Positions 1 through 64,000 of a DNA stretch of 64,000 nucleotides are shown here, in pieces. The translations under genes and the position numbers were made by a program. The notes beneath the pieces are model-generated. The model did no database searches, was not told the DNA's origin, and saw only the letters and a list, made by a program, of their open reading frames with translations. How positions within the stretch are numbered: the first letter of the stretch is position 1; the number at the start of each line of letters is the position of its first letter. The DNA comes from Phycisphaerae bacterium (GTDB taxonomy: Bacteria > Planctomycetota > Phycisphaerae > UBA1845 > UTPLA1): the NCBI GenBank assembly GCA_023150615.1, contig JAKLKO010000001.1, positions 62,001 to 126,000 on the forward strand. Direction: 5' to 3'.

Positions 1-243
1 GCGAACCATGTCGCGCACCGCGCGCTTCTTCGCCTTCTCCACGGCCGGCGGCACTTCGTTCGCCTTCGCGTAGCCCAGGCCCACGCGCCCCTGCCGATCG
101 CCGGCCGCCAGCAGCGCACCAAAGCTGAACCGGCGACCGCCCTTCACGACCTTCGCGCAGCGGTACACGCGCACCACGTGCTCCTCGATCCCGCCGAGCT
201 CTCGCGCCGGCTGCTCGGTCGTCGTCCTGCCCGCTCGTGCCAT
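1..243 (-). CDS. rpsE: 30S ribosomal protein S5, N-terminal part (cut by window edge)
   Basis: Last visible gene of the S10-spc operon; its 3' half lies beyond base 1. S5 belongs to the small subunit body and helps decoding accuracy and mRNA unwinding at the entry channel. The 81 codons present start at ATG 243 and show the S5 double-stranded-RNA-binding fold, with VVKGGRRFSFGALLAAGD (the conserved VKGGR..F.F signature) followed by GRVGLGYAKANEVP and a basic helix. It follows rplR by 48 bases, the usual order in the spc operon. Identity is secure; only length and C-terminus are unknown. Confidence 0.95.
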   Translation of the reverse strand, partial: MARAGRTTTEQPARELGGIEEHVVRVYRCAKVVKGGRRFSFGALLAAGDRQGRVGLGYAKANEVPPAVEKAKKRAVRDMVR

Positions 244-291
244 GTCTGCTCCTGATTTCCGACGTGCCGGAACGCACCGCGTCCCGGCGTT

Positions 292-660
292 CTAAAACGC
301 CAATCCCGCCTCGCGCGCCGCGTCCGCGAGGGCCTTGATCCGGCCGTGGTACCGGTATCCCTTGCGATCGAACGCAACCTGCCGGACGCCCTTCATCCTC
401 GCCCGCGCCGCCAGAACGCGCCCGACGGCGGCCGCCGCCGACTTGTTGCTCCCGCGCTTCACTTCGGACTTGAGGTCCGCCTCGCGCGTGCTCGCGGCGC
501 ACAGCGTGTGACCCGCAAGATCGTCGATGATCTGCGCGTAAATCTGTTTGTTGCTCCGAAAGACCGTCAGTCGCGGCCGTTCGGCCGTGCCGAAGACCTT
601 GCGCCGGACGCGGAGTCTGCGTCGCGCGTGCCGAACGTGTTTTCGCTTCAACGAGTTCAT
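292..660 (-). CDS. rplR: 50S ribosomal protein L18
   Basis: L18 binds 5S rRNA with L5 and L25 and fixes it in the central protuberance. The 122-residue product has the family's length, a very basic N-terminus ([18 protein letters not shown]) and the typical core [20 protein letters not shown], ending with a [24 protein letters not shown] tail characteristic of bacterial L18. It sits between rplF and rpsE as in most bacteria, so it is probably cotranscribed from the rpsJ promoter. Confidence 0.97.
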
Positions 661-683
661 CGCTCGCGTCCTCGATTCGACGC

Positions 684-1268
684 CTACGCGCCGCCGCCGG
701 CGCCGGCGAACGCCTTGCCGGCCTTGCGGCGGATCTGCTCACCCGCGTACCGGATGCCCTTGCCCTGGTACGGCTCGGGCGGCCGGACGTCCTTGATCGT
801 CCGCACGAATTGGCCGACCACCTGCTTGTCGATGCCCACGACCTCAAACTTCGCCGGCACTTCGTTGCCCTTCGTCGCCGGCACTTCGATTTCGACCTTC
901 ACGCCCGACGGGATCTCCAGATCGACCGTGTGCGCGAAGCCCACCGACAACTGGAGCTTGTTGCCCACGACCTTGCAGCTGTAGCCCGTGCCGTAGATCT
1001 CCAGCTTGCGGCTGAAACCCTGCGTCACGCCGCGCACCATGTTGTTCAGCAACGCCCGCGTCGTGCCGTGCAGCGCCCGATGCGCCCGAGACTCGCCGAG
1101 CCGGGACACCTGCAGCGCCCCGCTCTTCGCGTCGTGCAGCACCTGAACCTCCGGCGCGTGCGTCCAGCTCAGGTTGCCCTTCGGGCCGGTGATCTTCACA
1201 GTCCGGCCCCGGATGTCGACCTTCACGCCCGACGGAACCTCGACCGGTTTCTTGCCTATCCGAGACAT
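684..1268 (-). CDS. rplF: 50S ribosomal protein L6
   Basis: L6 lies near the sarcin-ricin loop and supports factor binding. Start chosen at ATG 1268 because it gives the canonical [15 protein letters not shown]; the open frame continues 22 codons upstream into rpsH but that stretch does not resemble L6. The protein (194 residues) has the two repeated L6 folds and the conserved C-terminal [22 protein letters not shown]. It is roughly 15 residues longer than the usual 176-180 because of a short Ala/Gly tail. It sits between rpsH and rplR. Confidence 0.97.
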
Positions 1269-1285
1269 CGCACACCCTGGTCCGA

Positions 1286-1681
1286 CTATGCCACCGTGCA
1301 GATCAGTTCGCCGCCGACGCGCAGCTCCCGGCACTTGCGGTCGCTCAGCACGCCGCGGCTGGTCGACAGGATCGCAATTCCCATCCCGTCCTCGACGCGC
1401 GGCAGCTTCTCGACGCCCACGTACAGCCGGCGGCCGCCCTTCGACTCCCGTCGCACCGAGCGGATCACCTGCTCGCCGCGCGGACCGTATTTCAGCGTGA
1501 TCCGCAGCAACCCCTGCTTGTCGTCCGCGATCTCATCCACGTCCTGGATGTAGCCCTCCTCGCGCAGGACCCGGCACACATCCAGCTTCAGTCGACTCCG
1601 CGGCACCAGCACCTGCTTCGCCCGGTTGCGCGTCGCGTTACGGATTCGCGTCAACAGGTCTGCGATCGGATCGCTCCACAT
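1286..1681 (-). CDS. rpsH: 30S ribosomal protein S8
   Basis: S8 binds the central domain of 16S rRNA early in assembly and, in many bacteria, represses its own operon. The 131-residue product opens with SDPIADLLTRIRNA and ends with the signature STSRGVLSDRKCRELRVGGELIC, where the TSRG..SD..CR..vGGE motif is diagnostic. It lies between rpsN and rplF in the standard spc order with short gaps, so it is translated from the same polycistronic message. Confidence 0.97.
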   Translation of the reverse strand: MWSDPIADLLTRIRNATRNRAKQVLVPRSRLKLDVCRVLREEGYIQDVDEIADDKQGLLRITLKYGPRGEQVIRSVRRESKGGRRLYVGVEKLPRVEDGMGIAILSTSRGVLSDRKCRELRVGGELICTVA

Positions 1682-1706
1682 ACGTCTTGCCTCACCCGTT
1701 CCGGGA

Positions 1707-1892
1707 CTACCAGCTCGCCTTCTTCACGCCCGGGATCAACCCGCCGCTCGCCATGTTCCGGAAGCAGATGCGGCACAGCCGAAACTTCCGATACACCGCG
1801 CGCGATCGTCCGCAGACCTGGCACCGCGTGTACTTCCGCGTGCTGAACTTCGGCGGACGCGCCGACTTGATCCGTAGCGACTTGCGAGCCAT
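1707..1892 (-). CDS. rpsN: 30S ribosomal protein S14, zinc-binding type
   Basis: S14 organises the head of the 30S subunit. The short 61-residue form with C24-x2-C27 and C40-x2-C43 is the zinc-containing (type Z) S14 rather than the ~100-residue zinc-free paralogue. Conserved residues include the [18 protein letters not shown] core and the C-terminal IPGVKKASW. Located between rplE and rpsH. Zinc-type S14 implies a zinc requirement for ribosomes unless a zinc-free copy exists elsewhere; none is in this window. Confidence 0.97.
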
Positions 1893-1925
1893 GCGGCCTC
1901 CAAACTCCCTCGGTCCGGCCGACGC

Positions 1926-2465
1926 CTAGGACCGGAACGGCAATCCCATCTTCTTCAGCAGCAGCAGCGCCTCGCGGTCGTTGCGCGCCGTCGTCACCAT
2001 CGTGATGTTCATCCCCTGCGGAAACTCGACCTTGTCCGCCTCGATCTCCGGAAACACCGTCTGCTCCGACAGGCCGAAGTTGTAGTTCCCGCGGCCGTCG
2101 AACCCCTTCGGATCCAGACCGCGGAAGTCGCGCACGCGGGGAATCGCCATCGTCACCAGCCGATCGATGAACTCGTACATCCGCTTGCCGCGGAGCGTCA
2201 CCTTCAGGCCCGTCTCCTGACCCTGACGGACCTTGAAGTTCGACACGCTTTTGCGCGCCTTGCACACCAGCGGAAGCTGACCGGTGATCGTGGCCAGCTC
2301 CTTCCGCGCGTTTTCCAGACGCTTGCGCTCCTGCGTCGCGCGGCCAATGCCCATCGAAACGATGACCTTTTCGATCCTCGGAATCGACATCGGGTTCTGC
2401 CGGCCCAGCTCGCTCCGAAGCCCCGGCAGCACTTCGTTTCTGTAGCGTTCCGCCAAACGCGCCAT
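1926..2465 (-). CDS. rplE: 50S ribosomal protein L5
   Basis: L5 binds 5S rRNA and forms the B1b intersubunit bridge with S13. The 179-residue length matches the family exactly. Recognisable parts are the N-terminal LAERYRNEVLPGLRSELG, the central IEKVIVSMGIG, and FKVRQGQETGLKVTLRGKRMYEF and RDFRGLDPKGFDGRGNYNFG, which are strongly conserved in bacterial L5. Starts at ATG 2465, 15 bases after the rplX stop. Nothing unusual seen. Confidence 0.97.
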   Translation of the reverse strand: MARLAERYRNEVLPGLRSELGRQNPMSIPRIEKVIVSMGIGRATQERKRLENARKELATITGQLPLVCKARKSVSNFKVRQGQETGLKVTLRGKRMYEFIDRLVTMAIPRVRDFRGLDPKGFDGRGNYNFGLSEQTVFPEIEADKVEFPQGMNITMVTTARNDREALLLLKKMGLPFRS

Positions 2466-2480
2466 CGCCGACCCCTGCCG

Positions 2481-2828
2481 CTACGAGCGGCGGTACACCT
2501 CGTCCAACACCGTGCCCCCGCGCGTCACGCGACGCTTCGACACGATTCGACCCGCCGCGTCGCGCTCCACCTCGAACCGCACCCGCGACGGACGACCGGT
2601 CTTCGGATCCACCGGCAGCACGTTCGAGATCGCCAGCGGCGCCTCCTTGCGGATCCGGCCGCCCTGCGGATTGCGCCGGCTCGGCCGCAGGTGGCGATAG
2701 ACGAGGTTGACGCCCTCGACGAGCACGACGTTGCGCTTTGGATTGACGCGCAGCACCCTGCCCGACTCGCCGCGGTGATCGCCGCTGATCACCATCACCT
2801 GGTCGCCCTTTTTGATCTTCGACGCCAT
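2481..2828 (-). CDS. rplX: 50S ribosomal protein L24
   Basis: L24 initiates 50S assembly by binding the 5' end of 23S rRNA near the exit tunnel. The 115-residue product begins MASKIKKGDQVMVISGDHRG, the KOW motif typical of L24, followed by NVVLVEGVNLVYRHLRPS and a basic C-terminus. The order rplN-rplX-rplE is the universal one. Length is slightly above the common 100-105, within the family's range. Confidence 0.97.
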   Translation of the reverse strand: MASKIKKGDQVMVISGDHRGESGRVLRVNPKRNVVLVEGVNLVYRHLRPSRRNPQGGRIRKEAPLAISNVLPVDPKTGRPSRVRFEVERDAAGRIVSKRRVTRGGTVLDEVYRRS

Positions 2829-2846
2829 TGCTCGTCCGTCCGTTCG

Positions 2847-3260
2847 TCACACCACTTCGCTGGCCAGCGAAATGATCTTCATGTAACCCTTTTCGCGAAG
2901 CTCGCGCGCCACGGCGCCGAAGATGCGCGTGCCCTTCGGATTGCCCTCCGGGTCCACCAGCACCACCGCGCTGCGGTCGAATCGCACGTAGCTGCCGTCC
3001 GGCCGCCGCACCGGCGCCGCCGTCCGGACCACCACGCACCGGACCCGTCGCCGCGAGCCCCGGTCCTTGCGCGTCGGCCCGATCATGTACTCGCTGTTCG
3101 GCAACGCCTTCTTCACCGCGCCGATCACCAGGTCGCCCACCGACGCCGTCCGGCGCGTGTACTTGCCCCGCGCCGTCGAGCCGCGCAGCACGCGAATGAT
3201 CTGCACGCGCTTCGCGCCGGTGTTGTCGGCCACGTCGACCGTCGATTGCGCCTGAAGCAT
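2847..3260 (-). CDS. rplN: 50S ribosomal protein L14 with short insertions
   Basis: L14 lies at the subunit interface (bridge B5/B8). The N-terminal VDVADNTGAKRV, central VVVRT...VRRPDGSYVRFDRSAVVL and C-terminal GTRIFGAVARELREKGYMKIISLA are diagnostic. At 137 residues it is about 15 longer than the near-invariant 122-123: there is extra sequence after GST (RGKYTRRT region, about residues 31-40) and around residues 57-72 (a basic MIGPTRKDRGSRRR stretch). Both fall in loops, so function is probably unchanged. Confidence 0.97.
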   Translation of the reverse strand: MLQAQSTVDVADNTGAKRVQIIRVLRGSTARGKYTRRTASVGDLVIGAVKKALPNSEYMIGPTRKDRGSRRRVRCVVVRTAAPVRRPDGSYVRFDRSAVVLVDPEGNPKGTRIFGAVARELREKGYMKIISLASEVV

Positions 3261-3263
3261 CGC

Positions 3264-3554
3264 CTACGCCCCCTCTCCCGACGACCGCAGGATGCGGACC
3301 AGTCGCCACGACTTCGTCCGGCTGATCGGCCGGCACTCCATGATCTCGACCAGGTCGCCGACCTTCGCGTCGTTCTTCTCATCGTGCACGTGCACGCGCG
3401 TCCGCCGGCGCAGGTACTTGCCGTATTTCGGCCACTTCACCAACCGGTCGATCCGCACGGCCACGGTCTTGTTCCTCGCCGCCGATGTCACGATGCCGAC
3501 CTCGCGTCGGCGCGGCTCTCGCTCTGTTGCTGTGGTCGTCTGCGCTGCTGTCAT
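3264..3554 (-). CDS. rpsQ: 30S ribosomal protein S17
   Basis: S17 is an early-binding 30S protein of the OB fold. Start chosen at ATG 3554 (MTAAQ...), which has GAGGA eight bases upstream; an in-frame ATG at 3575 would add seven residues but has a weaker site. Core residues [50 protein letters not shown] match S17. An N-terminal extension of about 18 residues, rich in Thr/Glu/Arg, precedes the conserved part. Lies between rpmC and rplN, six bases... close to rplN (gap of three bases). Confidence 0.95.
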
Positions 3555-3584
3555 CGATCCGATCCTCGCCTGCAATCCCGCTGG

Positions 3585-3842
3585 CTACGACTTCTTCTTG
3601 CCCTTGCGATGCGTCGCGACGGCTTCCATGTGATACTGCCGCTGCTCGATGTTCTGCTCGCCGCGCTCGTTCATCGCCGTGAAGATCCGCGCAATGTCCG
3701 CCTTCGTCTTGCGGAGTTGCGACGAGTCCGCCAGCTTCTCCGTCACCGCCTGGCTTCGCAGATCGAACAGGTGCCGCCGCAGCCGGTCCAGCTCCGCGTG
3801 CAACTCGTCGGACTTCAACTGTCGAATCTCCGTCATCTTCAT
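3585..3842 (-). CDS. rpmC: 50S ribosomal protein L29
   Basis: L29 sits at the polypeptide exit next to L23 and contributes to the docking site for SRP and trigger factor. The 85-residue product is a helical hairpin: LKSDELHAELDRLRRHLFDLRSQAVTEKL followed by the family's conserved RKTKADIARIFTAMNER. It carries a basic C-terminal tail ending GKKKS that makes it about 20 residues longer than the minimum for the family. Located between rplP and rpsQ as expected. Confidence 0.95.
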   Translation of the reverse strand: MKMTEIRQLKSDELHAELDRLRRHLFDLRSQAVTEKLADSSQLRKTKADIARIFTAMNERGEQNIEQRQYHMEAVATHRKGKKKS

Positions 3843-3858
3843 CGCGCCGCCGCTCCGA

Positions 3859-4281
3859 TCATCCGACCACGTGACGTCGCTTCACGAAGCGACACCGCAC
3901 CGGCATCTTGTGCGCCACGCGCTGCAGCGCCGCCCGTGCGATGTCCTCGCTCACGCCGCCCACCTCGAACAGGATCGTTCCCGGCTTCACCACCGCCGTC
4001 CAAAACTCCGGCTCGCCCTTGCCCGTGCCCATTCGCACCTCGAGCGGCTTGCCCGACACCGACTTGTGCGGGAAGATCCGCACAATCACGCGGCCCTCGC
4101 GCCGTAGAAAGTGCGTCGTCGCGACGCGGCCCGCCTCGATCTGCCGGCCCGTTACCCAGCCCGCCTCCAGTGATTGCAACCCGTAGTCGCCGTACGAGAC
4201 GTAGTTCCCGCGCGTCGCGTTTCCCTTCATCTTGCCGCGCTGCTGTTTGCGAAACTTGACTCGTGCCGGCATCATCGCCAT
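3859..4281 (-). CDS. rplP: 50S ribosomal protein L16
   Basis: L16 contacts the A-site tRNA region and is needed for peptidyltransferase activity. The 140-residue product has MPARVKFRKQQRGKMKG at the N-terminus, then FLRREGRVIVRIFPHKSVSGKPLEVRMGTGKG and the C-terminal KMPVRCRFVKR, all hallmarks. ATG 4281 is used because GGGAGAGA lies seven bases upstream; ATGs at 4275 and 4272 are alternatives differing by two or three residues. Position between rpsC and rpmC is canonical. Confidence 0.97.
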   Translation of the reverse strand: MAMMPARVKFRKQQRGKMKGNATRGNYVSYGDYGLQSLEAGWVTGRQIEAGRVATTHFLRREGRVIVRIFPHKSVSGKPLEVRMGTGKGEPEFWTAVVKPGTILFEVGGVSEDIARAALQRVAHKMPVRCRFVKRRHVVG

Positions 4282-4308
4282 GTCGGTCTCTCCCAGCCCT
4301 GCCGAGGA

Positions 4309-5013
4309 CTACAGCCGCCCGCGCGACCGCCGAGGCGCCGCCGCCCCGTCGCCGTCCGTCGCTTCGGGACTCGGCTCGCTGTACCGGCCCGTGTAGATCC
4401 ACACCCGAACGCCGATCGTGCCGTACGTCGTGCGCGAAATCGCGTAGCCGTAATCCACCCGCGCCTGAAGCGTCTGCAGCGGGATCGAGCCCATCTTCTG
4501 CGTCTCGCAGCGGGCCATTTCCGAACCGCCCAGCCGCCCCTTGCAGATGATCTTGATGCCCAGCGCCCCGGCCTGCATCGCCGCTTCGCACTTCTGCTTC
4601 ATCACCCGGCGGAAGCTCGCCCGCTTCTTGAGCTGCTCGGCGATGCTGAACCCGACGAGCTGCGCGTTGATCTCCGGGTTCTTGATCTCGTGGATGTTCA
4701 CGCTCACCTTGCGGTCGATCAGCGCCTCGAGATGCTCCTTCAGCTTGTCCACCTCGGCGCCCTTCGGGCCGATCACCATGCCCGGTCGCGCGGTGTGGAT
4801 GATCAGCTTCACCTCGTTCCGCGTCCGCTCGATCTCCACCTTCGAGCAGCCGGCGTAAGGCGCCTGGTTGTTCAGCTTCTCCTCGACGATCCGTCGCAGT
4901 TTCGCGTCCTCGATTAGGAACTCGCCGTACGCCGCCTTCGGCGCGTACCAGCGCGATCGCCACTCCTCCGTGATCCCGACGCGAAATCCGATGGGGGATA
5001 CTTTCTGACCCAT
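4309..5013 (-). CDS. rpsC: 30S ribosomal protein S3
   Basis: S3 forms part of the mRNA entry channel and helicase. The protein (234 residues) opens MGQKVSPIGFRVGI and contains the KH domain loop VIGPKGAEVDKLKEHLEALI, then the S3 C-terminal domain with RVDYGYAISRTTYGTIGVRVWIYTG. A short Pro/Ser/Gly and Arg tail follows. It starts eight bases after the rplV stop. All conserved blocks are intact. Confidence 0.97.
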   Translation of the reverse strand: MGQKVSPIGFRVGITEEWRSRWYAPKAAYGEFLIEDAKLRRIVEEKLNNQAPYAGCSKVEIERTRNEVKLIIHTARPGMVIGPKGAEVDKLKEHLEALIDRKVSVNIHEIKNPEINAQLVGFSIAEQLKKRASFRRVMKQKCEAAMQAGALGIKIICKGRLGGSEMARCETQKMGSIPLQTLQARVDYGYAISRTTYGTIGVRVWIYTGRYSEPSPEATDGDGAAAPRRSRGRL

Positions 5014-5021
5014 GCCGCCTG

Positions 5022-5363
5022 CTACTTCCTTCTGCGACCTTCGCCCACGGTCACGACAATGTGGCTCGTGTGCTTGTGAATCGAATGCGCCCGGCCGCGG
5101 TCCTTCGGCTGGAAGCGCTTGATGATCGGTCCCGCATCCACGCGCGCCTCATGCACGTACAACTCGCCCGTATTCGCCTCCTGCTCGTCCGCGTCGGCGA
5201 TCGCCGCGCGAAGCACCTTCGTCACCAGCGACGACGCCCGCTTCTCCGTGTACCGAAGCAGGTCGAGCGCCTCGTTCACGTGCCGGCCCGCGATCAACTG
5301 CGTCACCAGCCGCGCCTTGCGCGGGCTGATGCGGGCGTAGCGATGAATCGACGTCCAAGCCAT
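5022..5363 (-). CDS. rplV: 50S ribosomal protein L22
   Basis: L22 lines the exit tunnel with L4. ATG 5363 (MAWTSIHRYARISPRKARLV) is preferred: a GGGAG sits upstream at proper distance, while the longer frame would need GTG at 5384. The 113-residue product shows the conserved ISPRKARLVTQLIAGRHVNEAL and the C-terminal KRFQPKDRGRAHSIHKHTSHI, where the tunnel-forming beta-hairpin of macrolide resistance fame ends. Between rpsS and rpsC as usual. Confidence 0.96.
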   Translation of the reverse strand: MAWTSIHRYARISPRKARLVTQLIAGRHVNEALDLLRYTEKRASSLVTKVLRAAIADADEQEANTGELYVHEARVDAGPIIKRFQPKDRGRAHSIHKHTSHIVVTVGEGRRRK

Positions 5364-5396
5364 GCGACCTGACTCCCGAAGCACGCAACGACCGGC

Positions 5397-5687
5397 TTAT
5401 CCGCCGGCCGGGGCCGCCTCCTCCTTCTTGATGCCCGAGTGACCGCGGAACACGCGCGTGAAGCTGAACTCGCCCAGCTTGTGGCCCACCATGTCCTCGG
5501 TCACGAAGACCTTGTTGAACGTCTTGCCGTTGTGAACCTCAAACGTGCGGCCGACGAACTCCGGCACGATGGTGCAGCGCCGCGCCCACGTGCGGATTGC
5601 CTCGCGCGAGCCGGACTCCACCGCCTTCTGCACCTTGCGGTACAGCTTCGGATCGACGAATGGACCTTTCTTCAGGCTGCGACCCAT
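5397..5687 (-). CDS. rpsS: 30S ribosomal protein S19
   Basis: S19 sits on the 30S head with S13. The 96-residue sequence starts [19 protein letters not shown] and has the invariant [37 protein letters not shown] and TRVFRGHSG blocks. A short acidic/Ala C-terminal extension is unremarkable. It lies between rplB and rplV, 12 bases after the rplB stop. Confidence 0.97.
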
Positions 5688-5699
5688 CGCACGCTCCCG

Positions 5700-6569
5700 T
5701 TACTTCTTGCCCGGCATCGACACCTGTCCGTAACGCACACTGCGCCGGCGGCGCAGGATGCGGCGGCTCGATAGCTTCCGCGGATTCCGCGTCCGTCCAC
5801 CCTTCGCCAGCTTGCCCGTCGGACTGCACGGATGCCGTCCGCCGCCCGATCGACCTTCGCCACCGCCCAGCGGATGCGCCACGGGGTTCATCGCCACGCC
5901 GCGGACGTGCGGACGCCGGCCGAGATATCGACGCCGGCCCGCCTTGCCCCAGCGGATATTGACGTAGTCCGCGTTGCCCAGCGTACCGATCGTCGCGCGA
6001 CACTCCACGCGCACCTGCCGCGTCTCGCCCGAGGGCAGCACGATCGTCGCCCAGTCGCCTTCCTTCGCCATCAGCTTGGCGGCGACGCCTGCCGAGCGGA
6101 CCAGCTTCCCGCCCTCGCCCGGAGTCATCTCGATGTTGTGAATGTCCATGCCGACCGGCATCTTCAGCAGCGGCATCGCGTTGCCGACCTTCGGCTCGAC
6201 GCTGGGTCCGCTTTCGACCACATCGCCGACCTTCAGACCCTGCGGCGCGAGGATGTACCGCAGCTCGTTGTCGCGGTAGCGAACCAGCGCGACGAATACG
6301 TTCCGGTTCGGATCGTACTGGATCGCTTCAACGCGGCCCGGCATCCCGTCCTTGTTACGGCGGAAGTCAACCAGCCGATAGAGGCGCTTGTGACCGCCGC
6401 CGCGGAAGCGCGACGTCGTCACGCCCTGGTTGTTCCGGCCGCCGGTCTTCGGCAGCGGCACGACCAGGCAGCGGGCGGGGCGCTGATCCGACCCCGCCAG
6501 CTCGGCGAAGTCATTGACGCTGCTGAACCGCCGTCCCGCCGACGTCTTCTTGTAGATCTTCACGCCCAT
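5700..6569 (-). CDS. rplB: 50S ribosomal protein L2, variant active-site loop
   Basis: L2 is required for subunit association and peptidyl transfer. The 289-residue product has the two RNA-binding domains ([15 protein letters not shown] near residue 50; [24 protein letters not shown] split here by position 222-240). In the near-invariant loop usually written NPVDHPHGGGEG, the functional histidine (E. coli His229) is kept as His232, but the preceding Asp is Ala231 and the second His is Leu234. The C-terminal part [19 protein letters not shown] is otherwise typical. The frame is intact, so the change appears real rather than an error. Confidence 0.96.
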
Positions 6570-6608
6570 GGCCGATCCATCCTTCTCGCTGGCGTCCGCG
6601 CCGCTCCT

Positions 6609-6920
6609 CTAGAACAGGTCAATGTGATAGTCCGGGTGCAGCACCACGACGGCCTTCTTCGTCTCACGCGTCGTGCCGAACTTGAAGCGGTAGCGTCGGC
6701 GCTTGCCGCTGCGTCGGCTGGTCCGCACATCGACCACGCGCACGTTGTAGATCTTCTCCACCGCGTTTCGGATCTCGCTCTTGTTCGCCTCGGGATGCAC
6801 CTCAAACGTGTAGCTCCCGCCGCGCCCGCCGCGCGACCGCGTCGCCGCGTGCGATTGCGTGCTCTGGTGCGTGCCCTTCTCGGTCACCAGCGGTCGTCGG
6901 ATGATGTGGTAGATATCCAT
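6609..6920 (-). CDS. rplW: 50S ribosomal protein L23
   Basis: L23 forms the main docking site for trigger factor and SRP at the exit. The 103-residue protein starts with [12 protein letters not shown] and has the conserved [29 protein letters not shown]. Between these the loop carries a 16-residue Ser/Thr/Arg/Gly-rich stretch (residues about 18-35), longer than in E. coli. The C-terminal [18 protein letters not shown] matches the family. Lies between rplD and rplB. Confidence 0.96.
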
Positions 6921-6929
6921 GACTGCCTC

Positions 6930-7565
6930 TTACGTCGCCGACGCGGCGCACGACGCCACGAACGACTTGAACGCGTCACGCACAAACACCAGCTTCCGCC
7001 GCCGCAGCACCTCGTAGGCGTTCAACTGCGTCACCGCCCGAAGGTCCAGCGTCGGGATATTCCGCCCCGCGCGCCAGATCGCCGGGTCGTTCGACGGCAG
7101 CGCCAGCAGGCACCCCTTCGTCGCGTCCAGCGCCTGGAGCACCGCGAAGAACTTCTTCGTCTTCGGCTCGTCGAACTTCAACTCGTCCAGGATCACCGCC
7201 GCGCCGGCCTGGAGCTTCGCCAGCACCGCCGAGTTCCGCGCCAGCCGCCGCATCTGCCGCGGCAGGTCCATCGAAAAGTCGTTCGGCCGGCGCGGAAACG
7301 CCCGCCCGCCGCCGCGACGCGTCGGAGTGCGGATGTTGCCCATGCGCGCACGGCCGGTCCCCTTCTGTCGGTAGAGCTTGCGTCCGGCGCCGTGCACCTC
7401 CGCGCGCGTCTTCTGACGAACCGTGCCCTGACGCTGGCTCGCCCGATACGCCACGATCGCCTGCTTCAGCAACTGCGGTCGGACCGCCCCGCCGAGAATC
7501 GCCGGATCGATCGTCTCCGACCCGACCCGTTTGCCCTGCATGTTGACGACTGGAATCTCGATCAT
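6930..7565 (-). CDS. rplD: 50S ribosomal protein L4
   Basis: L4 contributes a long loop to the exit tunnel and in some bacteria regulates the S10 operon. The 211-residue product contains the loop region [34 protein letters not shown] (given here as its conserved parts [20 protein letters not shown]) followed by [13 protein letters not shown], then the globular Rossmann-like domain ending [11 protein letters not shown]. Nine bases separate it from rplW. Whether it autoregulates is not shown by the sequence. Confidence 0.96.
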
Positions 7566-7577
7566 GGCCGCACGCTG

Positions 7578-8261
7578 CTAGTCCTTCTTCGCCTTCGCCG
7601 TCCGCGTCTTGGACGTGCGAACGATGACGTACCCGCCGCGCGGTCCCGGAATCGCGCCCTTGATCACCAGCAGGTTCTTGTCTTTGTCGATCGAGGTGAG
7701 TTCGAGATTGCGTGTCGTGCACCGCGCCGCCCCCATGCGGCCGGCCATCTTCTTGCCCTTCTTGACCGATCGGCCGCGCCCGCGGTCGCCCGCCATCGCG
7801 CCGATCGAACCGGGCGATCGGTGCTTTCGCTCGGTTCCGTGCGATGCCGGCTGCCCGGAGAACCCGTGGCGTTTCATGACGCCCTGGGTGCCGAAGCCGC
7901 GCGTCGTGCCGATCACGTCCACGTACTTTACGCCCAGTTCCTCGAACAACTCGACGGTCACGACGTCGCCGGGTTGCTTCTCGGTCGGTGTCCCAAGGCG
8001 CACCTCGCGCACAAACCGCTTCGGGGCGGTCTTGGCGGCCCGCGCATGGCCGATCGCCGGCAGCTTGCTCCGCGATGGCTTGCAATCCTCGAAGCCGAGC
8101 TGCACCGCGTCGTACCGATCCCGTTCCTTGGTCTTCACCTGAAGCACCGTGCAGGGTCCCGCCTCGACCAGCGTCACCGGCACGGAGACGCCGCTCGCGT
8201 CGAACACGCGGGTCATACCGATTTTTCTGCCCAACATCGCCGCGATCATGGGAGACAACAT
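7578..8261 (-). CDS. rplC: 50S ribosomal protein L3
   Basis: L3 binds the 3' end of 23S rRNA and reaches the peptidyltransferase centre. The conserved start of the fold is [12 protein letters not shown]; three in-frame ATGs (8261, 8249, 8237) precede or begin it and ribosome sites do not settle which is used. The glutamine loop [21 protein letters not shown] and the [17 protein letters not shown] motif are diagnostic. A Lys-rich tail ends the 227-residue frame. It is second in the operon, after rpsJ. Confidence 0.96.
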
Positions 8262-8374
8262 CCCCGCTCGAATCTCACGAACGTCTATTCCGCGCGATCC
8301 CGCTCACGCGGCGAATTGTCTTCTGAAAAAAAGACGAAACGTCAACTCAAGATCAAGACTCGCGTCGAACCGCT
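8262..8374. other. rplC-rpsJ intergenic spacer
   Basis: The 113-base gap between rpsJ and rplC is the longest inside the ribosomal operon. On the minus strand it contains a short hairpin, GTCTT and AAGAC arms around a T-rich loop (8321-8338 region), too weak for an intrinsic terminator. No open frame is credible. It could be a leader region for rplC or simply a processing site. Confidence 0.35.
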
Positions 8375-8689
8375 CTACGCCTTGATCTTGACGAACACAC
8401 CCGCCGGAACCACGAGACGATTCAACGCCTCGACCGTCCGCGCCGTCGGCTCAAAGATATCGATGAGCCGCTTGTGCGTTCGCATCTCAAACTGCTCCCG
8501 GGACTTCTTGTCGATGTGCGGAGAGCGCAGAACCGTGTAGCGTTCGATTCGTGTCGGCAGCGGCACCGGACCTCGAACCCGCGCGTTGGTGCGCTTCGCG
8601 TGCTCGACGATCTCTTTCGCCGAGTTGTCCAGCGCGCGGTGGTCGTATGCCTCCATCCGGATTCGAATGCGATCGCCCTTCACTGCCAC
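8375..8689 (-). CDS. rpsJ: 30S ribosomal protein S10, first gene of the operon
   Basis: S10 is in the 30S head and also acts in antitermination as NusE. The reading frame is open for 46 codons further upstream, but similarity begins at GTG 8689 ([20 protein letters not shown]), which has an AAAGGCGGAA ribosome site; this gives 104 residues, the family's length. Signature [38 protein letters not shown] is spread over residues 36-75. Transcribed from the promoter at 8739-8766. tuf and fus are not upstream here; dxr is divergent. Confidence 0.95.
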
Positions 8690-8738
8690 GCTCGTTCCGC
8701 CTTTACGACATCGTCCCGCGAAATAAGCCGAGCCCGGA

Positions 8739-8766
8739 ATATTAACACCCCCCGGGCCTCTGTCAA
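8739..8766 (-). promoter_or_regulatory. Promoter of the S10-spc ribosomal operon
   Basis: On the minus strand a perfect -35 TTGACA (8766-8761) is followed after 16 bases by TAATAT (8744-8739), a good -10. Transcription would start near 8732, giving a leader of about 43 bases to the rpsJ GTG at 8689. Immediately inside the spacer is a GC-rich run (GGCCCGGGGGG). The position in front of the first gene of the operon supports the call. Confidence 0.75.
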
Positions 8767-8994
8767 GGCTCACGGGCACGGCAGTTGCGAGGCCCCTTGC
8801 CGCTCGGCAGCGGGCACCGCCCCGCACCTGCGCACGTCATCGTGCCCAGCCAAACCCCGAATCAAGCTCGCCGTAACACAAGCCGCCACAGCATGTTAAG
8901 GCCAATCAGCGACAAATCGTGTCGTGTTAGAGCCGTTCCGGAGCGCTGGCCGCAACGACCGACCCGCGCTCGCAACTCAAGCGATCCCAACCGC

Positions 8995-9023
8995 TTGTCG
9001 CCCTCGACGCGCAACTCTATAGT
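8995..9023 (+). promoter_or_regulatory. dxr promoter, placed for a leaderless transcript
   Basis: TTGTCG (8995-9000), a 17-base spacer and TATAGT (9018-9023) form a sigma-70 type promoter. The first transcribed base would fall at about 9030-9031, which is the GTG proposed as the dxr start. No ribosome site precedes that GTG. Confidence 0.55.
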
Positions 9024-9030
9024 GCGCCGC

Positions 9031-10221
9031 GTGTCGGACCGAACCACCGCCTGTTCGCGGCGAAAGCGTGTCATTGTCCTCGGATCCACCGGCTCCATCG
9101 GCCGCAACGCGCTCGATGTCGCCGCGCACCTCGAAGACGAAATCGAGATCGTCGGCCTCGCTGCCGACCGGAACTGGCAAGCGCTCGCCGACCAGGCGCG
9201 GTGCGTTCGTCCTCGGGCCGTCGCAATCGCGAACCGCAACTTCGAAGCCCCACTTCGAAGCGCACTCCAACAGCCGGTCGCCTCCCCGATCGCGATCTTC
9301 AGCGGAGACGGCGCCCTAACGCGACTCGTGCGCGAACTGGATGCCGATTTCGTCCTCGCCGCCGTCGTCGGAGCGGCCGGACTGCCATCCACACTCGCCG
9401 CCGTTGAACTGGGCCGTACGATCGGATTGGCCAACAAGGAAACCCTCGTCGTCGCCGGCTGTATCGTCACGCCGCTGGCCGCCAGGTCGGGAGCGACGCT
9501 CATCCCGATCGACAGCGAGCACTCCGCCGTCTTTCAGGCCCTGCACGCCGGCCGACAGGCCGAAGTCGAAAAGATCTACCTGACTGCATCCGGCGGGCCT
9601 TTTCGCACCTGGAATTCCGATCAGATCCGTCAGGCAACGCTTGACGATGCGCTGAAGCACCCGACGTGGTCGATGGGCCCGAAGATCACGATCGATTCTG
9701 CCACGATGATGAACAAGGCGCTGGAGATCATCGAAGCCCGCTGGCTCTTCGACATCCCGCCGGATCGGATCGACGTCGTCATTCACCCCGAGTCGATCGT
9801 GCACTCGATGGTCCAGTTCCACGACGGCTCCGTCGTCGCCCAGATGGGACCGCCCGACATGCGCACCCCGATCCAGTACGCACTGACCTATCCGCACCGC
9901 CGCTTCGGACGAACCGATCGTCTCGATCTGCCGTCCATCCGGAGGATGCACTTCGAACCGCCGGACCCCGAACGCTTCCCCGCCCTGCGACTCGGCCACG
10001 AAGTCGCGGCGATGAACGGCACGGCCGGCGCCGCGCTGAATGCCGCCAACGAGGCCGCGGTCGAGGCGTTCCGAAGCGGCCAGCTCCGGTTCCACGAGAT
10101 CGTACCGACGGTGGAGGAGGTTCTGCGTCGCCACTGCTTCGAGGCCAATCCGAACCTCGATCAACTCATGGAGGTCGATGCGTGGGCGCGTCGCGAGGTC
10201 ATGCAATGCTGCTCGGTCTAG
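9031..10221 (+). CDS. dxr: 1-deoxy-D-xylulose 5-phosphate reductoisomerase
   Basis: Dxr converts DXP to MEP with NADPH, the second step of the non-mevalonate isoprenoid pathway (ispE of the same pathway is at 61741). The nucleotide motif VLGSTGSIGRNALDV begins at about residue 13; the metal/substrate motifs DSEHSA, ASGGPFR and MGPKITIDSATMMNKALE are intact, as is the C-terminal NEAAVEAF. GTG 9031 gives 396 residues, the usual length; GTG 9022 is an alternative. The frame is open to 8785 but that part is not Dxr-like. The 3' end overlaps rseP by 16 bases. Confidence 0.95.
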   Translation: MSDRTTACSRRKRVIVLGSTGSIGRNALDVAAHLEDEIEIVGLAADRNWQALADQARCVRPRAVAIANRNFEAPLRSALQQPVASPIAIFSGDGALTRLVRELDADFVLAAVVGAAGLPSTLAAVELGRTIGLANKETLVVAGCIVTPLAARSGATLIPIDSEHSAVFQALHAGRQAEVEKIYLTASGGPFRTWNSDQIRQATLDDALKHPTWSMGPKITIDSATMMNKALEIIEARWLFDIPPDRIDVVIHPESIVHSMVQFHDGSVVAQMGPPDMRTPIQYALTYPHRRFGRTDRLDLPSIRRMHFEPPDPERFPALRLGHEVAAMNGTAGAALNAANEAAVEAFRSGQLRFHEIVPTVEEVLRRHCFEANPNLDQLMEVDAWARREVMQCCSV

Positions 10222-12677
10222 CGACTCCCGCGACCATCCTGCTGGCGCAAGGCGGCGTACCCGAGTGGCTCACCGACACGTGGCACGTGCTGCTCGTCAT
10301 CATCGGCTTCTCCGTCGTCATCTTCTTTCACGAACTCGGGCACTTCGTCGCCGCCAAGTGGGCCGGCGTCCGCGTGGAGCGATTCGCCATCGGCTTCGGC
10401 CGCGAGCTTCTTGGTTTCACCTGGGGCGACACGCGATACTCATTCAACGTCCTGCCCCTCGGCGGCTACGTGAAGATGCTCGGCCAGGAGGACTTCGCCG
10501 TCGACAAGTCCGGCGAACTCAAGGTCCGCGATGACCCGTCCTCCTTCACGAGCAAACCGGTCGGGCCGCGCATGGTCATCGTCTGCGCGGGCGTGGTCAT
10601 GAACCTGATCTTTGCCGCGGTCGTCTTCGCCGCCGTCATGATGATGGGACGAATGGTCTACCCGCCGATCGTCGGGTACGTCGATCCGACATCCGTCGCG
10701 GCCCGCGCCGGCCTGCGCCCCGGAGACCAGGTCGTCGCGGTCAACGACGAGCCGGTGAACGACTTTTCCGATCTGATGACCGCCGTCGTCCTGTCCGACC
10801 CGGCCGAAGAGCTTGAACTGACCGTGCTGCGCGATGGCAACGTGCTCGAGCCGAAGCCGCGCGTGCTTCCAGAATACAAGCCCGAGGTCAAGCTCCGCCA
10901 GATCGGCCTCGGAAACGCCGTCAATCGCCGCGTCCTCGTCACCGCGAGCCAGTTGTTGGGCGACACCTCGCCCGATGCCCTGAAGCCCAACGACCTGATC
11001 GTCGGCGTCCGCATCGACGGCCAGACGCGCGACGTCGCGCATATCGGTGATGTCTCGCAGGCACTGATCGACGCGCGCGGCTTGCCGATCGAGCTGATCG
11101 TCGAGCGGCCGACGCAACGCGTCCCGCTCGAGGACCTCTCGAAGGCAGACGTCGCCGTGCCGTCGCAGCGCGTCACCGCCCGGGTCGCCGCCACCTGGCG
11201 CCTGCTGCCGGTCGAGGACTCCAACATCGGAACGTGCTCGCTGCTCGGGATGGTGCCGCGTCTGCTGGTCGCCGACGTCGATCCGCGCGGCGCGGGCGCC
11301 CTGGGCGGACTGCGTCGCGGCGATGTGATCGTCCGCGTCGGCGCGATCGACCACCCCACGTTCGCTAACCTCCAGCGCGAGATCGAGCGCCACCCCGACC
11401 GCGACCTTCGCCTGCTCGTCCGTCGTGACGGCAACGGCAACGGGCCGTACTCCGCTGCCGCGGTCGCCCTCCTGGTCGAACATCGCGAGCGCCTGCTGAA
11501 CGCGGCCATCACCGATGTCGCCGCCGCGCGAGAGCTGGCGAAGGAGCTTGTGACGCAATCGACACTCGCGCCCGCCGATCAGCAAGAGGTGCTCGCCACC
11601 GTCGGCATGATGCCCAGCGCCGAAGCCTGGCTACGCTGGCTGGAGGCCGTCGACCTGCACGAACTGGTCGTGCGCCCCGCCACGCGCTTCCGGTTCTTCC
11701 GTCCCCGGACCAAGCCCGCGCTCGGAATCACGCCCATCCCCGCCGAGGATGATCACATCGTCCTGGGCGACGTCCTCGATTCCGTCAACGGCCGCGCCTC
11801 ACCGGCCCGTGCCGCCGGCCTGACGCGCGGCGCGGCCGTCATGGCCGTCGATGGAAAGCCGATGACGCGCTGGACCGAACTGACGGAGGCGCTGCGCCTC
11901 GCCGCGGGTCGGGGCGTCGTCCTGACCGTCCGCGAGGGGTTGCGGCGTTCCGAACGGACCGTTGTGGTTCCGGACAGCATCTCGACTGCGATCAACCTCC
12001 CGACCGATGCGCGAATCGTCGAGATCGCCGGCGCGACCGCCGCGAAGATCGAATCGGCCCCCGGTCGCTCGCGCACCGGGAGCCTGCCCGACTGGCAGGT
12101 CGTCGAGGCCATCCTGAAGCAACACATCGGCGAGACCGTCACCGTCAAGTACCTGTGCCGGGATGGTCGAACCGTTGAAGCACAGATGAAGGTCACGGAG
12201 GCCAACACGGATCCTTGGCTGCTCCGCGTGAGCTACGCCGCATCCTTCATGTGTTACCCGCTGGCCGAATTCCACCGCGAGACCAATCCCGTAAAGGCGA
12301 TGCTCCTCGGCTTCAAGCGCGCCTACCACGAGACGATCCGCACCTATCTGTCGATCAAGCACATCGTCTTCACCCGTGAAGTCGGCGTCGAGAACGTCCG
12401 CGGCCCGGTGGGCATCATGCGTCAGGGCTCGCAAATCGCCGAGGGCGGTTTCGGGAGCCTGCTCTGGTTCCTCGGGCTGATCTCCGCCAACCTGGCCGTC
12501 ATCAACTTCCTTCCCCTGCCCATCGTCGACGGCGGACTCTTCATCTTCCTCCTGCTGGAGAAGATCCGCGGCGAACCCGTCAGCATCAAGACGCAGGTCG
12601 TCACGCAACTGATCGGCATTGCGCTGATCGTGACGCTCTTCCTCTTCGTGACCTTCCAGGACATCGTCAACTGGTAG
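10206..12677 (+). CDS. rseP: RIP metalloprotease RseP with an expanded periplasmic region
   Basis: Site-2 protease that cuts membrane-embedded anti-sigma factors and signal peptides. The zinc motif HELGH is at residues 42-46 in the first membrane helix and the second motif NFLPLPIVDGG is at about 767-777; a helix near 118-143 and one at the C-terminus complete the fold. At 823 residues it is nearly twice the usual ~450: between helices 2 and 3 lie clear PDZ domains near 150-220, 345-415 and 510-580 plus two weaker ones near 250-300 and 600-665. It overlaps dxr by 16 bases, a dxr-rseP linkage common in bacteria. Confidence 0.93.
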   Translation: MLLGLATPATILLAQGGVPEWLTDTWHVLLVIIGFSVVIFFHELGHFVAAKWAGVRVERFAIGFGRELLGFTWGDTRYSFNVLPLGGYVKMLGQEDFAVDKSGELKVRDDPSSFTSKPVGPRMVIVCAGVVMNLIFAAVVFAAVMMMGRMVYPPIVGYVDPTSVAARAGLRPGDQVVAVNDEPVNDFSDLMTAVVLSDPAEELELTVLRDGNVLEPKPRVLPEYKPEVKLRQIGLGNAVNRRVLVTASQLLGDTSPDALKPNDLIVGVRIDGQTRDVAHIGDVSQALIDARGLPIELIVERPTQRVPLEDLSKADVAVPSQRVTARVAATWRLLPVEDSNIGTCSLLGMVPRLLVADVDPRGAGALGGLRRGDVIVRVGAIDHPTFANLQREIERHPDRDLRLLVRRDGNGNGPYSAAAVALLVEHRERLLNAAITDVAAARELAKELVTQSTLAPADQQEVLATVGMMPSAEAWLRWLEAVDLHELVVRPATRFRFFRPRTKPALGITPIPAEDDHIVLGDVLDSVNGRASPARAAGLTRGAAVMAVDGKPMTRWTELTEALRLAAGRGVVLTVREGLRRSERTVVVPDSISTAINLPTDARIVEIAGATAAKIESAPGRSRTGSLPDWQVVEAILKQHIGETVTVKYLCRDGRTVEAQMKVTEANTDPWLLRVSYAASFMCYPLAEFHRETNPVKAMLLGFKRAYHETIRTYLSIKHIVFTREVGVENVRGPVGIMRQGSQIAEGGFGSLLWFLGLISANLAVINFLPLPIVDGGLFIFLLLEKIRGEPVSIKTQVVTQLIGIALIVTLFLFVTFQDIVNW

Positions 12678-12707
12678 CCCGCACGGAGCCACGCCGCCGG
12701 ACCATCG

Positions 12708-13310
12708 ATGAGCACCAACGTCCCGGAGTCGCTGTCCCGCCTGATGGCCGAGTTCGAAAAACTCCCCGGCATCGGACCGCGCAGTGCCGAGCGGCTCGCC
12801 TTCCACATCCTCAAGTCCGACCGCGACGAGGCCCTGCGTCTCGCCGCCGCGATCCGCGACGTCAAGGAGAACGTCCGCCACTGCCGCACGTGCTACAACC
12901 TGACCGAATCCGATCCCTGCCCGATCTGCGCCGATCCGCGCCGCGACGCCGGCGTCGTCTTCGTCGTCGAGCAGCCAAAGGACGTGCTGCAGCTCGAGTC
13001 GACCGGGCTTGTCCGCGGCGTCTATCACGTGCTGCTCGGCCACATCGCGCCGCTCGAAGGCGTCGAGCCAGGCGACCTGACGATCGAAAAACTCGTCGAG
13101 CGCGTCCGCCGCGGCGACATTCAGGAAGTCGTCATCGCGGTGAATCCGACGCTCGAGGGCGAGGGCACGGCGCTCTACATCAAGAGCATCCTCGCGCCGC
13201 TCAACGTCCGCATCACCCAACTCGCGCGCGGACTGCCGTCCGGCTCGCAAATCGAGTACGCCAGCAAGGCCATCCTCAAGGACGCCATCGAAGGCCGCAC
13301 GAACTTCTGA
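12708..13310 (+). CDS. recR: Recombination mediator protein RecR
   Basis: RecR works with RecO (and RecF) to load RecA on gapped DNA. The 200-residue protein shows the helix-hairpin-helix LPGIGPRSAERLAFHIL near residue 20, the zinc finger C-R-T-C...C-P-I-C (CRTCYNLTESDPCPIC, about residues 60-75), a Toprim domain with VVEQPKDVLQLESTG and the Walker-B-like end LARGLPSGSQIEYAS. It begins 30 bases after rseP and may be cotranscribed. dnaX and the YbaB gene, often next to recR, are not seen. Confidence 0.95.
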   Translation: MSTNVPESLSRLMAEFEKLPGIGPRSAERLAFHILKSDRDEALRLAAAIRDVKENVRHCRTCYNLTESDPCPICADPRRDAGVVFVVEQPKDVLQLESTGLVRGVYHVLLGHIAPLEGVEPGDLTIEKLVERVRRGDIQEVVIAVNPTLEGEGTALYIKSILAPLNVRITQLARGLPSGSQIEYASKAILKDAIEGRTNF

Positions 13311-13388
13311 GGACGCACGCCGCTCCGCGTCGTTCCGTCTGATGGATGCGGCCGAGCGACCTCAACCAGGATCCTGTGGAGTACGCCT

Positions 13389-14675
13389 TCAGTCCGAATC
13401 AGCGCACGCGATCGTCGCGACCGGCTCCACGTCCCGATGTCCGGACTCAACGCGCTGTCGGATTGTGCTTTGAAGCTTACCCCCGAGCACCAGCTCGACC
13501 GTCTCCCGCATGCGGTCTTCCAGTCGATGCGCCGCCAGCACCCGCGCCCGCGCCGCATGTCCGAATCTCCGCAGCAGCTCCGGATCGTCGAGCAACTCCT
13601 CGATTGCGCCCTCGAGCGCCGCAGCGTCATCCGCCGGGATGACGCGTCCCGTGACACCGTCCTCCACCAACTCCGGCAGGCCGCCGACCTCGCTCACGAT
13701 GCACGGAACCCCGTGCGCCATCGCCTCCAGGACGGCGTTGGACGATGCCTCGCGCCGCGAAGGCAGGACCAGCACGTCGATCTCGCGAATGATCGCACTG
13801 CGCTCCGGAACGAACCCGGCGAAGCGAACGGGCAATCCAATCAAGGATGCCTTAAGCGAACGTCGCAGCGACCCATCGCCGAAATACGACAGCCGCACCG
13901 GCCGGCCGCGCGCGGCAAGTCGCCGAAACGCCGTTGCGACCAGGTCCGCGCCCTTGTGATGGGCGAGCTGACCGACAAAGCCGATCCGCAACGGGCCGCC
14001 CGGCTGCTCATCGCGCTGCGCGACGTCCACCTCAACACCGTTCGCGACAACGACGCCGCGCGCCACGTCGAATCCGGCCTGCCGGTACGCCTCGCGGATG
14101 CGATGACTGTTAAACACGATCGCATCGCAGCGACCCCAGATCCATCGTCGCCGCAGCGCCCCCCGCCAGCGCCAGATTCCCATCGACGGCACGATGCCCG
14201 GGCGGTGACGATCCGGACCGGACGCCCCATCCGACGTCGCCAATGGCGGCTGTCGGACCGACATCACGACCCGCGCGCCGCTCCAACGCGCGGCAACGAT
14301 CGATGCCCCGAACGCCGTCCCGTGCCCCTGTTGCACGACAAGAACCGCGCCCGGCCGGACCGATCGAAACCAGTGCAACCGCTCGCGGATCGTCCGCCAT
14401 TGCAATCGTCGATCCCCGCCGAGATTCCGATCCAGCCAATCGGTTCGGACCGACGAGAACGCGTGTGCGTCCCACTCTTGCCGCATCGGGGCATAGATGT
14501 CATCGCCGCTGAAATTGACGACGACCTCGGCCCCCGCCGAAACCAGCGCGCGGACGCACGCGCGGATGTACTTCTCCGCGCCCCCTTCCAATCGCATCCC
14601 GTCGTATTCCAGATAGTGCGCCGCCAGAACGACGACGCGCGGACGATACTCGGCGCAAGGCGGATGACGCCCCAT
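13389..14675 (-). CDS. Family 4 glycosyltransferase
   Basis: Predicted cytoplasmic retaining glycosyltransferase with the GT-B fold. The N-terminal domain has the acceptor-side GGAEKYIRACVRAL after a hydrophobic strand RVVVLAAHYLE; the C-terminal domain has IGFVGQLAHHKGADLV, FAGFVPE, a strand of hydrophobic residues VLVLPSRREASSNAVLEAMAHGVP (E-x7-E type region) and SEVGGLPELVEDGVTG. Length 428 is typical. Sugar donor and acceptor cannot be told. It is convergent with recR and is followed upstream by the large exported protein at 14734; a role in polysaccharide or glycolipid assembly is inferred only. Confidence 0.85.
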   Translation of the reverse strand: MGRHPPCAEYRPRVVVLAAHYLEYDGMRLEGGAEKYIRACVRALVSAGAEVVVNFSGDDIYAPMRQEWDAHAFSSVRTDWLDRNLGGDRRLQWRTIRERLHWFRSVRPGAVLVVQQGHGTAFGASIVAARWSGARVVMSVRQPPLATSDGASGPDRHRPGIVPSMGIWRWRGALRRRWIWGRCDAIVFNSHRIREAYRQAGFDVARGVVVANGVEVDVAQRDEQPGGPLRIGFVGQLAHHKGADLVATAFRRLAARGRPVRLSYFGDGSLRRSLKASLIGLPVRFAGFVPERSAIIREIDVLVLPSRREASSNAVLEAMAHGVPCIVSEVGGLPELVEDGVTGRVIPADDAAALEGAIEELLDDPELLRRFGHAARARVLAAHRLEDRMRETVELVLGGKLQSTIRQRVESGHRDVEPVATIACADSD

Positions 14676-14733
14676 CCCCTTTCATCGTCCATTCAGCTCA
14701 ATCCGCTGAAGACGCGAGATCGCGCCCCGGACG

Positions 14734-17397
14734 TTAACGCTGCTCTGGATCGAGCAGGTCTTCCTCGTCCACCGGCCACGGCTCCTTCTCGCCGCTCAAC
14801 AGCACATCCGCAACGAGCAGCGTCCGCGCCGAGCCGTGCGCTCCGGGCACCACGATGTAGCCCACGATCCGGTCCGCCGGCGCGATCTGGCCGTATACGT
14901 CCACCGCCTGCGACGGCTCCTTCAGCAGCGTGAGGTATGCCTCGAACGCCTCCGGTTTGAGAATCAGCAAGTCGCGCACGCGCCCGTCCTTCTCGAAGCG
15001 GACCGCGCACACATCCTCCCGCGCCCAATCCAGCACGTTGTTCAGCTTCGTATCCCGGTCCTTCGAGTCGCTCCACGTCCTCGGCACGTCGCGATAGCGG
15101 TCGTCCGGCTTGCGGTTTGGAACCTCGATCGCGGCCATTCCGTCCGCGCCTTGGATCATCCCGTGAATCTTCAATCCGCGCAGTCCCGTGAACGCCGCGA
15201 GCGTCTCGTCCGTCAACCTCGGCAGCAGTTCGTGAAACGCGTCCTGCACGACCCGCCAGCTGTACCAGCTGTCCGCCGTCGGCGGCGCGTACGACGGCAC
15301 GATCCCGGCCTCCGGCCGCCGAGCCGAGAACCGAAGCCCCGGCACCGGCTTGCCGTCAAACTGCGTCATGCGGACTGAGAACCCCCAACCCTTGTTCAAC
15401 GGCGTCGGCCACGACTCGACCACGACCTCCAGTCGGTTCCATCCCGGTTCCAGCGTCGCGTATGACGCGACCATGTCGACTTGCTGGCCATCCTCGTACT
15501 TCGCCGTCCCGTAGTACCGTCCCTGCCGCACCACGCGGTCGTTCACGCGGACCGACGCGCCGTCATTAAACCCGAGCCACATCTGCACGTGCTGCCGCAC
15601 GCCCGATTTGACCCAGCACTCCGCCCGCGCCAGACACCAGCCGGCGTCGCCCAGCGCCGCCTTCAGGTCAACGAAGTCCGAGTTGCTGTCGATCACGCGC
15701 GTGGCGCCTTCGGTCCGCGCCGGAAGCGTGTCCATCACGTGCGGGGCAGGTCGGCCGGTCTTCGGCCACGTCTCCGAAATCGGATACGGGCCATCGACCG
15801 ACCAGTAGCGGACGTACGTCGGCAGGTCCGACGCCGGCTCGTTTTCCTTCTGCGGCATCGTCGTCGGAACGATCTTCGCGTGACGATACATCCCGGTCGT
15901 CGCGTAGTACCGCATTGCCGCCCGCAGGCCGTAGCCCTCGGACGGAATCGGCGAATGCCCGCAACCGATCGCATCGTCGGTGATCGGCAGTCCGCTTCCC
16001 GCCTCGCCGGCAGACACCGCCCAGTCGAACTGATGATTCCACTGGCGGAACATCCGTTGCCAGTCCGCCGTTACATCCAGATCCGAAAGCGCGCAGCCGT
16101 TCGGACCCACGTCGCCGCCGCCGGTCTCCTCGCGCTCCGTCGGCAGATGCGGCCGAATACTGATGACGCTGTCGAACCAGCCCCGGACCTGGATCAGGTC
16201 ATCCGTCGGGCCGGCCAGCCACCCGCAATGCCGGGTGTACGCCTGCTCCTTCTCGTTCTTGATCTCGTGGTATGCCGTGTTCAGCTTCAGCGTGCCGCGA
16301 CTTGCGCCGAAGACCATTTTCTCGACGTAGACCCACTGTTCCTTCAACCGCGCGATGTCGCCGTCCGAGACCGTCAACTTCTTCTCGACCTTCTTCCCAT
16401 CCTCCTCCACGTCCACCGTTCGCTCGCGCAGGATCGTCACCAGCACGTTCCACACCGTCGGATCAGCCACCTCCGCCGCCGCGCCGGATCGCTCGCAGAC
16501 GTTTGCCACCTCCTCGATCGCAATGCCGCAACGCTCGGCCATTTCGGCCAGCCGATACCACGTCGGCCCGTGGAACCCATCCAGTTCCGAACAGGCCATG
16601 AAGTCCTCCAGCGCCTTCTGGAAGTACCCGCATTGCTGGAAATAAAGCCCCCATCGGTAGCGAGACGCGAACGATTCGGCCTCCGATTTCGACCGCGTGA
16701 TCCCCTTCAGCAGTCGCAGGCCGCGCCGCGCATAGGCCGCCACGCGCTCGTCCTTCGAAGACCGAAGCTTCCGTAGTCCGTTTCGCGCGTGCTCCGTCCG
16801 CCCGGAGAACTGATCTCGAAGCGCTTGAAAATACTGCTTTACGTCCGGATCGGTCGCCCTCTCGATGAAAAGCGTCAACGGCCCGTCCAGCGCATCGCCG
16901 AGAAGCAGTGGATCGGGCGCGCCGGCTGCGTAGAAGTAGACCTCGCCCTCCGAGATATCGACGCCGAACTTCACCTCCAGCATCCCCTCCGCGATCGCCG
17001 GGTTCGACTCAATCGTTTTCACGTTGACCGCATACGCCGAACCCACGCGACCGACGGGCCAATCCGGCAATCGCTTATCGCCGACGGACATGTGCACGAG
17101 CGGCGTTCGCGGTATGACCGGCTGCGTCGCCGGACGCGTCGTCGTCGACTCGTCGTCCTTCGGAATGACGTGAAGCGCCATGAAGACCATGGGCTCCTTC
17201 AGCACGCCGCTGTAGTCCCGCGGCAGGATGAACCGGATGGACCGCTCGCCCGGTCCCAGTCGGATCGCCCCGCACGGCAACCACGTCACGTCCTTGTGGC
17301 TCGCCGCATGCGCGGCCGGAACCGCCGCGAGCGCCATCGCGCCGCACGCCAACCAGATTCGAGCCCCCCACTTCTCAAATTGCCGCCGCCCGATCAT
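14734..17397 (-). CDS. Large exported protein with TPR-like and beta-sandwich regions, unknown function
   Basis: I do not recognise this 887-residue protein. ATG 17397 is chosen because it gives an export signal: a basic start MIGRRQFEKWG, a hydrophobic core and a cleavage-like AAHA-AS near residue 32. A helical, TPR-like section runs about 200-330 (repeated YF..ALEDF / YRLAEMAE patterns). A stretch near 530-680 resembles the galactose-binding-like beta-sandwich common in exported planctomycete proteins, with YWSVDGPYP, MWLGFNDGASVRVNDRVV and LEPGWNRLEVVVE. The TTR/PATQP region near 95 is a low-complexity linker. It may be cotranscribed with the glycosyltransferase downstream (58-base gap). 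Confidence 0.7.
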   Translation of the reverse strand: MIGRRQFEKWGARIWLACGAMALAAVPAAHAASHKDVTWLPCGAIRLGPGERSIRFILPRDYSGVLKEPMVFMALHVIPKDDESTTTRPATQPVIPRTPLVHMSVGDKRLPDWPVGRVGSAYAVNVKTIESNPAIAEGMLEVKFGVDISEGEVYFYAAGAPDPLLLGDALDGPLTLFIERATDPDVKQYFQALRDQFSGRTEHARNGLRKLRSSKDERVAAYARRGLRLLKGITRSKSEAESFASRYRWGLYFQQCGYFQKALEDFMACSELDGFHGPTWYRLAEMAERCGIAIEEVANVCERSGAAAEVADPTVWNVLVTILRERTVDVEEDGKKVEKKLTVSDGDIARLKEQWVYVEKMVFGASRGTLKLNTAYHEIKNEKEQAYTRHCGWLAGPTDDLIQVRGWFDSVISIRPHLPTEREETGGGDVGPNGCALSDLDVTADWQRMFRQWNHQFDWAVSAGEAGSGLPITDDAIGCGHSPIPSEGYGLRAAMRYYATTGMYRHAKIVPTTMPQKENEPASDLPTYVRYWSVDGPYPISETWPKTGRPAPHVMDTLPARTEGATRVIDSNSDFVDLKAALGDAGWCLARAECWVKSGVRQHVQMWLGFNDGASVRVNDRVVRQGRYYGTAKYEDGQQVDMVASYATLEPGWNRLEVVVESWPTPLNKGWGFSVRMTQFDGKPVPGLRFSARRPEAGIVPSYAPPTADSWYSWRVVQDAFHELLPRLTDETLAAFTGLRGLKIHGMIQGADGMAAIEVPNRKPDDRYRDVPRTWSDSKDRDTKLNNVLDWAREDVCAVRFEKDGRVRDLLILKPEAFEAYLTLLKEPSQAVDVYGQIAPADRIVGYIVVPGAHGSARTLLVADVLLSGEKEPWPVDEEDLLDPEQR

Positions 17398-17539
17398 CGC
17401 ACGACCCCAACCATCGCCACGCCGAATCGCTGTATCAGATTCAGGACACGTCACCAAGGATGCTCCGTCGATTCCCTTGCCACAACGCTTGCGGTGAACG
17501 GCCCGCCCCGCGTAGAGTCCGGATCGACGGAAGGACGCA

Positions 17540-18604
17540 GTGTCGCAGATTCCCGCCTCGATCACAATGACGCCACAATCCACGCCGGCATGGCCCGGAA
17601 CCGCCGCAAAGAAATGGCGGCTCTTCCGCGCGTTTGCGGCCCGAAACCCTGTCTGGTGCGCCTGGCAGGTGACCTATCGCTGCAACTATCGCTGCGGCTT
17701 CTGCCATTACTGGCGCGACCCGATGGGCGAACTTCCCGAGCAGAGTCTCGAGCAGATCACCGAAGGGGCCGAAAAACTCGCCTCGTTGGGCACCCTCATG
17801 ATCTCCATCGCCGGCGGCGAACCGTTCCTCCGGCCCGACATGCCCGACATCGTACGTGCCATTGGACGCTGGCACTTTCCCTTCGTCACCACGCACGGCG
17901 GTTTCGTCACCTCCGACCTGGCGGCCGAGATGTTCGAGGCCGGCCTCTGGGGCGCATCGATCAGCATCGACTACGCAACCCCCGCCCGGCACAACAAGTC
18001 GCGTGGAATCCCCAACGCCTGGGAGCAGGCCGTCCACGCCATTGATCGCTTCGTCGCCGCGCGGCGGCATCCGTGGCAGCGCGTCAACCTGATGTGCGTC
18101 CTGCTTCACGACAATATCGACGAGATCGAAGACCTGATCCGGCTCGCCCGCGACCATGGCGCGTACTTCATGATCCAGCCGTATTCCATCCGCAAGACAG
18201 GCTCAAAGCGGTTCCGTTATCTCAAGGGCGCCGTATCCGATCGCCTGCTTGCCCTGCGCAGTCGGTATCCCAACTTCCTCAGCAATCCCGCGTTCCTTGG
18301 CGAATTCGACCGCTTCCTCGATGACGGCGTCCCCGACTGTCGCGCCGGCGAGGCCTTCTTCAACATCGACTCGACCGGCGACGTCGCGATCTGCGTCGAG
18401 GAGCGTCATCGTCCCGTCGCCAATCTCTATCGCCACACCGCGCGGCAGATCGTCGAGCGCCTTCGCGAGCGCAGCATCGGAAACACCTGTACCGATTGCT
18501 GGTACAATTGTCGCGGCGAAGTGGAAAGCCTCTATCATCCGCGCGGCCTCTTGAAATCCCTCCCCACGCTGCTTCTCGATCGCGGCCGGCCGCGCACCAT
18601 CTGA
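17540..18604 (+). CDS. Radical SAM protein with SPASM-like C-terminus
   Basis: Radical S-adenosylmethionine enzyme. GTG 17540 follows GGAAGGA by five bases. The 4Fe-4S motif is C48-x3-C52-x2-C55 (CNYRCGFC), followed by the SAM-contact SIAGGEPFLRPD and the barrel. The C-terminal half has extra cysteines in PDCRAGE, VAICVEE and CTDCWYNC, arranged like a SPASM/twitch auxiliary cluster domain, with FFNIDSTGDV before the second. Substrate is unknown; such proteins modify peptides or carry out other oxidations. No obvious precursor peptide gene is adjacent. Divergent from the exported protein at 14734. Confidence 0.85.
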   Translation: MSQIPASITMTPQSTPAWPGTAAKKWRLFRAFAARNPVWCAWQVTYRCNYRCGFCHYWRDPMGELPEQSLEQITEGAEKLASLGTLMISIAGGEPFLRPDMPDIVRAIGRWHFPFVTTHGGFVTSDLAAEMFEAGLWGASISIDYATPARHNKSRGIPNAWEQAVHAIDRFVAARRHPWQRVNLMCVLLHDNIDEIEDLIRLARDHGAYFMIQPYSIRKTGSKRFRYLKGAVSDRLLALRSRYPNFLSNPAFLGEFDRFLDDGVPDCRAGEAFFNIDSTGDVAICVEERHRPVANLYRHTARQIVERLRERSIGNTCTDCWYNCRGEVESLYHPRGLLKSLPTLLLDRGRPRTI

Positions 18605-18642
18605 TTCCGTGCTCGCCGCCGTCTCGGACCTGCTCGCCGCCA

Positions 18643-18671
18643 TTGCCGCAATGGCCGGCGTCTCCTACAGT
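18643..18671 (+). promoter_or_regulatory. Probable glyA promoter
   Basis: TTGCCG (18643-18648), a 17-base spacer and TACAGT (18666-18671) match a sigma-70 promoter at four of six bases in each box. Transcription from about 18678 would leave a 23-base leader with GAGGAG (18689-18694) in front of the glyA ATG at 18701. Confidence 0.45.
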
Positions 18672-18700
18672 GTTTTCCCCGTGCATTCGAGGAGTTCTTG

Positions 18701-19978
18701 ATGTCGCGCCACCCCACGTCCCCCGATCACGCCAACCCCGTCCAGTCCGCCGACCCGACCGTTTGGGGCATCATCCAGCGCGAACAACAGCGACAGCAGA
18801 ATACGCTCGAGCTCATCGCCTCCGAGAACCACGTCAGCCCGGCCGTCCTCCGCGCCGCAGGCACCGTCTTCACGAACAAGTATGCGGAGGGCTACCCCGG
18901 CAAGCGCTACTATGGCGGCTGCCAGCACGTCGATGAGATCGAGTCGCTCGCGATCGAACGCGCGAAACGGCTCTTCGGATGCGAGCACGCCAACGTCCAG
19001 CCACACTCCGGCAGCCAGGCGAATCAGGCCGTCTTCCTCGCCGCCCTGACGCCCGGAGACCCGATCCTCTCGCTGAACCTCAACCACGGCGGCCACCTGT
19101 CGCACGGCATGAAGGTCAACATCAGCGGAAAGTGGTTCAACGTCTCGCAGTACGGCGTCGCCCGCAAAGACGAGCGCATCGACATGGACGAGGTGCGGCG
19201 CCTTGCGCGCGAGGTCAAGCCCAAGCTCATTATCACCGGCGCGTCCGCCTACCCCCGCATCTGGGATTGGGCCGGTTTCGCCGAAATCGCCCGCGAGGTC
19301 GGCGCACTGCTGCTCGCCGACATCGCGCACATCGCCGGCCTCGTCGCCGCGGGACTGCATCCATCGCCCGTTCCGCACGCCGAATTCGTGACCACGACGA
19401 CGCACAAGACGCTGCGCGGACCGCGCGCCGGACTGACGATGTGCAAGGCCGACTGGGCGAAGAAGATCGACTCCGCCGTGTTCCCCGGCCTGCAGGGCGG
19501 ACCGCTCGTTCACATCATCGCCGCAAAGGCCGTCGCGTTCGGCGAGGCCCTGCGGCCGGAGTTCAAGACCTACCAGCAGCAGATCCTCGACAACGCCCGC
19601 GCCCTCGCCGAAGCGCTGATGGCCCGCAAGTACCGGCTCGTCTCCGGCGGGACCGACAACCACCTGATGCTCTTGGACTTGACCAGCGGCCATCCGAATC
19701 TGACCGGGGCGCAGGCAGAGAAATGGCTCGAACAGGCCGGCATCATCGTTAACAAAAACATGATTCCTTTCGATGAGCGAAAGCCGATGGAGACGAGCGG
19801 GCTGCGGATCGGCACGCCGGCCGTCACCACCCGCGGCCTGAAGACCGAGCACATGCCGGTGATCGCCGAACTGATTCACCTCGTCCTGTCGTCGAACGGC
19901 GACGCCGATGCCATCGACCGCGTCCGTTCCCGCGCGCTCGAGCTGTGTGCGCAGTTCCCTTTGCCCTCCGAATCGTGA
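18701..19978 (+). CDS. glyA: Serine hydroxymethyltransferase
   Basis: PLP enzyme that interconverts serine and glycine and charges tetrahydrofolate with one-carbon units. ATG 18701 has GAGGAG seven bases upstream; the codon before it is TTG, which extends the frame but is not needed. The 425-residue protein shows [15 protein letters not shown], the [16 protein letters not shown] substrate loop, the PLP-lysine segment [12 protein letters not shown] and the C-terminal [15 protein letters not shown]. The stop TGA overlaps the GTG of the next gene (GTGA), so the two are translationally coupled. Confidence 0.96.
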
Positions 19979-20649
19979 AACGCGGCCGGCCCGACGATCG
20001 ACGGCAGAGTTTGCGCGCCGCTCGGCCGACGCGCTCCGCAGTCACCATCGCCGTGTTCGGCACACTCGCAACGCTGGCCGGCTGCTCCGGCAGTGCGAAA
20101 CTCACCTTCGTTTCCCTCAACGCCGGCGCGATCGATCCCCCGCCCCCGGACACGTACGAATACGCGCCCCAGAAGTGCTTCTACGCCATCGATGACCACA
20201 ACCGTCTCGTCATCGCGATGCAGTTCGAGAACATCAGCCTGGTCGGACCGCTCGGCCGCGTCACGCTCCAGGCCTCGTTCGTCCTCGACAGCCCGCCGCC
20301 CGGACGCGGCCGCGACTACCGCGTCGGCACCAACGAGGTCCGCGCCCGACTGCGCAGCGCCGTCGACGAGCACCGGTTCCTCGCCTACGCAGGGATCATC
20401 TCGGTCGTCCGAAACGCGGACCATTCCCTGCGCGGCAGCCTGCGGCTGTGGCTCCGCCACTACCCGAGCCTGAACATCTTCTCGCTCATGCCACAGCGCA
20501 CCGACAACCTGCTCCTCTTCGGCCGCTTCCACGCCGTTCATCATCCGGCCGAGGCCGAGCGGATCCGCCGCGACACCGAGTCCGCCGGCTGGGTCCGAAG
20601 ACCGGCAACCACCGCACCCGCGACGCAGCCGGCATCCCGACCCTCCTGA
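19975..20649 (+). CDS. Predicted lipoprotein, unknown function
   Basis: GTG 19975 overlaps the glyA stop by four bases; it yields a basic N-terminus, a hydrophobic stretch [14 protein letters not shown] and a lipobox LAGC, so the mature protein of about 180 residues is probably membrane-anchored. The frame is open to 19945 but that would bury the signal. The body is Arg-rich with beta-like segments ([30 protein letters not shown]) and a Thr/Pro/Ala C-terminus. I do not recognise a family. Coupled translation with glyA suggests a shared message, not a shared function. Confidence 0.65.
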
Positions 20650-20822
20650 CTCCCGACACGGCGCGTCCCGTTTATCGGCCGGCCGCCCGATCGCGCCGGC
20701 GTCCGATTAGCCTTCGCCCACGGCGTATCGTAAATGTCTAGTAGCAGCGTTCGTCTGGCGGCCGGGGGGCGAGCCGATGGCCGCGTTCTCGGTCCAGCAC
20801 GATCTGCCTAGGGGGACAGGCC

Positions 20823-22196
20823 ATTCGCGCCCGGAAAGACGCCAACCCGTCCGCGCTCTCGTCGCCGAAAAAATCCGTCCGGCGCATCATTCGTGCATCG
20901 ACCCTGCTTCTGGTGCTGGCGACCGCACTGGCGACGACGGCGCTCTGCCGCCTCTATCTCATCCGCCGCGACGCGGCCCGCGCCGATCAGACCGCGCGAA
21001 TCCTCGCTCACGCCGTCGCGCAAATCGCGACGCAATCCGTGCGCTCCGCCGACATCGACCGCGCCGTCGCCGCGCTCGTCGAACGCCCGGAAAACGCCGC
21101 CGCGCTCAAAGCGATCGCCGTCCGGGATCGCAGCGGACGCCTCTTCGGGCTCGCGGCGCACGCACCCGGCTACGAAGGCCGGCTCGCTCCGCCGGAATCT
21201 GCCGAACCGGGGCCCGTCCGACTCCGACGCTTCTGGAATCGCGGACCCGACGGCGCCATCCGTCGGCTGCGCCAGATCGATACCGAGTTCGACGCGACCG
21301 GCGATCCCAACGCCCCTGCCAGCATCGCGTGCCTCGTCGAGGTGCCCAACGAAGTGGTCGTCTCGCAGACCGCCATCGCGTTCACCTGGAGCACGGTCAT
21401 CGCCGGCCTGCTCGGAATCGGCATCGCCTGCTGGCCCCTGCATAACTACGTCGCCGAACCCATCGACTCGCTCCGCGAGGCCATCGCGACGCGTTCGCTG
21501 AACGCCGGCCTCGACGCCCTCGCGGCGCGAAACGATGAGATCGCGTCGATCATCCAGGGCATCGCCGGCCTCCAGACAGAGCTCAACGAAGCGCGGAACG
21601 AAGCCGACCGCGCCCATCGCCAGATCGACTCCCGCGTCGCCGAACGGACCGCGACGATCCTCCGCGAACTGCACCGCGCCCAGAAGACCATGTGGCAGGA
21701 CCCGCTGACCGGCCTGAAGAACCGCCGCGCACTCGACGAAAAACTCAGCGTCATGTTCGAGGCCCAGCGCGATGCCGAGGCCGAGCTCAGCATCGTCATG
21801 TTCGACCTTGACCACTTCAAGACCATCAACGACACGCTCGGACACCCCGCCGGCGACCGGGTGCTGCGGTTCGTTGGCCTGCTCCTGCGGCAGTTCCAGC
21901 GCGAAGGTGACCTCGCCATCCGCTTCGGCGGCGACGAGTTCCTCGTCATCCTCCCCGGAATCAGCCGCGAGCACGCCGAGCACATGGCCCGTCGGATCAC
22001 CGGGCTTTTCTCGCAATACGCCATGCTCATGCAGGACCTGCCCGTCCGGCCGGCCATGAGCTACGGCATCGCCGAACTGAAGGCCGACCAACCCGCCGAT
22101 GCGCAGGAATTGCTCGCCCTTGCCGACCGCAACATGTACCGCCGAAAGCAGGCCTGCCGGACCTCGCCGTCGTTCGGATTCTCCGCCGCCGGCTAG
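20823..22196 (+). CDS. Membrane diguanylate cyclase (GGDEF), non-standard start
   Basis: Makes cyclic di-GMP. After an N-terminal membrane helix (ASTLLLVLATALATTALC), a periplasmic region of about 130 residues, a second helix (TWSTVIAGLLGIGIACW) and a HAMP/coiled-coil segment, the catalytic domain has DPLTGLKNRRALDEKL, FDLDHFKTINDTLGH and RFGGDEFLVIL. The active GGDEF is intact and RxxD (REGD) lies five residues before it, a product-inhibition site. No ATG, GTG or TTG exists upstream of the first helix in this frame; ATT 20823 is proposed since AGGGGGA (20810-20816) lies six bases before it. GTG 20913 would cut into the helix. Confidence 0.82.
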   Translation: MRARKDANPSALSSPKKSVRRIIRASTLLLVLATALATTALCRLYLIRRDAARADQTARILAHAVAQIATQSVRSADIDRAVAALVERPENAAALKAIAVRDRSGRLFGLAAHAPGYEGRLAPPESAEPGPVRLRRFWNRGPDGAIRRLRQIDTEFDATGDPNAPASIACLVEVPNEVVVSQTAIAFTWSTVIAGLLGIGIACWPLHNYVAEPIDSLREAIATRSLNAGLDALAARNDEIASIIQGIAGLQTELNEARNEADRAHRQIDSRVAERTATILRELHRAQKTMWQDPLTGLKNRRALDEKLSVMFEAQRDAEAELSIVMFDLDHFKTINDTLGHPAGDRVLRFVGLLLRQFQREGDLAIRFGGDEFLVILPGISREHAEHMARRITGLFSQYAMLMQDLPVRPAMSYGIAELKADQPADAQELLALADRNMYRRKQACRTSPSFGFSAAG

Positions 22197-22302
22197 CTCC
22201 TCGCGTCGCGGCCGCCGTCGGGTCGACTTGCCCCGCCCGACGCCTATAATCGCCGACGGCCTCGCGACGGCTTCTTCCCGCGTTTACGGAGCGATTCCAT
22301 CC

Positions 22303-23169
22303 ATGCCGCGGTTCGCATGGACCATTCTGTCCGCAGTCTGCGTCACCGCCCTCGCCGGCTGCGGCGGTGCGGTGCGATATGCGTCAAACCTCGTACAGAA
22401 CGGCGACAAATCACGCGGCATTGTCTACTACGTCGGCGGCGCGGGCCCCATCGGACACGTCGGCTCGATCGACGTCCCCCGCGGCCTGAGCGACGCGGGG
22501 TTTACCGGCTACGTCGAGGTCTTTCCCTGGCAGACGTTTGGCGCCGCCGTCGATCAGATCAACATCTCGCGCAACCGCGCCAAGGCGCTGGAGCTGGCGG
22601 ACATGATTCGGCGCGACCTGCGATTCCACCCCGATGCGCCGGTCAGCCTCATCGCTCTATCGGCCGGCAGCGGGATCGTCACCTTCGCGCTCGAGGCCCT
22701 GCCCGACACCGTCCGCGTCCGCAGCGTCGTCTTCCTCGGATGCAGCCTGTCCAGCCACTACGACCTCACCCGCGCGCTGAAGCGCGTCAACGGCCGCCTC
22801 TATTGCTTCTACTCGCCCACCGACACGGTCCTCAGCCGTATCGTCCCCTACACCGGCACGATCGACCGCAGCGATGCGACCCAAGGCGTCGCCGGTCTGA
22901 GCGGATTCGCCATGCCCGCGCTGCTGGGGCCGGACACGCTCGAGCAGTATCGCAAGGTGTTCAACATCCCCTATCAAGCCGAGTTCGCCGCCGCCGGCTA
23001 CTCCGGCGAGCACATCGACTCTACGGACCGCGAATTCATCGCCCGCTACGTCGGCCCGTTGCTGCTCGATCGTGACACCTCGCTGCTCAAGGTTGCTTCG
23101 TCCCCCGTCGATCACGTCGCACCGAGATCGGCTACGACGCGGCGCGGCCCCGCCTCGCGCCCGCACTGA
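22303..23169 (+). CDS. Predicted lipoprotein with alpha/beta-hydrolase-like core
   Basis: ATG 22303 opens a lipoprotein signal, FAWTILSAVCVTALAGCGG, with lipobox LAGC. The open frame upstream of it is not credible. The 288-residue product has a hydrolase-like arrangement: a strand GIVYYVGGAGPIG, then ALSAGSGIVTFALEALPD, which resembles a serine nucleophile elbow (x-S-A-G) followed by a helix, then VVFLGCSLSSHYDL and YCFYSPTDTVLS, and a late His in GEHIDST. Family is not identified and activity is inferred. It stands between the GGDEF gene and the TetR gene. Confidence 0.7.
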   Translation: MPRFAWTILSAVCVTALAGCGGAVRYASNLVQNGDKSRGIVYYVGGAGPIGHVGSIDVPRGLSDAGFTGYVEVFPWQTFGAAVDQINISRNRAKALELADMIRRDLRFHPDAPVSLIALSAGSGIVTFALEALPDTVRVRSVVFLGCSLSSHYDLTRALKRVNGRLYCFYSPTDTVLSRIVPYTGTIDRSDATQGVAGLSGFAMPALLGPDTLEQYRKVFNIPYQAEFAAAGYSGEHIDSTDREFIARYVGPLLLDRDTSLLKVASSPVDHVAPRSATTRRGPASRPH

Positions 23170-23228
23170 TCGCCTCGTCGCCTCCGCGCAATGTCGTTAC
23201 GATACCCCTGTAGCTCGACGGGTACCGC

Positions 23229-23900
23229 ATGTCCCGAATGAACGCCGACGACCGACGCCGACAGCTCCTCGAAGCCGCCGTCCATTGCTTCGCCGTCCAC
23301 GGCTATCGCGGCACGACCACCGCCCAGCTCGCCCGCGAAGCCGGCGTCAGCGAACCCGTCCTCTATCGCCACTTTCCCAGCAAGCAGGCGCTATTCCTCG
23401 CCCTGCTCGAACAGGCCGGCCGCCAGACGCTCAGTGAGTGGCGAAAGTCCATCGCGCCGCTCGCCTCGCCGATGGATCAACTCCGCGTCCTCATGCGACT
23501 CAACCCCGCGACGCACCCGCGCCTCGGCCTCTACTACCGCATCATCTTTCACGCGCAGACCGAGATGAACGACCCGCTCATCCTGCAAGCGCTCCGAAAC
23601 CACTACCAGCGCTACGCGCAGTTCCTTACGCGCCTGATTCACGCCGCGCAACGGAATGGCGAGGTTCGAAAGGACGTGCTGGCCGGCGGACTCGCCTGGC
23701 AGCTCATCCAGTCCGCCATCGGCTTTGCGTTTCTGAAACCGTTGGAGATCCCCGGACACGCCACGCCCGCGACGGTCGAGCAGGCCATCGGACTGCTCGT
23801 CGAACAGTTGTCCGGTCAGTTTCCCCCGACGCCGCGGAATGCCACGCAGCCGCCTCCCCCGCGCGCCCCCGGCTCCAGCCTCAACCGCCGCCGCCGCTGA
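23229..23900 (+). CDS. TetR/AcrR-family transcriptional regulator
   Basis: DNA-binding repressor of 223 residues. The N-terminal helix-turn-helix is typical: RRQLLEAAVHCFAVHGYRGTTTAQLAREAGVSEPVLYRHFPSKQALF (positions 10-56). The ligand-binding helices follow, and a Pro/Arg-rich tail (PPTPRNATQPPPPRAP) ends the protein. Ligand and target are unknown; with no efflux gene alongside, it may act on a distant locus. Its 3' end overlaps tatA by 20 bases in convergent orientation. Confidence 0.9.
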   Translation: MSRMNADDRRRQLLEAAVHCFAVHGYRGTTTAQLAREAGVSEPVLYRHFPSKQALFLALLEQAGRQTLSEWRKSIAPLASPMDQLRVLMRLNPATHPRLGLYYRIIFHAQTEMNDPLILQALRNHYQRYAQFLTRLIHAAQRNGEVRKDVLAGGLAWQLIQSAIGFAFLKPLEIPGHATPATVEQAIGLLVEQLSGQFPPTPRNATQPPPPRAPGSSLNRRRR

Positions 23901-24174
23901 CGGCCGAATCATCGCGCTTCGCCGACGCGCCCGGGCCCGCGTTCTTCGACGCAGCGCCGCTGTCGCTCATCTCGATGTCCTGCTCAACGTCGCGAAGCCC
24001 CTTCTTGAATTCCACGATCCCGCGACCGAGCGACCGGCCCACTTCCGGCAAACGCCGGCCAAAGATGAGCAGCGCGATGACCCCGATGACGATCATCTCG
24101 GGCAGGCCGATGTTCTGCAGAAACGCCAGCATGTGATTCGTTGCACTCGCCACCGATGCCTCCTCGCCGTTCAA
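23881..24174 (-). CDS. tatA: Twin-arginine translocase subunit TatA
   Basis: TatA forms the pore of the Tat export system, which moves folded proteins. The 97-residue protein has a short periplasmic N-terminus, one membrane helix (GLPEMIVIGVIALLIFG) followed by the hinge FG-RRLPEVGRSLGRGIVEFKKGL amphipathic helix, and an acidic/Ser-rich tail. The start ATG 24174 is followed by another at MLAFLQ, which would shorten it by 14 residues. tatB and tatC are not here. A TATACT hexamer at 24200-24205 may be its -10. Confidence 0.93.
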   Translation of the reverse strand: MNGEEASVASATNHMLAFLQNIGLPEMIVIGVIALLIFGRRLPEVGRSLGRGIVEFKKGLRDVEQDIEMSDSGAASKNAGPGASAKRDDSAVSGGGG

Positions 24175-24199
24175 GCGAATCTCGGCCGAACCCGTCTAC

Positions 24200-24205
24200 A
24201 GTATA
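24200..24205 (-). promoter_or_regulatory. Possible tatA -10 element
   Basis: On the minus strand TATACT lies 26 bases before the tatA ATG at 24174 and matches the -10 consensus at five of six bases. No good -35 is found 16-18 bases upstream. Confidence 0.35.
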
Positions 24206-24290
24206 CTCGCGACAGGCTCCGCACGCCACGATTCTCATCGTCACGCGAGCGCCGCCGGGCGTGGCCCGCGTGCCCGCCGGGACTGCAATC

Positions 24291-24599
24291 TTACGCCCGG
24301 ATGTCGAGCCGCCGCGTTTCGATCACCTCCTCGCCCTCTCGCTCATCCGGCGACTCGGCCGGCACATCCTCGGAGAGCGTTCGCCCCGATCCGCCCTGTC
24401 CCCCGGCGTCGGAATGGACCCGCGTGTCTGCGTCGGTCGCCTCGATCTCGACGTCGACCGCGTCGGCGATCCCGGAGAGTTCCCGCGACACGTCCGCACG
24501 GCGCGTCTCCTCGGCGCTCCGAGCCGTCTGCGTGACGCGCTGCATCGGACCGGATTGCAGGACGGAGTGAATGGCGCTACCGCCGGGAACGGATGACAT
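24291..24599 (-). CDS. Small acidic protein after fliA, unknown function
   Basis: A 102-residue acidic product, last gene of the flagellar cluster, 60 bases after the fliA stop. ATG 24599 is preceded by GGGAGG eight bases upstream, which makes it a credible gene despite weak similarity. It is rich in Asp/Glu/Ser/Arg, lacks membrane helices, and ends VIETRRLDIRA. The composition suggests a disordered or amphipathic regulatory peptide; a FlgM-like partner of FliA is conceivable from its position but no FlgM motif is visible. No other stretch between 24175 and 24290 holds a gene. Confidence 0.55.
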   Translation of the reverse strand: MSSVPGGSAIHSVLQSGPMQRVTQTARSAEETRRADVSRELSGIADAVDVEIEATDADTRVHSDAGGQGGSGRTLSEDVPAESPDEREGEEVIETRRLDIRA

Positions 24600-24659
24600 G
24601 GATCGCAGCCTCCCTGCTTCGACCGGCTCGCGATCGCCGCCCCCACCGTCGGCGCGCGA

Positions 24660-25463
24660 TTACGTCTCGGCCATCGCCCCGCGCTTTCCGAGTCGGAAGC
24701 GCAACCGTTCGACGATCGCCGTGTGCATCTGGCTGACGCGGCTCTCGGACAAGTCCAGCGTCTCGCCGATCTCCTTCATCGTCATCTGCTCGTAGTAGTA
24801 CAGGATCAGGATCAGGCGCTCGGTCCGCGTCAGTCCCGAGGCGATGTAGTCCCGCAGGTCGTTCTTCTGCGCCTCAAGCGTCGGATCGATCACGCGCCGG
24901 TCTTCGAGCACGTCCAACTCGTGCCCGTCGCCGCGGCCCTCGTCGTCGCTGACGCGCCGCGACATCGGCAGCATCATGATGGCGTTGCCATCGCGCGCCA
25001 TCCGCTTGAACTCGTGCAGCGAAACGCCGATCCGCTCCGCGACCTCGCGATCGCTCGGCACGTGCCCCAGCTCGCTCTTCAGGACCTTCGTCGCCTGTTC
25101 GATCCGCTGCGATCGATTCCGCACCAACCGCGGCACCCAGTCCATCGCCCGCAACTCATCCAGGATTGCCCCGCGAATTCGCGGCGAACAGTACGTCTCG
25201 AACTTGATCCCCCGGTCCAGGTCGAACGCGTCAATCGCACCAATCAGCCCGAACGTCCCCGCCGAAATGAGATCATCCAGGTCCACTTCCACCGGCAGCT
25301 TCGTCCGGATCCGCTCCGCGTTGAACCGCACGATCGGCAGGTATTGCTCCACCAGCCGATTCCGAAGCTCGCGCGTGGGGGCCTGCTTGTAGGCCCGCCA
25401 GACCGACTGAATCTCCGTCGGCGTCTCGTTGCTCGTCGTCGTGGTCGTCGTGCTCATCGACAT
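24660..25463 (-). CDS. fliA: Flagellar sigma factor sigma-28
   Basis: Directs late flagellar promoters. ATG 25463 (MSMSTTTTTTSNETP) has GAGGG nine bases upstream; the open frame reaches 135 codons further but without similarity. The 267-residue protein has region 2 (IVRFNAERIRTKLP, DDLISAGTFGLIGAIDAFDLDRGIKFETYCSPRIRGAILDELR), the FliA-type DWVPRLVR joint, region 3 and region 4 (LTRTERLILILYYYEQMTMKEIGETLDLSESRVSQMHTAIVERLR, residues 190-250). A distinctive Thr run begins the protein. It is the penultimate gene of the cluster. Confidence 0.95.
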   Translation of the reverse strand: MSMSTTTTTTSNETPTEIQSVWRAYKQAPTRELRNRLVEQYLPIVRFNAERIRTKLPVEVDLDDLISAGTFGLIGAIDAFDLDRGIKFETYCSPRIRGAILDELRAMDWVPRLVRNRSQRIEQATKVLKSELGHVPSDREVAERIGVSLHEFKRMARDGNAIMMLPMSRRVSDDEGRGDGHELDVLEDRRVIDPTLEAQKNDLRDYIASGLTRTERLILILYYYEQMTMKEIGETLDLSESRVSQMHTAIVERLRFRLGKRGAMAET

Positions 25464-25492
25464 CCGCTGTGCCCTCGCGATTTCGTTCCGCG

Positions 25493-25780
25493 TCACGATC
25501 CGGACTCGGCGGACGGCGTCCCGCCCGGCGGGACGCTCGTCGAATCCGCCGCGGCGCCGCCGCGCGTCGATCCGCAGTGCTCCTGCAAGACCCGGACCGC
25601 CACCCATCCGCCCGTCCATCCGAGAACCACGCCGGCCAACAGTCCGACCAGCGCGCGCACGAGGACCACATCGAACGAGTTGTTCACCAGCGCGCCGCGC
25701 AACAGCATCGCCGCGAAGATCAACATCCCCGCGCCAGCGCCCATCACGCGCGGCAATCGCTCCGTCCAATCGTTCGTCAC
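25493..25780 (-). CDS. Small membrane protein between flhG and fliA
   Basis: A 95-residue protein of unknown family, from GTG 25780 with GCGAGGA upstream. Two membrane helices are visible: RVMGAGAGMLIFAAMLLRGALV and VVLVRALVGLLAGVVLGWTGGWVAV, followed by a cytoplasmic Ser/Thr/Gly/Pro-rich tail. Its place between flhG and fliA makes a flagellar or regulatory role likely, but no motif says which. It is separated from flhG by 44 bases and from fliA by 29, so it belongs to the same transcript. Confidence 0.6.
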   Translation of the reverse strand: MTNDWTERLPRVMGAGAGMLIFAAMLLRGALVNNSFDVVLVRALVGLLAGVVLGWTGGWVAVRVLQEHCGSTRGGAAADSTSVPPGGTPSAESGS

Positions 25781-25824
25781 GCTGTCCTCGCCTCACTCGC
25801 CATCGACGGCCGCGAAACCCCGAT

Positions 25825-26736
25825 TCAGTTGAAAAACGACAACAATCGACGAAAGAACCCCCCGTCATGTCCTCCTACGACGGCCCCCGAGTCCAGCCTC
25901 GCCGCCAATGCTGAAAACGCGGTCGCTGTGCCCGATCCGGCGTGCCGTTCCACCAGCGGGACGCGCCGCCGCACTGCATCCGGCACACGATCATCCCGAA
26001 GCAATACGCCCGCCGGATGTACGGCGCGACCGAGGAACCGGGCCGCCACCTCCGAAATCCGCTCCGAGACCGCACGACCCTCGCCGCGATCTCGGACCAT
26101 GTTCACGAGCAGGTGCAGCATCGGGCAGCGGCATCGCCCGGCGACGATCTTGATAAGCGCGTACGCGTCCGTCATGGCCGGCGGCTCCGGAGTCGTCACC
26201 ACGAGCAACTCGTCCGCCGCCGCGGCGAACGCAACCACGTTCTCCGACACACCCGCGCCGCAGTCGATTACCAGCACGTCGAACTCGCGCTCGAGCTCCG
26301 CCAGCGCATCGAGAATTCGTCCTCGATCGGCCGCCGAGAGATCGGCCACCTCCGGCAGACCCGATGCCCCCGGCACGAAATGCAGCGAGCCGCCGGCTGC
26401 ATTGCCCCTTCCACTCAACACGATGCGCATCACGACGTCGGCCAGCGCCCGGCCCCCGGTTGCCACCTGCGCCAACCCCGCGCGCGGCGCGACGTTGAGC
26501 AACAAATCGGCGTTGGCCGTGCCCAGGTCGGCATCGACCAGCAGCACGCGCCGCCCGCGACGCGCCAGGCACACGGCGAGGTTGACCGCGACGTTCGTCT
26601 TGCCGACGCCGCCCTTGCCGCTCGCCACCGCGATGACTCGGCCGCGACGATGCCGCGTCGAGCCGGGCCGCGCCGCGCCGGCCGTCTCGACCAGCCGCCG
26701 CAATTCGCTCGCCTGATCGGCCGTCGCCGCATTCAT
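25825..26736 (-). CDS. flhG: Flagellar number regulator FlhG (MinD-like ATPase)
   Basis: FlhG (FleN/YlxH) limits flagellar number, working with FlhF. The 303-residue protein has the deviant Walker A ASGKGGVGKTNVAVNLAV at about 40, the switch VLLVDADLGTANADLLLNV, and FDVLVIDCGAGVSENVVAFAAAADELLVVTTPE, typical of MinD-family ATPases. A C-terminal amphipathic FFRRLLSFFN may be the membrane-targeting helix. The start overlaps the flhF stop by four bases. Its N-terminal 28 residues are Ala/Thr/Arg-rich and may carry the FlhF-activating motif. Confidence 0.93.
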   Translation of the reverse strand: MNAATADQASELRRLVETAGAARPGSTRHRRGRVIAVASGKGGVGKTNVAVNLAVCLARRGRRVLLVDADLGTANADLLLNVAPRAGLAQVATGGRALADVVMRIVLSGRGNAAGGSLHFVPGASGLPEVADLSAADRGRILDALAELEREFDVLVIDCGAGVSENVVAFAAAADELLVVTTPEPPAMTDAYALIKIVAGRCRCPMLHLLVNMVRDRGEGRAVSERISEVAARFLGRAVHPAGVLLRDDRVPDAVRRRVPLVERHAGSGTATAFSALAARLDSGAVVGGHDGGFFRRLLSFFN

Positions 26737-27983
26737 GCGACGGACCCCGATCCGATAACCGTGACCGACTCCGCCCCGAGGATCAGCCGCGCAACCTCCG
26801 CCGCGTCCGCCACCGCGATGTCATTCGGCACCGACTGGCCCGTCGTCACGTACGACAATCGCCATCGGACCTTGTGGAGCACGTTCAGCACGACGCCGAA
26901 TCCGACCGCTTCGTCGAGCTTCGTGTAGAGAATTCGGTCAGCGCCAAGCTCCCCGAACGCCCGCACCGCCTCCAGCGACGCTGCCTCGTCGTGCGTCGAT
27001 GCGAGCACAAGGTGAACCTCGTCCGGTGACGCCTCGGCCAGAAGCGCTTTCAGTTCCGCGATCCGCGGCGCGTCCCGAGGTCCGCGTCCCGCCGTATCGA
27101 TAAAAATCGCATCGCAGTCCGACATCCGGCGCAGCGCCGCCCGCATCTCGTCCGCCGACGCGACCGCGGCGAACGGCACGTCGAGAATCTCCGCGTACGT
27201 CCTCAGTTGGTCGATCGCCGCGATTCGATAGTGATCGATCGTGATCAACCCGACCCGGCGCTCCTCGCGCAGCTTGGCATGCGCCGCCAGTTTCGCGATC
27301 GTCGTCGTCTTTCCCATGCCCGTCGGACCGACGAGGGCGATGCGCCGCGCGCCGTCCGGCTTCGAGGACGCAGCGGTCCCCGTCGTCGGCACCATCGAGC
27401 CGATCTCCTCCATCAGCCGCTGCCGCACGGCGTCCGGCGAATCCGAATACGGCCGCAGGCGCTCCACGATTTCGCGCGCCAGCTCGTCGGCTACCTGGCG
27501 TCCGATTAGGTCCGTGTACGCCTCGACTAGCACGGTCGGCAGGTCCGGGCGCCGCGCCGCCCGGCATTCCGATTCCAGCCGCCCGATCGATTCGTAAACC
27601 GTCCGCAGCTCGCTCCGCACAAGCGATCTCATCGCGCTCACCAGGGTGTCGCGCTCCATCGGTGACGTCTCGCCGCGACCCGTCGTCAACGCGCCGGCCG
27701 ATTCGACACGCGGACGCGGACCCGGACGCTCGGCCCGCGGAGCCGCCGCGGATGCTCCGGTCATTGCTCGATCGGCCGTGGAGTGAGCCGGCGCTAAGGC
27801 GGCCGCCGGCATCGACCGTGCATCGGTCGCCGTGATCTCCACCATCCGCCGCGCGCAGATTCCGAACACGCCGCCGCGCCGGAGCGTCCGCGTATTCAGA
27901 ATCACCGCGTGTCGGCCGAGGTCCTCTTTCACGCGCAGGAGCGCGTCAGACATGGACCGCGCTTGGTACGTTCGCAGGCTCAT
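26733..27983 (-). CDS. flhF: Signal-recognition-type GTPase FlhF
   Basis: FlhF sets the site of flagellar assembly. The 416-residue protein begins SLRTYQARSMSDALLRVKEDLGRHAVILNTR, the FlhF N-terminal B domain, followed by a variable Pro/Ala/Arg linker, then the NG domain: GPTGMGKTTTIAKLAA (G1), TIDHYRIAAIDQLRTYAEIL, DTAGRGPRD (G3) and TKLDEAVGFG (G4). It overlaps flhG by four bases and the flhA 3' end by 38 bases. With FlhG it suggests a polar or otherwise controlled flagellum. Confidence 0.95.
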   Translation of the reverse strand: MSLRTYQARSMSDALLRVKEDLGRHAVILNTRTLRRGGVFGICARRMVEITATDARSMPAAALAPAHSTADRAMTGASAAAPRAERPGPRPRVESAGALTTGRGETSPMERDTLVSAMRSLVRSELRTVYESIGRLESECRAARRPDLPTVLVEAYTDLIGRQVADELAREIVERLRPYSDSPDAVRQRLMEEIGSMVPTTGTAASSKPDGARRIALVGPTGMGKTTTIAKLAAHAKLREERRVGLITIDHYRIAAIDQLRTYAEILDVPFAAVASADEMRAALRRMSDCDAIFIDTAGRGPRDAPRIAELKALLAEASPDEVHLVLASTHDEAASLEAVRAFGELGADRILYTKLDEAVGFGVVLNVLHKVRWRLSYVTTGQSVPNDIAVADAAEVARLILGAESVTVIGSGSVA

Positions 27984-30078
27984 GTTCCATCACCACCATT
28001 CCGTGCGTCTTTACGTCGAATCCGCGCACGATCTCGTTGTACGCCAGCACCGGGACCGACGGCAGCGCTGACTCGATCAGCCGCCGAAGCCACACGCGAA
28101 CCTGCGGCGAGCAGATCACGACCGGCTGCCGTCCTTCCGAGCGCGCCGCCGCCGCCTCCACCTCGTTTCGAACGGCCGCGACGAGTCGATGCGCCGCGAC
28201 CGGCGGAATCGTCAGATGCGTCCCTCGATCCGTCCGCTCCACGTGCGCGGCGACCAGGTCCTCGACCGTCGGATCGATCGTCACCGCATGAATCTGCCGC
28301 CCGTCGCCACGGTACGTCTGACAGATCGTCCGCGCCAGCGCGTTGCGCACGTACTCCGTCAGCACCTCGACGTCCTTCGTCCGCGGCGCCCAGTCGCACA
28401 GCGTCTCGAGGATCGTCTCGAGATCGCGAATCGGAACCCGCTCGCGCAAGAGCGCCTGAAGCACCTTTTGGACCTCGCCCGGCTTCATCACCTCAGGCAT
28501 CAGCTCCTCGACGATCTTCGACGACCGTTCCTTCAGGCTCTCCAGCAGCCGATTGAGCTCTTGCCGCGTCAGCAGGTCCGGTGCGTGCAGCTTGATCAGC
28601 TCGGTCAAGTGCGTCGCGAGCACCGCGCTCGCCTCGACCACCGTGTACCGGTTCGTCTCCGCCGTCGCGCGCGTCTCCGACGTCACCCACAACGCCGGCA
28701 GCCCGAAGGCCGGCTCGCGCGTCTCCACCCCCGCCACCGGCGAGGTCACGGCCCCCGAATCGATCGCGAGGTAGTGCCCAGGCATCAACTCCCCGCGCGC
28801 GACTTCGACCCCGCGCAACCGCACCGCGTACGCGTTCGGCTCCAATTGCAGGTTGTCCCGGATGCGGATCGGAGGAACGATCAACCCGAGCTCCGTCGCG
28901 ATCTGCCGCCGGATGTTCGTGATCCGGTCCAGCAGGTCCCCGCCGTGCTTGTGATCGACGAGCCGGATCAGTCCGTATCCGACCTCGAGCTCGATCGGAT
29001 CGACGGCGAGATACGACTCGACCTTCTCCGGCTCCCTTGGCACGGCCGCGGCGGCGCGGGCCTTCGCCGCTTCCGCAACGGCCGTCCGCCGCTGACCCCG
29101 ATTCAGCATCGCCGCCAGCGCCACACACCCGCCGCCGACCATCAGCAACGGCAACTTCGGCAACGGGGTCACCAGCAGCACGAGGATGAACCCGCCCGTC
29201 AGCAGGAACGAGATCGGCCGGCCCGTGATCTGGCTGATCAGCTCCTCGCCCGCATCCGTCCGCGCGGCCGAGCGCGTCACCAGCATGCCCGCGCCGACCG
29301 ACACCAGGAACGCCGGAATCTGCGCCACCAGTCCATCGCCGATCGACAGCTTCGCGAAGATCTCCAGCGACTGCATCAGGCCGAAGCCCTTTTCGACCAT
29401 GCCGATATAGACGCCGCCGATGATGTTGACGAGCGTGATGATCAGCGCCGCGATCGCGTCGCCGCGCACAAACTTGCTGGCGCCGTCCATCGCGCCGTAG
29501 AAATCCGCCTCGCGCGTGATCGCCTCCCGCCGGCGACGCGCTTCGTCTTCCTTGATGATCCCCGCGTTCAGGTCGGCGTCGATCGCCATCTGCTTGCCCG
29601 GCATGCCGTCCAGCGTGAAGCGCGCCGCCACTTCCGCGATCCGCGTCGCGCCCTTGGTGATCACCACGAATTGAATCACGGTGATGATCACGAAGATGAT
29701 CAGCCCTACGACCAGCGAGCCAGACGCCACGAACCCCGCGAACTCCTCGATGACCCGCCCGGCCGCCGCCGTCCCGCGGTCCGCGTTTGTCAGGATCAGC
29801 CGCGTCGTCGCCGTATTGAGCACCAGCCGCAGCAGCGTCAGCGCCAGCAGCAGCGATGGAAACGCGGAGAACTCGAGCGGCGTGTGGATGTACATCACCG
29901 TCAGGAGCACCGCCGCCGAGATCGTGATGTTCAGCAGAAGGAGAACGTCCAGCACCGGCGTCGGCAGCGGGATCAGGATGACGAAGATCAGCGAAATCGC
30001 TGCCATCGGCACGAGCATGCCGCGCCGCGTGTGCAGCCACGTCGCAATGGGGCCCTCAAGAAATGCCGTCTTCGCCAT
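27946..30078 (-). CDS. flhA: Flagellar export gate protein FlhA
   Basis: Largest export-gate subunit (710 residues). The N-terminal half has seven to eight membrane helices, with the conserved cytoplasmic FHIPEP region here represented by [31 protein letters not shown] and [19 protein letters not shown]. The C-terminal cytoplasmic domain, from about 350, ends in a run containing [18 protein letters not shown] and LAYNEI, typical of FlhA_C. Reads into flhF by 38 bases. Nothing is missing. Confidence 0.96.
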   Translation of the reverse strand: [710 protein letters not shown]

Positions 30079-30084
30079 TCGGTC

Positions 30085-31179
30085 TTACCTCGCCGTCACC
30101 GGCGCCGGCCGCCGCCGGATGCCCTCGCGCGATAGCGCGTAAACGTACGCCAGGACCTCGGCGACCGCCGCGTAGAACGACGCGGGGATCTCCTGACCCA
30201 CCTCGACCGACTTGAACAGCGCCTGCGCCAGCGGCTTGCGCTCGATGATCGGCACGCCGAACTCGATCGCGATCGCGCGGATCCGCTCCGCCATGTAGCC
30301 TTGCCCCTTCGCCACCACGCGCGGCGCGGGCATCGTCGCCGCGTCGTACCGGATCGCGATGGCCAGCTCCGTTGGGTTTGTCACGACCACGTCCGCCTTC
30401 GGAACGTCGTACCGCATACGCTGCATCGCGATCTGCAACTGAAGCTGCCGCCGGCGCTGCCGAACGATCGGATCACCCTCCATCCGCCGAAGCTCCTCCT
30501 TTACCTCCTCCTTCGTCATGCGCAGGTCCCGCTCGTGCTGGTACCGCTGCCAGAGGTAATCGAGAATCCCCAGGATCAGCAGCGCCACGCCCAGCCGCAG
30601 TGCGAAGTCGAACGTCAATCGCCCGAACAGCATGAAGTGCGATCGGCCGCCGACCTCGATCGCCCCGAGGATCGCCGGAACCTGCTCGCGGACCACGATC
30701 CACGCGATCCAGCACACCAGCGCCAGCTTCGCGAGATTCATGACGAGCTGGACCGCCGTCCGCGCGGAGAACAATCGCCCGAAGCCGCGCAGCGGGTTCA
30801 ATCGATCCAGCGTCGGCTGGAGCGGATGTCCGGTCATCAGAAATCCGACCTGCGCCACGTTCACCACGACGGCGATCAACAGCAGCGCCGCAAGCATCGG
30901 ACCGGCGGCCGACCCCGCGACCATCGCGACACGAAGCACATCCGTCCTCAGGTCCATCTCGAACCACGCCGACCGGTTCGAAGCGCCCATCTGATACGCC
31001 GCGTAATCCGCCAACACACGGACCATCTCCGGGCCGGTCCACCCCAGCAGCACCGTCCCGCCGAGCAGGATCGCCGCCGCCGACAGGTCGCTGCTCCGTG
31101 CGACCTGCCCGCGCTCGTGCGCTTCCTCGCGCCGGCGGGGCGTTGCGGGCTCCGTCCGATCCTGTGTCGTCTCCGCCAT
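30085..31179 (-). CDS. flhB: Flagellar export switch protein FlhB, NPTE variant
   Basis: FlhB switches the exporter from hook to filament substrates after self-cleavage. The 364-residue protein starts ETTQDRTEPATPRRREEAHERGQVARS, has four membrane helices and the cytoplasmic domain TKEEVKEELRRMEGDP. The autocleavage motif is N268-P269-T270-E271: Asn and Pro align with Salmonella N269-P270, but His is Glu. The tail after VTNPTE is normal length (about 95 residues), ending with a basic PVTAR. Six bases separate it from flhA. Confidence 0.95.
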   Translation of the reverse strand: MAETTQDRTEPATPRRREEAHERGQVARSSDLSAAAILLGGTVLLGWTGPEMVRVLADYAAYQMGASNRSAWFEMDLRTDVLRVAMVAGSAAGPMLAALLLIAVVVNVAQVGFLMTGHPLQPTLDRLNPLRGFGRLFSARTAVQLVMNLAKLALVCWIAWIVVREQVPAILGAIEVGGRSHFMLFGRLTFDFALRLGVALLILGILDYLWQRYQHERDLRMTKEEVKEELRRMEGDPIVRQRRRQLQLQIAMQRMRYDVPKADVVVTNPTELAIAIRYDAATMPAPRVVAKGQGYMAERIRAIAIEFGVPIIERKPLAQALFKSVEVGQEIPASFYAAVAEVLAYVYALSREGIRRRPAPVTAR

Positions 31180-31208
31180 CGCCGATCACGCCTCGCGCCC
31201 GTCGCGAC

Positions 31209-32015
31209 TCACTGAACCACCGCCGTCCGAACGCCCGTCGCGGACTGTTCGAGCACGCGACCCACCGAATCGAGGCTGTCCCACAGCACGCCGCCGAGCG
31301 GGCCGTCCGCGACGCTCATCGTCGCGGCCATCATCGCAATCGCGAGGACGATCTTCAGTCCGAACCCCACGCTCAGCATGTTGAACTGCGGCATCGTCCG
31401 CGTGAGCAGTCCCAGCGCCACGGTCGCCAGGAGCATGCTCAACATCGCCGGTCCCGCGAGCCGCAGCGCCAGATCGAAGATCGACTCCAGCAGCCCGGAG
31501 AAAAACGCCGCCGCCGATGCGTTCAGCTCGAACGACAACGGCGGGACCGTTTCCATGCTTCGCAGCACGACGTGCACGACCGCCAGATGTCCGCGGAGCG
31601 CAAGAAACAGCAGGGCCGCGATGAAGAACCAGATCTGCTCCAGCACGGTGCTCTCCGCGTCGTACAGCGGATTGAACACCGTGCCCAGCGTCAGGCCCGA
31701 CTGCAGCGCCACGACGTGCCCGGCGTACTGCGCGCCGAGGAAGATCACCGCGGCCGCCAGCCCGAGCAGCTCACCGATCGCGAGCTCGCCGATCAGCCCG
31801 GCGAGCGCCTGCGACAGCGTCAGTTCCTTCGGCAGTGCCGGCGCGACCGTCGGAAACACCATCGCGCTGATCGCCACGCACAACAGCGCACGCACCGCGA
31901 TCGGCAGCTCGATGCTCGACAGCAGCGGCACCGCCAGCACCATGCCGCCGACGCGCGCCAGCACGAGCATCCACCCCGGCAGCCAGATCGCGATCGTCGC
32001 CAACTCGAACGGCAC
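31209..32015 (-). CDS. fliR: Flagellar export gate protein FliR
   Basis: FliR joins FliP and FliQ to form the export gate channel. The 268-residue protein has about six membrane helices, a conserved RVGGMVLAVPLLSS region near residue 22-36 and LALRLAGPAMLSMLLATVALGLLTRTMPQFNMLSVGFGLKI, the signature segment (positions 170-215). Hydrophobic segments near the end complete the fold. It lies between fliQ and flhB with short gaps. Confidence 0.94.
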   Translation of the reverse strand: MPFELATIAIWLPGWMLVLARVGGMVLAVPLLSSIELPIAVRALLCVAISAMVFPTVAPALPKELTLSQALAGLIGELAIGELLGLAAAVIFLGAQYAGHVVALQSGLTLGTVFNPLYDAESTVLEQIWFFIAALLFLALRGHLAVVHVVLRSMETVPPLSFELNASAAAFFSGLLESIFDLALRLAGPAMLSMLLATVALGLLTRTMPQFNMLSVGFGLKIVLAIAMMAATMSVADGPLGGVLWDSLDSVGRVLEQSATGVRTAVVQ

Positions 32016-32027
32016 GTGCCGCCTCCC

Positions 32028-32294
32028 TCAGTTCGACCACGGTGATGACGACCACAGTTCCGTGGCGTATTCGATTGATCGCTGCGTCAACCACGGCAGG
32101 AACAACGCCGTCGCCACGAACATGGCGATGATCTTCGGCACGAAGCTCAGCGTCTGCTCCTGCAACTGCGTCACGGCCTGCAGCACGCTGATCACCAATC
32201 CGACGATCAATCCCACGACCATGATCGGCGCGGACAGGATCAGCGCCGCCATCAGCGCGCTCGTCCCCAGGTCCAGCGCCATCCGCACTTCCAT
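32028..32294 (-). CDS. fliQ: Flagellar export gate protein FliQ
   Basis: Small two-helix membrane protein of the export gate; 88 residues, the usual size. It has ALMAALILSAPIMVVGLIVGLVISVLQAVTQLQEQTLSFVPKI, with the family's typical LP/IVGL..s..QA.TQ.QE.TL.FVPK, then a second helix MFVATALFLPWL. Follows fliP by 18 bases on the minus strand. Confidence 0.95.
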   Translation of the reverse strand: MEVRMALDLGTSALMAALILSAPIMVVGLIVGLVISVLQAVTQLQEQTLSFVPKIIAMFVATALFLPWLTQRSIEYATELWSSSPWSN

Positions 32295-32312
32295 CGCGCG
32301 CTCCTGTCACTC

Positions 32313-33152
<840 letters not shown>

Positions 33153-33212
33153 CGCGCAACTCCTTTGCGCATCGGCCCGACGCCTCCGCGCGCCGAACGC
33201 CGCATCCCGCGA

Positions 33213-33908
33213 TCAACTCGCAAACGCACCCGTGCGAAATGCCCTCAACCGCTGCGACAGCGCGCGAACTGAACCGGCGACAACCCCCGTTTGCACGTCG
33301 CCCACCGCCCGCACCGGCTCCGCCGCGCCGCGCGCCAACTCGGCGTGCTCGCGCCGCAGAAACTGAGCAAACCGGGTGCTTGCCGATTGTGCACCGGCGC
33401 CCTCCAGCGCCGCCAGCAGCGTCGCGCTCTCCGCGTCGTCCGGAAGCTCGAGCAGCGTCTCCATCCGATCCGCGCTGACGCCGATCAGGACCAGCCGCCG
33501 CCCGACGCGCACGAGAAGCAGCGACTGCTTCGCCGACAATCCCTGCCGCGCCATAATGCGAATCGGTCCGTCGGATCGAACCCCCACACCGCGCGGCAGC
33601 AGCCGCCGAAGACCCAGCGCCGCCGCCCCGATCGTCGCCAACACCGCCAACGTCGGCCACAGCAGCGCCCACGTCCCGGACCGGGACGCACCCCGCTGCT
33701 TCACTCCGCCACCCGGCTGCGCCGCGCCGCGGCGCGGCGCAATCAAATGCTCCTCGATCGGACTTGCCGTGGAAATCGTAGCCTCACCGGCCGGCGGCAG
33801 GGCCGACGTCGGTAGATTGGCGCGAGCCGTTTCATCGGCGCGAAGTGCGCCGGCCGCTCCGACGGCCAGCGCAAGCGATATGACGATCGTTGTCCGCGGC
33901 TCCGCCAC
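33213..33908 (-). CDS. fliO: FliO-like flagellar biosynthesis protein
   Basis: FliO helps assemble the FliP ring. The 231-residue protein has an N-terminal signal-like segment (VVISLALAVGAAGALRAD), a Pro/Ala/Ser linker, a membrane helix ALLWPTLAVLATIGAAALGLRRLLP near 80-104, and a FliO cytoplasmic domain with RIMARQGLSAKQSLLLVRVGRRLVLIGVS (117-145). An extended C-terminal tail includes EHAELARGA. It lies between fliN and fliP with gaps of 21 and 60 bases. Identification rests on position and the FliO-type domain; the tail is poorly conserved. Confidence 0.85.
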   Translation of the reverse strand: MAEPRTTIVISLALAVGAAGALRADETARANLPTSALPPAGEATISTASPIEEHLIAPRRGAAQPGGGVKQRGASRSGTWALLWPTLAVLATIGAAALGLRRLLPRGVGVRSDGPIRIMARQGLSAKQSLLLVRVGRRLVLIGVSADRMETLLELPDDAESATLLAALEGAGAQSASTRFAQFLRREHAELARGAAEPVRAVGDVQTGVVAGSVRALSQRLRAFRTGAFAS

Positions 33909-33929
33909 GTCAACGCGCTCCCGTGTGTG

Positions 33930-34421
33930 TCAGTCGTGCACGTCCGCGTCCACGATCTCGCTGACCCGAACGCAGAAGTTGTCGTTGAGCACCAGGACCT
34001 CGCCGCGGGCCACAAGCCGATCGTTAACGTAAACGTCCACCGGATCGCCCGCGAGCTTGTCCAGTTCGACGACCGACCCCTCGCCCAGCCGCAGTACGTC
34101 GTCGACCAGCATCTGCGTGCGGCCGAGTTCGATCGACACGTTCAACTCCACGTCGCTGAGCAGGTCCACCGCCTCCCGGGCCGGCGTCGCGTCACCCTCA
34201 CCGAACGAGGGCAGCGAGTACGGCTTCGCCTCCACGACCGGCGCAGTCGCGTCTCCCGGGTTCCCCGAGACCGCCTCCTGCGTCGCCACTTCGGCGGCCG
34301 CATCGCCGGTCGCGGTCGTAGCAGGTTGACGCGCGTCGCCACCGGCGCTCTCGGCGCCGCTCGTCAGCGCTTCGCCGGGAACCGCAGCCCCATCCTGCTT
34401 GTCTGGTGTCTCACCTGGCAT
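33930..34421 (-). CDS. fliN: Flagellar switch protein FliN
   Basis: FliN forms the C-ring rim with FliM and binds export cargo. ATG 34421 (MPGETPDKQ) is preferred; the open frame reaches ATG-like codon 34502, overlapping fliL's end, and lacks similarity. The 163-residue protein has a long Ala/Thr/Pro-rich N-terminus and a C-terminal SpoA domain: LNVSIELGRTQMLVDDVLRLGEGSVVELDKLAGDPVDVYVNDRLVARGEV (positions 90-140). No fliM gene lies between fliL and fliN, unlike most bacteria. Follows fliL by 53 bases. Confidence 0.93.
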   Translation of the reverse strand: MPGETPDKQDGAAVPGEALTSGAESAGGDARQPATTATGDAAAEVATQEAVSGNPGDATAPVVEAKPYSLPSFGEGDATPAREAVDLLSDVELNVSIELGRTQMLVDDVLRLGEGSVVELDKLAGDPVDVYVNDRLVARGEVLVLNDNFCVRVSEIVDADVHD

Positions 34422-34474
34422 CACATTCCGCCAGCCCCGTCCCTGCCGGACGGCGGTCGTAGCAATCCCGCGTT

Positions 34475-35008
34475 TCAGAAGCCCGTCGGGTACGGTGTGC
34501 ACTCGGGAATCAGGATGCCCTGGATCGCCGACGCGTCGGCCACAAGCCGCGACAGCTCAAATTGGATCTGCCGACGGAGCGTCTCCAGACCGTCCTCCGA
34601 CAGGTGCGTGGGCTCAGCGCTGCGGATGATCCGCGCCACCGCGTCCTCGATCGACGCCTTCTTCTTCTCGATCGCCGACTTCACCGAGTCGGCCTTGTCC
34701 GACGCCACGCGCACGAACACCTTGATGCTGTACAGCACCGGCCGGCCGGACTTGACGTTCATCGCCCGGAGCTGCACCACCTCCAGCTCGGCGTCCTCCA
34801 TCGCCGGCTTCGACGCCGGCGCGAGCAACTCCGCCTCCGCCGCGTCGGGGTGCGAGCCGAACATCTTCATCACGCCGAAGATCGCCACCCCCTCGACGAC
34901 CATCACGGCCGCGACGATGCCGGTCACGCCGAGGCGCGATCGCTTCTTCGCCGGTTCCGCGGCGGCAGATTCTGCCGGTACGTTGGTTTCGTTGGTCTTC
35001 TCTGCCAT
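34475..35008 (-). CDS. fliL: Flagellar basal-body protein FliL
   Basis: FliL associates with stators at the basal body. The 177-residue protein has a cytoplasmic Lys/Arg N-terminus, a membrane helix GVTGIVAAVMVVEGVAIFGVMK near 27-48, and a periplasmic domain with YSIKVFVRVASDKADSVKSAIEKKKASIEDAVARIIRS. It follows flgE by 156 bases, and an exact GCCGATAA at 35056-35063 lies 47 bases before its ATG. Conservation is moderate but order and topology are typical. Confidence 0.85.
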   Translation of the reverse strand: MAEKTNETNVPAESAAAEPAKKRSRLGVTGIVAAVMVVEGVAIFGVMKMFGSHPDAAEAELLAPASKPAMEDAELEVVQLRAMNVKSGRPVLYSIKVFVRVASDKADSVKSAIEKKKASIEDAVARIIRSAEPTHLSEDGLETLRRQIQFELSRLVADASAIQGILIPECTPYPTGF

Positions 35009-35055
35009 GGGCCAGACCCGTCGATTGTCGCGTCAAACCGCGCAGGGCGCCGCGC

Positions 35056-35063
35056 TTATCGGC
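35056..35063 (-). promoter_or_regulatory. Sigma-28-like -10 (GCCGATAA) upstream of fliL
   Basis: On the minus strand GCCGATAA matches the FliA -10 consensus at all eight bases and lies 47 bases before the fliL ATG. There is no TAAA -35 at the usual 11-base spacing, so it is only a candidate. The 156-base flgE-fliL gap contains it and a palindrome at 35110-35122. Confidence 0.35.
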
Positions 35064-35109
35064 CCGCGCCGCCTGTTCCATCATCGACCGGCGCCGATGC
35101 ACGGGCCGT

Positions 35110-35122
35110 GGCAATAATTGCC
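35110..35122. repeat. Perfect palindrome GGCAATAATTGCC
   Basis: A 13-base palindrome (six-base arms around a central A) in the flgE-fliL intergenic gap, more AT-rich than its surroundings. Could be a small operator; unidentified. Confidence 0.3.
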
Positions 35123-35164
35123 GCGATGCGCAGGATTTGCCGGGCCGCCCGCCGCACACGCCGA

Positions 35165-36850
35165 TTACCGACGCGCGATCAGCAGCAGTTCCTGCAAGAG
35201 CTGGTCCGACGTCGAAACGACCCGGCTCGATGCCGAAAAGCTCGTCGAGGCCGTGATCATGTTGATGAACTCTCGCGACAGGTCGACGTTGCTCAGCTCG
35301 AGCGCCCCGCCCAGAATTCGCCCCGCGCCCAGCACCAGCGGTTCGGAGATCTGCGCCTCGCCGCTGTTGGCGCCCACGAAGAATACGTTGTTCCCCCGCG
35401 CCACCAGGCCCGCCGGATTCGCGAACGTTGCCAGCACCACCTGCCCGATCGTCTGCGTCAGGCCATTCGAAAACGTTCCCGTGATCCGGCCGTCGCCTCC
35501 GACCGAGTAGTCGATCAGCGTCCCGGCCGAGAACCCGTCCTGAAACGACATGACCAGCGCCGAGTTGTCGACCGTCAAACCGCGCAGGTTCGCGAAATCG
35601 AGCTGAACGACGAGCGGATCGATCGCCCCGGTCCCGACGCGGTTGAGCAGGACGCCCGTGTCAAGCGGCGTGATGGGCGTCCCGCGCTCGTCGAAGCTCA
35701 GCGAGATCGTCCCCAGATCGATATCCGCGTCCGAATCGTCCGGCGATGTCGCGTAGAACCGCCACGTCGAGCTGCCTGTCGTGCGCGCCTCAAGCACCGC
35801 GACAACGTCCACTTCCACCGGCGATCCGATGCTGTCATAGACCGTGAACGCCGTGTGCACGCTCGTTCCGTTCGCCGCCTGCGATTGCGTAAACGTGAAG
35901 GGCACCTGGAGCAGCGGGTTGCTGCTGATCAGCGTCCCGTCCGAAATCGTCAGTGCGTTCGCCGTCCCGACATTTCCGCGGATCACGAACTGCCCGCCCG
36001 AGATCGACACGCCCGGCGAGCCCGGTACGCCTGCGTCCTCGTTGATCCCCAGCACGTCATTCAGCCAGCCAAGAAAATCATCGACCGTCGTGCCGTCCGT
36101 TCCGACGGTGAAGGAGGCCGTCGCCAGCTCCCGACCGCCGCGCATGACGCCGTCCAGTGTGATCGCGTCGCCGTTCGCCAGGAGCGGCGTGACCAGGTCC
36201 GACGGGTTCCGCAGATCCGTCAGCAGCGTCGTCCCGACGGCTGCCGCGCCGAGCGGGTCGTTCAACACCTGCGACTGAAGCACCGAGCCCGCCGTCGCGA
36301 TCTCTCCGCCCGAGTTCAGCGTTCCCTCGAACCGTGCGCGCGTCGTCGCACGGGCCGTCGTCAGCGTCCCAAGCGGAATCTGCAAGTCGGTGAGCGATCC
36401 GCGCTGGAGCTCGAAGTCGCTGTTGACGCCGTAGCCCTGCACGAAGAACCCGTCCTGCGTGATGAGATTGTTGTTCGCGCTGAGCGTAAACCCGCCGTCG
36501 CGCGTAAAGACGCGCTCGTTCTCGGGCGTGCGAAGCACGAAGAAGCCGTTCCCTTCGATCGCCAGGTCCGACGGAACGCCCGTCGTCTCGATCGATCCCG
36601 GATTGAACAACCTCTGGATCGACCCGACCGTCGATCCGAGCCCCACCTGCGTCGGGTTCGTTCCACCCGTGTTGGTGCTCGGTTTCGTTCCGCCGTTGAT
36701 CGTCTGCGAGAACACGGTCTGGAACGACGTCCGCGACCCCTTGAACCCCGTCGTGTTCAGGTTCGCGATGTTGTCGCCGATCACATCGAGCCGGAACTGG
36801 CTGCTGTTCAGTCCCGACAACCCGGTAAACAAGGCCGATGTCAGACCCAT
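35165..36850 (-). CDS. flgE: Flagellar hook protein FlgE
   Basis: FlgE polymerises into the hook. The 561-residue protein begins ALFTGLSGLNSSQFRLDVIGDNIANLNTTGFKG, the standard axial N-terminus, with IEGNGFFVLRTPENERVFTRDGGFTL later. The C-terminal ELSNVDLSREFINMITASTSFSASSRVVST matches the hook/rod motif. It is larger than the common 400 because of added variable domains between about 150 and 420. Upstream lies flgD, 67 bases away; downstream is fliL, 156 bases away. Confidence 0.95.
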   Translation of the reverse strand: MGLTSALFTGLSGLNSSQFRLDVIGDNIANLNTTGFKGSRTSFQTVFSQTINGGTKPSTNTGGTNPTQVGLGSTVGSIQRLFNPGSIETTGVPSDLAIEGNGFFVLRTPENERVFTRDGGFTLSANNNLITQDGFFVQGYGVNSDFELQRGSLTDLQIPLGTLTTARATTRARFEGTLNSGGEIATAGSVLQSQVLNDPLGAAAVGTTLLTDLRNPSDLVTPLLANGDAITLDGVMRGGRELATASFTVGTDGTTVDDFLGWLNDVLGINEDAGVPGSPGVSISGGQFVIRGNVGTANALTISDGTLISSNPLLQVPFTFTQSQAANGTSVHTAFTVYDSIGSPVEVDVVAVLEARTTGSSTWRFYATSPDDSDADIDLGTISLSFDERGTPITPLDTGVLLNRVGTGAIDPLVVQLDFANLRGLTVDNSALVMSFQDGFSAGTLIDYSVGGDGRITGTFSNGLTQTIGQVVLATFANPAGLVARGNNVFFVGANSGEAQISEPLVLGAGRILGGALELSNVDLSREFINMITASTSFSASSRVVSTSDQLLQELLLIARR

Positions 36851-36917
36851 GAGCCGATCTCCGAACGGTCCGCTGCGATCGGACCGATGTGGCGATTCCT
36901 TTGTCTTTCGCGCGACC

Positions 36918-37481
36918 TTACGCGACCAGCCGACCGAGAATCCCGCCCCAGCGCCCGGTCAGTCCCGGCTTCGCCGTCGTGCCGTCCGACAACTGCAACC
37001 GCGATGTCGCCGAGCTCCCTGCCGCCGCGTCCGCCGTCGGTAGGTTCTCGACCAGCGTCACGCTCTCCACGTTTTCTGATGGCAGTCGCTGGCCGTTGTG
37101 AAGCTCCAGAATGGCCTGCCCGCCGGGTGTGTACGACACGCCGATGACGACGCCCTGCGCCGGCGTACCGCCGCCGCCCGCCGTCGCGTCAGTCCCGATG
37201 ACGTATTTGCCGATCAGCGACGCGGTGTTCCCCAGTCGCTGCTGCGCCACCATCGACGAGAGCGTGTTCGTGAGCTGCGTCGAGGACTCCAACTGCCGCA
37301 CGAGCGAGATCTGTTCGAGGATCGCCTGGTTATCCGCCGGCTTCAGCGGATCCTGCCGCTGCAACTGACTGATAATCAGTTGAAAGAAGTCCTGGGAATT
37401 GATGTCGCCCAGTCCGCGCGTCGTCGGCGCGCCCGTCACCGAACTCCCGCCCGCCTTGATGCCGATCGCGTCCAGACGCAT
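36918..37481 (-). CDS. flgD: Flagellar hook-capping protein FlgD
   Basis: FlgD caps the growing hook. The 187-residue protein contains the conserved N-terminal INSQDFFQLIISQLQRQDPLKPADNQAILEQISLVRQLESSTQLTNTL (positions 30-75), followed by a fibronectin/Tudor-like C-terminal part ALSLIGKYVIG...VIGVSYTPGGQAILELHNG. It lies between fliK and flgE. Confidence 0.93.
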   Translation of the reverse strand: MRLDAIGIKAGGSSVTGAPTTRGLGDINSQDFFQLIISQLQRQDPLKPADNQAILEQISLVRQLESSTQLTNTLSSMVAQQRLGNTASLIGKYVIGTDATAGGGGTPAQGVVIGVSYTPGGQAILELHNGQRLPSENVESVTLVENLPTADAAAGSSATSRLQLSDGTTAKPGLTGRWGGILGRLVA

Positions 37482-37502
37482 GTCACTCGCTCCCGCGGCC
37501 GA

Positions 37503-39236
37503 TCAGGCCACCAGATTCAACCTCGACTCCGAAGCCTCGTCCTCGACAGGCTCGCTCCCGCTCCGCCCGGGTTCCCATCGCGCCGTCCACGACTCGCGCG
37601 CTGACTCCCCGGAGTGCTCCCGCGACTGCCATGAATCGAACGACTGCGATGCGCCGTCCTGCCCCGCCGAACCGCGCGGATCGCGCGGTGTGTCGTCCCA
37701 GCTCGCCTGGCCGTAAGAGGAACCCGAGCCGCTCTCCGCCGTCGACCGCACGAACACTTCCGCCCGGTCGAATCGGATCCCGTTGTCGCTCAGCGTTCGG
37801 CGCAGCTCGCCCATCCGCGACTCGATCGTCCGCCGGACCGCTTCCGTCTCGGTCCGGATCTGCAGCGTCAGCTCGTTGTTCGAAAGGTGCGCATCGACGA
37901 ACACCCGTCCCAGCGCCGGCGGATCGACGCGGAGCGTGATGCTCCACTGCCCGTCACCTCCAGAGGCCTTCAGCACGTGCACCCCCCGATCCAGCACGGC
38001 GCGCGATGCGCCCTCGACGGAAGCGCCGAACGATCCGAGCGTCACCGGAGCCTCCGGACCCGACGCCGATGTTGGCCGTGCGGTCGAAGTCACCGTCGCA
38101 TCGCCGCCCCGTGGCGGCGCATCGAGCAGAAATCTCCCCAGGTCGGCCGCCGGATTGGGCGATGGCGCCGCGGTGCCTTCCGCGATCGCGTTCGACACCT
38201 GCGTCGTCGCGGCACGCTCGATGGATTGGGTCACCGGCGCGCTGGCGTTTGACTCAACAAGGGACGGCCGCGCGCCATGGCTCGGCCGCGCCGCTGTCGT
38301 CACGATCACCCGTTCGACGTGCTCTGATCCACGCTCCACCTCGGTGAGCCGCGGCTTCGCCCGGAGCGGATCGCTCCCCACGACCTTTGCCGAATGCGCC
38401 TTGACTCGCGCCATGCGCCGCGCATCGCTTCCCGCCTCGGCCGCGGCGACATCGACCGCCGCTGAAACCTCCCGTGCCGGCCGCGAAACTCTTGGCAGCG
38501 ATTCCGCCGCCGGCGTTGCGTCCTCTCTTGAATCCGACAGGCGATGCTCCGCCGAAGCCGCTGTGTTCGCGTGCGGCAATCGCGCTTCCGGACCTCGCCC
38601 CAACTGTGGATTTGGTACCGTTTCCGGCAGCGGCTTCTTTTCGACCAACTCACCCGAGGCGTCCGCTCCCCGCCGCGAACTGGCAATCTCCGAAACGTCC
38701 TCCGCATTTCGCGCGATCCCAACGGCGGATTCCGGCGCCGCATCCGCGCCGACTTCGACGACCGGAACCACCGGAGTCGCGACGACCGATTCAGGCCGCG
38801 CAGCCGTGGTCGTCGCATTCGGTCCCGCCGTCCCGGCCTCCTTCGCAGACGCCGAGTCGCCGACGGGCCGATTCGCCGCCGCCGATCCGGACGGCCCCGA
38901 ACTCGACGCCGGCTCAATCGGCTTGGGCTGCGGATTCGTTCCGGAACTCGGCTCCGCCGAATCCTCCCCGACCGGCTGCTGCGGTTCGGACCGGCGCGGA
39001 TCGTCTGTCGCCTCCGGCCGCGCGCTCGTCGCCGAGACTGCGCCCTGCGTCGCCGTAGGCCCATCGCGGTCCACCGCCTGATCGCGCCGGCGGGACTCCT
39101 GCGCCGCCTGCGCCTCTCCGAGCGCGGCATCGAACCGACCGCCCGTCGTGGCCGACGGCGTGCGTCTCGGCAGGATCAACGGAAGCGCGGATTGACTTTG
39201 CGGGAATTCCGAGGTCGCGATGGTTGGCACGCGCAC
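37503..39236 (-). CDS. fliK: Flagellar hook-length control protein FliK
   Basis: FliK measures the hook and triggers the FlhB switch. The 577-residue product is mostly Ala/Ser/Pro/Glu/Arg-rich low-complexity sequence, but its C-terminal region (about 470-540) has the Flg_hook domain: GQWSITLRVDPPALGRVFVDAHLSNNELTLQIRTETEAVRRTIESRMGELRRTLSDNG. The order fliJ-motE-like-fliK-flgD-flgE supports the call. A Ser/Gly/Arg C-terminal tail follows. Length and content are normal for FliK. Confidence 0.88.
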   Translation of the reverse strand: MRVPTIATSEFPQSQSALPLILPRRTPSATTGGRFDAALGEAQAAQESRRRDQAVDRDGPTATQGAVSATSARPEATDDPRRSEPQQPVGEDSAEPSSGTNPQPKPIEPASSSGPSGSAAANRPVGDSASAKEAGTAGPNATTTAARPESVVATPVVPVVEVGADAAPESAVGIARNAEDVSEIASSRRGADASGELVEKKPLPETVPNPQLGRGPEARLPHANTAASAEHRLSDSREDATPAAESLPRVSRPAREVSAAVDVAAAEAGSDARRMARVKAHSAKVVGSDPLRAKPRLTEVERGSEHVERVIVTTAARPSHGARPSLVESNASAPVTQSIERAATTQVSNAIAEGTAAPSPNPAADLGRFLLDAPPRGGDATVTSTARPTSASGPEAPVTLGSFGASVEGASRAVLDRGVHVLKASGGDGQWSITLRVDPPALGRVFVDAHLSNNELTLQIRTETEAVRRTIESRMGELRRTLSDNGIRFDRAEVFVRSTAESGSGSSYGQASWDDTPRDPRGSAGQDGASQSFDSWQSREHSGESARESWTARWEPGRSGSEPVEDEASESRLNLVA

Positions 39237-39247
39237 AGTCTCCCGGA

Positions 39248-39877
39248 CTATGCACCCGATGCCAGGACCTCCGCCTGACGGTCGTTGCGTTGCCGCAGTT
39301 GCTCCAAGATGCGCCCCATCCAGAGGCGCTCTTCCTCAGTCCGACACGCGTCGATGATCTTCCGGCCGACGCGCGCGTCGATGGCCAGCATGATCTCGAC
39401 CACGTCCACGTCCTTCTTCTGCCGCAGCAGGTCGCGCGCCAGCTTCGGCTTGACCGACTCCAGATACGCCAGCTCGCGTTGATACCCGCTGCCCCCCTCC
39501 GACGCGCTCCGGTGCTCCAGCGCCGCCGCGAACTCCTTCTTCTCCGCCTCGAACGCCTCGCGATCGCGCAGTAACGCAAGCTGAGCCGCGCGGATCAGCG
39601 CCCACTGGTCCGCGACCTCCCGCTCCCGACGGATCAGCTCCTCCCGCACGATCTCCACCGGCGGCTCGTCCGCACCCGGCGTCGTGCGCGGCTCGGTCGC
39701 CTCGGGCTGACTGCTCGGCGGACGCGCCGGCGCGGGCTTCGAAACCAGAACCGCGAACGCCTCGCGCACGTGTCGCGTCGTGATGCCGCGCGCACGCCAC
39801 TCGTACGCGCCCCATCCCGCGCCCGCCAGCACGTTCAGCGCCAGCACGATCGCCAGCACCCGCAGCGCCTGCCTCAT
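39248..39877 (-). CDS. MotE-like flagellar membrane protein
   Basis: A 209-residue protein with an N-terminal membrane helix (LRVLAIVLALNVLAGAGWGAYEW), a Pro/Thr linker, a coiled coil (REELIRREREVADQWALIRAAQLALLRDREAFEAEKKEFAAAL) and a C-terminal helical domain LKPKLARDLLRQKKDVDVVEIMLAIDARVGRKIIDAC, which resembles the FliG/MgtE-N-like fold of MotE. MotE is a chaperone-like partner of MotC and a frequent gene between fliJ and fliK. No motif proves the role. The stop lies 11 bases before fliK and its start overlaps the fliJ stop by four bases. Confidence 0.7.
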   Translation of the reverse strand: MRQALRVLAIVLALNVLAGAGWGAYEWRARGITTRHVREAFAVLVSKPAPARPPSSQPEATEPRTTPGADEPPVEIVREELIRREREVADQWALIRAAQLALLRDREAFEAEKKEFAAALEHRSASEGGSGYQRELAYLESVKPKLARDLLRQKKDVDVVEIMLAIDARVGRKIIDACRTEEERLWMGRILEQLRQRNDRQAEVLASGA

Positions 39878-40341
39878 GCCGCAGACCCTTCAACCACCGC
39901 ACGTCGCAGATGCTGCTGGATCGCGAACTCGTCCAGTGACAGCGACTCGGCGTGTTCCATTCGCTCCGCATGCGCGCTTGCCTGACGCTCCTTCAGCCGC
40001 TCGAGCACCTTCGCCTCGGCCATGCGCTCCGCCAGCCGACGACGCTCCTGCTCCAGCTCCCGTTGATGCTCCCGCAACGCCGCCTGCGTCTCGATCCACT
40101 CTCGGCGCAGCCGGCCCAGCCAGTGCCGGGTCCACAGCACCTCCTCCATCGGCAGCGTCGATTCATGCATGGCCATGCGGATGTTGCCGACCGATTGCGT
40201 TATCTGCGCCTCGATTTCCCGCATCCGTTCGCTCAGAACGCGGATCCCACGCAGCCGATCGGCAACAACGCGCTTCTGCGCATCCACCCGCCGACGACGA
40301 TACCGAAGCACCGGCTCCAGCCGAAATCGAAACGCGCTCAA
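39874..40341 (-). CDS. fliJ: Flagellar export chaperone FliJ
   Basis: FliJ couples the ATPase to the export gate. The 155-residue protein is a long antiparallel coiled coil, beginning FRFRLEPVLRYRRRRVDAQKRVVADRL, which is the typical FliJ start, and containing RREWIETQAALREHQRELEQERRRLAERMAEAKVLERLKERQ, the conserved C-terminal helix end. It follows fliI by 42 bases on the minus strand. Confidence 0.88.
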   Translation of the reverse strand: MSAFRFRLEPVLRYRRRRVDAQKRVVADRLRGIRVLSERMREIEAQITQSVGNIRMAMHESTLPMEEVLWTRHWLGRLRREWIETQAALREHQRELEQERRRLAERMAEAKVLERLKERQASAHAERMEHAESLSLDEFAIQQHLRRAVVEGSAA

Positions 40342-40383
40342 CGCATCACCGTCCCGACCCTCGCGTTCGCTCGCAGCGGTTCA

Positions 40384-41766
40384 TCATCGCCGCGCCGTCG
40401 ACTCCGCTCCCATCCCCCGACCCGACGCCGCGGCACGCAACTCCGACTCGACCCGGTCCGCCTCCGCAGCCACCCGGAGAAGCGCATCGCGCGCCTCGTC
40501 GAACGAGCACGACTCCTGCAATCCCTGACTCAGGAACCGCTCGATCACCGGCCGCATGCGGATCGTCAGATCGAATTCCGGGTTCGTCCCCGCCGCGTAC
40601 GCACCGATGTTCACGAGGTCCTCAATCTCGCTCCACGTCGCAAGTAGTCGGCGGACCTTCCGCGCGGCCTCCAACTGCTCCGACGAAACGACATCGACCA
40701 TCACGCGGCTGATGCTGTTCAGCACGTCGACCGCCGGGTACTGACCCCGGGCGGCGATCCGCCGCGACAGCCATACGTGCCCGTCGAGGATCCCTCGCGT
40801 CGCGTCCGCGATCGGCTCGTTCAGATCGTCGCCCTCCACCAGCACCGTGTAGAAGCCCGTGATCGACCCGCGCTCCGTCCGGCCCGCGCGCTCCAGGAGC
40901 TGCGGCAACAGCGAAAACACGCTCGGCGGATAGCCCTTCGTGCTCGGCGGTTCTCCGGCCGCCAGCGAAATCTGCCGCTGCGCCATCGCCGTACGAGTGA
41001 TCGAATCCACGAGCAGCAGCACGTTCGCCCCCCGATCGCGAAAGTACTCCGCCACCGCCGTCGCAACGAACACCGCGCGGACCCGCCGCACGGGCGACTC
41101 GTCCGACGTGCTCACGACCACCACCGATCGCCGCCGCCCCGCATCGCCGAGCTCGTTCTCGATAAACCCCCGGACCTCCCGCCCGCGCTCGCCCACCAGC
41201 GCAATGACCGACACGTCCGCCGACGTGTACCGCGCCATCATCCCCAGCAGCACGCTCTTCCCGACGCCGGTCCCCGAGAAGATGCCGAGCCGCTGACCCA
41301 GACCGGCCGTCAGAAGCCCGTTCAGCGACCGCACCCCGACCGATAGCGGTGCATCGATCCGACGTCGCCGCAGCGCCGGCGGTGCGGATGCATACAGCGG
41401 ATACTCGTCGATGGCGCAAATCGGACCGCGCTCGTCCAGCGGTTCGCCCAGCGCGCCGATCACCCGTCCGAGCAGGTCCGGCCCGGTGAAAACGCGCTGC
41501 GACGTGCCGACGAATCGTACATCGTTGCCCACCGCGACACCGCCCGCGTCTGTCAGCGGCATCAGGATTGCGATGTCGTCATGAAAGCCCACGACCTGCG
41601 CGGCGATCGACCGCCCGCCCGCAACATCGATCTCGCACGAGGCCCCCACCGGCGCCGGCAGACCCGTCGCCGTCACCGCCAACCCGCTCACCGACCGAAC
41701 GCGTCCCGTCAGCCCGAGCGAAAGCGCGGTCTCCACACGCCCCAGCAACCCCGCGATGCCGGTCAT
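40384..41766 (-). CDS. fliI: Flagellum-specific export ATPase FliI
   Basis: FliI powers substrate entry to the flagellar exporter. ATG 41766 (MTGIAGLLGRVETAL) is chosen; it overlaps the fliH stop by four bases. The 460-residue protein has the F-type ATPase fold with Walker A FSGTGVGKSVLLGMMARY, ERGREVRGFIENEL, VVVSTSDESPVRRVRAVFVATAVAEYFRDRG, Walker B NVLLLVDSITRTAMAQR, and GEPPSTKGYPPSVFSLLPQLLERAG. All catalytic residues appear intact. Confidence 0.96.
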   Translation of the reverse strand: MTGIAGLLGRVETALSLGLTGRVRSVSGLAVTATGLPAPVGASCEIDVAGGRSIAAQVVGFHDDIAILMPLTDAGGVAVGNDVRFVGTSQRVFTGPDLLGRVIGALGEPLDERGPICAIDEYPLYASAPPALRRRRIDAPLSVGVRSLNGLLTAGLGQRLGIFSGTGVGKSVLLGMMARYTSADVSVIALVGERGREVRGFIENELGDAGRRRSVVVVSTSDESPVRRVRAVFVATAVAEYFRDRGANVLLLVDSITRTAMAQRQISLAAGEPPSTKGYPPSVFSLLPQLLERAGRTERGSITGFYTVLVEGDDLNEPIADATRGILDGHVWLSRRIAARGQYPAVDVLNSISRVMVDVVSSEQLEAARKVRRLLATWSEIEDLVNIGAYAAGTNPEFDLTIRMRPVIERFLSQGLQESCSFDEARDALLRVAAEADRVESELRAAASGRGMGAESTARR

Positions 41767-42563
41767 GTCCCCGGCCCCGACGTCCGTCCGACCGCCGCGT
41801 CGTTGAGGAGCCCCAACTCCACCGCACGCTCGCGCCACGCGTGCAGCAGTTCGTCCGCGATTCGCTCCACCTGTCGCGCCAGCGTCGCATCGACACAGCC
41901 CGCCGCCGTCTCAACACGCACGTCGCCGGGCCTCAGACGCTCATCCGCGTCGATGCGAAGACCCTCCCGCTGCCGCACATCGTGCAGCACGTGCGGCGCA
42001 AACTCCCGCACCCGCTCCAGATCGCCCGGATGCACTCGAATGGCCAGCTCGCTTGCGCGCCCGACCGCCTGAAGTGCCTTGCTTGCCGACTCGTGCACAA
42101 CCGTCGCATCCAGCTCCGACGCGCGCGACACGACCCGCTGCGCCAAGGCAATCGCCAGCACGACACAGTCCCGAACGCGCTCGGCCTCGACAACCTCCCG
42201 CCGCGCACTCCATTCGCGGGCCAGCGCATCGAGCGTCCCGAATAACGCCCCCGACTCCGCCTCAAACCGTACGCGAACCGACTCGATCGCCTCGCTCCGG
42301 CCGGCCGCGCGACCCGCTTCCAACCCCGCGGCGTAGCCGGCCTCGCGGCCCACGGCCTCGGCCGATTGCCGCGCCTCCGCCGCCCGCGCGTGGATCTGCG
42401 CGACCTCGCGCCGCGCCTCGGCCACCAGCCGCGCGGCCTCCGCACGGGCCGATGCCAGCGTGCGCTCGGCCTCCGCACCGATGTCGTGCAGTCGCAGCGA
42501 CACGGCCGTCGCTACCCGCGGTAGCTCCCCCGATTTCAGTACCGCCCGCCGAATGCTGCTCAC
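41763..42563 (-). CDS. fliH: Flagellar assembly protein FliH
   Basis: FliH holds FliI near the gate and the C-ring. The 266-residue protein has a long Ala/Glu/Arg coiled coil (ASARAEAARLVAEARREVAQIHARAAEAR, GYAAGLEAGRAAGRSEAI) and a C-terminal V-ATPase-E-like domain with VVLAIALAQRVVSRASE and IRVHPGDLERVR. It overlaps fliG by four bases and fliI by four bases. Confidence 0.9.
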   Translation of the reverse strand: MSSIRRAVLKSGELPRVATAVSLRLHDIGAEAERTLASARAEAARLVAEARREVAQIHARAAEARQSAEAVGREAGYAAGLEAGRAAGRSEAIESVRVRFEAESGALFGTLDALAREWSARREVVEAERVRDCVVLAIALAQRVVSRASELDATVVHESASKALQAVGRASELAIRVHPGDLERVREFAPHVLHDVRQREGLRIDADERLRPGDVRVETAAGCVDATLARQVERIADELLHAWRERAVELGLLNDAAVGRTSGPGT

Positions 42564-43600
42564 ACCACCACGTCCTTGTCGCCGCGGCCGGAGATGACGA
42601 TCTCGCCTGCATCCTCCAGCCGCCGGATGACGTCAACGATCTTCCGCTGCGCAGCCTCGACGTCCGACAGCCGGACGGGGCCGAGATACTCCATCTCTTC
42701 CTTGATGAGCTGCGAGGCCCGCTCCGACATGTTCTTGAAGATCTTTTCCTTCAATTCATCGCTCGCCGTCCGCAGCGCCAGCACGAGGTCCGAGCCCTCG
42801 ATCTCCTTGAGCGCCGCCTGCACGCCCTTGTCGTTCACCAGCAGGATGTCCTCGAACACGAACATCAGCCGCCGGATTTGCTCGACCAGCTCCGGCTCCT
42901 CCTCCTCGAGCGCCGTGAAGATCCCCTTCTCCGTCGTGCGATCCGCGAAGTTCAGCATCTCCGCCACGCATTCCACGCCCCCCACACGCTGCATCCGCTC
43001 CGACACGATGCCCGCCAGCCGCTGCTCCAGACCGCGCTCGATCTCCTTGATCACCTCCGGACTCGTCTGTTCCATGTTCGAAATCCGCTTGACCACCTCC
43101 GTCTGGCGCGCCGGCGGCAGGCCCACCAGGATCTCGCTCGCCTTGTGCGCCGGCAGGTGCGACAGGATCAGCGCGATCGTCTGCGGATGTTCCTCCTGAA
43201 TAAACGTCAGCAGGTTCTCGCTTTCCGCCTTGTGCAGAAAGCTGAACGGCTTCTCGTACACCAGCCGCTCGATCTGCTGGATGATCCGCTGCGCATCCTC
43301 CGGCGACAGGCTCTTGCGCAGAAGTTCGCTCGCGTACGTCAGCCCGCCGTCGCGAACGTACGTCCGCGCCAGCGTCAGGTGGTAGAACTCCTCGACTACC
43401 TTTTGCCGCGTCTCCCCGGGAATCTCCCCCACCGTCGCAACTTCGCGCGTCACGTCCTCCACCAGGTCGCGCGGCAGTTGGCGCAGAATCTTCGCCGCCG
43501 TGTCCTTGTCGAGACTCACCAGCAGGATCGCGGCCTTGCGAAGTCCGCTCAGATCGTCCGACGCCCGTGGCGCCGCAGTGGCTTCAGCCGTCGCACTCAT
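42560..43600 (-). CDS. fliG: Flagellar motor switch protein FliG
   Basis: FliG is the rotor component that contacts the stator. ATG 43600 (MSATAEATAAPR) has AGGAAAGG 11 bases upstream and gives 346 residues; the open frame begins at 43630, adding ten residues. The N-terminal SGLRKAAILLVSLDKDTAAKILRQL, central AESENLLTFIQEEHPQTIALILSHLPAHKASEILVGLP with EHPQ, and C-terminal ILLVNDKGVQAALKEIEGSDLVLALRTASDELKEKIFKNMSERASQLIKEEMEYLGPVRLSDVE domains are all present. Charged torque helix residues are conserved. Confidence 0.96.
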   Translation of the reverse strand: MSATAEATAAPRASDDLSGLRKAAILLVSLDKDTAAKILRQLPRDLVEDVTREVATVGEIPGETRQKVVEEFYHLTLARTYVRDGGLTYASELLRKSLSPEDAQRIIQQIERLVYEKPFSFLHKAESENLLTFIQEEHPQTIALILSHLPAHKASEILVGLPPARQTEVVKRISNMEQTSPEVIKEIERGLEQRLAGIVSERMQRVGGVECVAEMLNFADRTTEKGIFTALEEEEPELVEQIRRLMFVFEDILLVNDKGVQAALKEIEGSDLVLALRTASDELKEKIFKNMSERASQLIKEEMEYLGPVRLSDVEAAQRKIVDVIRRLEDAGEIVISGRGDKDVVV

Positions 43601-43634
43601 CCGTCGCCCGGCCTTTCCTTGTTCCGGCACCGGC

Positions 43635-45281
43635 TTAACGCGGCGCGCTGATCCAGCGCTCCACGATCGCCGCCGCCAGTTCCGGCTCCTCGTTCACCAT
43701 CTCGCCGATCGTCCCGGTCAACTCACCCAGCAGCAGCGTCTGCGGATCCACCTCCGGCTCGGGCAGCACGACCTTGCGACGCTTCGCCTCCAACCGGCGC
43801 AACGCCGCCTCCGCCCCAGACCCCTCGGGACTCGACGAACTCGCGGCCGCCGTCCCGCCCGCCGACCGACCGGGACCCGGCGCGACCGGTCCGATCTTCC
43901 GCGCCATCCGCCACACCGATACCAAGCTCACGATCGCCAGCGCCGCCAGGAGCGCCGGCTTGCCGAACTCCGACGCCATTGCCGCGACGCCGCCGGCGCC
44001 CATCCCATCCGGCACAACGCCCGTCGACGCCATCGGCGCATCCACGAACCAGCTCACCTCGACCTGCGCATCGCTCGTCGCCGAGATCAACTGCTTCACC
44101 TGCCCCCGGATCTTGCGAATCTCCTCCGAGATCAACGGCTCGAGGTCCTTCGACTCAGGTTTCTTGCCGCCGTTCAGTTGCTCGAACACCCCGACGAAGT
44201 AACTCCGCGGAATGTTTACCGACGCTGTGACTCTCCGCACGACACCCGGCGTGTTCACCACGTCCGTCACCGATCGATCGCGATCCCCCAGCAGCGACGT
44301 CCGCGTCTCCTCCGTCGTGCTCACCTCCGACGAGCCCGCGCCCGCGATCGCCGCCCGCGTGTTCGGCCGCGCGCCCGGCGTCGCCCCGCCGGACACACCC
44401 TGCGTCTCGCTCGTCCGGCTCTCCTCCTCCGATGCCACCGGCGGACCGAACTTCTCCGTGTGCTCCCGGCGATGTTCCGACTCCATCTCCACATTGACCC
44501 CCACGAGCACGCCCGGAATGAACCCCAGATGCGCCAGGATCTTCCGTCCGATGTACTCCTCTTTCTGCCGTCGCAGATCGAGCAGATCGAACGGAATCGA
44601 TTGATCATCGCTCGGCACGCGGTACGGCCGGCCCGACGTTGCATCGACGATCCGCACCGCCTCCGGCTTCAGGCCGTGAATCGCTCCGCTCACCAGCGCC
44701 GCGATCGCCGACGTCCGCGACTTGTCCAGCACGACGCCCGGCCGCGTCTGAAGGAACACGCTTGCCGTCGGATGGCTCGCCCCCTCGCCGAAGCCGCGCC
44801 GTTCCGGCTGGTCGATGAACACCCGCGCCTCGGTCACGCCGTCGAAGTGCGCGATGACCTTCGCCAGCTCGTTGCCCAGCGCGACCGTTCGCTGCCAGCG
44901 GCTCTCGTCCCGCGGAATCCACAGGTTGCTCTGCTCGATCAGCTTCGCGAATCCGATCGACGTGTCCGCCGGCATCAGCCCGGACTGCGCCACCATGCCC
45001 TGAAGGCGCGTCCGGTCCTCGTCGCGAACCAGAATCTGCGTCCCGTCCGACTCAAACCGCTCGCCGCGGCCGCGCAACTGCGTCTCGATCGCCCGCAGTT
45101 CCTCGGCCTTCATCGGCTGATCCAGCAACGGCACGAGGTCCGGCTGCCCTGCCCAGTGAACCAGCGACGCCGCCCCCATCAGCGTCACGATGATGCTCAG
45201 GCCCAGCGCCAGGCGCTGCGAGCCGGTCATGCCGGACAGGTGCAGCCCGATCTGCTTGAACTGTCTGGTGAGAAACTCCAT
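43635..45281 (-). CDS. fliF: Flagellar MS-ring protein FliF
   Basis: FliF forms the MS ring and export-gate housing. The 548-residue protein has an N-terminal membrane helix (LALGLSIIVTLMGAASLVHW), ring-building motifs with QPDLVPLLDQ, VRDEDRTRLQGMVAQSGLMPADTSIGF, and VFIDQPER, a variable loop, a second helix PALLAALAIVSLVSVWRM, and the FliG-binding tail GTIGEMVNEEPELAAAIVERWI. The stop is followed four bases later by the longer fliG frame. Confidence 0.95.
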   Translation of the reverse strand: MEFLTRQFKQIGLHLSGMTGSQRLALGLSIIVTLMGAASLVHWAGQPDLVPLLDQPMKAEELRAIETQLRGRGERFESDGTQILVRDEDRTRLQGMVAQSGLMPADTSIGFAKLIEQSNLWIPRDESRWQRTVALGNELAKVIAHFDGVTEARVFIDQPERRGFGEGASHPTASVFLQTRPGVVLDKSRTSAIAALVSGAIHGLKPEAVRIVDATSGRPYRVPSDDQSIPFDLLDLRRQKEEYIGRKILAHLGFIPGVLVGVNVEMESEHRREHTEKFGPPVASEEESRTSETQGVSGGATPGARPNTRAAIAGAGSSEVSTTEETRTSLLGDRDRSVTDVVNTPGVVRRVTASVNIPRSYFVGVFEQLNGGKKPESKDLEPLISEEIRKIRGQVKQLISATSDAQVEVSWFVDAPMASTGVVPDGMGAGGVAAMASEFGKPALLAALAIVSLVSVWRMARKIGPVAPGPGRSAGGTAAASSSSPEGSGAEAALRRLEAKRRKVVLPEPEVDPQTLLLGELTGTIGEMVNEEPELAAAIVERWISAPR

Positions 45282-45304
45282 GTCTCACGCGGCCGCCGCC
45301 CCAC

Positions 45305-45622
45305 CTAGACGCGCATCTGTCGCAGCTCGTTGTAGGCATCGAGGAGCTTGTTGCGGATCTCCATCAGCAGTGAAAACGCCACGTCGGCCTTGCGGATCGT
45401 CGCCAGCACCTCGGACACGTTGTCGCTCTCACCAGTCAGCAACCGCTGTACGCCCACGTCCGCTTCCTGCTGAAGGCGGCTGACCTTCTCGAGGCTCTCC
45501 ACGAGCTGCGACTTGAAATCGATCTCGTCCGACTTCGATCCGCCGCCCGGCGCGCGGAGGGTGAACGGCCCGCCGCCCGCGGACACACCGCTGACCGATG
45601 CCGAAATGGACGAATCCGCCAT
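45305..45622 (-). CDS. fliE: Flagellar hook-basal-body complex protein FliE
   Basis: FliE links the MS ring to the rod. The 105-residue product has the conserved C-terminal LQQEADVGVQRLLTGESDNVSEVLATIRKADVAFSLLMEIRNKLLDAYNELRQMRV, ending in the standard F..L...RNKL..AY.E..RM..  motif. N-terminal residues are Ser/Gly-rich. Lies between flgC and fliF. Confidence 0.94.
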   Translation of the reverse strand: MADSSISASVSGVSAGGGPFTLRAPGGGSKSDEIDFKSQLVESLEKVSRLQQEADVGVQRLLTGESDNVSEVLATIRKADVAFSLLMEIRNKLLDAYNELRQMRV

Positions 45623-45649
45623 GACCTGTGCCCTCGGCGACGGCGCCCG

Positions 45650-46051
45650 TTACGCGAGGATGCGCAGCGTGCTCGCCAGCATCGACTTGGTCGCCTCAAT
45701 TGCGGTGATGTTCGCCTCGAACGCCCGCGCCGCCATCATCCCGTCGATCATCTCCGTCGCGAGATCGACGTTCGGGTAATAGACCATTCCGTCACGGTCC
45801 GCGAACGGGTGCCCGGGTTCCTTGACGGCCCGCGGAGGGTTCGGATCATCCACGACCTCCGACACGTGCACCCCCGCTCCTCCGCGGCCGTCGCCCGCCT
45901 CGAACAGGACCGCGCGCCGCCGGTAAGGCGCGGGACCTTCGCCGTCGATCCGGCCCGCCGTGAACGCGTTCGCGACGTTGCCCGCGATCGCGTCCATCCG
46001 CGTCCGCTGCGCCACCAGCGCCGACGTGCTCACGTCGAACAAGCCGAACAT
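45650..46051 (-). CDS. flgC: Flagellar rod protein FlgC
   Basis: Proximal rod subunit. The 133-residue protein has the axial-family start LFDVSTSALVAQRTRMDAIAGNVANAFT and the FlgC motif YRRRAVLFEA, with the conserved PGHPFADRDGMVYYPNVDLATEMIDGMMAARAFEANITAIEATKSM C-terminus. Lies 27 bases before fliE, 17 bases after flgB. Confidence 0.95.
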   Translation of the reverse strand: MFGLFDVSTSALVAQRTRMDAIAGNVANAFTAGRIDGEGPAPYRRRAVLFEAGDGRGGAGVHVSEVVDDPNPPRAVKEPGHPFADRDGMVYYPNVDLATEMIDGMMAARAFEANITAIEATKSMLASTLRILA

Positions 46052-46068
46052 TCATCGCACCTCCGCCG

Positions 46069-46506
46069 CTACGTCACGCGGCCACGAATCGCTTGCATGA
46101 TCCCGTCGAACCGACGCTTCACGAGCTCCACTGCCAACTGGTGCGCGATCGCATTCTCCGCCAGTTGACTCATCTGACGCTCCACCCGCGCGTTCGTGCC
46201 GTCGTGGAACAGCAGGTTCTCCGGCGACTCGGTCGCCGGTCGAAACTCCAGCCGCCCCGGCGCGGCCTCGCGCACCTGACGCGTCGCCCGCAATCGCGGC
46301 GAATCCGCGCCCGATGCATCGCGCCGCCGCGTCGCATCGCGCAGCGCTGCCTGAAACGACCGCGGATCGAGCTCGCGCGTGCGATATCCCGGCGTGTCGA
46401 TGTTGGCCACGTTCTCGACGATCACCCGGTGACGCGCCTCGGTGAACGCCAGCGTCCACTCCAGCAGCGGCATCGCACCGCGATTCGTCAGGTCCGTCAG
46501 AATCAT
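46069..46506 (-). CDS. flgB: Flagellar rod protein FlgB
   Basis: Rod subunit nearest FliE. ATG 46506 has GGAAGG five bases upstream and gives 145 residues; the open frame reaches 46677, over the activator gene's end, without similarity. The protein contains AFTEARHRVIVENVANIDTPGYRTRELDP, the axial N-terminal motif, and DGTNARVERQMSQLAENAIAHQLAVELVKRRFDGIMQAIRGR at the C-terminus. It heads the flgB-flgC-fliE block; candidate sigma-54 promoters lie at 46596-46627. Confidence 0.94.
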   Translation of the reverse strand: MILTDLTNRGAMPLLEWTLAFTEARHRVIVENVANIDTPGYRTRELDPRSFQAALRDATRRRDASGADSPRLRATRQVREAAPGRLEFRPATESPENLLFHDGTNARVERQMSQLAENAIAHQLAVELVKRRFDGIMQAIRGRVT

Positions 46507-46595
46507 CCCGCCTTCCGATCTTCTGCAACGACCGTACCGCCGAAGGACGCCCGTCTCACGCCTTCGCGGGACGGCCGCGGCCCATTCCCGGCGCA

Positions 46596-46610
46596 GCAAT
46601 TGCGCATCCC
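46596..46610 (-). promoter_or_regulatory. Second sigma-54-like element upstream of flgB
   Basis: Minus strand GGGATG-CGCAA-TTGC. The GG and GC doublets have the sigma-54 spacing and TTGC is exact, but the -24 half is weak (GGGATG against TGGCAC). It starts 17 bases downstream of the similar element at 46613-46627. Confidence 0.3.
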
Positions 46611-46612
46611 GC

Positions 46613-46627
46613 GCAATGCCTGCGCCC
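46613..46627 (-). promoter_or_regulatory. Candidate sigma-54 promoter upstream of flgB
   Basis: Minus strand GGGCGC-AGGCA-TTGC compared with TGGCAC-N5-TTGC: the GG and GC doublets are correctly spaced and eight of ten defined bases match. It lies about 107 bases before the flgB ATG, in the 130-base gap after the sigma-54 activator gene. Confidence 0.45.
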
Positions 46628-46636
46628 TCCGCCGCG

Positions 46637-48049
46637 CTACCCCGCGCGACGCGCCGGGCTGCAGTCCATCGCGGCACGGGCCGCTGCCGCGTTCGCCTCT
46701 TCGCGCCACTGCTTCAGCTTCATGCCCAGCGTCCGCACGCCGATTCCCAGCGCCCGCGCCGTCTTCTCGCGGTGACCGTTGAACTGCAGCAGCGTCCGCT
46801 CGATCAGCTCACGCTCCATGTCCTCCATCATGTGGCCGTGGCGCACACGCCGGAACGCGTTCGGGTCCGGCTGCGCCAAGTCGTTCGTCAGCCAGTTTTC
46901 GATCACCGTCGCCTCGATCATCCCGCCCGGGCAGAGCACGATCGCGCGCTCGCAGACGTTTTCCAGCTCGCGCACGTTTCCCGGCCAGTGGTATGACTGG
47001 AGCACCTGCATTGCCCGTGGCGTGGCCTGCGGCGACGCGCGCCCTTCCCGTCGCGCGATCCGTTCGAGGAAATGCCGGACAAGCTCCGGGATGTCCTCCC
47101 GTCGCTCCCGCAGCGGCGCCAAGCGAACCGGCAGCACGCTGATGCGGAAGTACAGGTCCTCACGGAACCGCTTTCGCGTCACCCACTCCTGCAAGTCGCG
47201 ATTCGTCGTCGCAATCACCCGCACGTCCGTCCGCCGCGTCAGGCTGCTCCCCACGCGCTCGTACTCCCGCTCCTGCAAGACCCGCAGCAGCTTCGCCTGC
47301 AACCCGATCGGCAGCTCGCTGATCTCATCCAGCAGCAGCGTCCCACCGTCGGCCAGTTCGAACCGCCCCTTGCGCATCCGGTCCGCGCCCGTGAACGCGC
47401 CGCGCTCGTGCCCGAACAGTTCGCTCTCCAGCAGCGTCGCCGACAGTGCAGCGCAATTCAGACACAGCATCGGTCTCGACGCCCGCGACGACGCCGCGTG
47501 GATCGCCCGCGCCACCAGCTCCTTGCCCGTGCCGCTCTCACCGTGGATCAGCACCGTCGCCTGACTCTGCGCCACGCGCTGGATCTGTGCCCGAATCTCC
47601 CCCATCACCCGGCTGCCCCCGACCAGTTCCACCGAACTCTGCAAGTCAACGAGCGACGCCCGCAGCGCCTCGTTCTCATCGCGCAGCCGGCCCATCTGCG
47701 CCGCGCGCTCCACCAGCAGCAGCAACTCGTCCACCTCGAACGGCTTCTGGAGATAGTCGAACGCCCCCTGCTTCATCGCCTCGACCGCCGTGCCCACCGT
47801 CGCAAAAGCCGTCATCAGGATCAGCGGCGTCTCAACGCCCGCCGCGCGGAGCTGCCGAAGCAGCTCGATCCCGTCCATGCCCGGCATCTTCAGATCGCTG
47901 ATCACGACCTCGAACGACTCGCGCTGCAACGCCTCCAGCGCCGCCGCGGGATCGCCGAATCCCGACACCGAATGGCCCGCGCGCTGCAACGAGGTCTGAA
48001 GCGAATCCCGCATGACGTCTTTGTCATCCACCACGCAAATCCGTGCCAT
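46637..48049 (-). CDS. NtrC-family sigma-54 activator, probable flagellar regulator (FlrC/FleR-like)
   Basis: Response regulator of 470 residues from ATG 48049 (GAGGGAG ribosome site); 112 upstream codons are open but unrelated. The receiver has D8/D9, phospho-acceptor D52 in VVISDLKMPGMDG and K in LQKPFEVDE. The AAA+ domain has HGESGTGKELVARAIH (Walker A), GHERGAFTGADRMRKG (the sigma-54 contact GAFTGA), GGTLLLDEISELP (Walker B), and REDLYFRISVLPVRLAPLRERREDIP. The C-terminal Fis-type HTH is NGHREKTARALGIGVRTLGMKLKQW. The kinase at 48063 is 13 bases upstream, so they are a two-component pair. Placed next to flgB with sigma-54-like sites. Confidence 0.93.
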   Translation of the reverse strand: MARICVVDDKDVMRDSLQTSLQRAGHSVSGFGDPAAALEALQRESFEVVISDLKMPGMDGIELLRQLRAAGVETPLILMTAFATVGTAVEAMKQGAFDYLQKPFEVDELLLLVERAAQMGRLRDENEALRASLVDLQSSVELVGGSRVMGEIRAQIQRVAQSQATVLIHGESGTGKELVARAIHAASSRASRPMLCLNCAALSATLLESELFGHERGAFTGADRMRKGRFELADGGTLLLDEISELPIGLQAKLLRVLQEREYERVGSSLTRRTDVRVIATTNRDLQEWVTRKRFREDLYFRISVLPVRLAPLRERREDIPELVRHFLERIARREGRASPQATPRAMQVLQSYHWPGNVRELENVCERAIVLCPGGMIEATVIENWLTNDLAQPDPNAFRRVRHGHMMEDMERELIERTLLQFNGHREKTARALGIGVRTLGMKLKQWREEANAAAARAAMDCSPARRAG

Positions 48050-48062
48050 TGACCGCACTCCC

Positions 48063-49001
48063 TCAGGAAGCCTTTCGTTCCAGGTCCTTGCGCCCCGCAT
48101 CGCCCACCGATCGCGCGGAACGATCGTCACCCGGCATCTCCATGACGCCCGGCCGCGCCGCCGCGCCGCATTCGTCCGCGCCCGGAAACTCCATCCGGAA
48201 CTGGACGCCGCCGCCCGCGCGGTTCCGCGCCCGGATCGTCCCGCCGTGCGCCGCGACGATCTGGTGCACGATCGCCAGCCCCAGGCCCGTACCCGTCGGA
48301 CGCGTTGTGAAGAACGGATCGAAAATCTGCTCGATCCGCTCCTCCGGGATCCCGCACCCGCTGTCCCAGACCGTCCACCGCGCACCGCCCGCGCCCCACG
48401 GCTCCACCTCGATACCGATCGTGCCCGCGTCGCCGACCGCCTGGATCGCGTTCAGCAGCAGGTTCATCAGCACGCGCTGGAGCCGCAGCGCATCGATATA
48501 GACGCGACACCGACGCGATGACTCCGCGCACACCACCTCGATCGCCCCGCCCCGCAGCCACGGCCCGACCTGCTCCAGCGTCGGCTCGATCACCTCGTTT
48601 GCCGTGCACCAGCTCACCTCCAGAACCGGCTCCTGCGAAAACTCCAGGATCTCGTTCACCAGCCGATTCAGCGTCCGCACGCCGGTCCCGATCTTCCGCG
48701 CCAGTTCCAGCGTCGCCGGCTGCGCGGCCAGTTCCTGCTCCAGCACCGACGCGTAGAGCGAAATCCCGCCCAGCGGATTGCGAATCTCGTGCGCCAGCCC
48801 GGCCGCCAATTGCCCCAGCGATGCCAGGCGCTCCCGACGGGCCAGCTCGCGGTTCTTGGCCGCCAGTTCGCCATGCAGCCGCGACACCTCGCGCGACAAC
48901 GACTCGTACGCCTGCTTGAGACGCTCCGTCACGTCGTTGTACGACAGCAGGATCGCCCCCAACTCCTGCTCGCGCGCCGTCATCGATTCGAGACTCGTCA
49001 T
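48063..49001 (-). CDS. Soluble sensor histidine kinase paired with the sigma-54 activator
   Basis: Phosphorylates the response regulator at 46637. ATG 49001 overlaps the FlgN-like gene by four bases; upstream codons are unrelated. The 312-residue protein has a coiled-coil N-terminus (TAREQELGAILLSYNDVTERLKQAYESLSREVSRL), HisKA with GLAHEIRNPLGGISLYASVLE (His in AHEIRNP), N-box LLLNAIQAVGD, G-boxes DSGCGIPEERIEQIFDPFFTT and GTGLGLAIVHQIVAAHGG. No membrane helix, PAS or periplasmic sensor is present, so it is cytosolic and perhaps reads assembly state, as FlrB/FleS-type kinases do. Confidence 0.92.
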   Translation of the reverse strand: MTSLESMTAREQELGAILLSYNDVTERLKQAYESLSREVSRLHGELAAKNRELARRERLASLGQLAAGLAHEIRNPLGGISLYASVLEQELAAQPATLELARKIGTGVRTLNRLVNEILEFSQEPVLEVSWCTANEVIEPTLEQVGPWLRGGAIEVVCAESSRRCRVYIDALRLQRVLMNLLLNAIQAVGDAGTIGIEVEPWGAGGARWTVWDSGCGIPEERIEQIFDPFFTTRPTGTGLGLAIVHQIVAAHGGTIRARNRAGGGVQFRMEFPGADECGAAARPGVMEMPGDDRSARSVGDAGRKDLERKAS

Positions 49002-49465
49002 GCGCACTCGTCCGTCACCGCCACTCGCGTCGTCACCGCCGCCGCGGGTCCGTACGCCCGCGCCGCTCGCGATCCATCCGCACACCGCGCCATCTCGCCC
49101 GCCAACTGCCGACGCGATTGCGTTAACCGCTCCACGTCCGTCGCGTCGTCCCGGATCACCGACGCCAGCGTCCGCTCGTTTTCCTCGATCAAGCCCCGCA
49201 CCCGAGCCCGCGCATCGGCGCTCATTGCCGCCACCACGGTCGTCCAGCTCTGCCGAAACGGCGACAGTCCCACGCTGCACGCGCGAAGTTCCTCGACCAC
49301 GCGTTGCCGATCCGCCAGCACGCTCAACAGCGCTGTCGGATCGTCCGCGTCCAGAAGCGACCGCTGACGGTCCGCCAGTTCGCGCAGCCGCCGGTGTGCG
49401 TCGCGCTGCCGCTCCAGCAACCGCATCAGGTGCTCCGCATCCAGCACGTCACTCGCCCCGCGCAC
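48998..49465 (-). CDS. FlgN-like flagellar export chaperone
   Basis: A 155-residue helical protein, DVLDAEHLMRLLERQRDAHRRLRELADRQRSLLDADDPTALLSVLADRQRVVEELRA, which resembles the FlgN/FliT class of four-helix chaperones for hook-filament junction proteins. It overlaps the kinase start by four bases (ATGA), so is coupled to it. FlgK and FlgL are not in this window. The match to FlgN is by pattern (LL..q...L..L..L..E...L...D...L......R..vv..L) and is moderate. Confidence 0.65.
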   Translation of the reverse strand: MRGASDVLDAEHLMRLLERQRDAHRRLRELADRQRSLLDADDPTALLSVLADRQRVVEELRACSVGLSPFRQSWTTVVAAMSADARARVRGLIEENERTLASVIRDDATDVERLTQSRRQLAGEMARCADGSRAARAYGPAAAVTTRVAVTDECA

Positions 49466-49477
49466 CGCCGCACTCCA

Positions 49478-51820
49478 TCAACCCAGCAGTCCCGACGCCG
49501 CAAGCTGTTCCGTCAGCCGCTCCCAGTGCGCTCGATCCGGCATGCCCCGCTCCGCCGCGAATGCCGAATCCGGCAGTTTCCGCAGCAGCCAACGAAGCTG
49601 CTCCAGGCTTCGCCGAGCCGCATCCGACCGCCCCATCCGCAGGTGGCACTGGACGATCTGCAGCGCCGCCGGCAGCACCGTCACGTCGCGCTCGTACCGC
49701 CACATCGCCTCCGAGTACGCCGTCACCGCCTCCGCGTACCGCCCCAGATCGAACAAGCAATCCGCGCGATGCAGGTACGCCACGCGAAGGTACGTCCGCT
49801 CGACCGCCGACAGCGCCGGCTCGTCCTGCGCCGCCAGCGAGCGAATCACATCCACGTAGCTCGCCAGCGCCCGCTCCAGCCGCACAGCCGCCTCGCCCGT
49901 CGGCAATCTCCCGTCAGCCGGCGCGTCCGGAAGCGCCCGACTGCTCCGCCGGTAGCAATCCGCCAGCAAATATCGCCACTGCGCCGCCCGCGCATCGTCC
50001 GGGAACATCGCCAGCGCATCCTCGAATCGCGTCGCCGCCAATTCAAAGCGATCCGATACGCGGTAGATCTCCGCCAGTCTCGCCAGCGCATCCCGGTACT
50101 CCGGCGCCTGCGGCGTCACGTGGGCCTCCGCTCCCGGCGGCTGATCGACAAAGCGACGCAACAGATCCTCCGCCGATCGAGCCCCATCCCCGCCGCTCCC
50201 CAGCAGGCAATCCGCCAGCAGGACCGTCACCCGCGTCGCCTCCACCGTCCGCGCGAACTCTTCAGTCAGGCGCCGGTAGACCCCGATCGCCTCGACCAGT
50301 CGTCCCTGCGATTGCCGCGCCTCACCGATCCGGCGCAGCATCACCGGCGTCATCGATCCGACGCGATGCTCCTCGACGAATCGCTCCATCAATGCCACGG
50401 ATTGATCCAGCTCGCCGGCGGCCTGAAGTTCATCCGCCGCCCGAACGATCGACCGCCCCGCCGAGTCCGCGCTGCCGACCTGCTCGACCGCCAGCGCTTC
50501 GTACGCACGCGCCGCCGACAGGTGGTGCCGCCGCGCCTTGGATGCATCCCCCGCGCCCGCGGCCGCCTTCGCTATCTGCGCATGCATCGTCCCCAGCCGC
50601 TCGGCGAGGAACATCGCCTCCTGCCGATCGCCCGGCTCCAGCAGCTTCTGGCTCATCTCGAAGTAGCGGACCGCGTCCTCCGCGAACCCCTCCAGACGAC
50701 GCCCCTCCAACAGCCGCGCCGCCGTCCGAAGGAACGCCCGAACCGACTCCCGATCGACCGTACCGGAGCCCTCGGGCCGCGCAATCAGATTCACGATCCG
50801 TTCCAGCGTCTCCGCCGCGTCCGCGAACCGATCCAGCAGCACCAGGCTCTCGGCACGGCCGAACAATGCTGCCTCGTGCAGCGGTCCCGCACCGAACGAC
50901 TGAAGCACCTCGTCGAAATAGCTGAGCGCTGCCTGCGGTCGTTCCTCACGATTGTTGATTTCCCCCAGTAGCAGCGTCGTCTTGCCCCACAACTCATCCC
51001 GCGGCAGCCACCCGTCGCGCAGCGATCGCAGCATCGCCTCCGCCTCGTCCCGCCGACCCTTCCGCGCCAGCGTCGAGGCACGCAGGTACGCCACCTCGTC
51101 CCGCAGTACGGTCCCGCCCAGCCGCGGGCCGTAGCGATCGATCAGCGTCTCGGCCTCGTCCAGACGCCCGCGCTCCAGCAGTCGCCGGACCCGCCGCTCC
51201 AGCGCCCAACCAACGTTCACCGACGCCGCGTTGCGATCCGTCAGAACCTGATCGATCAGCGCCTCGACCTCGCGCTCACTCGATGGTACGCGCCCCGCCT
51301 CCATCCACTCGGCCAGCCGCCGGCGCAGCGAGTCTGCCCCGCGACTCGACCGCTGGACCGCCTCACTCAGGATCGACGCCGCGCGCACATGGTCCCCCGA
51401 CCATGCCACGACCTCCGCGCGATGCACCAGGTCGTCGCGACTCTCCGCTCGACCCAGCGCCCGCGCCTTCTCGAACAGCTCAATGATCTGCTTCACGACG
51501 GCCGCGCGGTGCGGTTCGCATCCCTCCTCCGTCCGCCGCAACACCTCCGCCCGCAGGTAATGCACCGCCGCCTTCTGATGGTCCCTGTGCCACGGCTGAA
51601 GGCGGAGCTTCTCGATCGCGTCGCGCGCGTCGGCGAGCCGCCCAGCCTCCAGCAGCACCTCCACGCTCTCGATCCGCCGCTCAATACCCGCCCGCCCCGG
51701 CTCCGCACGAAGTCGAACGACCCCCAGCGCGAAAACCAGCAACGAGACCGCCAGCGCCGGCAATTGCCAGCGCCCAGCCACGATCGGTCGGACCCCAGTC
51801 CAGGCGGAAGTGATGCTCAT
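49478..51820 (-). CDS. Large TPR-repeat protein with N-terminal membrane anchor, flagellar cluster
   Basis: First gene of the flagellar run. ATG 51820 (SITSAWTGVRP) has AAAGGG about eight bases upstream; the longer frame is unrelated. The 780-residue protein has a membrane helix (WQLPALAVSLLVFALGVVRL, residues 18-37) followed by tandem helical repeats across the rest: LLEAGRLADARDAIEKL, LLERGRLDEAETLIDRYG, LARKGRRDEAEAMLRSLRDG, GRYAEAVTAYSEAMW and others, all TPR-like. It faces either the periplasm or the cytoplasm depending on orientation of the helix; the helix after a basic start suggests the periplasm. Partner unknown. It may share a promoter with flgN, kinase and activator. Confidence 0.75.
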   Translation of the reverse strand: MSITSAWTGVRPIVAGRWQLPALAVSLLVFALGVVRLRAEPGRAGIERRIESVEVLLEAGRLADARDAIEKLRLQPWHRDHQKAAVHYLRAEVLRRTEEGCEPHRAAVVKQIIELFEKARALGRAESRDDLVHRAEVVAWSGDHVRAASILSEAVQRSSRGADSLRRRLAEWMEAGRVPSSEREVEALIDQVLTDRNAASVNVGWALERRVRRLLERGRLDEAETLIDRYGPRLGGTVLRDEVAYLRASTLARKGRRDEAEAMLRSLRDGWLPRDELWGKTTLLLGEINNREERPQAALSYFDEVLQSFGAGPLHEAALFGRAESLVLLDRFADAAETLERIVNLIARPEGSGTVDRESVRAFLRTAARLLEGRRLEGFAEDAVRYFEMSQKLLEPGDRQEAMFLAERLGTMHAQIAKAAAGAGDASKARRHHLSAARAYEALAVEQVGSADSAGRSIVRAADELQAAGELDQSVALMERFVEEHRVGSMTPVMLRRIGEARQSQGRLVEAIGVYRRLTEEFARTVEATRVTVLLADCLLGSGGDGARSAEDLLRRFVDQPPGAEAHVTPQAPEYRDALARLAEIYRVSDRFELAATRFEDALAMFPDDARAAQWRYLLADCYRRSSRALPDAPADGRLPTGEAAVRLERALASYVDVIRSLAAQDEPALSAVERTYLRVAYLHRADCLFDLGRYAEAVTAYSEAMWRYERDVTVLPAALQIVQCHLRMGRSDAARRSLEQLRWLLRKLPDSAFAAERGMPDRAHWERLTEQLAASGLLG

Positions 51821-51882
51821 CCTGAGCCCTTTCGGACCGCGCGTCGATCTCGACGCCAGCTCCCGGATCGCATCCTCCTGAC

Positions 51883-51897
51883 GCAACCCGCGCACCC
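51883..51897 (-). promoter_or_regulatory. Weak sigma-54-like element before the TPR gene
   Basis: Minus strand GGGTGC-GCGGG-TTGC has correctly spaced GG and GC doublets and an exact TTGC; the -24 half matches TGGCAC only at three bases. It is 63 bases before the TPR start. Confidence 0.3.
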
Positions 51898-51947
51898 CGT
51901 CTACTCTTGTAACCGGCCATCGGCCGACTTCGCGCGGGCCGGGCCGC

Positions 51948-51975
51948 GCTATGGTGTCCGTTCTATCGGCGTCAA
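51948..51975 (-). promoter_or_regulatory. Possible sigma-70 promoter for the TPR gene
   Basis: Minus strand TTGACG (51975-51970), a 16-base spacer and CATAGC (51953-51948). The -35 matches at five of six bases, the -10 at three of six. Would give a leader of about 120 bases. Confidence 0.3.
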
Positions 51976-52156
51976 ACCCTGCCGAACGCCTGCAATTCTC
52001 GCCTGCCGGATTGCCCCCGTTGCACCGCACGAACGAGACGAACTTGCCCACTCGCCCGAAGCGAAAACCGCGCCGCCAACACTGGTGGAGCGACCATCGA
52101 ACAACCTGTCAAACGCCCCCTTGGCCGCGCCCCCATCCCCGCTGTTTGCGAGCACT

Positions 52157-52549
52157 TCAGAACCCGGGAATCCAGCTCTGAAACTCCTCGCTCGGCTTCG
52201 GTCGGCGCGTCGTCTGCGACCTCTCCACTTCTCGAACCGCGAGCGCATCCACATACCCCCTGGCGATCGCCGACATTCGGCGAACTACATCCATCCCTTC
52301 CCCTTCCTCCGGTACCGTCGCGCTCCCGAGGACAAGCAGCACGACCGGCGGAACGCCCAACCGTCCTGCGATCCGACACAGCCCGTCAATCGACACGCCG
52401 CGCCGCCCGTGTTCGAGCAGGCTCAGGTAGTTTTGCGTCAGTCCGACAGCACGCGCAAGCTCTGATTGCGACACGCGCCGCGCAACCCGCACCTCAGCGA
52501 TCGCCCGTCCGAGCCGCTCCCCATCGATACCTGCGTGCCGCTGCTCCAA
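52157..52549 (-). CDS. XRE-family transcriptional regulator
   Basis: DNA-binding protein of 130 residues with a Cro/CI-type helix-turn-helix: RLGRAIAEVRVARRVSQSELARAVGLTQNYLSLLEHGRRGVSIDGLCRIAGRLGVPPVVLL (residues 12-72). The remaining 55 residues are a short helical tail, ARGYVDALAVREVERSQ, with no ligand domain. The start is TTG 52549, with GGGGAG seven bases upstream. A well-formed promoter (52618-52646) precedes it, and a palindrome overlaps the -35, so autoregulation is likely. The divergent gene at 52866 is the natural second target. Confidence 0.85.
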   Translation of the reverse strand: MEQRHAGIDGERLGRAIAEVRVARRVSQSELARAVGLTQNYLSLLEHGRRGVSIDGLCRIAGRLGVPPVVLLVLGSATVPEEGEGMDVVRRMSAIARGYVDALAVREVERSQTTRRPKPSEEFQSWIPGF

Positions 52550-52617
52550 GAGCTGCTCCCCGATCCGCGGCCCAAGTCGCTTCCCTCCCCGCGGACCAAA
52601 GCCAACTACGGCACGGA

Positions 52618-52646
52618 AGTTTATCCGAGTATTGATCTGTAGTCAA
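52618..52646 (-). promoter_or_regulatory. XRE gene promoter
   Basis: Minus strand TTGACT (52646-52641), a 17-base spacer and TAAACT (52623-52618). Both boxes match the sigma-70 consensus well (five and four of six). The palindrome at 52632-52646 covers the -35, consistent with repression by a protein bound there. Confidence 0.6.
52632..52646. promoter_or_regulatory. Operator-like palindrome 1 (TTGATCTGTAGTCAA)
   Basis: Fifteen bases with TTGAY arms in opposite orientation around a five-base centre. It overlaps the -35 of the XRE promoter. Its partner at 52684-52698 has identical arms and length; centres are 52 bases apart, close to five helical turns. Confidence 0.5.
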
Positions 52647-52683
52647 TTGAAACCATCGTCAATCAATGATAACCAACTTGATA

Positions 52684-52698
52684 TTGATTTATAATCAA
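52684..52698. promoter_or_regulatory. Operator-like palindrome 2 (TTGATTTATAATCAA)
   Basis: Near-perfect palindrome of the same form as the first: TTGAT, five bases, ATCAA. It contains TATAAT at 52690-52695, which could be the -10 for the gene at 52866, although no clear -35 is seen at 16-18 bases. Confidence 0.5.
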
Positions 52699-52865
52699 AT
52701 ACCTGCTCCGACCGCATCCGTCGTACCGCTTCGTGACGTTCCGTTCAGACACGCCTATCCGCACGGATGCCGTTTGATAACGCAGTCCGCCGGCCTTAGA
52801 CTCCTGAGGGAGGCCGGGCGCAGGTTCCCTGTCCCGGCCATCGTCCTCGCGCCTGAGGGACACCG

Positions 52866-54032
52866 ATGCGTCCAAGCCGTCTCATCACCCCGGTCGCGCT
52901 TGCGCCCACGTTTTTCCTACTCGCGCTGCTCGCCCCCGTCGCCGTCGCCGAGGTCGTCGAAATCACCGGAAAAACAACCGCACGTGTGACCCAAATCCAG
53001 GGCGGCAGCCCAATCCAGACGGACTACGCCGAGCAGACCCTTCCCGGCACGGCCACGAATCTGCCGCTTCTCAGCTCGGCCCACATCCAGACGACGAACG
53101 AGTCCTCCGATGTGGTGACCAGCGCCCAGTGCGTCTCGCTTCTGGCGGACCCCCGCGTCGGCAATGCCGTACCGCCCAACGACGTCGGCCTCGACATCGG
53201 CGCCTACGCCGTGGATGGCCAAACCAGCTACGAAGTCGTCGGCAACGCCGTCGAGACGCGCCGCATCCGCATCACGCCGTCGGAAGTCGCCCTCAACGCC
53301 GGCGAGACCGTTCGCATCCGCAGTCTCTTCGCCCTCGCCGGTGCGTTCATCGTCGTCGCCGATGACGCCGACGCTGACCTGACCGGACTCGAGATCGAAG
53401 CGATCTTCAGCATCACGCAGAAACGCCCGAACCAGGAGCCGCAGACGCGTCTGGCCGGCCGCGCGACCTGGACCGGCGGTCCCAATGCGACGCTCACCCT
53501 CACCGGCAGCGGCGTCATCAATCCCACGATGCTCGGACCGGTCGACCTGCTCAGCCCATTTCCCGATCTTGGCGTGTCGGGCGTGCAGATCGCGCGCCTG
53601 CTGCCGTTCCCCGTGCTGTCGTTCGCCTACGAATACGACGTCGTGGTCGATGAAGAATTTGTCCTCGAACTCGTCTTCGGCGCGCACGTCATGACGGTGC
53701 CGCGGAACGTCGGCGTCGCCGCCGTCTTCGGTTTGCCGCAGCGCGCGTTTAACGAATCGCTTCGCGAGGTCCGCGGCGACGACGGTCTCGGCGAAGCGCT
53801 GAGCAACGCCGTCGCGACCTACGTCGACACGACCGGCCAGACGCGCCCGCCGGTCGGTTTTCCGTTCCCTTGGCTGTCCGGTCTGTGCGGATGGTTCGGG
53901 GTCGAAACCGCGCTGGCCACCGCGTGCCTTTGCGTCGCGCCGCTCGGCCTGCGCCGCGCCGCGAAGCGGCGACGCATCGCGCCGCCGCGCAGCGTGACGG
54001 GACGTCTCTTCGATGAACCCCGAAGGCGGTGA
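52866..54032 (+). CDS. Exported protein with C-terminal anchor-like tail, unknown function
   Basis: 388 residues. ATG 52866 follows GAGGGA and opens a signal peptide (RLITPVALAPTFFLLALLAPVAVA, cleavage near 28). The body is beta-rich and low in cysteine, with NPTMLGPVDLLSPFPDLG and VPRNVGVAAVFG, similar to choice-of-anchor secreted proteins. The C-terminus has a tripartite plan: PFPWLSGLCGWFG, a hydrophobic helix (ETALATACLCVAPLGL) and a basic end RRAAKRRRIAPPR, like sorting signals of the MYXO-CTERM/PEP-CTERM type but not a clear member. It is divergent from the XRE gene and likely controlled by it. Function unknown. Confidence 0.75.
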   Translation: MRPSRLITPVALAPTFFLLALLAPVAVAEVVEITGKTTARVTQIQGGSPIQTDYAEQTLPGTATNLPLLSSAHIQTTNESSDVVTSAQCVSLLADPRVGNAVPPNDVGLDIGAYAVDGQTSYEVVGNAVETRRIRITPSEVALNAGETVRIRSLFALAGAFIVVADDADADLTGLEIEAIFSITQKRPNQEPQTRLAGRATWTGGPNATLTLTGSGVINPTMLGPVDLLSPFPDLGVSGVQIARLLPFPVLSFAYEYDVVVDEEFVLELVFGAHVMTVPRNVGVAAVFGLPQRAFNESLREVRGDDGLGEALSNAVATYVDTTGQTRPPVGFPFPWLSGLCGWFGVETALATACLCVAPLGLRRAAKRRRIAPPRSVTGRLFDEPRRR

Positions 54033-54315
54033 TATCGCGTACGCCGTCGTGCTGCTCATCGGCGCAACGATCACGTTCGCCGCGGGCTGGTGGATCAGTC
54101 GCCGCTGGTTCGAAAGGTGGCAAAACGTGCGCGATGATTCCCCGACGTGGACGATGCAGCAATTGCGCGATCTCACTCGCGAAGGTCAGATAACGGACGC
54201 GGAAATGCGGCAATTGCTCGAATTGTCACGACGACGCGCGCTCGGTGACGCGCCCGCGACGGGCAGCAACCGGCCGCGCGCGACCACCGCGCCGCCGATG
54301 CCCCGAATCCAATAA
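54013..54315 (+). CDS. Small membrane protein, unknown function
   Basis: A 100-residue product overlapping the end of the exported protein by 20 bases in another frame. One membrane helix is visible ([25 protein letters not shown]), then a cytoplasmic part: [34 protein letters not shown], a short helical segment of the kind seen in membrane-proximal SHOCT-like or similar sequences, and a Pro/Thr tail. The segment resembles the short C-terminal SHOCT motif (L..L...G.I...E....), but the match is tentative. Probably cotranscribed with 52866. Confidence 0.65.
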
Positions 54316-54392
54316 AGGGCGTTGATCGTGCGCGTCGATATGTTGCCAGCGACGGCCCGGCGGCACGTGCGGCGCCAGGGACGATTCCGCGG

Positions 54393-54398
54393 TACAAT
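54393..54398 (+). promoter_or_regulatory. Possible clpX -10 element
   Basis: TACAAT matches the -10 consensus at five of six bases and would start transcription near 54405, 27 bases before the clpX TTG. No acceptable -35 is found at the right spacing. Confidence 0.3.
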
Positions 54399-54431
54399 CC
54401 ATCGCGCGATGCGCGCACGAGGGCGAATCTC

Positions 54432-55784
<1,353 letters not shown>

Positions 55785-55797
55785 CCCGCCCGGCCGT

Positions 55798-56343
55798 CTA
55801 CATCCCGCGGTCTTGCTCGCTCCCGCGAATGCCCGGCCATTGCCCGGCCGTGTGCTCGCGCGCCAGCCGCAGATAGTTCTCGATCGCCATCTGGTGATAC
55901 GTCCGGTCCTCGGCGCGGACCGGCCGAAGCACTTTCGCCGGGGACCCCATGACGATCATGCCGGCCGGGACCGTCATCCCCGGTGGCACGACCGCGCCCG
56001 CCGCAATCAGCGCCCCGTCGCCGATCTCCGCATTGTCGAGCACGACCGACCGGATTCCGACCAGGCAGCCATCGCCGACCCGCGCGCAGTGCACAACCGC
56101 CTGATGGCCGACCACCACGTCGCTCCCGACCACCAGCGGCACCCCCGTCCGACAGTGCAGCACCGACCCGTCCTGGATGTTCGTCCGGTCGCCGATCCAG
56201 ATCGGAGCCACATCGCCCCGAATCACGACGTACGGCCAGACGCTTACGTCCCGCCCCAACGTGACGTCGCCGCATACCACCGCCCGTGCAGAAACGTACG
56301 CCCCTCCGACTCGCCGCATCTCCGCCCCGAACCATCCCGACAT
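55798..56343 (-). CDS. Gamma-carbonic-anhydrase-like hexapeptide protein
   Basis: Left-handed beta-helix protein of the YrdA/PaaY/gamma-CA class, 181 residues from ATG 56343 (the open frame goes much further without similarity). Hexapeptide turns run through VSVWPYVVIRGDVAPIWIGDRTNIQDGSVLHC and GDGCLVGIRSVVLDNAEIGDGALIAAGAVVPPG. The three metal-ligand histidines are visible at H63 (SVLHC), H80 and H85 (VGHQAVVH). Residue C64 and C24 are additional. Real carbonic anhydrase activity is not assured in this group. Convergent with clpX, 13 bases from its stop. Confidence 0.88.
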   Translation of the reverse strand: MSGWFGAEMRRVGGAYVSARAVVCGDVTLGRDVSVWPYVVIRGDVAPIWIGDRTNIQDGSVLHCRTGVPLVVGSDVVVGHQAVVHCARVGDGCLVGIRSVVLDNAEIGDGALIAAGAVVPPGMTVPAGMIVMGSPAKVLRPVRAEDRTYHQMAIENYLRLAREHTAGQWPGIRGSEQDRGM

Positions 56344-56472
56344 CGCAACACCCCGCGCCCCGAGTCTCCGTCGCGCCGATCGCGCCGAATCCCTCGGTCC
56401 GCAGCATAGACCGCCGCGCGAACCCATGCCACCGCGCCGGCGTCCTCGCGGTATCAGAGCACGGTGCGTTCC

Positions 56473-57276
56473 ATGATCCGTTGGGCGGCGCGAACCCTGT
56501 TTTCGGTCCTGGCCGGTGGGATCCTCGTCGGAACCGCCTGGTGGGCCGTCGGCGATCACGCGCGCCAAGCGCGGATCAACGAGCTGGAACAGGAACGCGA
56601 GGCCCTCCAACGTGTCGTCGAACGTCTGAAAGACACCCGCCGCGTCGCGAACCTCCTCGTCGTCGACCAGCGTGTCCGACCCGGCTCGACGACCGCCGAG
56701 ACCGTCGTTGACTTCCTCCCGGCCGGACCGGCCGATGCCCGGCGCGGCGCCCACGCGCGTCGGTTCACGATTCCGGGCACGGTCTGCTTCGTCGATGCGC
56801 TCGTCATTCGCTTCATGGACAACTTCGTGGAACGCGGCGACGCCCTTCGCGGCCGGAGCCTGTTTCTGTTCCGACGGATCTTCGGCGAACATCAGCGCCC
56901 CATCGACGGCCACCCGCTCGACGAGCCCGGCGCGGTGCCCGTCGCCTATCGGACCGAGGGCGAACCCGGCCGACACGAACGGAGGCTCTGGCAGCGCTTC
57001 TGGGAATTCGCCGCGGACCCGAAGGCCGCCGAGGCGGCCGGCGTCCGCGTCGCGCAGGGCGAGGCCGTCTATCAGCGACTTCGCGTCGGCCAGCTCTGGG
57101 AACTTCGCATCCGCGCCGATGGCGGACTCGAAATGGTGCTCGTCCCCGTCAACCCCCTCGTCGAGCGCCAACTGGCGCAGCCCGGCGACGACGGACTCAA
57201 CTCGTCGACTTCGCCGCGGCGTGCAACGGCGACTCGCCGCGCAATACGCGAAGCACGTCCTCGATCACTTCGCTGA
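56473..57276 (+). CDS. Membrane-anchored protein with coiled coil, unknown function
   Basis: A 267-residue protein with one N-terminal helix (AARTLFSVLAGGILVGTAWWAV), then a coiled coil INELEQEREALQRVVERLKDTRRVANLLVVDQ (31-62) and a globular part with TVCFVDALVIRFMDNFVERGDALRGRSLFLFRRIFGE. Ends with a basic tail RRAIREARPRSLR. I do not recognise the family. ATG 56473 is used; GTG 56464 is also possible. Its 3' end overlaps the convergent gene at 57197 by 80 bases. Confidence 0.65.
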   Translation: MIRWAARTLFSVLAGGILVGTAWWAVGDHARQARINELEQEREALQRVVERLKDTRRVANLLVVDQRVRPGSTTAETVVDFLPAGPADARRGAHARRFTIPGTVCFVDALVIRFMDNFVERGDALRGRSLFLFRRIFGEHQRPIDGHPLDEPGAVPVAYRTEGEPGRHERRLWQRFWEFAADPKAAEAAGVRVAQGEAVYQRLRVGQLWELRIRADGGLEMVLVPVNPLVERQLAQPGDDGLNSSTSPRRATATRRAIREARPRSLR

Positions 57277-58165
57277 CCGCCTCGCTCGGGTCGTTCAGGA
57301 ATGAACCGATGTGCGGCACCAAGAGGCAATTCGGCGTGGTCCGCAGCGGATGCTCGGCCGACAGTGGCTCGTTTTCATAAATCTGAACCGCCGCGCCCGC
57401 CAACTGTTTGCATTTCAGCATCTCGGCCAACGCCCGCTCGTCCAGCAGACCGCCGCGGCCCGTATTGACCAGCTTCGCGCTCGGACGCAGTTGCGCCAAC
57501 CGCTCCGCCGAGAGAATTCCGCGATTCTGCGGCGAGAGGCTCAAATGGACCGACAACACATCGGCCCGCGCGAGCAACTCGTCGAGACTCACGGGCGCTG
57601 CCTCGAATCGCTCGATCCGTCCCCCGGCCGGATCGTGGTAGATGCAGCGCCATCCGAGGATCTCGACCAGCACGCGACCGACGGTGTCCGAAACCGGGCT
57701 CAGTCCGAGCAGTCCGAGCACGCCCGGGCGGCTGCCCGTCGCATCCAGCGCCTGTCGCACCGCCTCAAACGTACTGTCACGCAGCCGACGGTCGAAATAC
57801 GGGATCCGCCGATGGACGCAGAGGATCATCGCCAGCGTCAGGTCGCTCATCGCGCGAATGGACAGATGCGGCGTATAAACGACATTAATTCCACGCCGCT
57901 GCGCAACCCGCAGATCGATGTGATCGACGCTCGCCCCCGCCCGCCCGATCACTCTCAGCTTCGGACCCGCCTCGATGATCCGCGCCGTCACGTGCGTCTT
58001 CGACCGCACGAGCAGCGCGTCCGCGTCCGGAAGCGCCTCGATCAATGCCTGCGGCGACGTGTCCGAAAGCTGGCAGACTTCCCCCGCGGTGCGCAACCGA
58101 TCCAGCGCCTCGGCCGAAATCGGCTCGGTGACGACGATTCGACAATTGCCGGAGACGTCCATCAT
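57197..58165 (-). CDS. D-2-hydroxyacid dehydrogenase family protein with altered nucleotide loop
   Basis: Resembles phosphoglycerate dehydrogenase-type enzymes (322 residues from ATG 58165, GGAG upstream). The substrate domain has RAGASVDHIDLRVAQRRGINVVYTPHLSIRAMSDL, and the catalytic Arg (TGRGG), Glu (YENEP) and His (VPHIGS) are all present. But the dinucleotide loop, normally GxGxxG in ..GIIGLGRIG.., reads G-L-L-G-L-S-P-V-S at about residues 151-159, so the second and third Gly are lost. Binding of NAD(H) may be reduced or altered. There is no C-terminal ACT domain. Confidence 0.8.
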   Translation of the reverse strand: MMDVSGNCRIVVTEPISAEALDRLRTAGEVCQLSDTSPQALIEALPDADALLVRSKTHVTARIIEAGPKLRVIGRAGASVDHIDLRVAQRRGINVVYTPHLSIRAMSDLTLAMILCVHRRIPYFDRRLRDSTFEAVRQALDATGSRPGVLGLLGLSPVSDTVGRVLVEILGWRCIYHDPAGGRIERFEAAPVSLDELLARADVLSVHLSLSPQNRGILSAERLAQLRPSAKLVNTGRGGLLDERALAEMLKCKQLAGAAVQIYENEPLSAEHPLRTTPNCLLVPHIGSFLNDPSEAVSEVIEDVLRVLRGESPLHAAAKSTS

Positions 58166-58229
58166 CACATCTCCGCGCACCGTCCCGGCGCCGCGTTCGA
58201 ATGCTATGGCATCCCGTCCCGACCTTCCG

Positions 58230-58235
58230 TATGAT
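58230..58235 (+). promoter_or_regulatory. Possible -10 before the metallophosphoesterase-like gene
   Basis: TATGAT, five of six bases of the -10 consensus, 66 bases before the ATG 58301. The -35 region is poor. Confidence 0.3.
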
Positions 58236-58300
58236 ACGCCCTACGGCGCGGTTCGCAACGGTGTTCCGCGATCTTCGTCTCGTCTTTGGGAGGAATCTCC

Positions 58301-60268
58301 ATGCGACTCGGATGGGCCGCCCAGCTTACCATCCTCGTGACCTTCTCGGCATCGCTCGTCGCACGCGCGGATCAACCCGCCGGTCCGAACCCGCCGACCG
58401 AAAGCCCCGCGGCGTCTGCCGCCGCGCCGGAAGGCGCGCCCCCGGCGCCGTCAAGAACGCCGCCGGCCCAGCCCGCCGAAGACCCGCTCGCCACGCCGAC
58501 GGTCGCGCCGCGCGATGCGCTCGAGCCGATGGTCATTCGCGAGCCGTCCCAGGGCCGGCCGATCTTCGTCACCCCCGACAGCGAGTTCTTCTTCGTCATG
58601 CGACTGACCCGGCCCCTGACCGGCAGCGACGTAAGCTTCTCCCTCGTGCACGCCAAGGAGCCGTCCGTCCGCTTTCCACTCTGGGCCACCACGCCCCCCT
58701 CGTTCGTCAACAACGAGTTCGCCAGCCTCGTCCTCAAGGCCTCCGCCGACGTGGTGCCGGGCCTCTACGATCTGGAGGTCCGCTCCCAGTCCGCCGCGTA
58801 CCGCTCCGTGCACAGTGTTCGCATCGTCGATCAGTTCCCGTCGAAGTTCCGCTGCATCCACCTGTCCAACATGAACGTCGGCGACCTGACCGCGCCCGAC
58901 TTCGACGACCGGTTGCCCGACGAAGTCAACCTCCTCGCGCCCGAGTTCATCATCGCCACCGGCGATTTCACCGAGTGGTCCCGTGCCCGCAAGGACGCCG
59001 CGAGCTGGTCCAGCGTTCTGAACTACCTCGCGCGATTCGACGCGCCCGTCTTCGTCGTCTGCGGCCTGCACGATCACGAGGAGAGCTTCGCCGATCTCGT
59101 CGCCAGCAGCCCCATCGGCACCATCGAGTTCGGCGACTACCATGGCCTCCTGCTGCTCGACCATCCTGGACATCCCATCGACCAGGATTTCGACCAGCTC
59201 CGCTGGATCGATTCCGATCTGCAGAAGAACCGCAATCGCACCTTCAACTTCCTCGTCATGCACAGTGACGAGCTCGGCCTGCTCGACGCCTGGCGCGAAC
59301 GCGGAAACCTCGCGCGCTTCCTTGATCGCAACCGGATCCGCATGATCATTACCGGCGGCTCCACCGACTGGGACTTCACCGAGTTCAAGGAAAAACTCTC
59401 CGGGCTCGACAACCTGCACTTCATCCGAACGCACCAGTCCAGCACCTGCCTTCGCGACCGCGCCTCCGGCGTCAGCCACTATCGCGTCATCGAGGTCGAT
59501 GGCGAGAAGATCAGCTACATCTATCCCGACGACACCGCGACCGAAAACCTCCAGCACTCGGTTCCGACCGGCAAGCTCCGCGTCTTCTACGATCGCGAAA
59601 ACGACGGCCGGGCCGAACACCTCGTGGCCACCGTGCAGAACGGCCTCAACCAGGCCTTCGAGGCAGCGCGGCTCTGGCTCCGCGTCCAGAAGTCCGGCAC
59701 CACGCCTCCGACCGTCGCCGGTGGCCGGCTCGTCCGCGCGCTCGACGCGGGCGCGTACTGGGCCTGCGACGTCGCCGTGAACCTCCCCGACAAGGGTGCG
59801 GTCCGCGTCATGGCCGCGTCCTCGCCGGGTCAAGTTCCGCCCCCCGTGCCTGTCACCGGGACGTGGAACGGCCCGACCGAGCTCACCTTCACTCCGCGCG
59901 AAACGAAGTTCGGCCTCCGCTACGCCGCAAGCCGCGCCGCGGCGTCCATCACACTCAAGAACGAATCGAACGGCATCATCTCGTGCTGGCCGATCGTGCG
60001 CCTCAACGGTGCGCAGCTCCGCGTCGATCCGAAGCGCTCGCCGACGCTCCCGCTGACGATCAAGGCCGGCGAGAGCGTGGAGCTTCCGCTCGTGCTCAAT
60101 CTCCGGCGCGTCAGCGACGGCGCGCACCTCGTTCAGTTGCACTTTCTGGAAGACCCCCTGACCCGCCTGACGACGTTTCCGGTCACGCTGCGGACCGACG
60201 TCGTGGACGACACCCCGACATCACAGCCGGCGCACGATTCGGCCGCGGCTCAGGTCATAGGGGGATAG
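58301..60268 (+). CDS. Exported calcineurin-like metallophosphoesterase-like protein with eroded metal motifs
   Basis: A 655-residue exported protein; ATG 58301 has GGGAGGA seven bases upstream. A signal peptide ([21 protein letters not shown]) and a Pro/Ala linker precede a beta-sandwich N-terminal region and a phosphoesterase-like domain (about 180-360). Motif positions are recognisable but altered: [10 protein letters not shown] for D-x-[10 protein letters not shown] keeps [11 protein letters not shown] replaces GNHD/E by GLHD, VMHSDE keeps His, and IITGGSTD replaces GH-x-H. A further beta-sandwich follows. The metal site is therefore doubtful. The 3' end overlaps infA by 48 bases. Confidence 0.75.
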
Positions 60269-60445
60269 CTCGACCCGCACCGTGTCGCCCGGCAGGATGC
60301 GGATGAAGTTACGCCGCAGTCGCCCGGAGATGTGCCCGAGCACGGAGTGCTTCTTGCCGCCCAACTCGATCTCCAGACGGAACATCGTGTTGGGAAGCGC
60401 GGCGATGACCTTCGCCTCGACCTCTATTGCGTCGCTCTTGCCCAT
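60221..60445 (-). CDS. infA: Translation initiation factor IF-1
   Basis: IF-1 blocks the A site during initiation. ATG 60445 with AAAGGCGG upstream, giving the expected 74 residues: [73 protein letters not shown]. This is the S1-fold of IF-1, with the conserved R-x-RI-LPGD. The open frame upstream is unrelated. Its 3' end overlaps the exported protein on the other strand, an unusual arrangement for an essential gene. Located apart from the ribosomal operon. Confidence 0.95.
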
Positions 60446-60583
60446 CTTCCGCCTTTGACCGGCTCCGATCCGCACGCGCGGCGGACTCGCGCCAAGACGG
60501 GGCAAGCTAACACACCCCCGCTGCATCGGCAAGTCGGCGCGGGCCGCACGACACGCAACGCGCGCCGCGTTCCCGCCCACGCG

Positions 60584-60611
60584 TTGACTTCATCCGCTTG
60601 CGGGCTAAGCT
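60584..60611 (+). promoter_or_regulatory. Possible promoter of the small lipoprotein gene
   Basis: TTGACT (60584-60589), a 16-base spacer and TAAGCT (60606-60611). The -35 is good, the -10 poor. The ATG is at 60658 after CAGGAG. Confidence 0.35.
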
Positions 60612-60657
60612 AGACCCCGGCGCGGCGCGCCCGGCGCCACCCACAGGAGCCTCGCAC

Positions 60658-60993
60658 ATGAAACGACGCATCGCACTGTCCACGTTGCTGCTGATCGCGA
60701 TCGGCGGTTGCAGCTCCGCCCTCGTCGGAACCTGGAAGGCAGCGGATCAACCGCCCGAAAAGCCCGCCTTCTTCATCAAGCAGCTCGCGTTCAACGAAAA
60801 CGGGACTTACAGCGCCTCCGCGAAGCAGGGCGAGGAAGACCTCTTCCTCCGCGGAAAGTACGACTTCAACGGTGCCACGCTGACGCTCAAGCCGGACGGA
60901 AAGGCCGAACGCCAGTACCGCGCGCTGATCTGGTGGGGTCGCGATCTCGAGATCACCACCGACGGCCAGAAGCAGCGACTGCGCAAGCAATAG
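60658..60993 (+). CDS. Small predicted lipoprotein, lipocalin-like pattern
   Basis: 111 residues. ATG 60658 has AGGAG ten bases upstream and opens a lipoprotein signal, ALSTLLLIAIGGCSS, with lipobox IGGC. The mature part is beta-rich with the LVGTWKA.........QLAFNENGTYS and GKYDFNGATLTLKPDGK pattern of lipocalin-like domains. Function is not known. A 47-base gap separates it from the convergent spoVG. Confidence 0.7.
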   Translation: MKRRIALSTLLLIAIGGCSSALVGTWKAADQPPEKPAFFIKQLAFNENGTYSASAKQGEEDLFLRGKYDFNGATLTLKPDGKAERQYRALIWWGRDLEITTDGQKQRLRKQ

Positions 60994-61040
60994 TCGCGGG
61001 CGCACGTCGCCGCGGATCGCTCACCCGCGCGGTCCGCATA

Positions 61041-61754
61041 TTACGTGAAGATCCCGGATGAAAAGTCTGCGTCGTCCGCCGGTTGCGGCTCGACCGGACG
61101 TGGCGGCGGCTTCGCAGGCACCGCGGGCGGCGGCGCCGGCCGGCTTGTCGCCGCATCATTCGCGGGCGTCGCGGGCTTCGCCTCGGCCGGCGGTTCCTCC
61201 TCGAGCTCCGGGCCCGGCTCGTGCATCGCTTCGCGCTCGCGTGGTGCATCCCGATCGCGCCGCGATCCCGAATCCCCACGGCGACCGACCGTCTGCTTCA
61301 ACTCCTCCACCAGTTCGCTGTAGTCCGATCCCTCAAATTCTTCCGACTCGTCCAGCGGAACGGGCTTGTATCCCGGCTGCGTCGATTTGGACAGCTCCGC
61401 CTCGAAGGCCTCCACGACCTGCTTCTGGATCCGCTCCCGGCAGGCCGTATTGATCGGGTGTGCCACGTCGACGTGCAGCTTCGACCGCCCGCTGGAGTCC
61501 CGCGGCGGGCGCCGCTCTGACAGCTTCGCCCCGCACTCGTTGCAGAACCGGGCCCGCAAGTGGTTCTTGTGGCTGCACTTCGGACAGCGATACGCCAGCT
61601 TCCGCGACGGCATCGCCACAAAATAGCCGTTCACCCCGTCGATGATCTTCAGATCGCGGATGACGAAGTCGCCATCCAGCGTGATGCTCGCAAACGCCCG
61701 AAGCCGCTCCGCACCGCCATCCACCAGTCGAACACGGATCTCAGTAATCTCCAT
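61041..61754 (-). CDS. spoVG: SpoVG-family protein with inserted zinc ribbon and long tail
   Basis: The N-terminal part, [49 protein letters not shown] (1-52), and later [27 protein letters not shown] (95-121) are unmistakable SpoVG, an RNA/DNA-binding regulator. Between MPSRK and HPIN is a zinc ribbon, C57-x2-C60-x10-C71-x2-C74, with a basic surround. After residue 121 a roughly 115-residue acidic, Pro/Ala-rich tail is added; standard SpoVG has about 95 residues. It overlaps ispE by 14 bases. The ispE-spoVG link is also found in Bacillus. Confidence 0.9.
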
Positions 61755-62649
61755 GGGGTTCCTCGCACACCGCGGGTTCCGTTCTCGTCACCGCTGTCGA
61801 ACACACGATCAGTCGTACGTCGTCGGTTAGCTCCGGCCGAACGCGCTCCCGCCACGCCTCGGCCGCTTCGCGCGTCGTGAAATACGCGAAAAGTGTACTC
61901 CCGCTCCCCGAAACTCGAACCGCCGCGTCGAACCGGCCATCCAGTCGCGCATGCAGCGCCCCCAGACGCGGCTCGACTCGAAACGCCGCCTGCTCCAAAT
62001 CGTTGAAAAACGTCCCGCCGGGTACTTCGGGCAGGCGCGTCCGCGACGAGTCGGGGTCCCATGGTCCGTCAGTGTAATCGCTCGCCCGCAGCGACGTATA
62101 CACCGCCCTCGTCGAGACCCCGTAGGGCGGCACGATGAGCACCAGCCACGCCGACAAATCACACCCCAGCGGTTCCACCCGCTCCCCGCGCCCACGGATC
62201 ATCGACGCCCGGCCCTCCACGAAAAACGGCACGTCCGAGCCCAGCGCTGCGCCGATCGCCGCCAGCCGCTCCCGGCTCCGTTCGAGACCCCACAGCGCGT
62301 TGACCGCCAGAAGCGTCCCCGCCGCATCACTGCTTCCGCCGCCCAGCCCGCCGCCGATCGGAATCCGCTTTTTCAGCCGGACACAAACATCCGGCGATCG
62401 TCCGGCCGCCTCGCCGAGCGCCCGCGCGGCCCGCACAACGAGATTCGACTCGTCGGTCGCCAGTTCCGCCGCGTCACATTCGAGCACCGGGCCGCCCGCG
62501 AACGCCTCCACCTGGAGCTCGTCGTACAGATCGATCGGAACGACAAGGGACTCAAGCTCGTGAAACCCGTCGGGCCGACGCCCGAGGATCCGCAGCGTCA
62601 GATTGACCTTCGCCGGCGCTCGAAACAGCACTCGGCGTGTCGTCGACAT
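61741..62649 (-). CDS. ispE: 4-diphosphocytidyl-2-C-methyl-D-erythritol kinase
   Basis: GHMP-family kinase of the MEP isoprenoid pathway, the same pathway as dxr at 9031. ATG 62649 gives 302 residues; ATGs at 62682 and 62676 are possible. The protein has [24 protein letters not shown], the ATP-binding [31 protein letters not shown] and VSGSGSTLF at the C-terminus. All motifs of IspE are intact. Followed by spoVG with a 14-base overlap. Confidence 0.95.
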
Positions 62650-62700
62650 GCACCGCCCAACGTCTGAATCGCCCATTCGCAAGCGCAGACCCGCGTCGCG

Positions 62701-63357
62701 CTACGGCCGCGACCGCTCCGCCACCGCCGAGCGCTGCCGCACGAACTCGATCAGCGCCGGCAGGATCGACACGAACACGATCGCCAGCACCACGAGCGAG
62801 AAGTTGTTCTTCACGATCGACCAGCCGCCGAAGAAGTACCCCGCCAGCACGCAGATCGCGACCCACAGGACCGCCCCGATCACGTTGTACGCGAAGAACC
62901 GCCGATAGGTCATCGACCCGACGCCAGCCACGAACGGCGCGAACGTCCGCACGATCGGCACGAACCGCGCGATGATGATCGTCTTGCCGCCGTACTTCTC
63001 ATAAAACGCATGCGTCCGATCGAGGTACTCCCGCTTGAAGATTCGCGAGTCGGTCCTGTGAAACACCTTCGGGCCGATGTACTTTCCGACCGAGTAGTTG
63101 ACCGCGTCGCCGATTACCGCCGCCGCGATCAGCAGCACGATGAGCATCGTGAGCGACAGCGATCCGCGCCCCGCGAAGATCCCGGCCGCGAACAGCAGCG
63201 AGTCGCCCGGAAGGATCGGCGTCACGACCAGCCCTGTCTCCGCGAAGATGATGCAGAACAGGATCAGGTACGTCCACGTACCGTAGTCCCGGATCACGTC
63301 GTCGAGGTGCTTGTCAAGATGCAGAAACAGGTCGACGAATTCCTTGATGAGTTCCAC
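62701..63357 (-). CDS. DedA-family membrane protein
   Basis: A 218-residue protein of the DedA/VTT (SNARE-associated) family, thought to flip lipid carriers such as undecaprenyl phosphate. It shows ETGLVVTPILPGDSLLFAAG and the central GGKTIIIARFVPIVRTFAPFVAGVGSM with conserved Arg residues, then FFAYNVIGAVLWVAICVLAGYFFG. Five to six membrane helices. It stands between dapL-like (29-base gap) and ispE (51-base gap), all in the same direction. Confidence 0.9.
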   Translation of the reverse strand: MELIKEFVDLFLHLDKHLDDVIRDYGTWTYLILFCIIFAETGLVVTPILPGDSLLFAAGIFAGRGSLSLTMLIVLLIAAAVIGDAVNYSVGKYIGPKVFHRTDSRIFKREYLDRTHAFYEKYGGKTIIIARFVPIVRTFAPFVAGVGSMTYRRFFAYNVIGAVLWVAICVLAGYFFGGWSIVKNNFSLVVLAIVFVSILPALIEFVRQRSAVAERSRP

Positions 63358-63386
63358 GAATCAGATTCCGCCTTTCAAGCCCGCCA

Positions 63387-64000
63387 TCATGACCCCCGTA
63401 CCGACGACCAGCGGATCTTCGCAATCCGCTCCGCCGCCTCCGCAATCCGCTCCACCTCGGCGCACAGGGCGAACCGCACGTATCCCTCACCCGCGGCCCC
63501 GAATCCGATCCCAGGGATCGCCACGACCGATGCCTCCTCCAGCATCCGCGTCGCGCACGTCATCGAGTCGATCCCGCCCGGGCATCCCGCAAACACGTAA
63601 AACGTCGCCGCCGGCGGACGCACGCCGAATCCCACACGGCGAAGCCCGTCCACCAGCACGTCCCGTCGCCGCCGGTAGGTCTCGCGGATCGCCGCGATCT
63701 CCGGCCGATCGTACTCGCGGTACGCCGCCGCGCCCGCCTCCTGAATCGCCCCGAACTGCCCGGAATCCACGTTGCCCTTTACCTTCGCCAGCGCCGTGAC
63801 CACGTCCGGATTCCCCGCCGCGAAGCCGAGCCGCCAGCCGGTCATGTTGAACGTCTTGCTCAGCGAGTGCAGCTCGATGCAGCATTCCCGCGCGCCGGGC
63901 AGCGACAGAATGCTCGGCGCGGGCGCGTCGAAGCACATCTCCGAGTACGCCGCGTCCTGCACCACGATGAAATCATGCCGCTGAGCCAGCGCGATGCACC
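63387..64000 (-). CDS. PLP-dependent aminotransferase, probable LL-diaminopimelate aminotransferase (5' end missing)
   Basis: C-terminal part of a class I/II aminotransferase; the N-terminus lies beyond base 64000. About 204 residues are visible. The PLP-lysine segment SLSKTFNMTGWRLGFAAGN is typical of DapL-type enzymes, and VVQDAAYSEM precedes it. Other landmarks are FGAIQEAGAAAY, a helical RRRRDVLVDGLRRVGF, ATFYVFAGCP and IPGIGFG, with the C-terminal Arg in GYVRFALCA. Could be another transaminase of the same fold. First gene of the aminotransferase-dedA-ispE-spoVG run as seen here. Confidence 0.8.
   Translation of the reverse strand, partial: CIALAQRHDFIVVQDAAYSEMCFDAPAPSILSLPGARECCIELHSLSKTFNMTGWRLGFAAGNPDVVTALAKVKGNVDSGQFGAIQEAGAAAYREYDRPEIAAIRETYRRRRDVLVDGLRRVGFGVRPPAATFYVFAGCPGGIDSMTCATRMLEEASVVAIPGIGFGAAGEGYVRFALCAEVERIAEAAERIAKIRWSSVRGS

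Follow-up and report, generated by a model that had tools for sequence, protein, structure and literature searches.

The gene for a small XRE protein and the gene for an exported-looking protein, which are divergently oriented in this Phycisphaerae genome, are separated by an AT-rich patch that contains two palindromes, and the question raised by this locus is which of these genes, if either, is controlled through them. The stretch of DNA that was analyzed, referred to below as the window, is 64,000 nucleotides long, and all coordinates are positions within it. The features on which the discussion is based are the following.

52157-52549, minus strand: gene for the XRE (Cro/C1-type HTH_3) protein of 130 aa (Pfam HTH_3, 5.6e-10), with a TTG start and GGAG upstream
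52618-52646, minus strand: predicted XRE promoter, TTGACT-17-TAAACT, a consensus scan match
52632-52646, no strand assigned: palindrome 1, TTGATctgtaGTCAA, which covers the -35 of the XRE promoter match and extends into its spacer
52647-52662, no strand assigned: looser TTGA-N8-TCAA site, TTGAaaccatcgTCAA, directly abutting palindrome 1
52684-52698, no strand assigned: palindrome 2, TTGATttataATCAA, perfect, its centre 52 bp from that of palindrome 1
52774-52802, plus strand: TTGATA-17-TAGACT, a consensus match (9 of 12) clear of the palindromes and likely the promoter from which the exported-protein gene is read
52845-52850, plus strand: CCTCGC leader element, located before the exported-protein start and shared by 17/17 family genomes
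52866-54032, plus strand: gene for the exported-looking protein of 388 aa, with no Pfam, NCBIfam or PHROG match

Geometry and rarity of the palindromes

The first-pass annotation described two 15-base palindromes with the same arms, lying 52 bases apart. Both are present and the spacing is exact, with the centres at 52639 and 52691, a distance of about five turns of B-DNA. The identity of the arms holds less strictly, as palindrome 1 is imperfect, with four matching outer pairs (TTGA/TCAA) and one mismatched inner pair, the fifth, where T stands against G. When the two palindromes are compared as a 17-nt direct repeat, 14 positions (82%) are identical. The rare AT-rich patch reported for this region was borne out, the GC content of 52618-52710 being 33% in comparison to 60–71% in the surrounding 500-base windows of this GC-rich genome, and so was the looser site between the palindromes, which touches palindrome 1 and, from its sequence, is possibly a weak middle operator.

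A consensus promoter scan of 52000-53000 identified three sites, in comparison to 0.2 in shuffled sequences. The only match on the minus strand is that of the XRE gene (52646-52618), and palindrome 1 overlaps its -35 as had been claimed. The TATAAT noted within palindrome 2 was likewise recovered, as the end of a plus-strand match, ATGATA-18-TATAAT (52666-52695). Further downstream on the minus strand, the XRE leader (52550-52612) can form a G+C-rich hairpin just before the start, with a folding energy of -28.4 kcal/mol (shuffle mean -23.5, sd 2.8), and this stretch also contains a 21-nt imperfect direct repeat.

Across the whole 4.1-Mb genome, the exact pattern TTGAT-N5-RTCAA occurs at three places, two of which are in this patch, and the reversed-pattern control gave none; the third place falls within an open reading frame. 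Shuffles of the whole window lead one to expect 0.02 matches, vs. the three strand-wise matches at two places that were observed. In shuffle tests of the patch, whose borders were set after the finding had been seen, two TTGAY-N5-RTCAA sites were obtained in none of 20,000 dinucleotide shuffles and at least one site in 0.26% of them; a looser test, which accepted any two arm-sharing palindromes irrespective of the arms (spacer 3–9), was passed by 11 of 4,000 shuffles, and the count of TTGA plus TCAA in the patch, which is eight, was reached by none of 5,000. Genome-wide, TTGAT-N1..12-RTCAA is commoner than the reversed pattern (75 vs. 11 strand-wise matches; for N5 alone, 5 vs. 0), and hence controls other than the window shuffles might give a higher expectation. 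A search of the open-licence full-text literature found no mention of TTGAT-N5-ATCAA or TTGAT-N5-GTCAA.

The exported-protein gene and the gene order at the junction

The first-pass annotation suggested that binding of the XRE protein to both palindromes leads to repression in both directions, i.e., of the XRE gene and of the exported-protein gene. This proposal is favored by the divergent orientation of the two genes and by the promoter match that ends in palindrome 2, which agrees with the consensus at 10 of 12 positions, vs. 9 of 12 for the match at 52774-52802. However, a transcript from the palindrome 2 promoter would have a leader of about 165 nt, whereas the second match, which was missing from the earlier annotation and starts 75 bases beyond palindrome 2, is nearer to the gene and stands before CCTCGC. 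All 17 family genomes, our own included (relatives L035–L050; alignment by eye), have the latter element ahead of the exported-protein gene, and its sense-strand density over the family loci is about 0.79 per kb. Based upon a strict pattern, it is preceded by a promoter pair in 10 of these 17 genomes, i.e., in 9 of the 16 relatives, with that of L046 at an atypical distance; the strict pattern is absent before CCTCGC in L038, L041, L044, L045, L047, L049, and L050, with a -10-like hexamer alone in five. Of the two CCTCGC in L050 the later one was used for this count, and the 13 loci L051–L063, of which L056 and L058 lie outside the family set, were excluded from all counts.

The comparison with the relatives also argues against co-repression. 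In this genome, the exported-protein gene precedes a gene for a 100-aa protein and then clpX. Each of the 16 family relatives has the exported-protein gene as well, and in 15 of these loci it is again followed by clpX; in the remaining one, L037, the contig stops at that point. Neither a TTGAY-N4..6-RTCAA site nor a match to the XRE protein was found in any of these relatives in up to 1500 nt upstream of the gene (1192 nt for L039), and an XRE gene with palindromes in this position is thus limited to one of the 17 family genomes, the present one. Due to the occurrence of CCTCGC in all of the family genomes and of the promoter pair in 10 of them, the exported-protein gene most likely has an older promoter of its own at 52774-52802, separate from the palindromes, and a role as their main target is thus improbable for this gene. 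The 16 relatives, as they are without the XRE gene, leave room for new wiring in this lineage, but overall we consider control of the exported-protein gene from the palindromes to be unlikely. The claim of control in both directions consequently stands only in part: an operator at the XRE protein's own promoter fits the geometry and the overlap, whereas the exported-protein side was not supported.

At its C-terminus, the exported protein has a Cys-containing hydrophobic stretch followed by an arginine-rich tail, a layout which we take to resemble a cell-surface sorting signal.

On the other side of the XRE gene is a TPR gene (49478-52051), homologues of which are present in 17/17 family genomes; in 16/16 relatives, homologues of two further window genes, the small gene 48998-49465 and the kinase gene 48063-49280, come after the TPR homologue. 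The XRE gene adjoins the TPR gene only in our genome, the upstream side being visible in 14 of the 16 relatives (in G004 and G015 the contigs end). In two of the relatives, G010 and G003, the gene that is divergent from TPR is a homologue of the window gene 56464-57276. When window open reading frames of at least 120 aa beyond 30 kb were used as queries, the region before the exported-protein gene in 12 relatives gave no match to any other window protein at E 1e-6, except for a weak kinase match (26% identity, L123). The gene order is therefore broken between 49478 and 57276: the stretch from the XRE gene to clpX sits where G010 and G003 have a plain junction of TPR with the 56464 homologue, and the XRE gene and palindromes are located at the join of this stretch with the TPR side. 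From this comparison of gene orders, the XRE-to-clpX stretch appears to have moved in. A regulator situated at such a gene-order junction can mimic a controller of its divergent neighbor, which in this case seems to carry an older promoter of its own.

A candidate operator for the XRE gene

The XRE protein scores 39.5 bits against HTH_3 (gathering cut-off 23), and its structure model, which is of low confidence (mean pLDDT 59.1), has four helices in the HTH region followed by one long helix. Its relatives were sought in genome contigs, viral contigs, phages, plasmids, and whole genomes (overlapping sets of 150 relatives, 392 members of the phylum, and 114 of the order). No ortholog was found in any of these collections; the matches at E 1e-8 or better are 32–47% identical, mainly across the HTH domain, and the same genome contains one additional weak match (39% across 69 aa). 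Among proteins of solved structure, those closest to the XRE protein in sequence are C.BclI (1.4e-6) and C.AhdI (1.2e-5), which belong to a class of self-regulating controller proteins. In the PDB, C.Csp231I was not named among the sequence matches of the XRE protein up to E 5.

Palindromes with exact arms of 6 nt and a spacer of 0–9, lying within 150 nt upstream of the estimated start codons, are present before 16 of 27 XRE homologues in relatives (shuffle mean 7.35, maximum 14 in 100 rounds) and before 25 of 42 in a wider set of homologues (shuffle mean 12.92, maximum 20). A TTGA-N5..9-TCAA site was found in none of 23 other XRE loci (of 29) in up to 350 nt upstream.

The layout of the locus can be compared with that of the motif-8 controller proteins C.Csp231I and C.EcoO109I. 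According to the published accounts, the C.Csp231I gene is preceded by two CTAAG-N5-CTTAG operators to which C.Csp231I itself binds, and the length of the spacer between the operators is critical for binding of the second dimer (PMC4321490); since a shorter spacer blocked the second dimer, a looped pair of back-to-back dimers has been proposed (PMC4321490, PMC3115060). As in these systems, a small HTH protein (a dimer there) is encoded downstream of two 15-bp palindromes, in both cases with arms of 5 bp around an A-rich gap of 5 bp, and with spacing being important in the known systems (PMC4321490, PMC3115060). The locus thus has two 5-5-5 palindromic sites upstream of the gene itself, which is the motif-8 layout. 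In the same accounts, however, the arms are CTAAG/CTTAG, and the gap between the sites is 18 bp for C.Csp231I and 25 bp for EcoO109I, whereas it is 37 bp here. In addition, the motif-8 systems include a restriction-modification gene, whereas none was seen among the five proteins examined here, viz. the XRE protein, the exported protein, the 100-aa protein (sub-threshold Pfam matches only), the TPR protein, and ClpX. The locus is also similar to those of autoregulated Cro/C1-type (XRE) repressors in its HTH_3 domain and its palindromes over the gene's own promoter match, but in contrast to such repressors generally, it has no recognizable adjoining partner gene and is found in a single genome of its family.

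The rare paired sites lie over a consensus promoter match and co-occur with the XRE gene in one genome of the family. Based upon the 5-5-5 geometry of C.Csp231I and the frequency with which XRE genes in the related genomes are preceded by palindromes, the most economical reading of this arrangement is that the protein represses its own gene by occluding the -35. In our view, the palindromes are probably the operator of such an autoregulated orphan repressor, with the exported-protein gene most likely not being the main target. One XRE dimer would bind to each TTGAT-N5-RTCAA site, and occupancy of palindrome 1 would cover the -35 of the XRE promoter and thereby block RNA polymerase. Palindrome 2, being about five helical turns upstream of palindrome 1, would lie on the same face of the helix, and it probably raises the occupancy of palindrome 1 through contact between the dimers, with the intervening AT-rich DNA being bent; the weak middle site may serve as a third contact. 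Overall, this would be ordinary bacterial gene control, to which the locus, if this reading is correct, contributes an example of an orphan XRE gene that regulates itself through two 5-5-5 sites at a wide, five-turn spacing.

A scan for the paired pattern with a gap of 36–38 bp gave 42 loci from genome contigs and 14 from viral contigs. The pair falls within an open frame at least 150 codons long in 35 of the 56 loci, and a convincing XRE gene was found in none of the 56, in searches with the low-complexity filter off and with positive controls; in several of the loci the pair is close to the sequence end, and an adjacent gene might have escaped detection there. The best XRE matches were those in L173 (3.2e-4), where the weak match is about 185 bp from the palindrome pair, L189 (0.003), and L187 (0.006). 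Presence of the paired pattern elsewhere with no tie to XRE genes is what chance occurrences would give.

Among the XRE homologues, three genomes (L015, L019, and L024) have in common the palindrome CACACTCATAGTGTG, which lies upstream of controller-protein-like XRE genes and is likely a conserved operator of these genes.

Other regulators, folded elements and retrons

A regulator encoded elsewhere, e.g., of the LysR or CRP/FNR type, could also use the palindromes to activate or repress the XRE gene. The TTGAT…ATCAA arms resemble FNR boxes, LysR-type regulators, too, usually have paired sites at a distance of about five turns, and the genome-wide excess of TTGAT-N1..12-RTCAA over the reversed pattern (75 vs. 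11) is only partly explained. The spacer of an FNR box, however, is four bases long (TTGAT-N4-ATCAA), whereas it is five bases at both palindromes, and TTGAT-N4-RTCAA is present at three genomic places, none of which has ATCAA. As N5 accounts for only 3 of the 56 TTGAT/RTCAA places over N1–N12, and N6 for 10 (counted by hand), the N5 spacing marks no regulon. When up to two mismatches to the two-site consensus were allowed, eight matches were found elsewhere in the genome vs. six for the reversed control. With no enrichment of the N5 spacing and near-matches so close to the control, an FNR-type or genome-wide regulon found no support, and control of the XRE gene by a regulator from elsewhere seems improbable to us.

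The palindromes might instead be parts of the stem of one large hairpin or small-RNA element, such as a retron-like RNA or the end of a mobile element. On the minus strand, the predicted fold of 52549-52720 is more stable than that of most shuffles (z -2.92), with the G+C-rich hairpin of the XRE leader being included in this stretch, and for the minus strand of 52602-52722 alone, 15 of 300 shuffles fold as well. When the palindromes were kept and the rest was shuffled, however, equally good folds were obtained for 39 of 300 versions of the minus strand and for 177 of 300 of the plus strand, and the inverted-repeat score of the DNA was reached by 85 of 150. A comparison of 51700-53000 with Rfam also gave nothing up to E 0.5, and a structure of this kind is scarcely credible. 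A repeated element was discarded as well, as the genome contains no second copy of the region.

A further reading, which would retain self-regulation through the palindromes, is that the XRE protein is the HTH component that remained when a type VI retron lost its reverse transcriptase and its RNA, and that it now acts as a free-standing switch with a looped operator pair in a wider-spaced C.Csp231I layout, maybe wired to the TPR-kinase genes; we regard this as very unlikely. The best PADLOC model for the XRE protein is indeed HTH_VI, the HTH of type VI retrons (2.1e-14, 51.8 bits), but this score is not distinctive, as many other XRE genes score as high. Of the five top-scoring loci for the XRE protein, L006, L065, L007, and L008 adjoin a reverse transcriptase or a fragment of one, and L064 is without such a match; the scanned reverse transcriptases of L006, L007, and L065 have the type VI retron model as their best match. 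In our genome no match to a reverse transcriptase (RVT_1) was found, and a comparison of three retron-type reverse transcriptases with 51400-53000 gave nothing better than E 0.72. In a phylogenetic tree, the XRE protein was placed with two other XRE proteins, at a low support of 0.47, and not with the retron-linked ones, a group in which L064 was included by eye on account of its short open reading frame, with no reverse transcriptase found there. A retron origin was therefore not upheld, the genome having given no reverse-transcriptase match and the HTH_VI score being unspecific. In L008, the retron-like HTH gene is followed by a reverse-transcriptase match of merely 47 residues, and in L064 a similar HTH gene is followed by the short open reading frame; these two loci could be decayed retrons.

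What the first reader, a model, noticed from the sequence alone, without database searches (positions are those of the whole stretch)
61041..61754. SpoVG split by a zinc ribbon and carrying a 115-residue acidic tail
The two conserved blocks of SpoVG (MPSRK end and HPIN start) are separated by C57-x2-C60-x10-C71-x2-C74 with basic flanks. Standard SpoVG is about 95 residues and lacks this. The insertion falls near the nucleic-acid-binding end of the protein, so it may add a second binding surface or redox/zinc control. Tail and insertion together suggest a distinct regulator in this lineage.
Basis: partly seen in the sequence, partly recalled or inferred. Interest (0 to 1): 0.6.

Follow-up and report, generated by a model that had tools for sequence, protein, structure and literature searches.

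The report
SpoVG regulator with built-in zinc knuckle
This is the ordinary bacterial regulator SpoVG in the form used throughout Planctomycetota: its nucleic-acid-binding core is interrupted by a small zinc-binding module, and here it also has a floppy acidic tail ending in a conserved short peptide; the insertion was noted in 2012, but its zinc-knuckle nature, its presence in Omnitrophota and in viral contigs, and the conserved tail tip do not appear in the papers I could search.

Summary
ORF 61041-61754(-) encodes a 237-aa SpoVG with C57-x2-C60-x10-C71-x2-C74 between MPSRK and HPIN and a 115-aa tail.

It is not peculiar to this lineage. Nearly every canonical planctomycete SpoVG I could read carries the insert, with the four cysteines in exact spacing in 119/119 distinct sequences tabulated. 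Gupta et al. 2012 (PMC3444138) published it as a 32-36-aa signature "not found outside Planctomycetes", without mentioning cysteines. That exclusivity is wrong: most Omnitrophota carry it (51/51 exact among ribbon-bearing forms), and so do ten IMG/VR contigs where the gene is no longer next to ispE. The gene is otherwise the orthologous ispE-spoVG copy.

AlphaFold places an NZF/RanBP2-like knuckle in a SpoVG fold, between the Arg-Lys pair and the helix that contact DNA in characterised SpoVGs.

The less expected part is the tail. It is disordered and variable, yet ends in F-[GS]-x-G-[ILV]-phi in 37 of 83 non-redundant planctomycete tails (shuffles: mean 0.14, max 2). That resembles the acidic tails of Hfq and SSB.

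Best explanation: a housekeeping nucleic-acid-binding regulator with an extra basic surface (the knuckle) and a self-competing, partner-docking tail. Function is untested. New variant of a known kind; moderate interest.

The parts
61041..61754 (-). spoVG, 237 aa, planctomycete zinc-knuckle form
   Evidence: PF04026 E 3.9e-25; SD-like GAGGAA
61599..61754 (-). SpoVG core, first block (residues 1-52), strands b1-b5, ending MPSRK
   Evidence: VIA Z 13.2 to 2ia9
61599..61604 (-). Arg51-Lys52, equivalent of the K50-R51 / R53-R54 doublet essential for DNA binding in S. aureus / B. burgdorferi SpoVG
   Evidence: alignment; PMC3688583
61470..61598 (-). 43-residue insert (residues 53-95), net +8
   Evidence: published planctomycete signature indel PMC3444138
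61533..61586 (-). zinc knuckle C57-x2-C60-x3-N64-x6-C71-x2-C74
   Evidence: invariant; DZR over cut-off; NZF/RanBP2-like in model
61383..61469 (-). second SpoVG block: DVAHPIN and C-terminal helix (residues 96-124), DNA-specificity helix in characterised SpoVGs
   Evidence: H103-124; PMC3688583
61068..61382 (-). variable acidic/Pro-Ala-rich linker of the tail (residues 125-229), mostly low pLDDT
61284..61325 (-). possible short helix in the tail (residues 144-157)
   Evidence: block mean pLDDT 63-70; shifts in the second model (146-158); weak
61047..61064 (-). conserved C-terminal tip F231-S-S-G234-I-F236
   Evidence: F and G invariant in 15 tip-bearing homologues (selected for the motif); 37/83 non-redundant tails vs 0.14 expected
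61741..62682 (-). ispE, immediately upstream and overlapping by 14 nt (conserved partner gene)
   Evidence: TIGR00154 E 6.3e-56; synteny

Best explanation
This is the chromosomal, vertically inherited spoVG of a planctomycete (ispE-spoVG pair), in the zinc-knuckle form shared by Planctomycetota and most Omnitrophota. Core: a SpoVG nucleic-acid-binding domain (shown by homology and predicted fold). Insert: an NZF/RanBP2-like zinc knuckle, basic, anchored between the Arg-Lys backbone-contact pair and the specificity helix (position shown; zinc and binding inferred). It most likely gives each subunit an additional basic contact for RNA or DNA and stabilises the loop with structural zinc. Tail: a disordered, net-acidic linker of variable length ending in a conserved F-[GS]-x-G-[ILV]-phi peptide (shown by sequence). 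It most likely works as in Hfq and SSB: the acidic stretch competes with nucleic acid for the basic surfaces, and the tip docks on a partner protein or on SpoVG itself (inferred).
For: Family and fold: PF04026 E 3.9e-25; VIA Z 13.2 over 86 residues at 44% identity to B. subtilis SpoVG 2ia9; core and knuckle mostly pLDDT ~90. Orthology: ispE directly upstream in nearly all planctomycete, Omnitrophota and short-form loci tested, with glmU and/or prs next in the Omnitrophota and Elusimicrobia loci checked. Knuckle: Cys spacing exact in 119/119 and 51/51, Asn at C+7 in 100% and 96%; insert net positive in 98% of planctomycete sequences; knuckle resembles NZF/RanBP2 fingers including RNA-binding ZRANB2, FUS and RBM5 ones (weak scores because it is small). 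Location between mapped DNA-contact elements (PMC3688583). SpoVG also binds RNA in Listeria (PMC4959528). Tail: negative in 97% of planctomycete tails of 12 aa or more; tip in 37/83 non-redundant tails against a shuffle mean of 0.14 and maximum of 2, and 0 occurrences in 4019 other tail residues, in 29 of 73 family-level groups. Analogue: the Hfq acidic tip competes with RNA on the basic core; SSB also autoinhibits (PMC5606850).
Against: No metal, binding or phenotype data exist for any member as far as I could find. The RNA-stacking Trp of RanBP2-type fingers is absent (Asp or other at that site), so the known GGU-binding mode is not expected, and the same fold also binds proteins (ubiquitin, Ran). 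The knuckle was lost in one Omnitrophota subclade with the core intact, so it is not needed for the fold. More than half of the planctomycete tails lack the tip and some lack a tail. AlphaFold does not place the tip on the core (last-block pLDDT 53 and 49). No other gene with the tip was found in the genome in the one codon form searched.
Confidence: 0.62

Rival explanations
1. The knuckle is only a structural staple or a tolerated ancestral insertion: it binds zinc and stabilises an extended loop but makes no contact of its own; SpoVG works as in Firmicutes.
For: Clean loss in an Omnitrophota subclade (L121-L124, L133, L137, L140 with a 7-residue linker; L131 with an 18-residue linker), nested among ribbon forms at 84/75 support; no RNA-stacking Trp.
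Against: Conservation goes beyond the cysteines: Asn at C+7 at 96-100%, Lys or Arg at C+6, Arg at C+10 in 76% of planctomycetes, and positive net charge. Copies in viral contigs keep the knuckle.
Confidence: 0.2
2. The knuckle is a protein-protein docking module (as NZF and RanBP2 fingers bind ubiquitin and Ran), recruiting RNA polymerase, a ribosome or an RNase, and the core alone binds nucleic acid.
For: The top knuckle-only structural neighbours are ubiquitin- or Ran-binding fingers.
Against: Basic net charge and position among the DNA-contact elements (PMC3688583) favour nucleic acid; structural neighbours at Z 3-4 do not discriminate function.
Confidence: 0.12
3. The knuckle is a zinc- or redox-sensing switch: metal loss or thiol oxidation changes SpoVG binding.
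For: A surface-exposed Cys4 site between two DNA-contact elements would be well placed for it.
Against: All four Cys are invariant across two phyla, as expected for structural zinc; nothing in the sequence points to regulation.
Confidence: 0.06

Closest known systems
SpoVG of B. subtilis / S. aureus / B. burgdorferi / L. monocytogenes (PF04026; structures 2ia9, 2i9x, 2i9z)
   Same: Core fold, MPS-[RK][RK] doublet, HPI-N-x-x-x-R helix, ispE neighbour
   Different: Those have a 7-residue linker where this has 43 residues with a zinc knuckle; they are about 95 aa without a long tail
Planctomycetes SpoVG conserved signature indel (Gupta et al. 2012, PMC3444138)
   Same: The same insertion, reported as 32-36 aa in all Planctomycetes sequenced then
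   Different: The paper treats it as a phylogenetic marker; zinc and cysteine are not mentioned in its text. It states the insert is absent outside Planctomycetes, which contradict (Omnitrophota)
RanBP2-type / NZF zinc knuckles (ZRANB2, FUS, RBM5, TAB2)
   Same: Cys4 spacing C-x2-C-x3-N-x6-C-x2-C and predicted knuckle geometry
   Different: No Trp two residues before the first Cys; PF00641 only 11.1 bits (cut-off 27)
Hfq C-terminal domain (PMC5606850) and SSB C-terminal tip
   Same: Disordered acidic linker of variable length with a conserved extreme C-terminus on a basic nucleic-acid-binding core
   Different: The tip sequence F-[GS]-x-G-[ILV]-phi is unlike the SSB tip (DDDIPF, from my own knowledge) and the Hfq acidic tip; autoinhibition and partner are untested here

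Membership tests
SpoVG (Pfam PF04026) | Profile score over the curated cut-off | tested here: met
   88.2 bits vs 29.6, residues 1-118
SpoVG (Pfam PF04026) | SpoVG fold | tested here: met
   AF2 core pLDDT ~92; VIA Z 13.2, 86 aligned, rmsd 2.2 to 2ia9
SpoVG (Pfam PF04026) | Basic doublet essential for DNA binding after MPS | tested here: met
   R51-K52; S50 and R51 at least 90% conserved in 46 sequences; function from PMC3688583
SpoVG (Pfam PF04026) | Genomic context ispE-spoVG | tested here: met
   ispE adjacent and in nearly all relatives tested
SpoVG (Pfam PF04026) | Site-specific DNA or RNA binding | not testable with these tools
   no assay
NCBIfam NF009749 septation regulator SpoVG (equivalog) | Score over the equivalog cut-off of 108 | tested here: not met
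   82.9 bits; match split by the insert
Planctomycetes SpoVG signature indel (Gupta 2012) | 32-36-aa insert in the conserved region of SpoVG | tested here: met
   Linker is 43 aa here vs 7 aa in short forms, i.e. +36
Planctomycetes SpoVG signature indel (Gupta 2012) | Absent outside Planctomycetes | tested here: not met
   present in most Omnitrophota examined and in viral contigs
Zinc ribbon / knuckle (DZR, Zn_Ribbon_1) | Four zinc ligands in two CxxC knuckles | tested here: met
   C57, C60, C71, C74 invariant; DZR 27.8 vs 27.3 but only its first half (1-24/45); Zn_Ribbon_1 22.5 below its cut-off of 25
Zinc ribbon / knuckle (DZR, Zn_Ribbon_1) | Bound zinc | not testable with these tools
   needs ICP-MS or a structure
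RanBP2-type zinc finger (PF00641) | Trp before the first Cys and curated score | tested here: not met
   11.1 bits vs 27; Y55 here, Asp in most planctomycetes
Hfq/SSB-like acidic tail with terminal tip | Variable acidic disordered linker plus conserved extreme C-terminus | tested here: met
Hfq/SSB-like acidic tail with terminal tip | Tail autoinhibits nucleic-acid binding or docks a partner | not testable with these tools
   no docking visible in AF2 monomer; no assay

The most novel reading that the evidence does not exclude
Planctomycete SpoVG is an Hfq/SSB-like hub: a zinc-knuckle-extended RNA/DNA-binding core whose conserved C-terminal F-[GS]-x-G-[ILV]-phi tip recruits a dedicated partner (for example an RNase, RNA polymerase or ribosome factor), and planctomycete phages carry tip-less knuckle-SpoVG copies that mix with or displace the host protein.
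Probability: 0.2. Interest if true: 0.65.

Novelty: new variant of a known kind. Interest (0 to 1): 0.42.

Why it matters
SpoVG is a small global regulator known from Firmicutes and Borrelia; I found nothing on its function in Planctomycetota, where 233 of 392 sampled genomes have it. The work shows that a published planctomycete-only signature is a zinc knuckle shared with Omnitrophota, which weakens its use as an exclusive phylum marker. It identifies a conserved tail tip that could be used as bait to look for a partner of a SpoVG protein, and it points to viral copies without the tip.

Tried and rejected
Lineage-specific new regulator: rejected, insert near-universal among the phylum's canonical SpoVGs. 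Insert and tail as one package: rejected, they vary independently. Canonical GGU-binding RanBP2 finger: not supported (no Trp, weak score). Tail tip as a motif shared with other genes: F..G-phi-F-x-stop in the own genome gave only SpoVG (the other five hits end in TGG, not a stop). F..G-phi-F-stop in eight other genomes gave SpoVG itself plus unconvincing ORFs among the 30 loci read; about 30 further places in G064 were not read, and TTR leucine codons escape the pattern. A first form of the pattern was badly placed and missed the window gene itself. Single versus double origin of the insert: an insert-masked tree of 80 columns cannot decide. Verrucomicrobiota, Chlamydiota and Lentisphaerota could not be searched. 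Tip docking on the own core: not seen in two AF2 models. Literature: no paper joins SpoVG with zinc ribbon in this sense, with Omnitrophota, or with zinc finger and phage; only open-licence PMC is held. tRNA call at 45884-45959 looks spurious (4-base anticodon, no Rfam match).

Full report
What is there. The ORF at 61041-61754 on the minus strand encodes 237 residues. It starts inside the last 14 nt of ispE (61741-62682; TIGR00154 E 6.3e-56), behind a GAGGAA Shine-Dalgarno-like stretch. Pfam SpoVG aligns over residues 1-118 with the insert bridged (E 3.9e-25), and the insert alone passes the DZR cut-off. The genome has a single SpoVG.

How widespread. A genome-contig scan and whole-genome searches give a clear picture. 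In Planctomycetota, 233 of 392 genomes have a SpoVG. Nearly all listed full-length canonical matches span about 340-380 nt, against about 243 nt for the standard domain, and nearly every canonical planctomycete sequence read has the insert; L228 and L245 have altered cysteine spacing and L238 appears frameshifted. Several families of the window's own class have no detectable SpoVG. In Omnitrophota, 107 of 136 genomes have SpoVG and most of the best matches are of the long type. Elusimicrobiota, Zixibacteria, Krumholzibacteriota and a Desulfarculales sequence have the ordinary 7-residue linker. Spacing C-x2-C-x10-C-x2-C is exact in 119/119 planctomycete and 51/51 Omnitrophota ribbon-bearing sequences, and the Asn at C+7 is 100% and 96%.

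Known before. Gupta et al. [quoted passage not shown] the words zinc and cysteine do not occur in the text. The insertion itself is therefore already known. The Omnitrophota data contradict the exclusivity. I found no paper combining SpoVG with zinc ribbon in this sense, with Omnitrophota, or with zinc finger and phage.

Origin. ispE lies directly upstream in nearly all ribbon and short loci tested. The Omnitrophota loci checked continue with glmU and, in L030, prs; an Elusimicrobia locus has glmU; a Desulfarculales locus has prs. The gene is thus the orthologous chromosomal SpoVG. On an insert-masked tree (80 columns, poorly resolved) the short Omnitrophota forms nest inside ribbon forms (84/75), suggesting loss; L131 keeps an 18-residue linker, perhaps a remnant. 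One gain in a common ancestor or two gains cannot be separated.

Structure. AlphaFold2 on 46 family sequences gives pLDDT around 90 for most of the core and the knuckle, dipping to 69-78 just after it, and mostly 50-70 for the tail. The model matches B. subtilis SpoVG 2ia9 at Z 13.2. The insert alone resembles NZF/RanBP2 knuckles, including ZRANB2, FUS and RBM5 fingers. These knuckle scores are low because the element is about 30 residues, and the RNA-stacking Trp is missing, so only the shape is claimed.

Position and charge. In S. aureus and B. burgdorferi SpoVG a basic doublet after MPS is essential for DNA binding, and a six-residue stretch of the C-terminal helix sets specificity (PMC3688583). 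The insert joins exactly these two elements. Its net charge is +8 here, median +5 in planctomycetes and +2 in Omnitrophota. Hence the proposal of an added nucleic-acid contact; that zinc is bound and that the surface is used are inferences.

Tail. The tail is net negative in 97% of planctomycete tails of at least 12 residues and variable in length (2-259) and sequence, yet its last residues are conserved: F-[GS]-x-G-[ILV]-phi within the last ten residues of 37 of 83 non-redundant tails. Composition-preserving shuffles give 0.14 on average and 2 at most, and the motif occurs nowhere else in 4019 tail residues. It occurs in 29 of 73 family-level groups, usually preceded by Asp/Glu and Pro, and not in 13 Omnitrophota tails. 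Such a layout (basic core, acidic disordered linker, conserved tip) is that of Hfq and SSB, where the tail competes with nucleic acid (PMC5606850). I regard autoinhibition as likely and partner docking as possible; no partner is known, and no other gene in this genome shows the same ending in the one codon form searched.

Viral copies. Ten IMG/VR contigs (L309-L318) encode knuckle-SpoVG, up to 60% identical to the window protein, without ispE in the flanks and without the tail tip. Neighbours include polynucleotide-kinase-like, endonuclease VII and baseplate-like proteins, and the 298-kb contig has a terminase. The other contigs rest mainly on IMG/VR's classification.

Verdict. Observation confirmed. 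Interpretation partly supported: real zinc-knuckle insertion at the nucleic-acid end, but an old, lineage-wide and already published feature of a housekeeping gene rather than a distinct regulator. New here, as far as the held literature shows: zinc-knuckle identity with quantified conservation, sharing with Omnitrophota and viral contigs, and the conserved tail tip.

Noticed in passing
L309-L318 (IMG/VR contigs, e.g. L311:2001-2456, L317:2001-2405): Virus-classed contigs carry a knuckle-type SpoVG up to 60% identical to the window protein, away from ispE and lacking the tail tip; one contig is 298 kb with a terminase. Possible host-takeover gene of planctomycete phages.
   Followed up: partly
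L259-L276 (Omnitrophota genomes, e.g. L259, L260, L262): Many Omnitrophota have a second, divergent short SpoVG (about 90 aa, no insert, first block altered, e.g. VLRLHRLSGE) besides the ispE-linked one.
   Followed up: partly
L084 (SpoVG tail): Tail of this planctomycete SpoVG is a long poly-glutamate run (75 D/E in 95 residues), an extreme of the acidic tail.
   Followed up: no
L012, L027, L143 (SpoVG C-termini): Some Omnitrophota SpoVG tails end in D-[IL]-E-L-like tetrapeptides, possibly a different terminal motif.
   Followed up: no
L228, L245: Planctomycete knuckle variants with altered first CxxC spacing (CSC; CPHRGC).
   Followed up: no
window 60221-60580 (-): IF-1-like gene (PF01176 E 1.6e-21) downstream; the listed ORF probably starts too far upstream, the real start likely at [13 protein letters not shown].
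   Followed up: no
window 45884-45959 (-): ARAGORN calls a tRNA with a 4-base anticodon; no Rfam match, probably spurious.
   Followed up: partly
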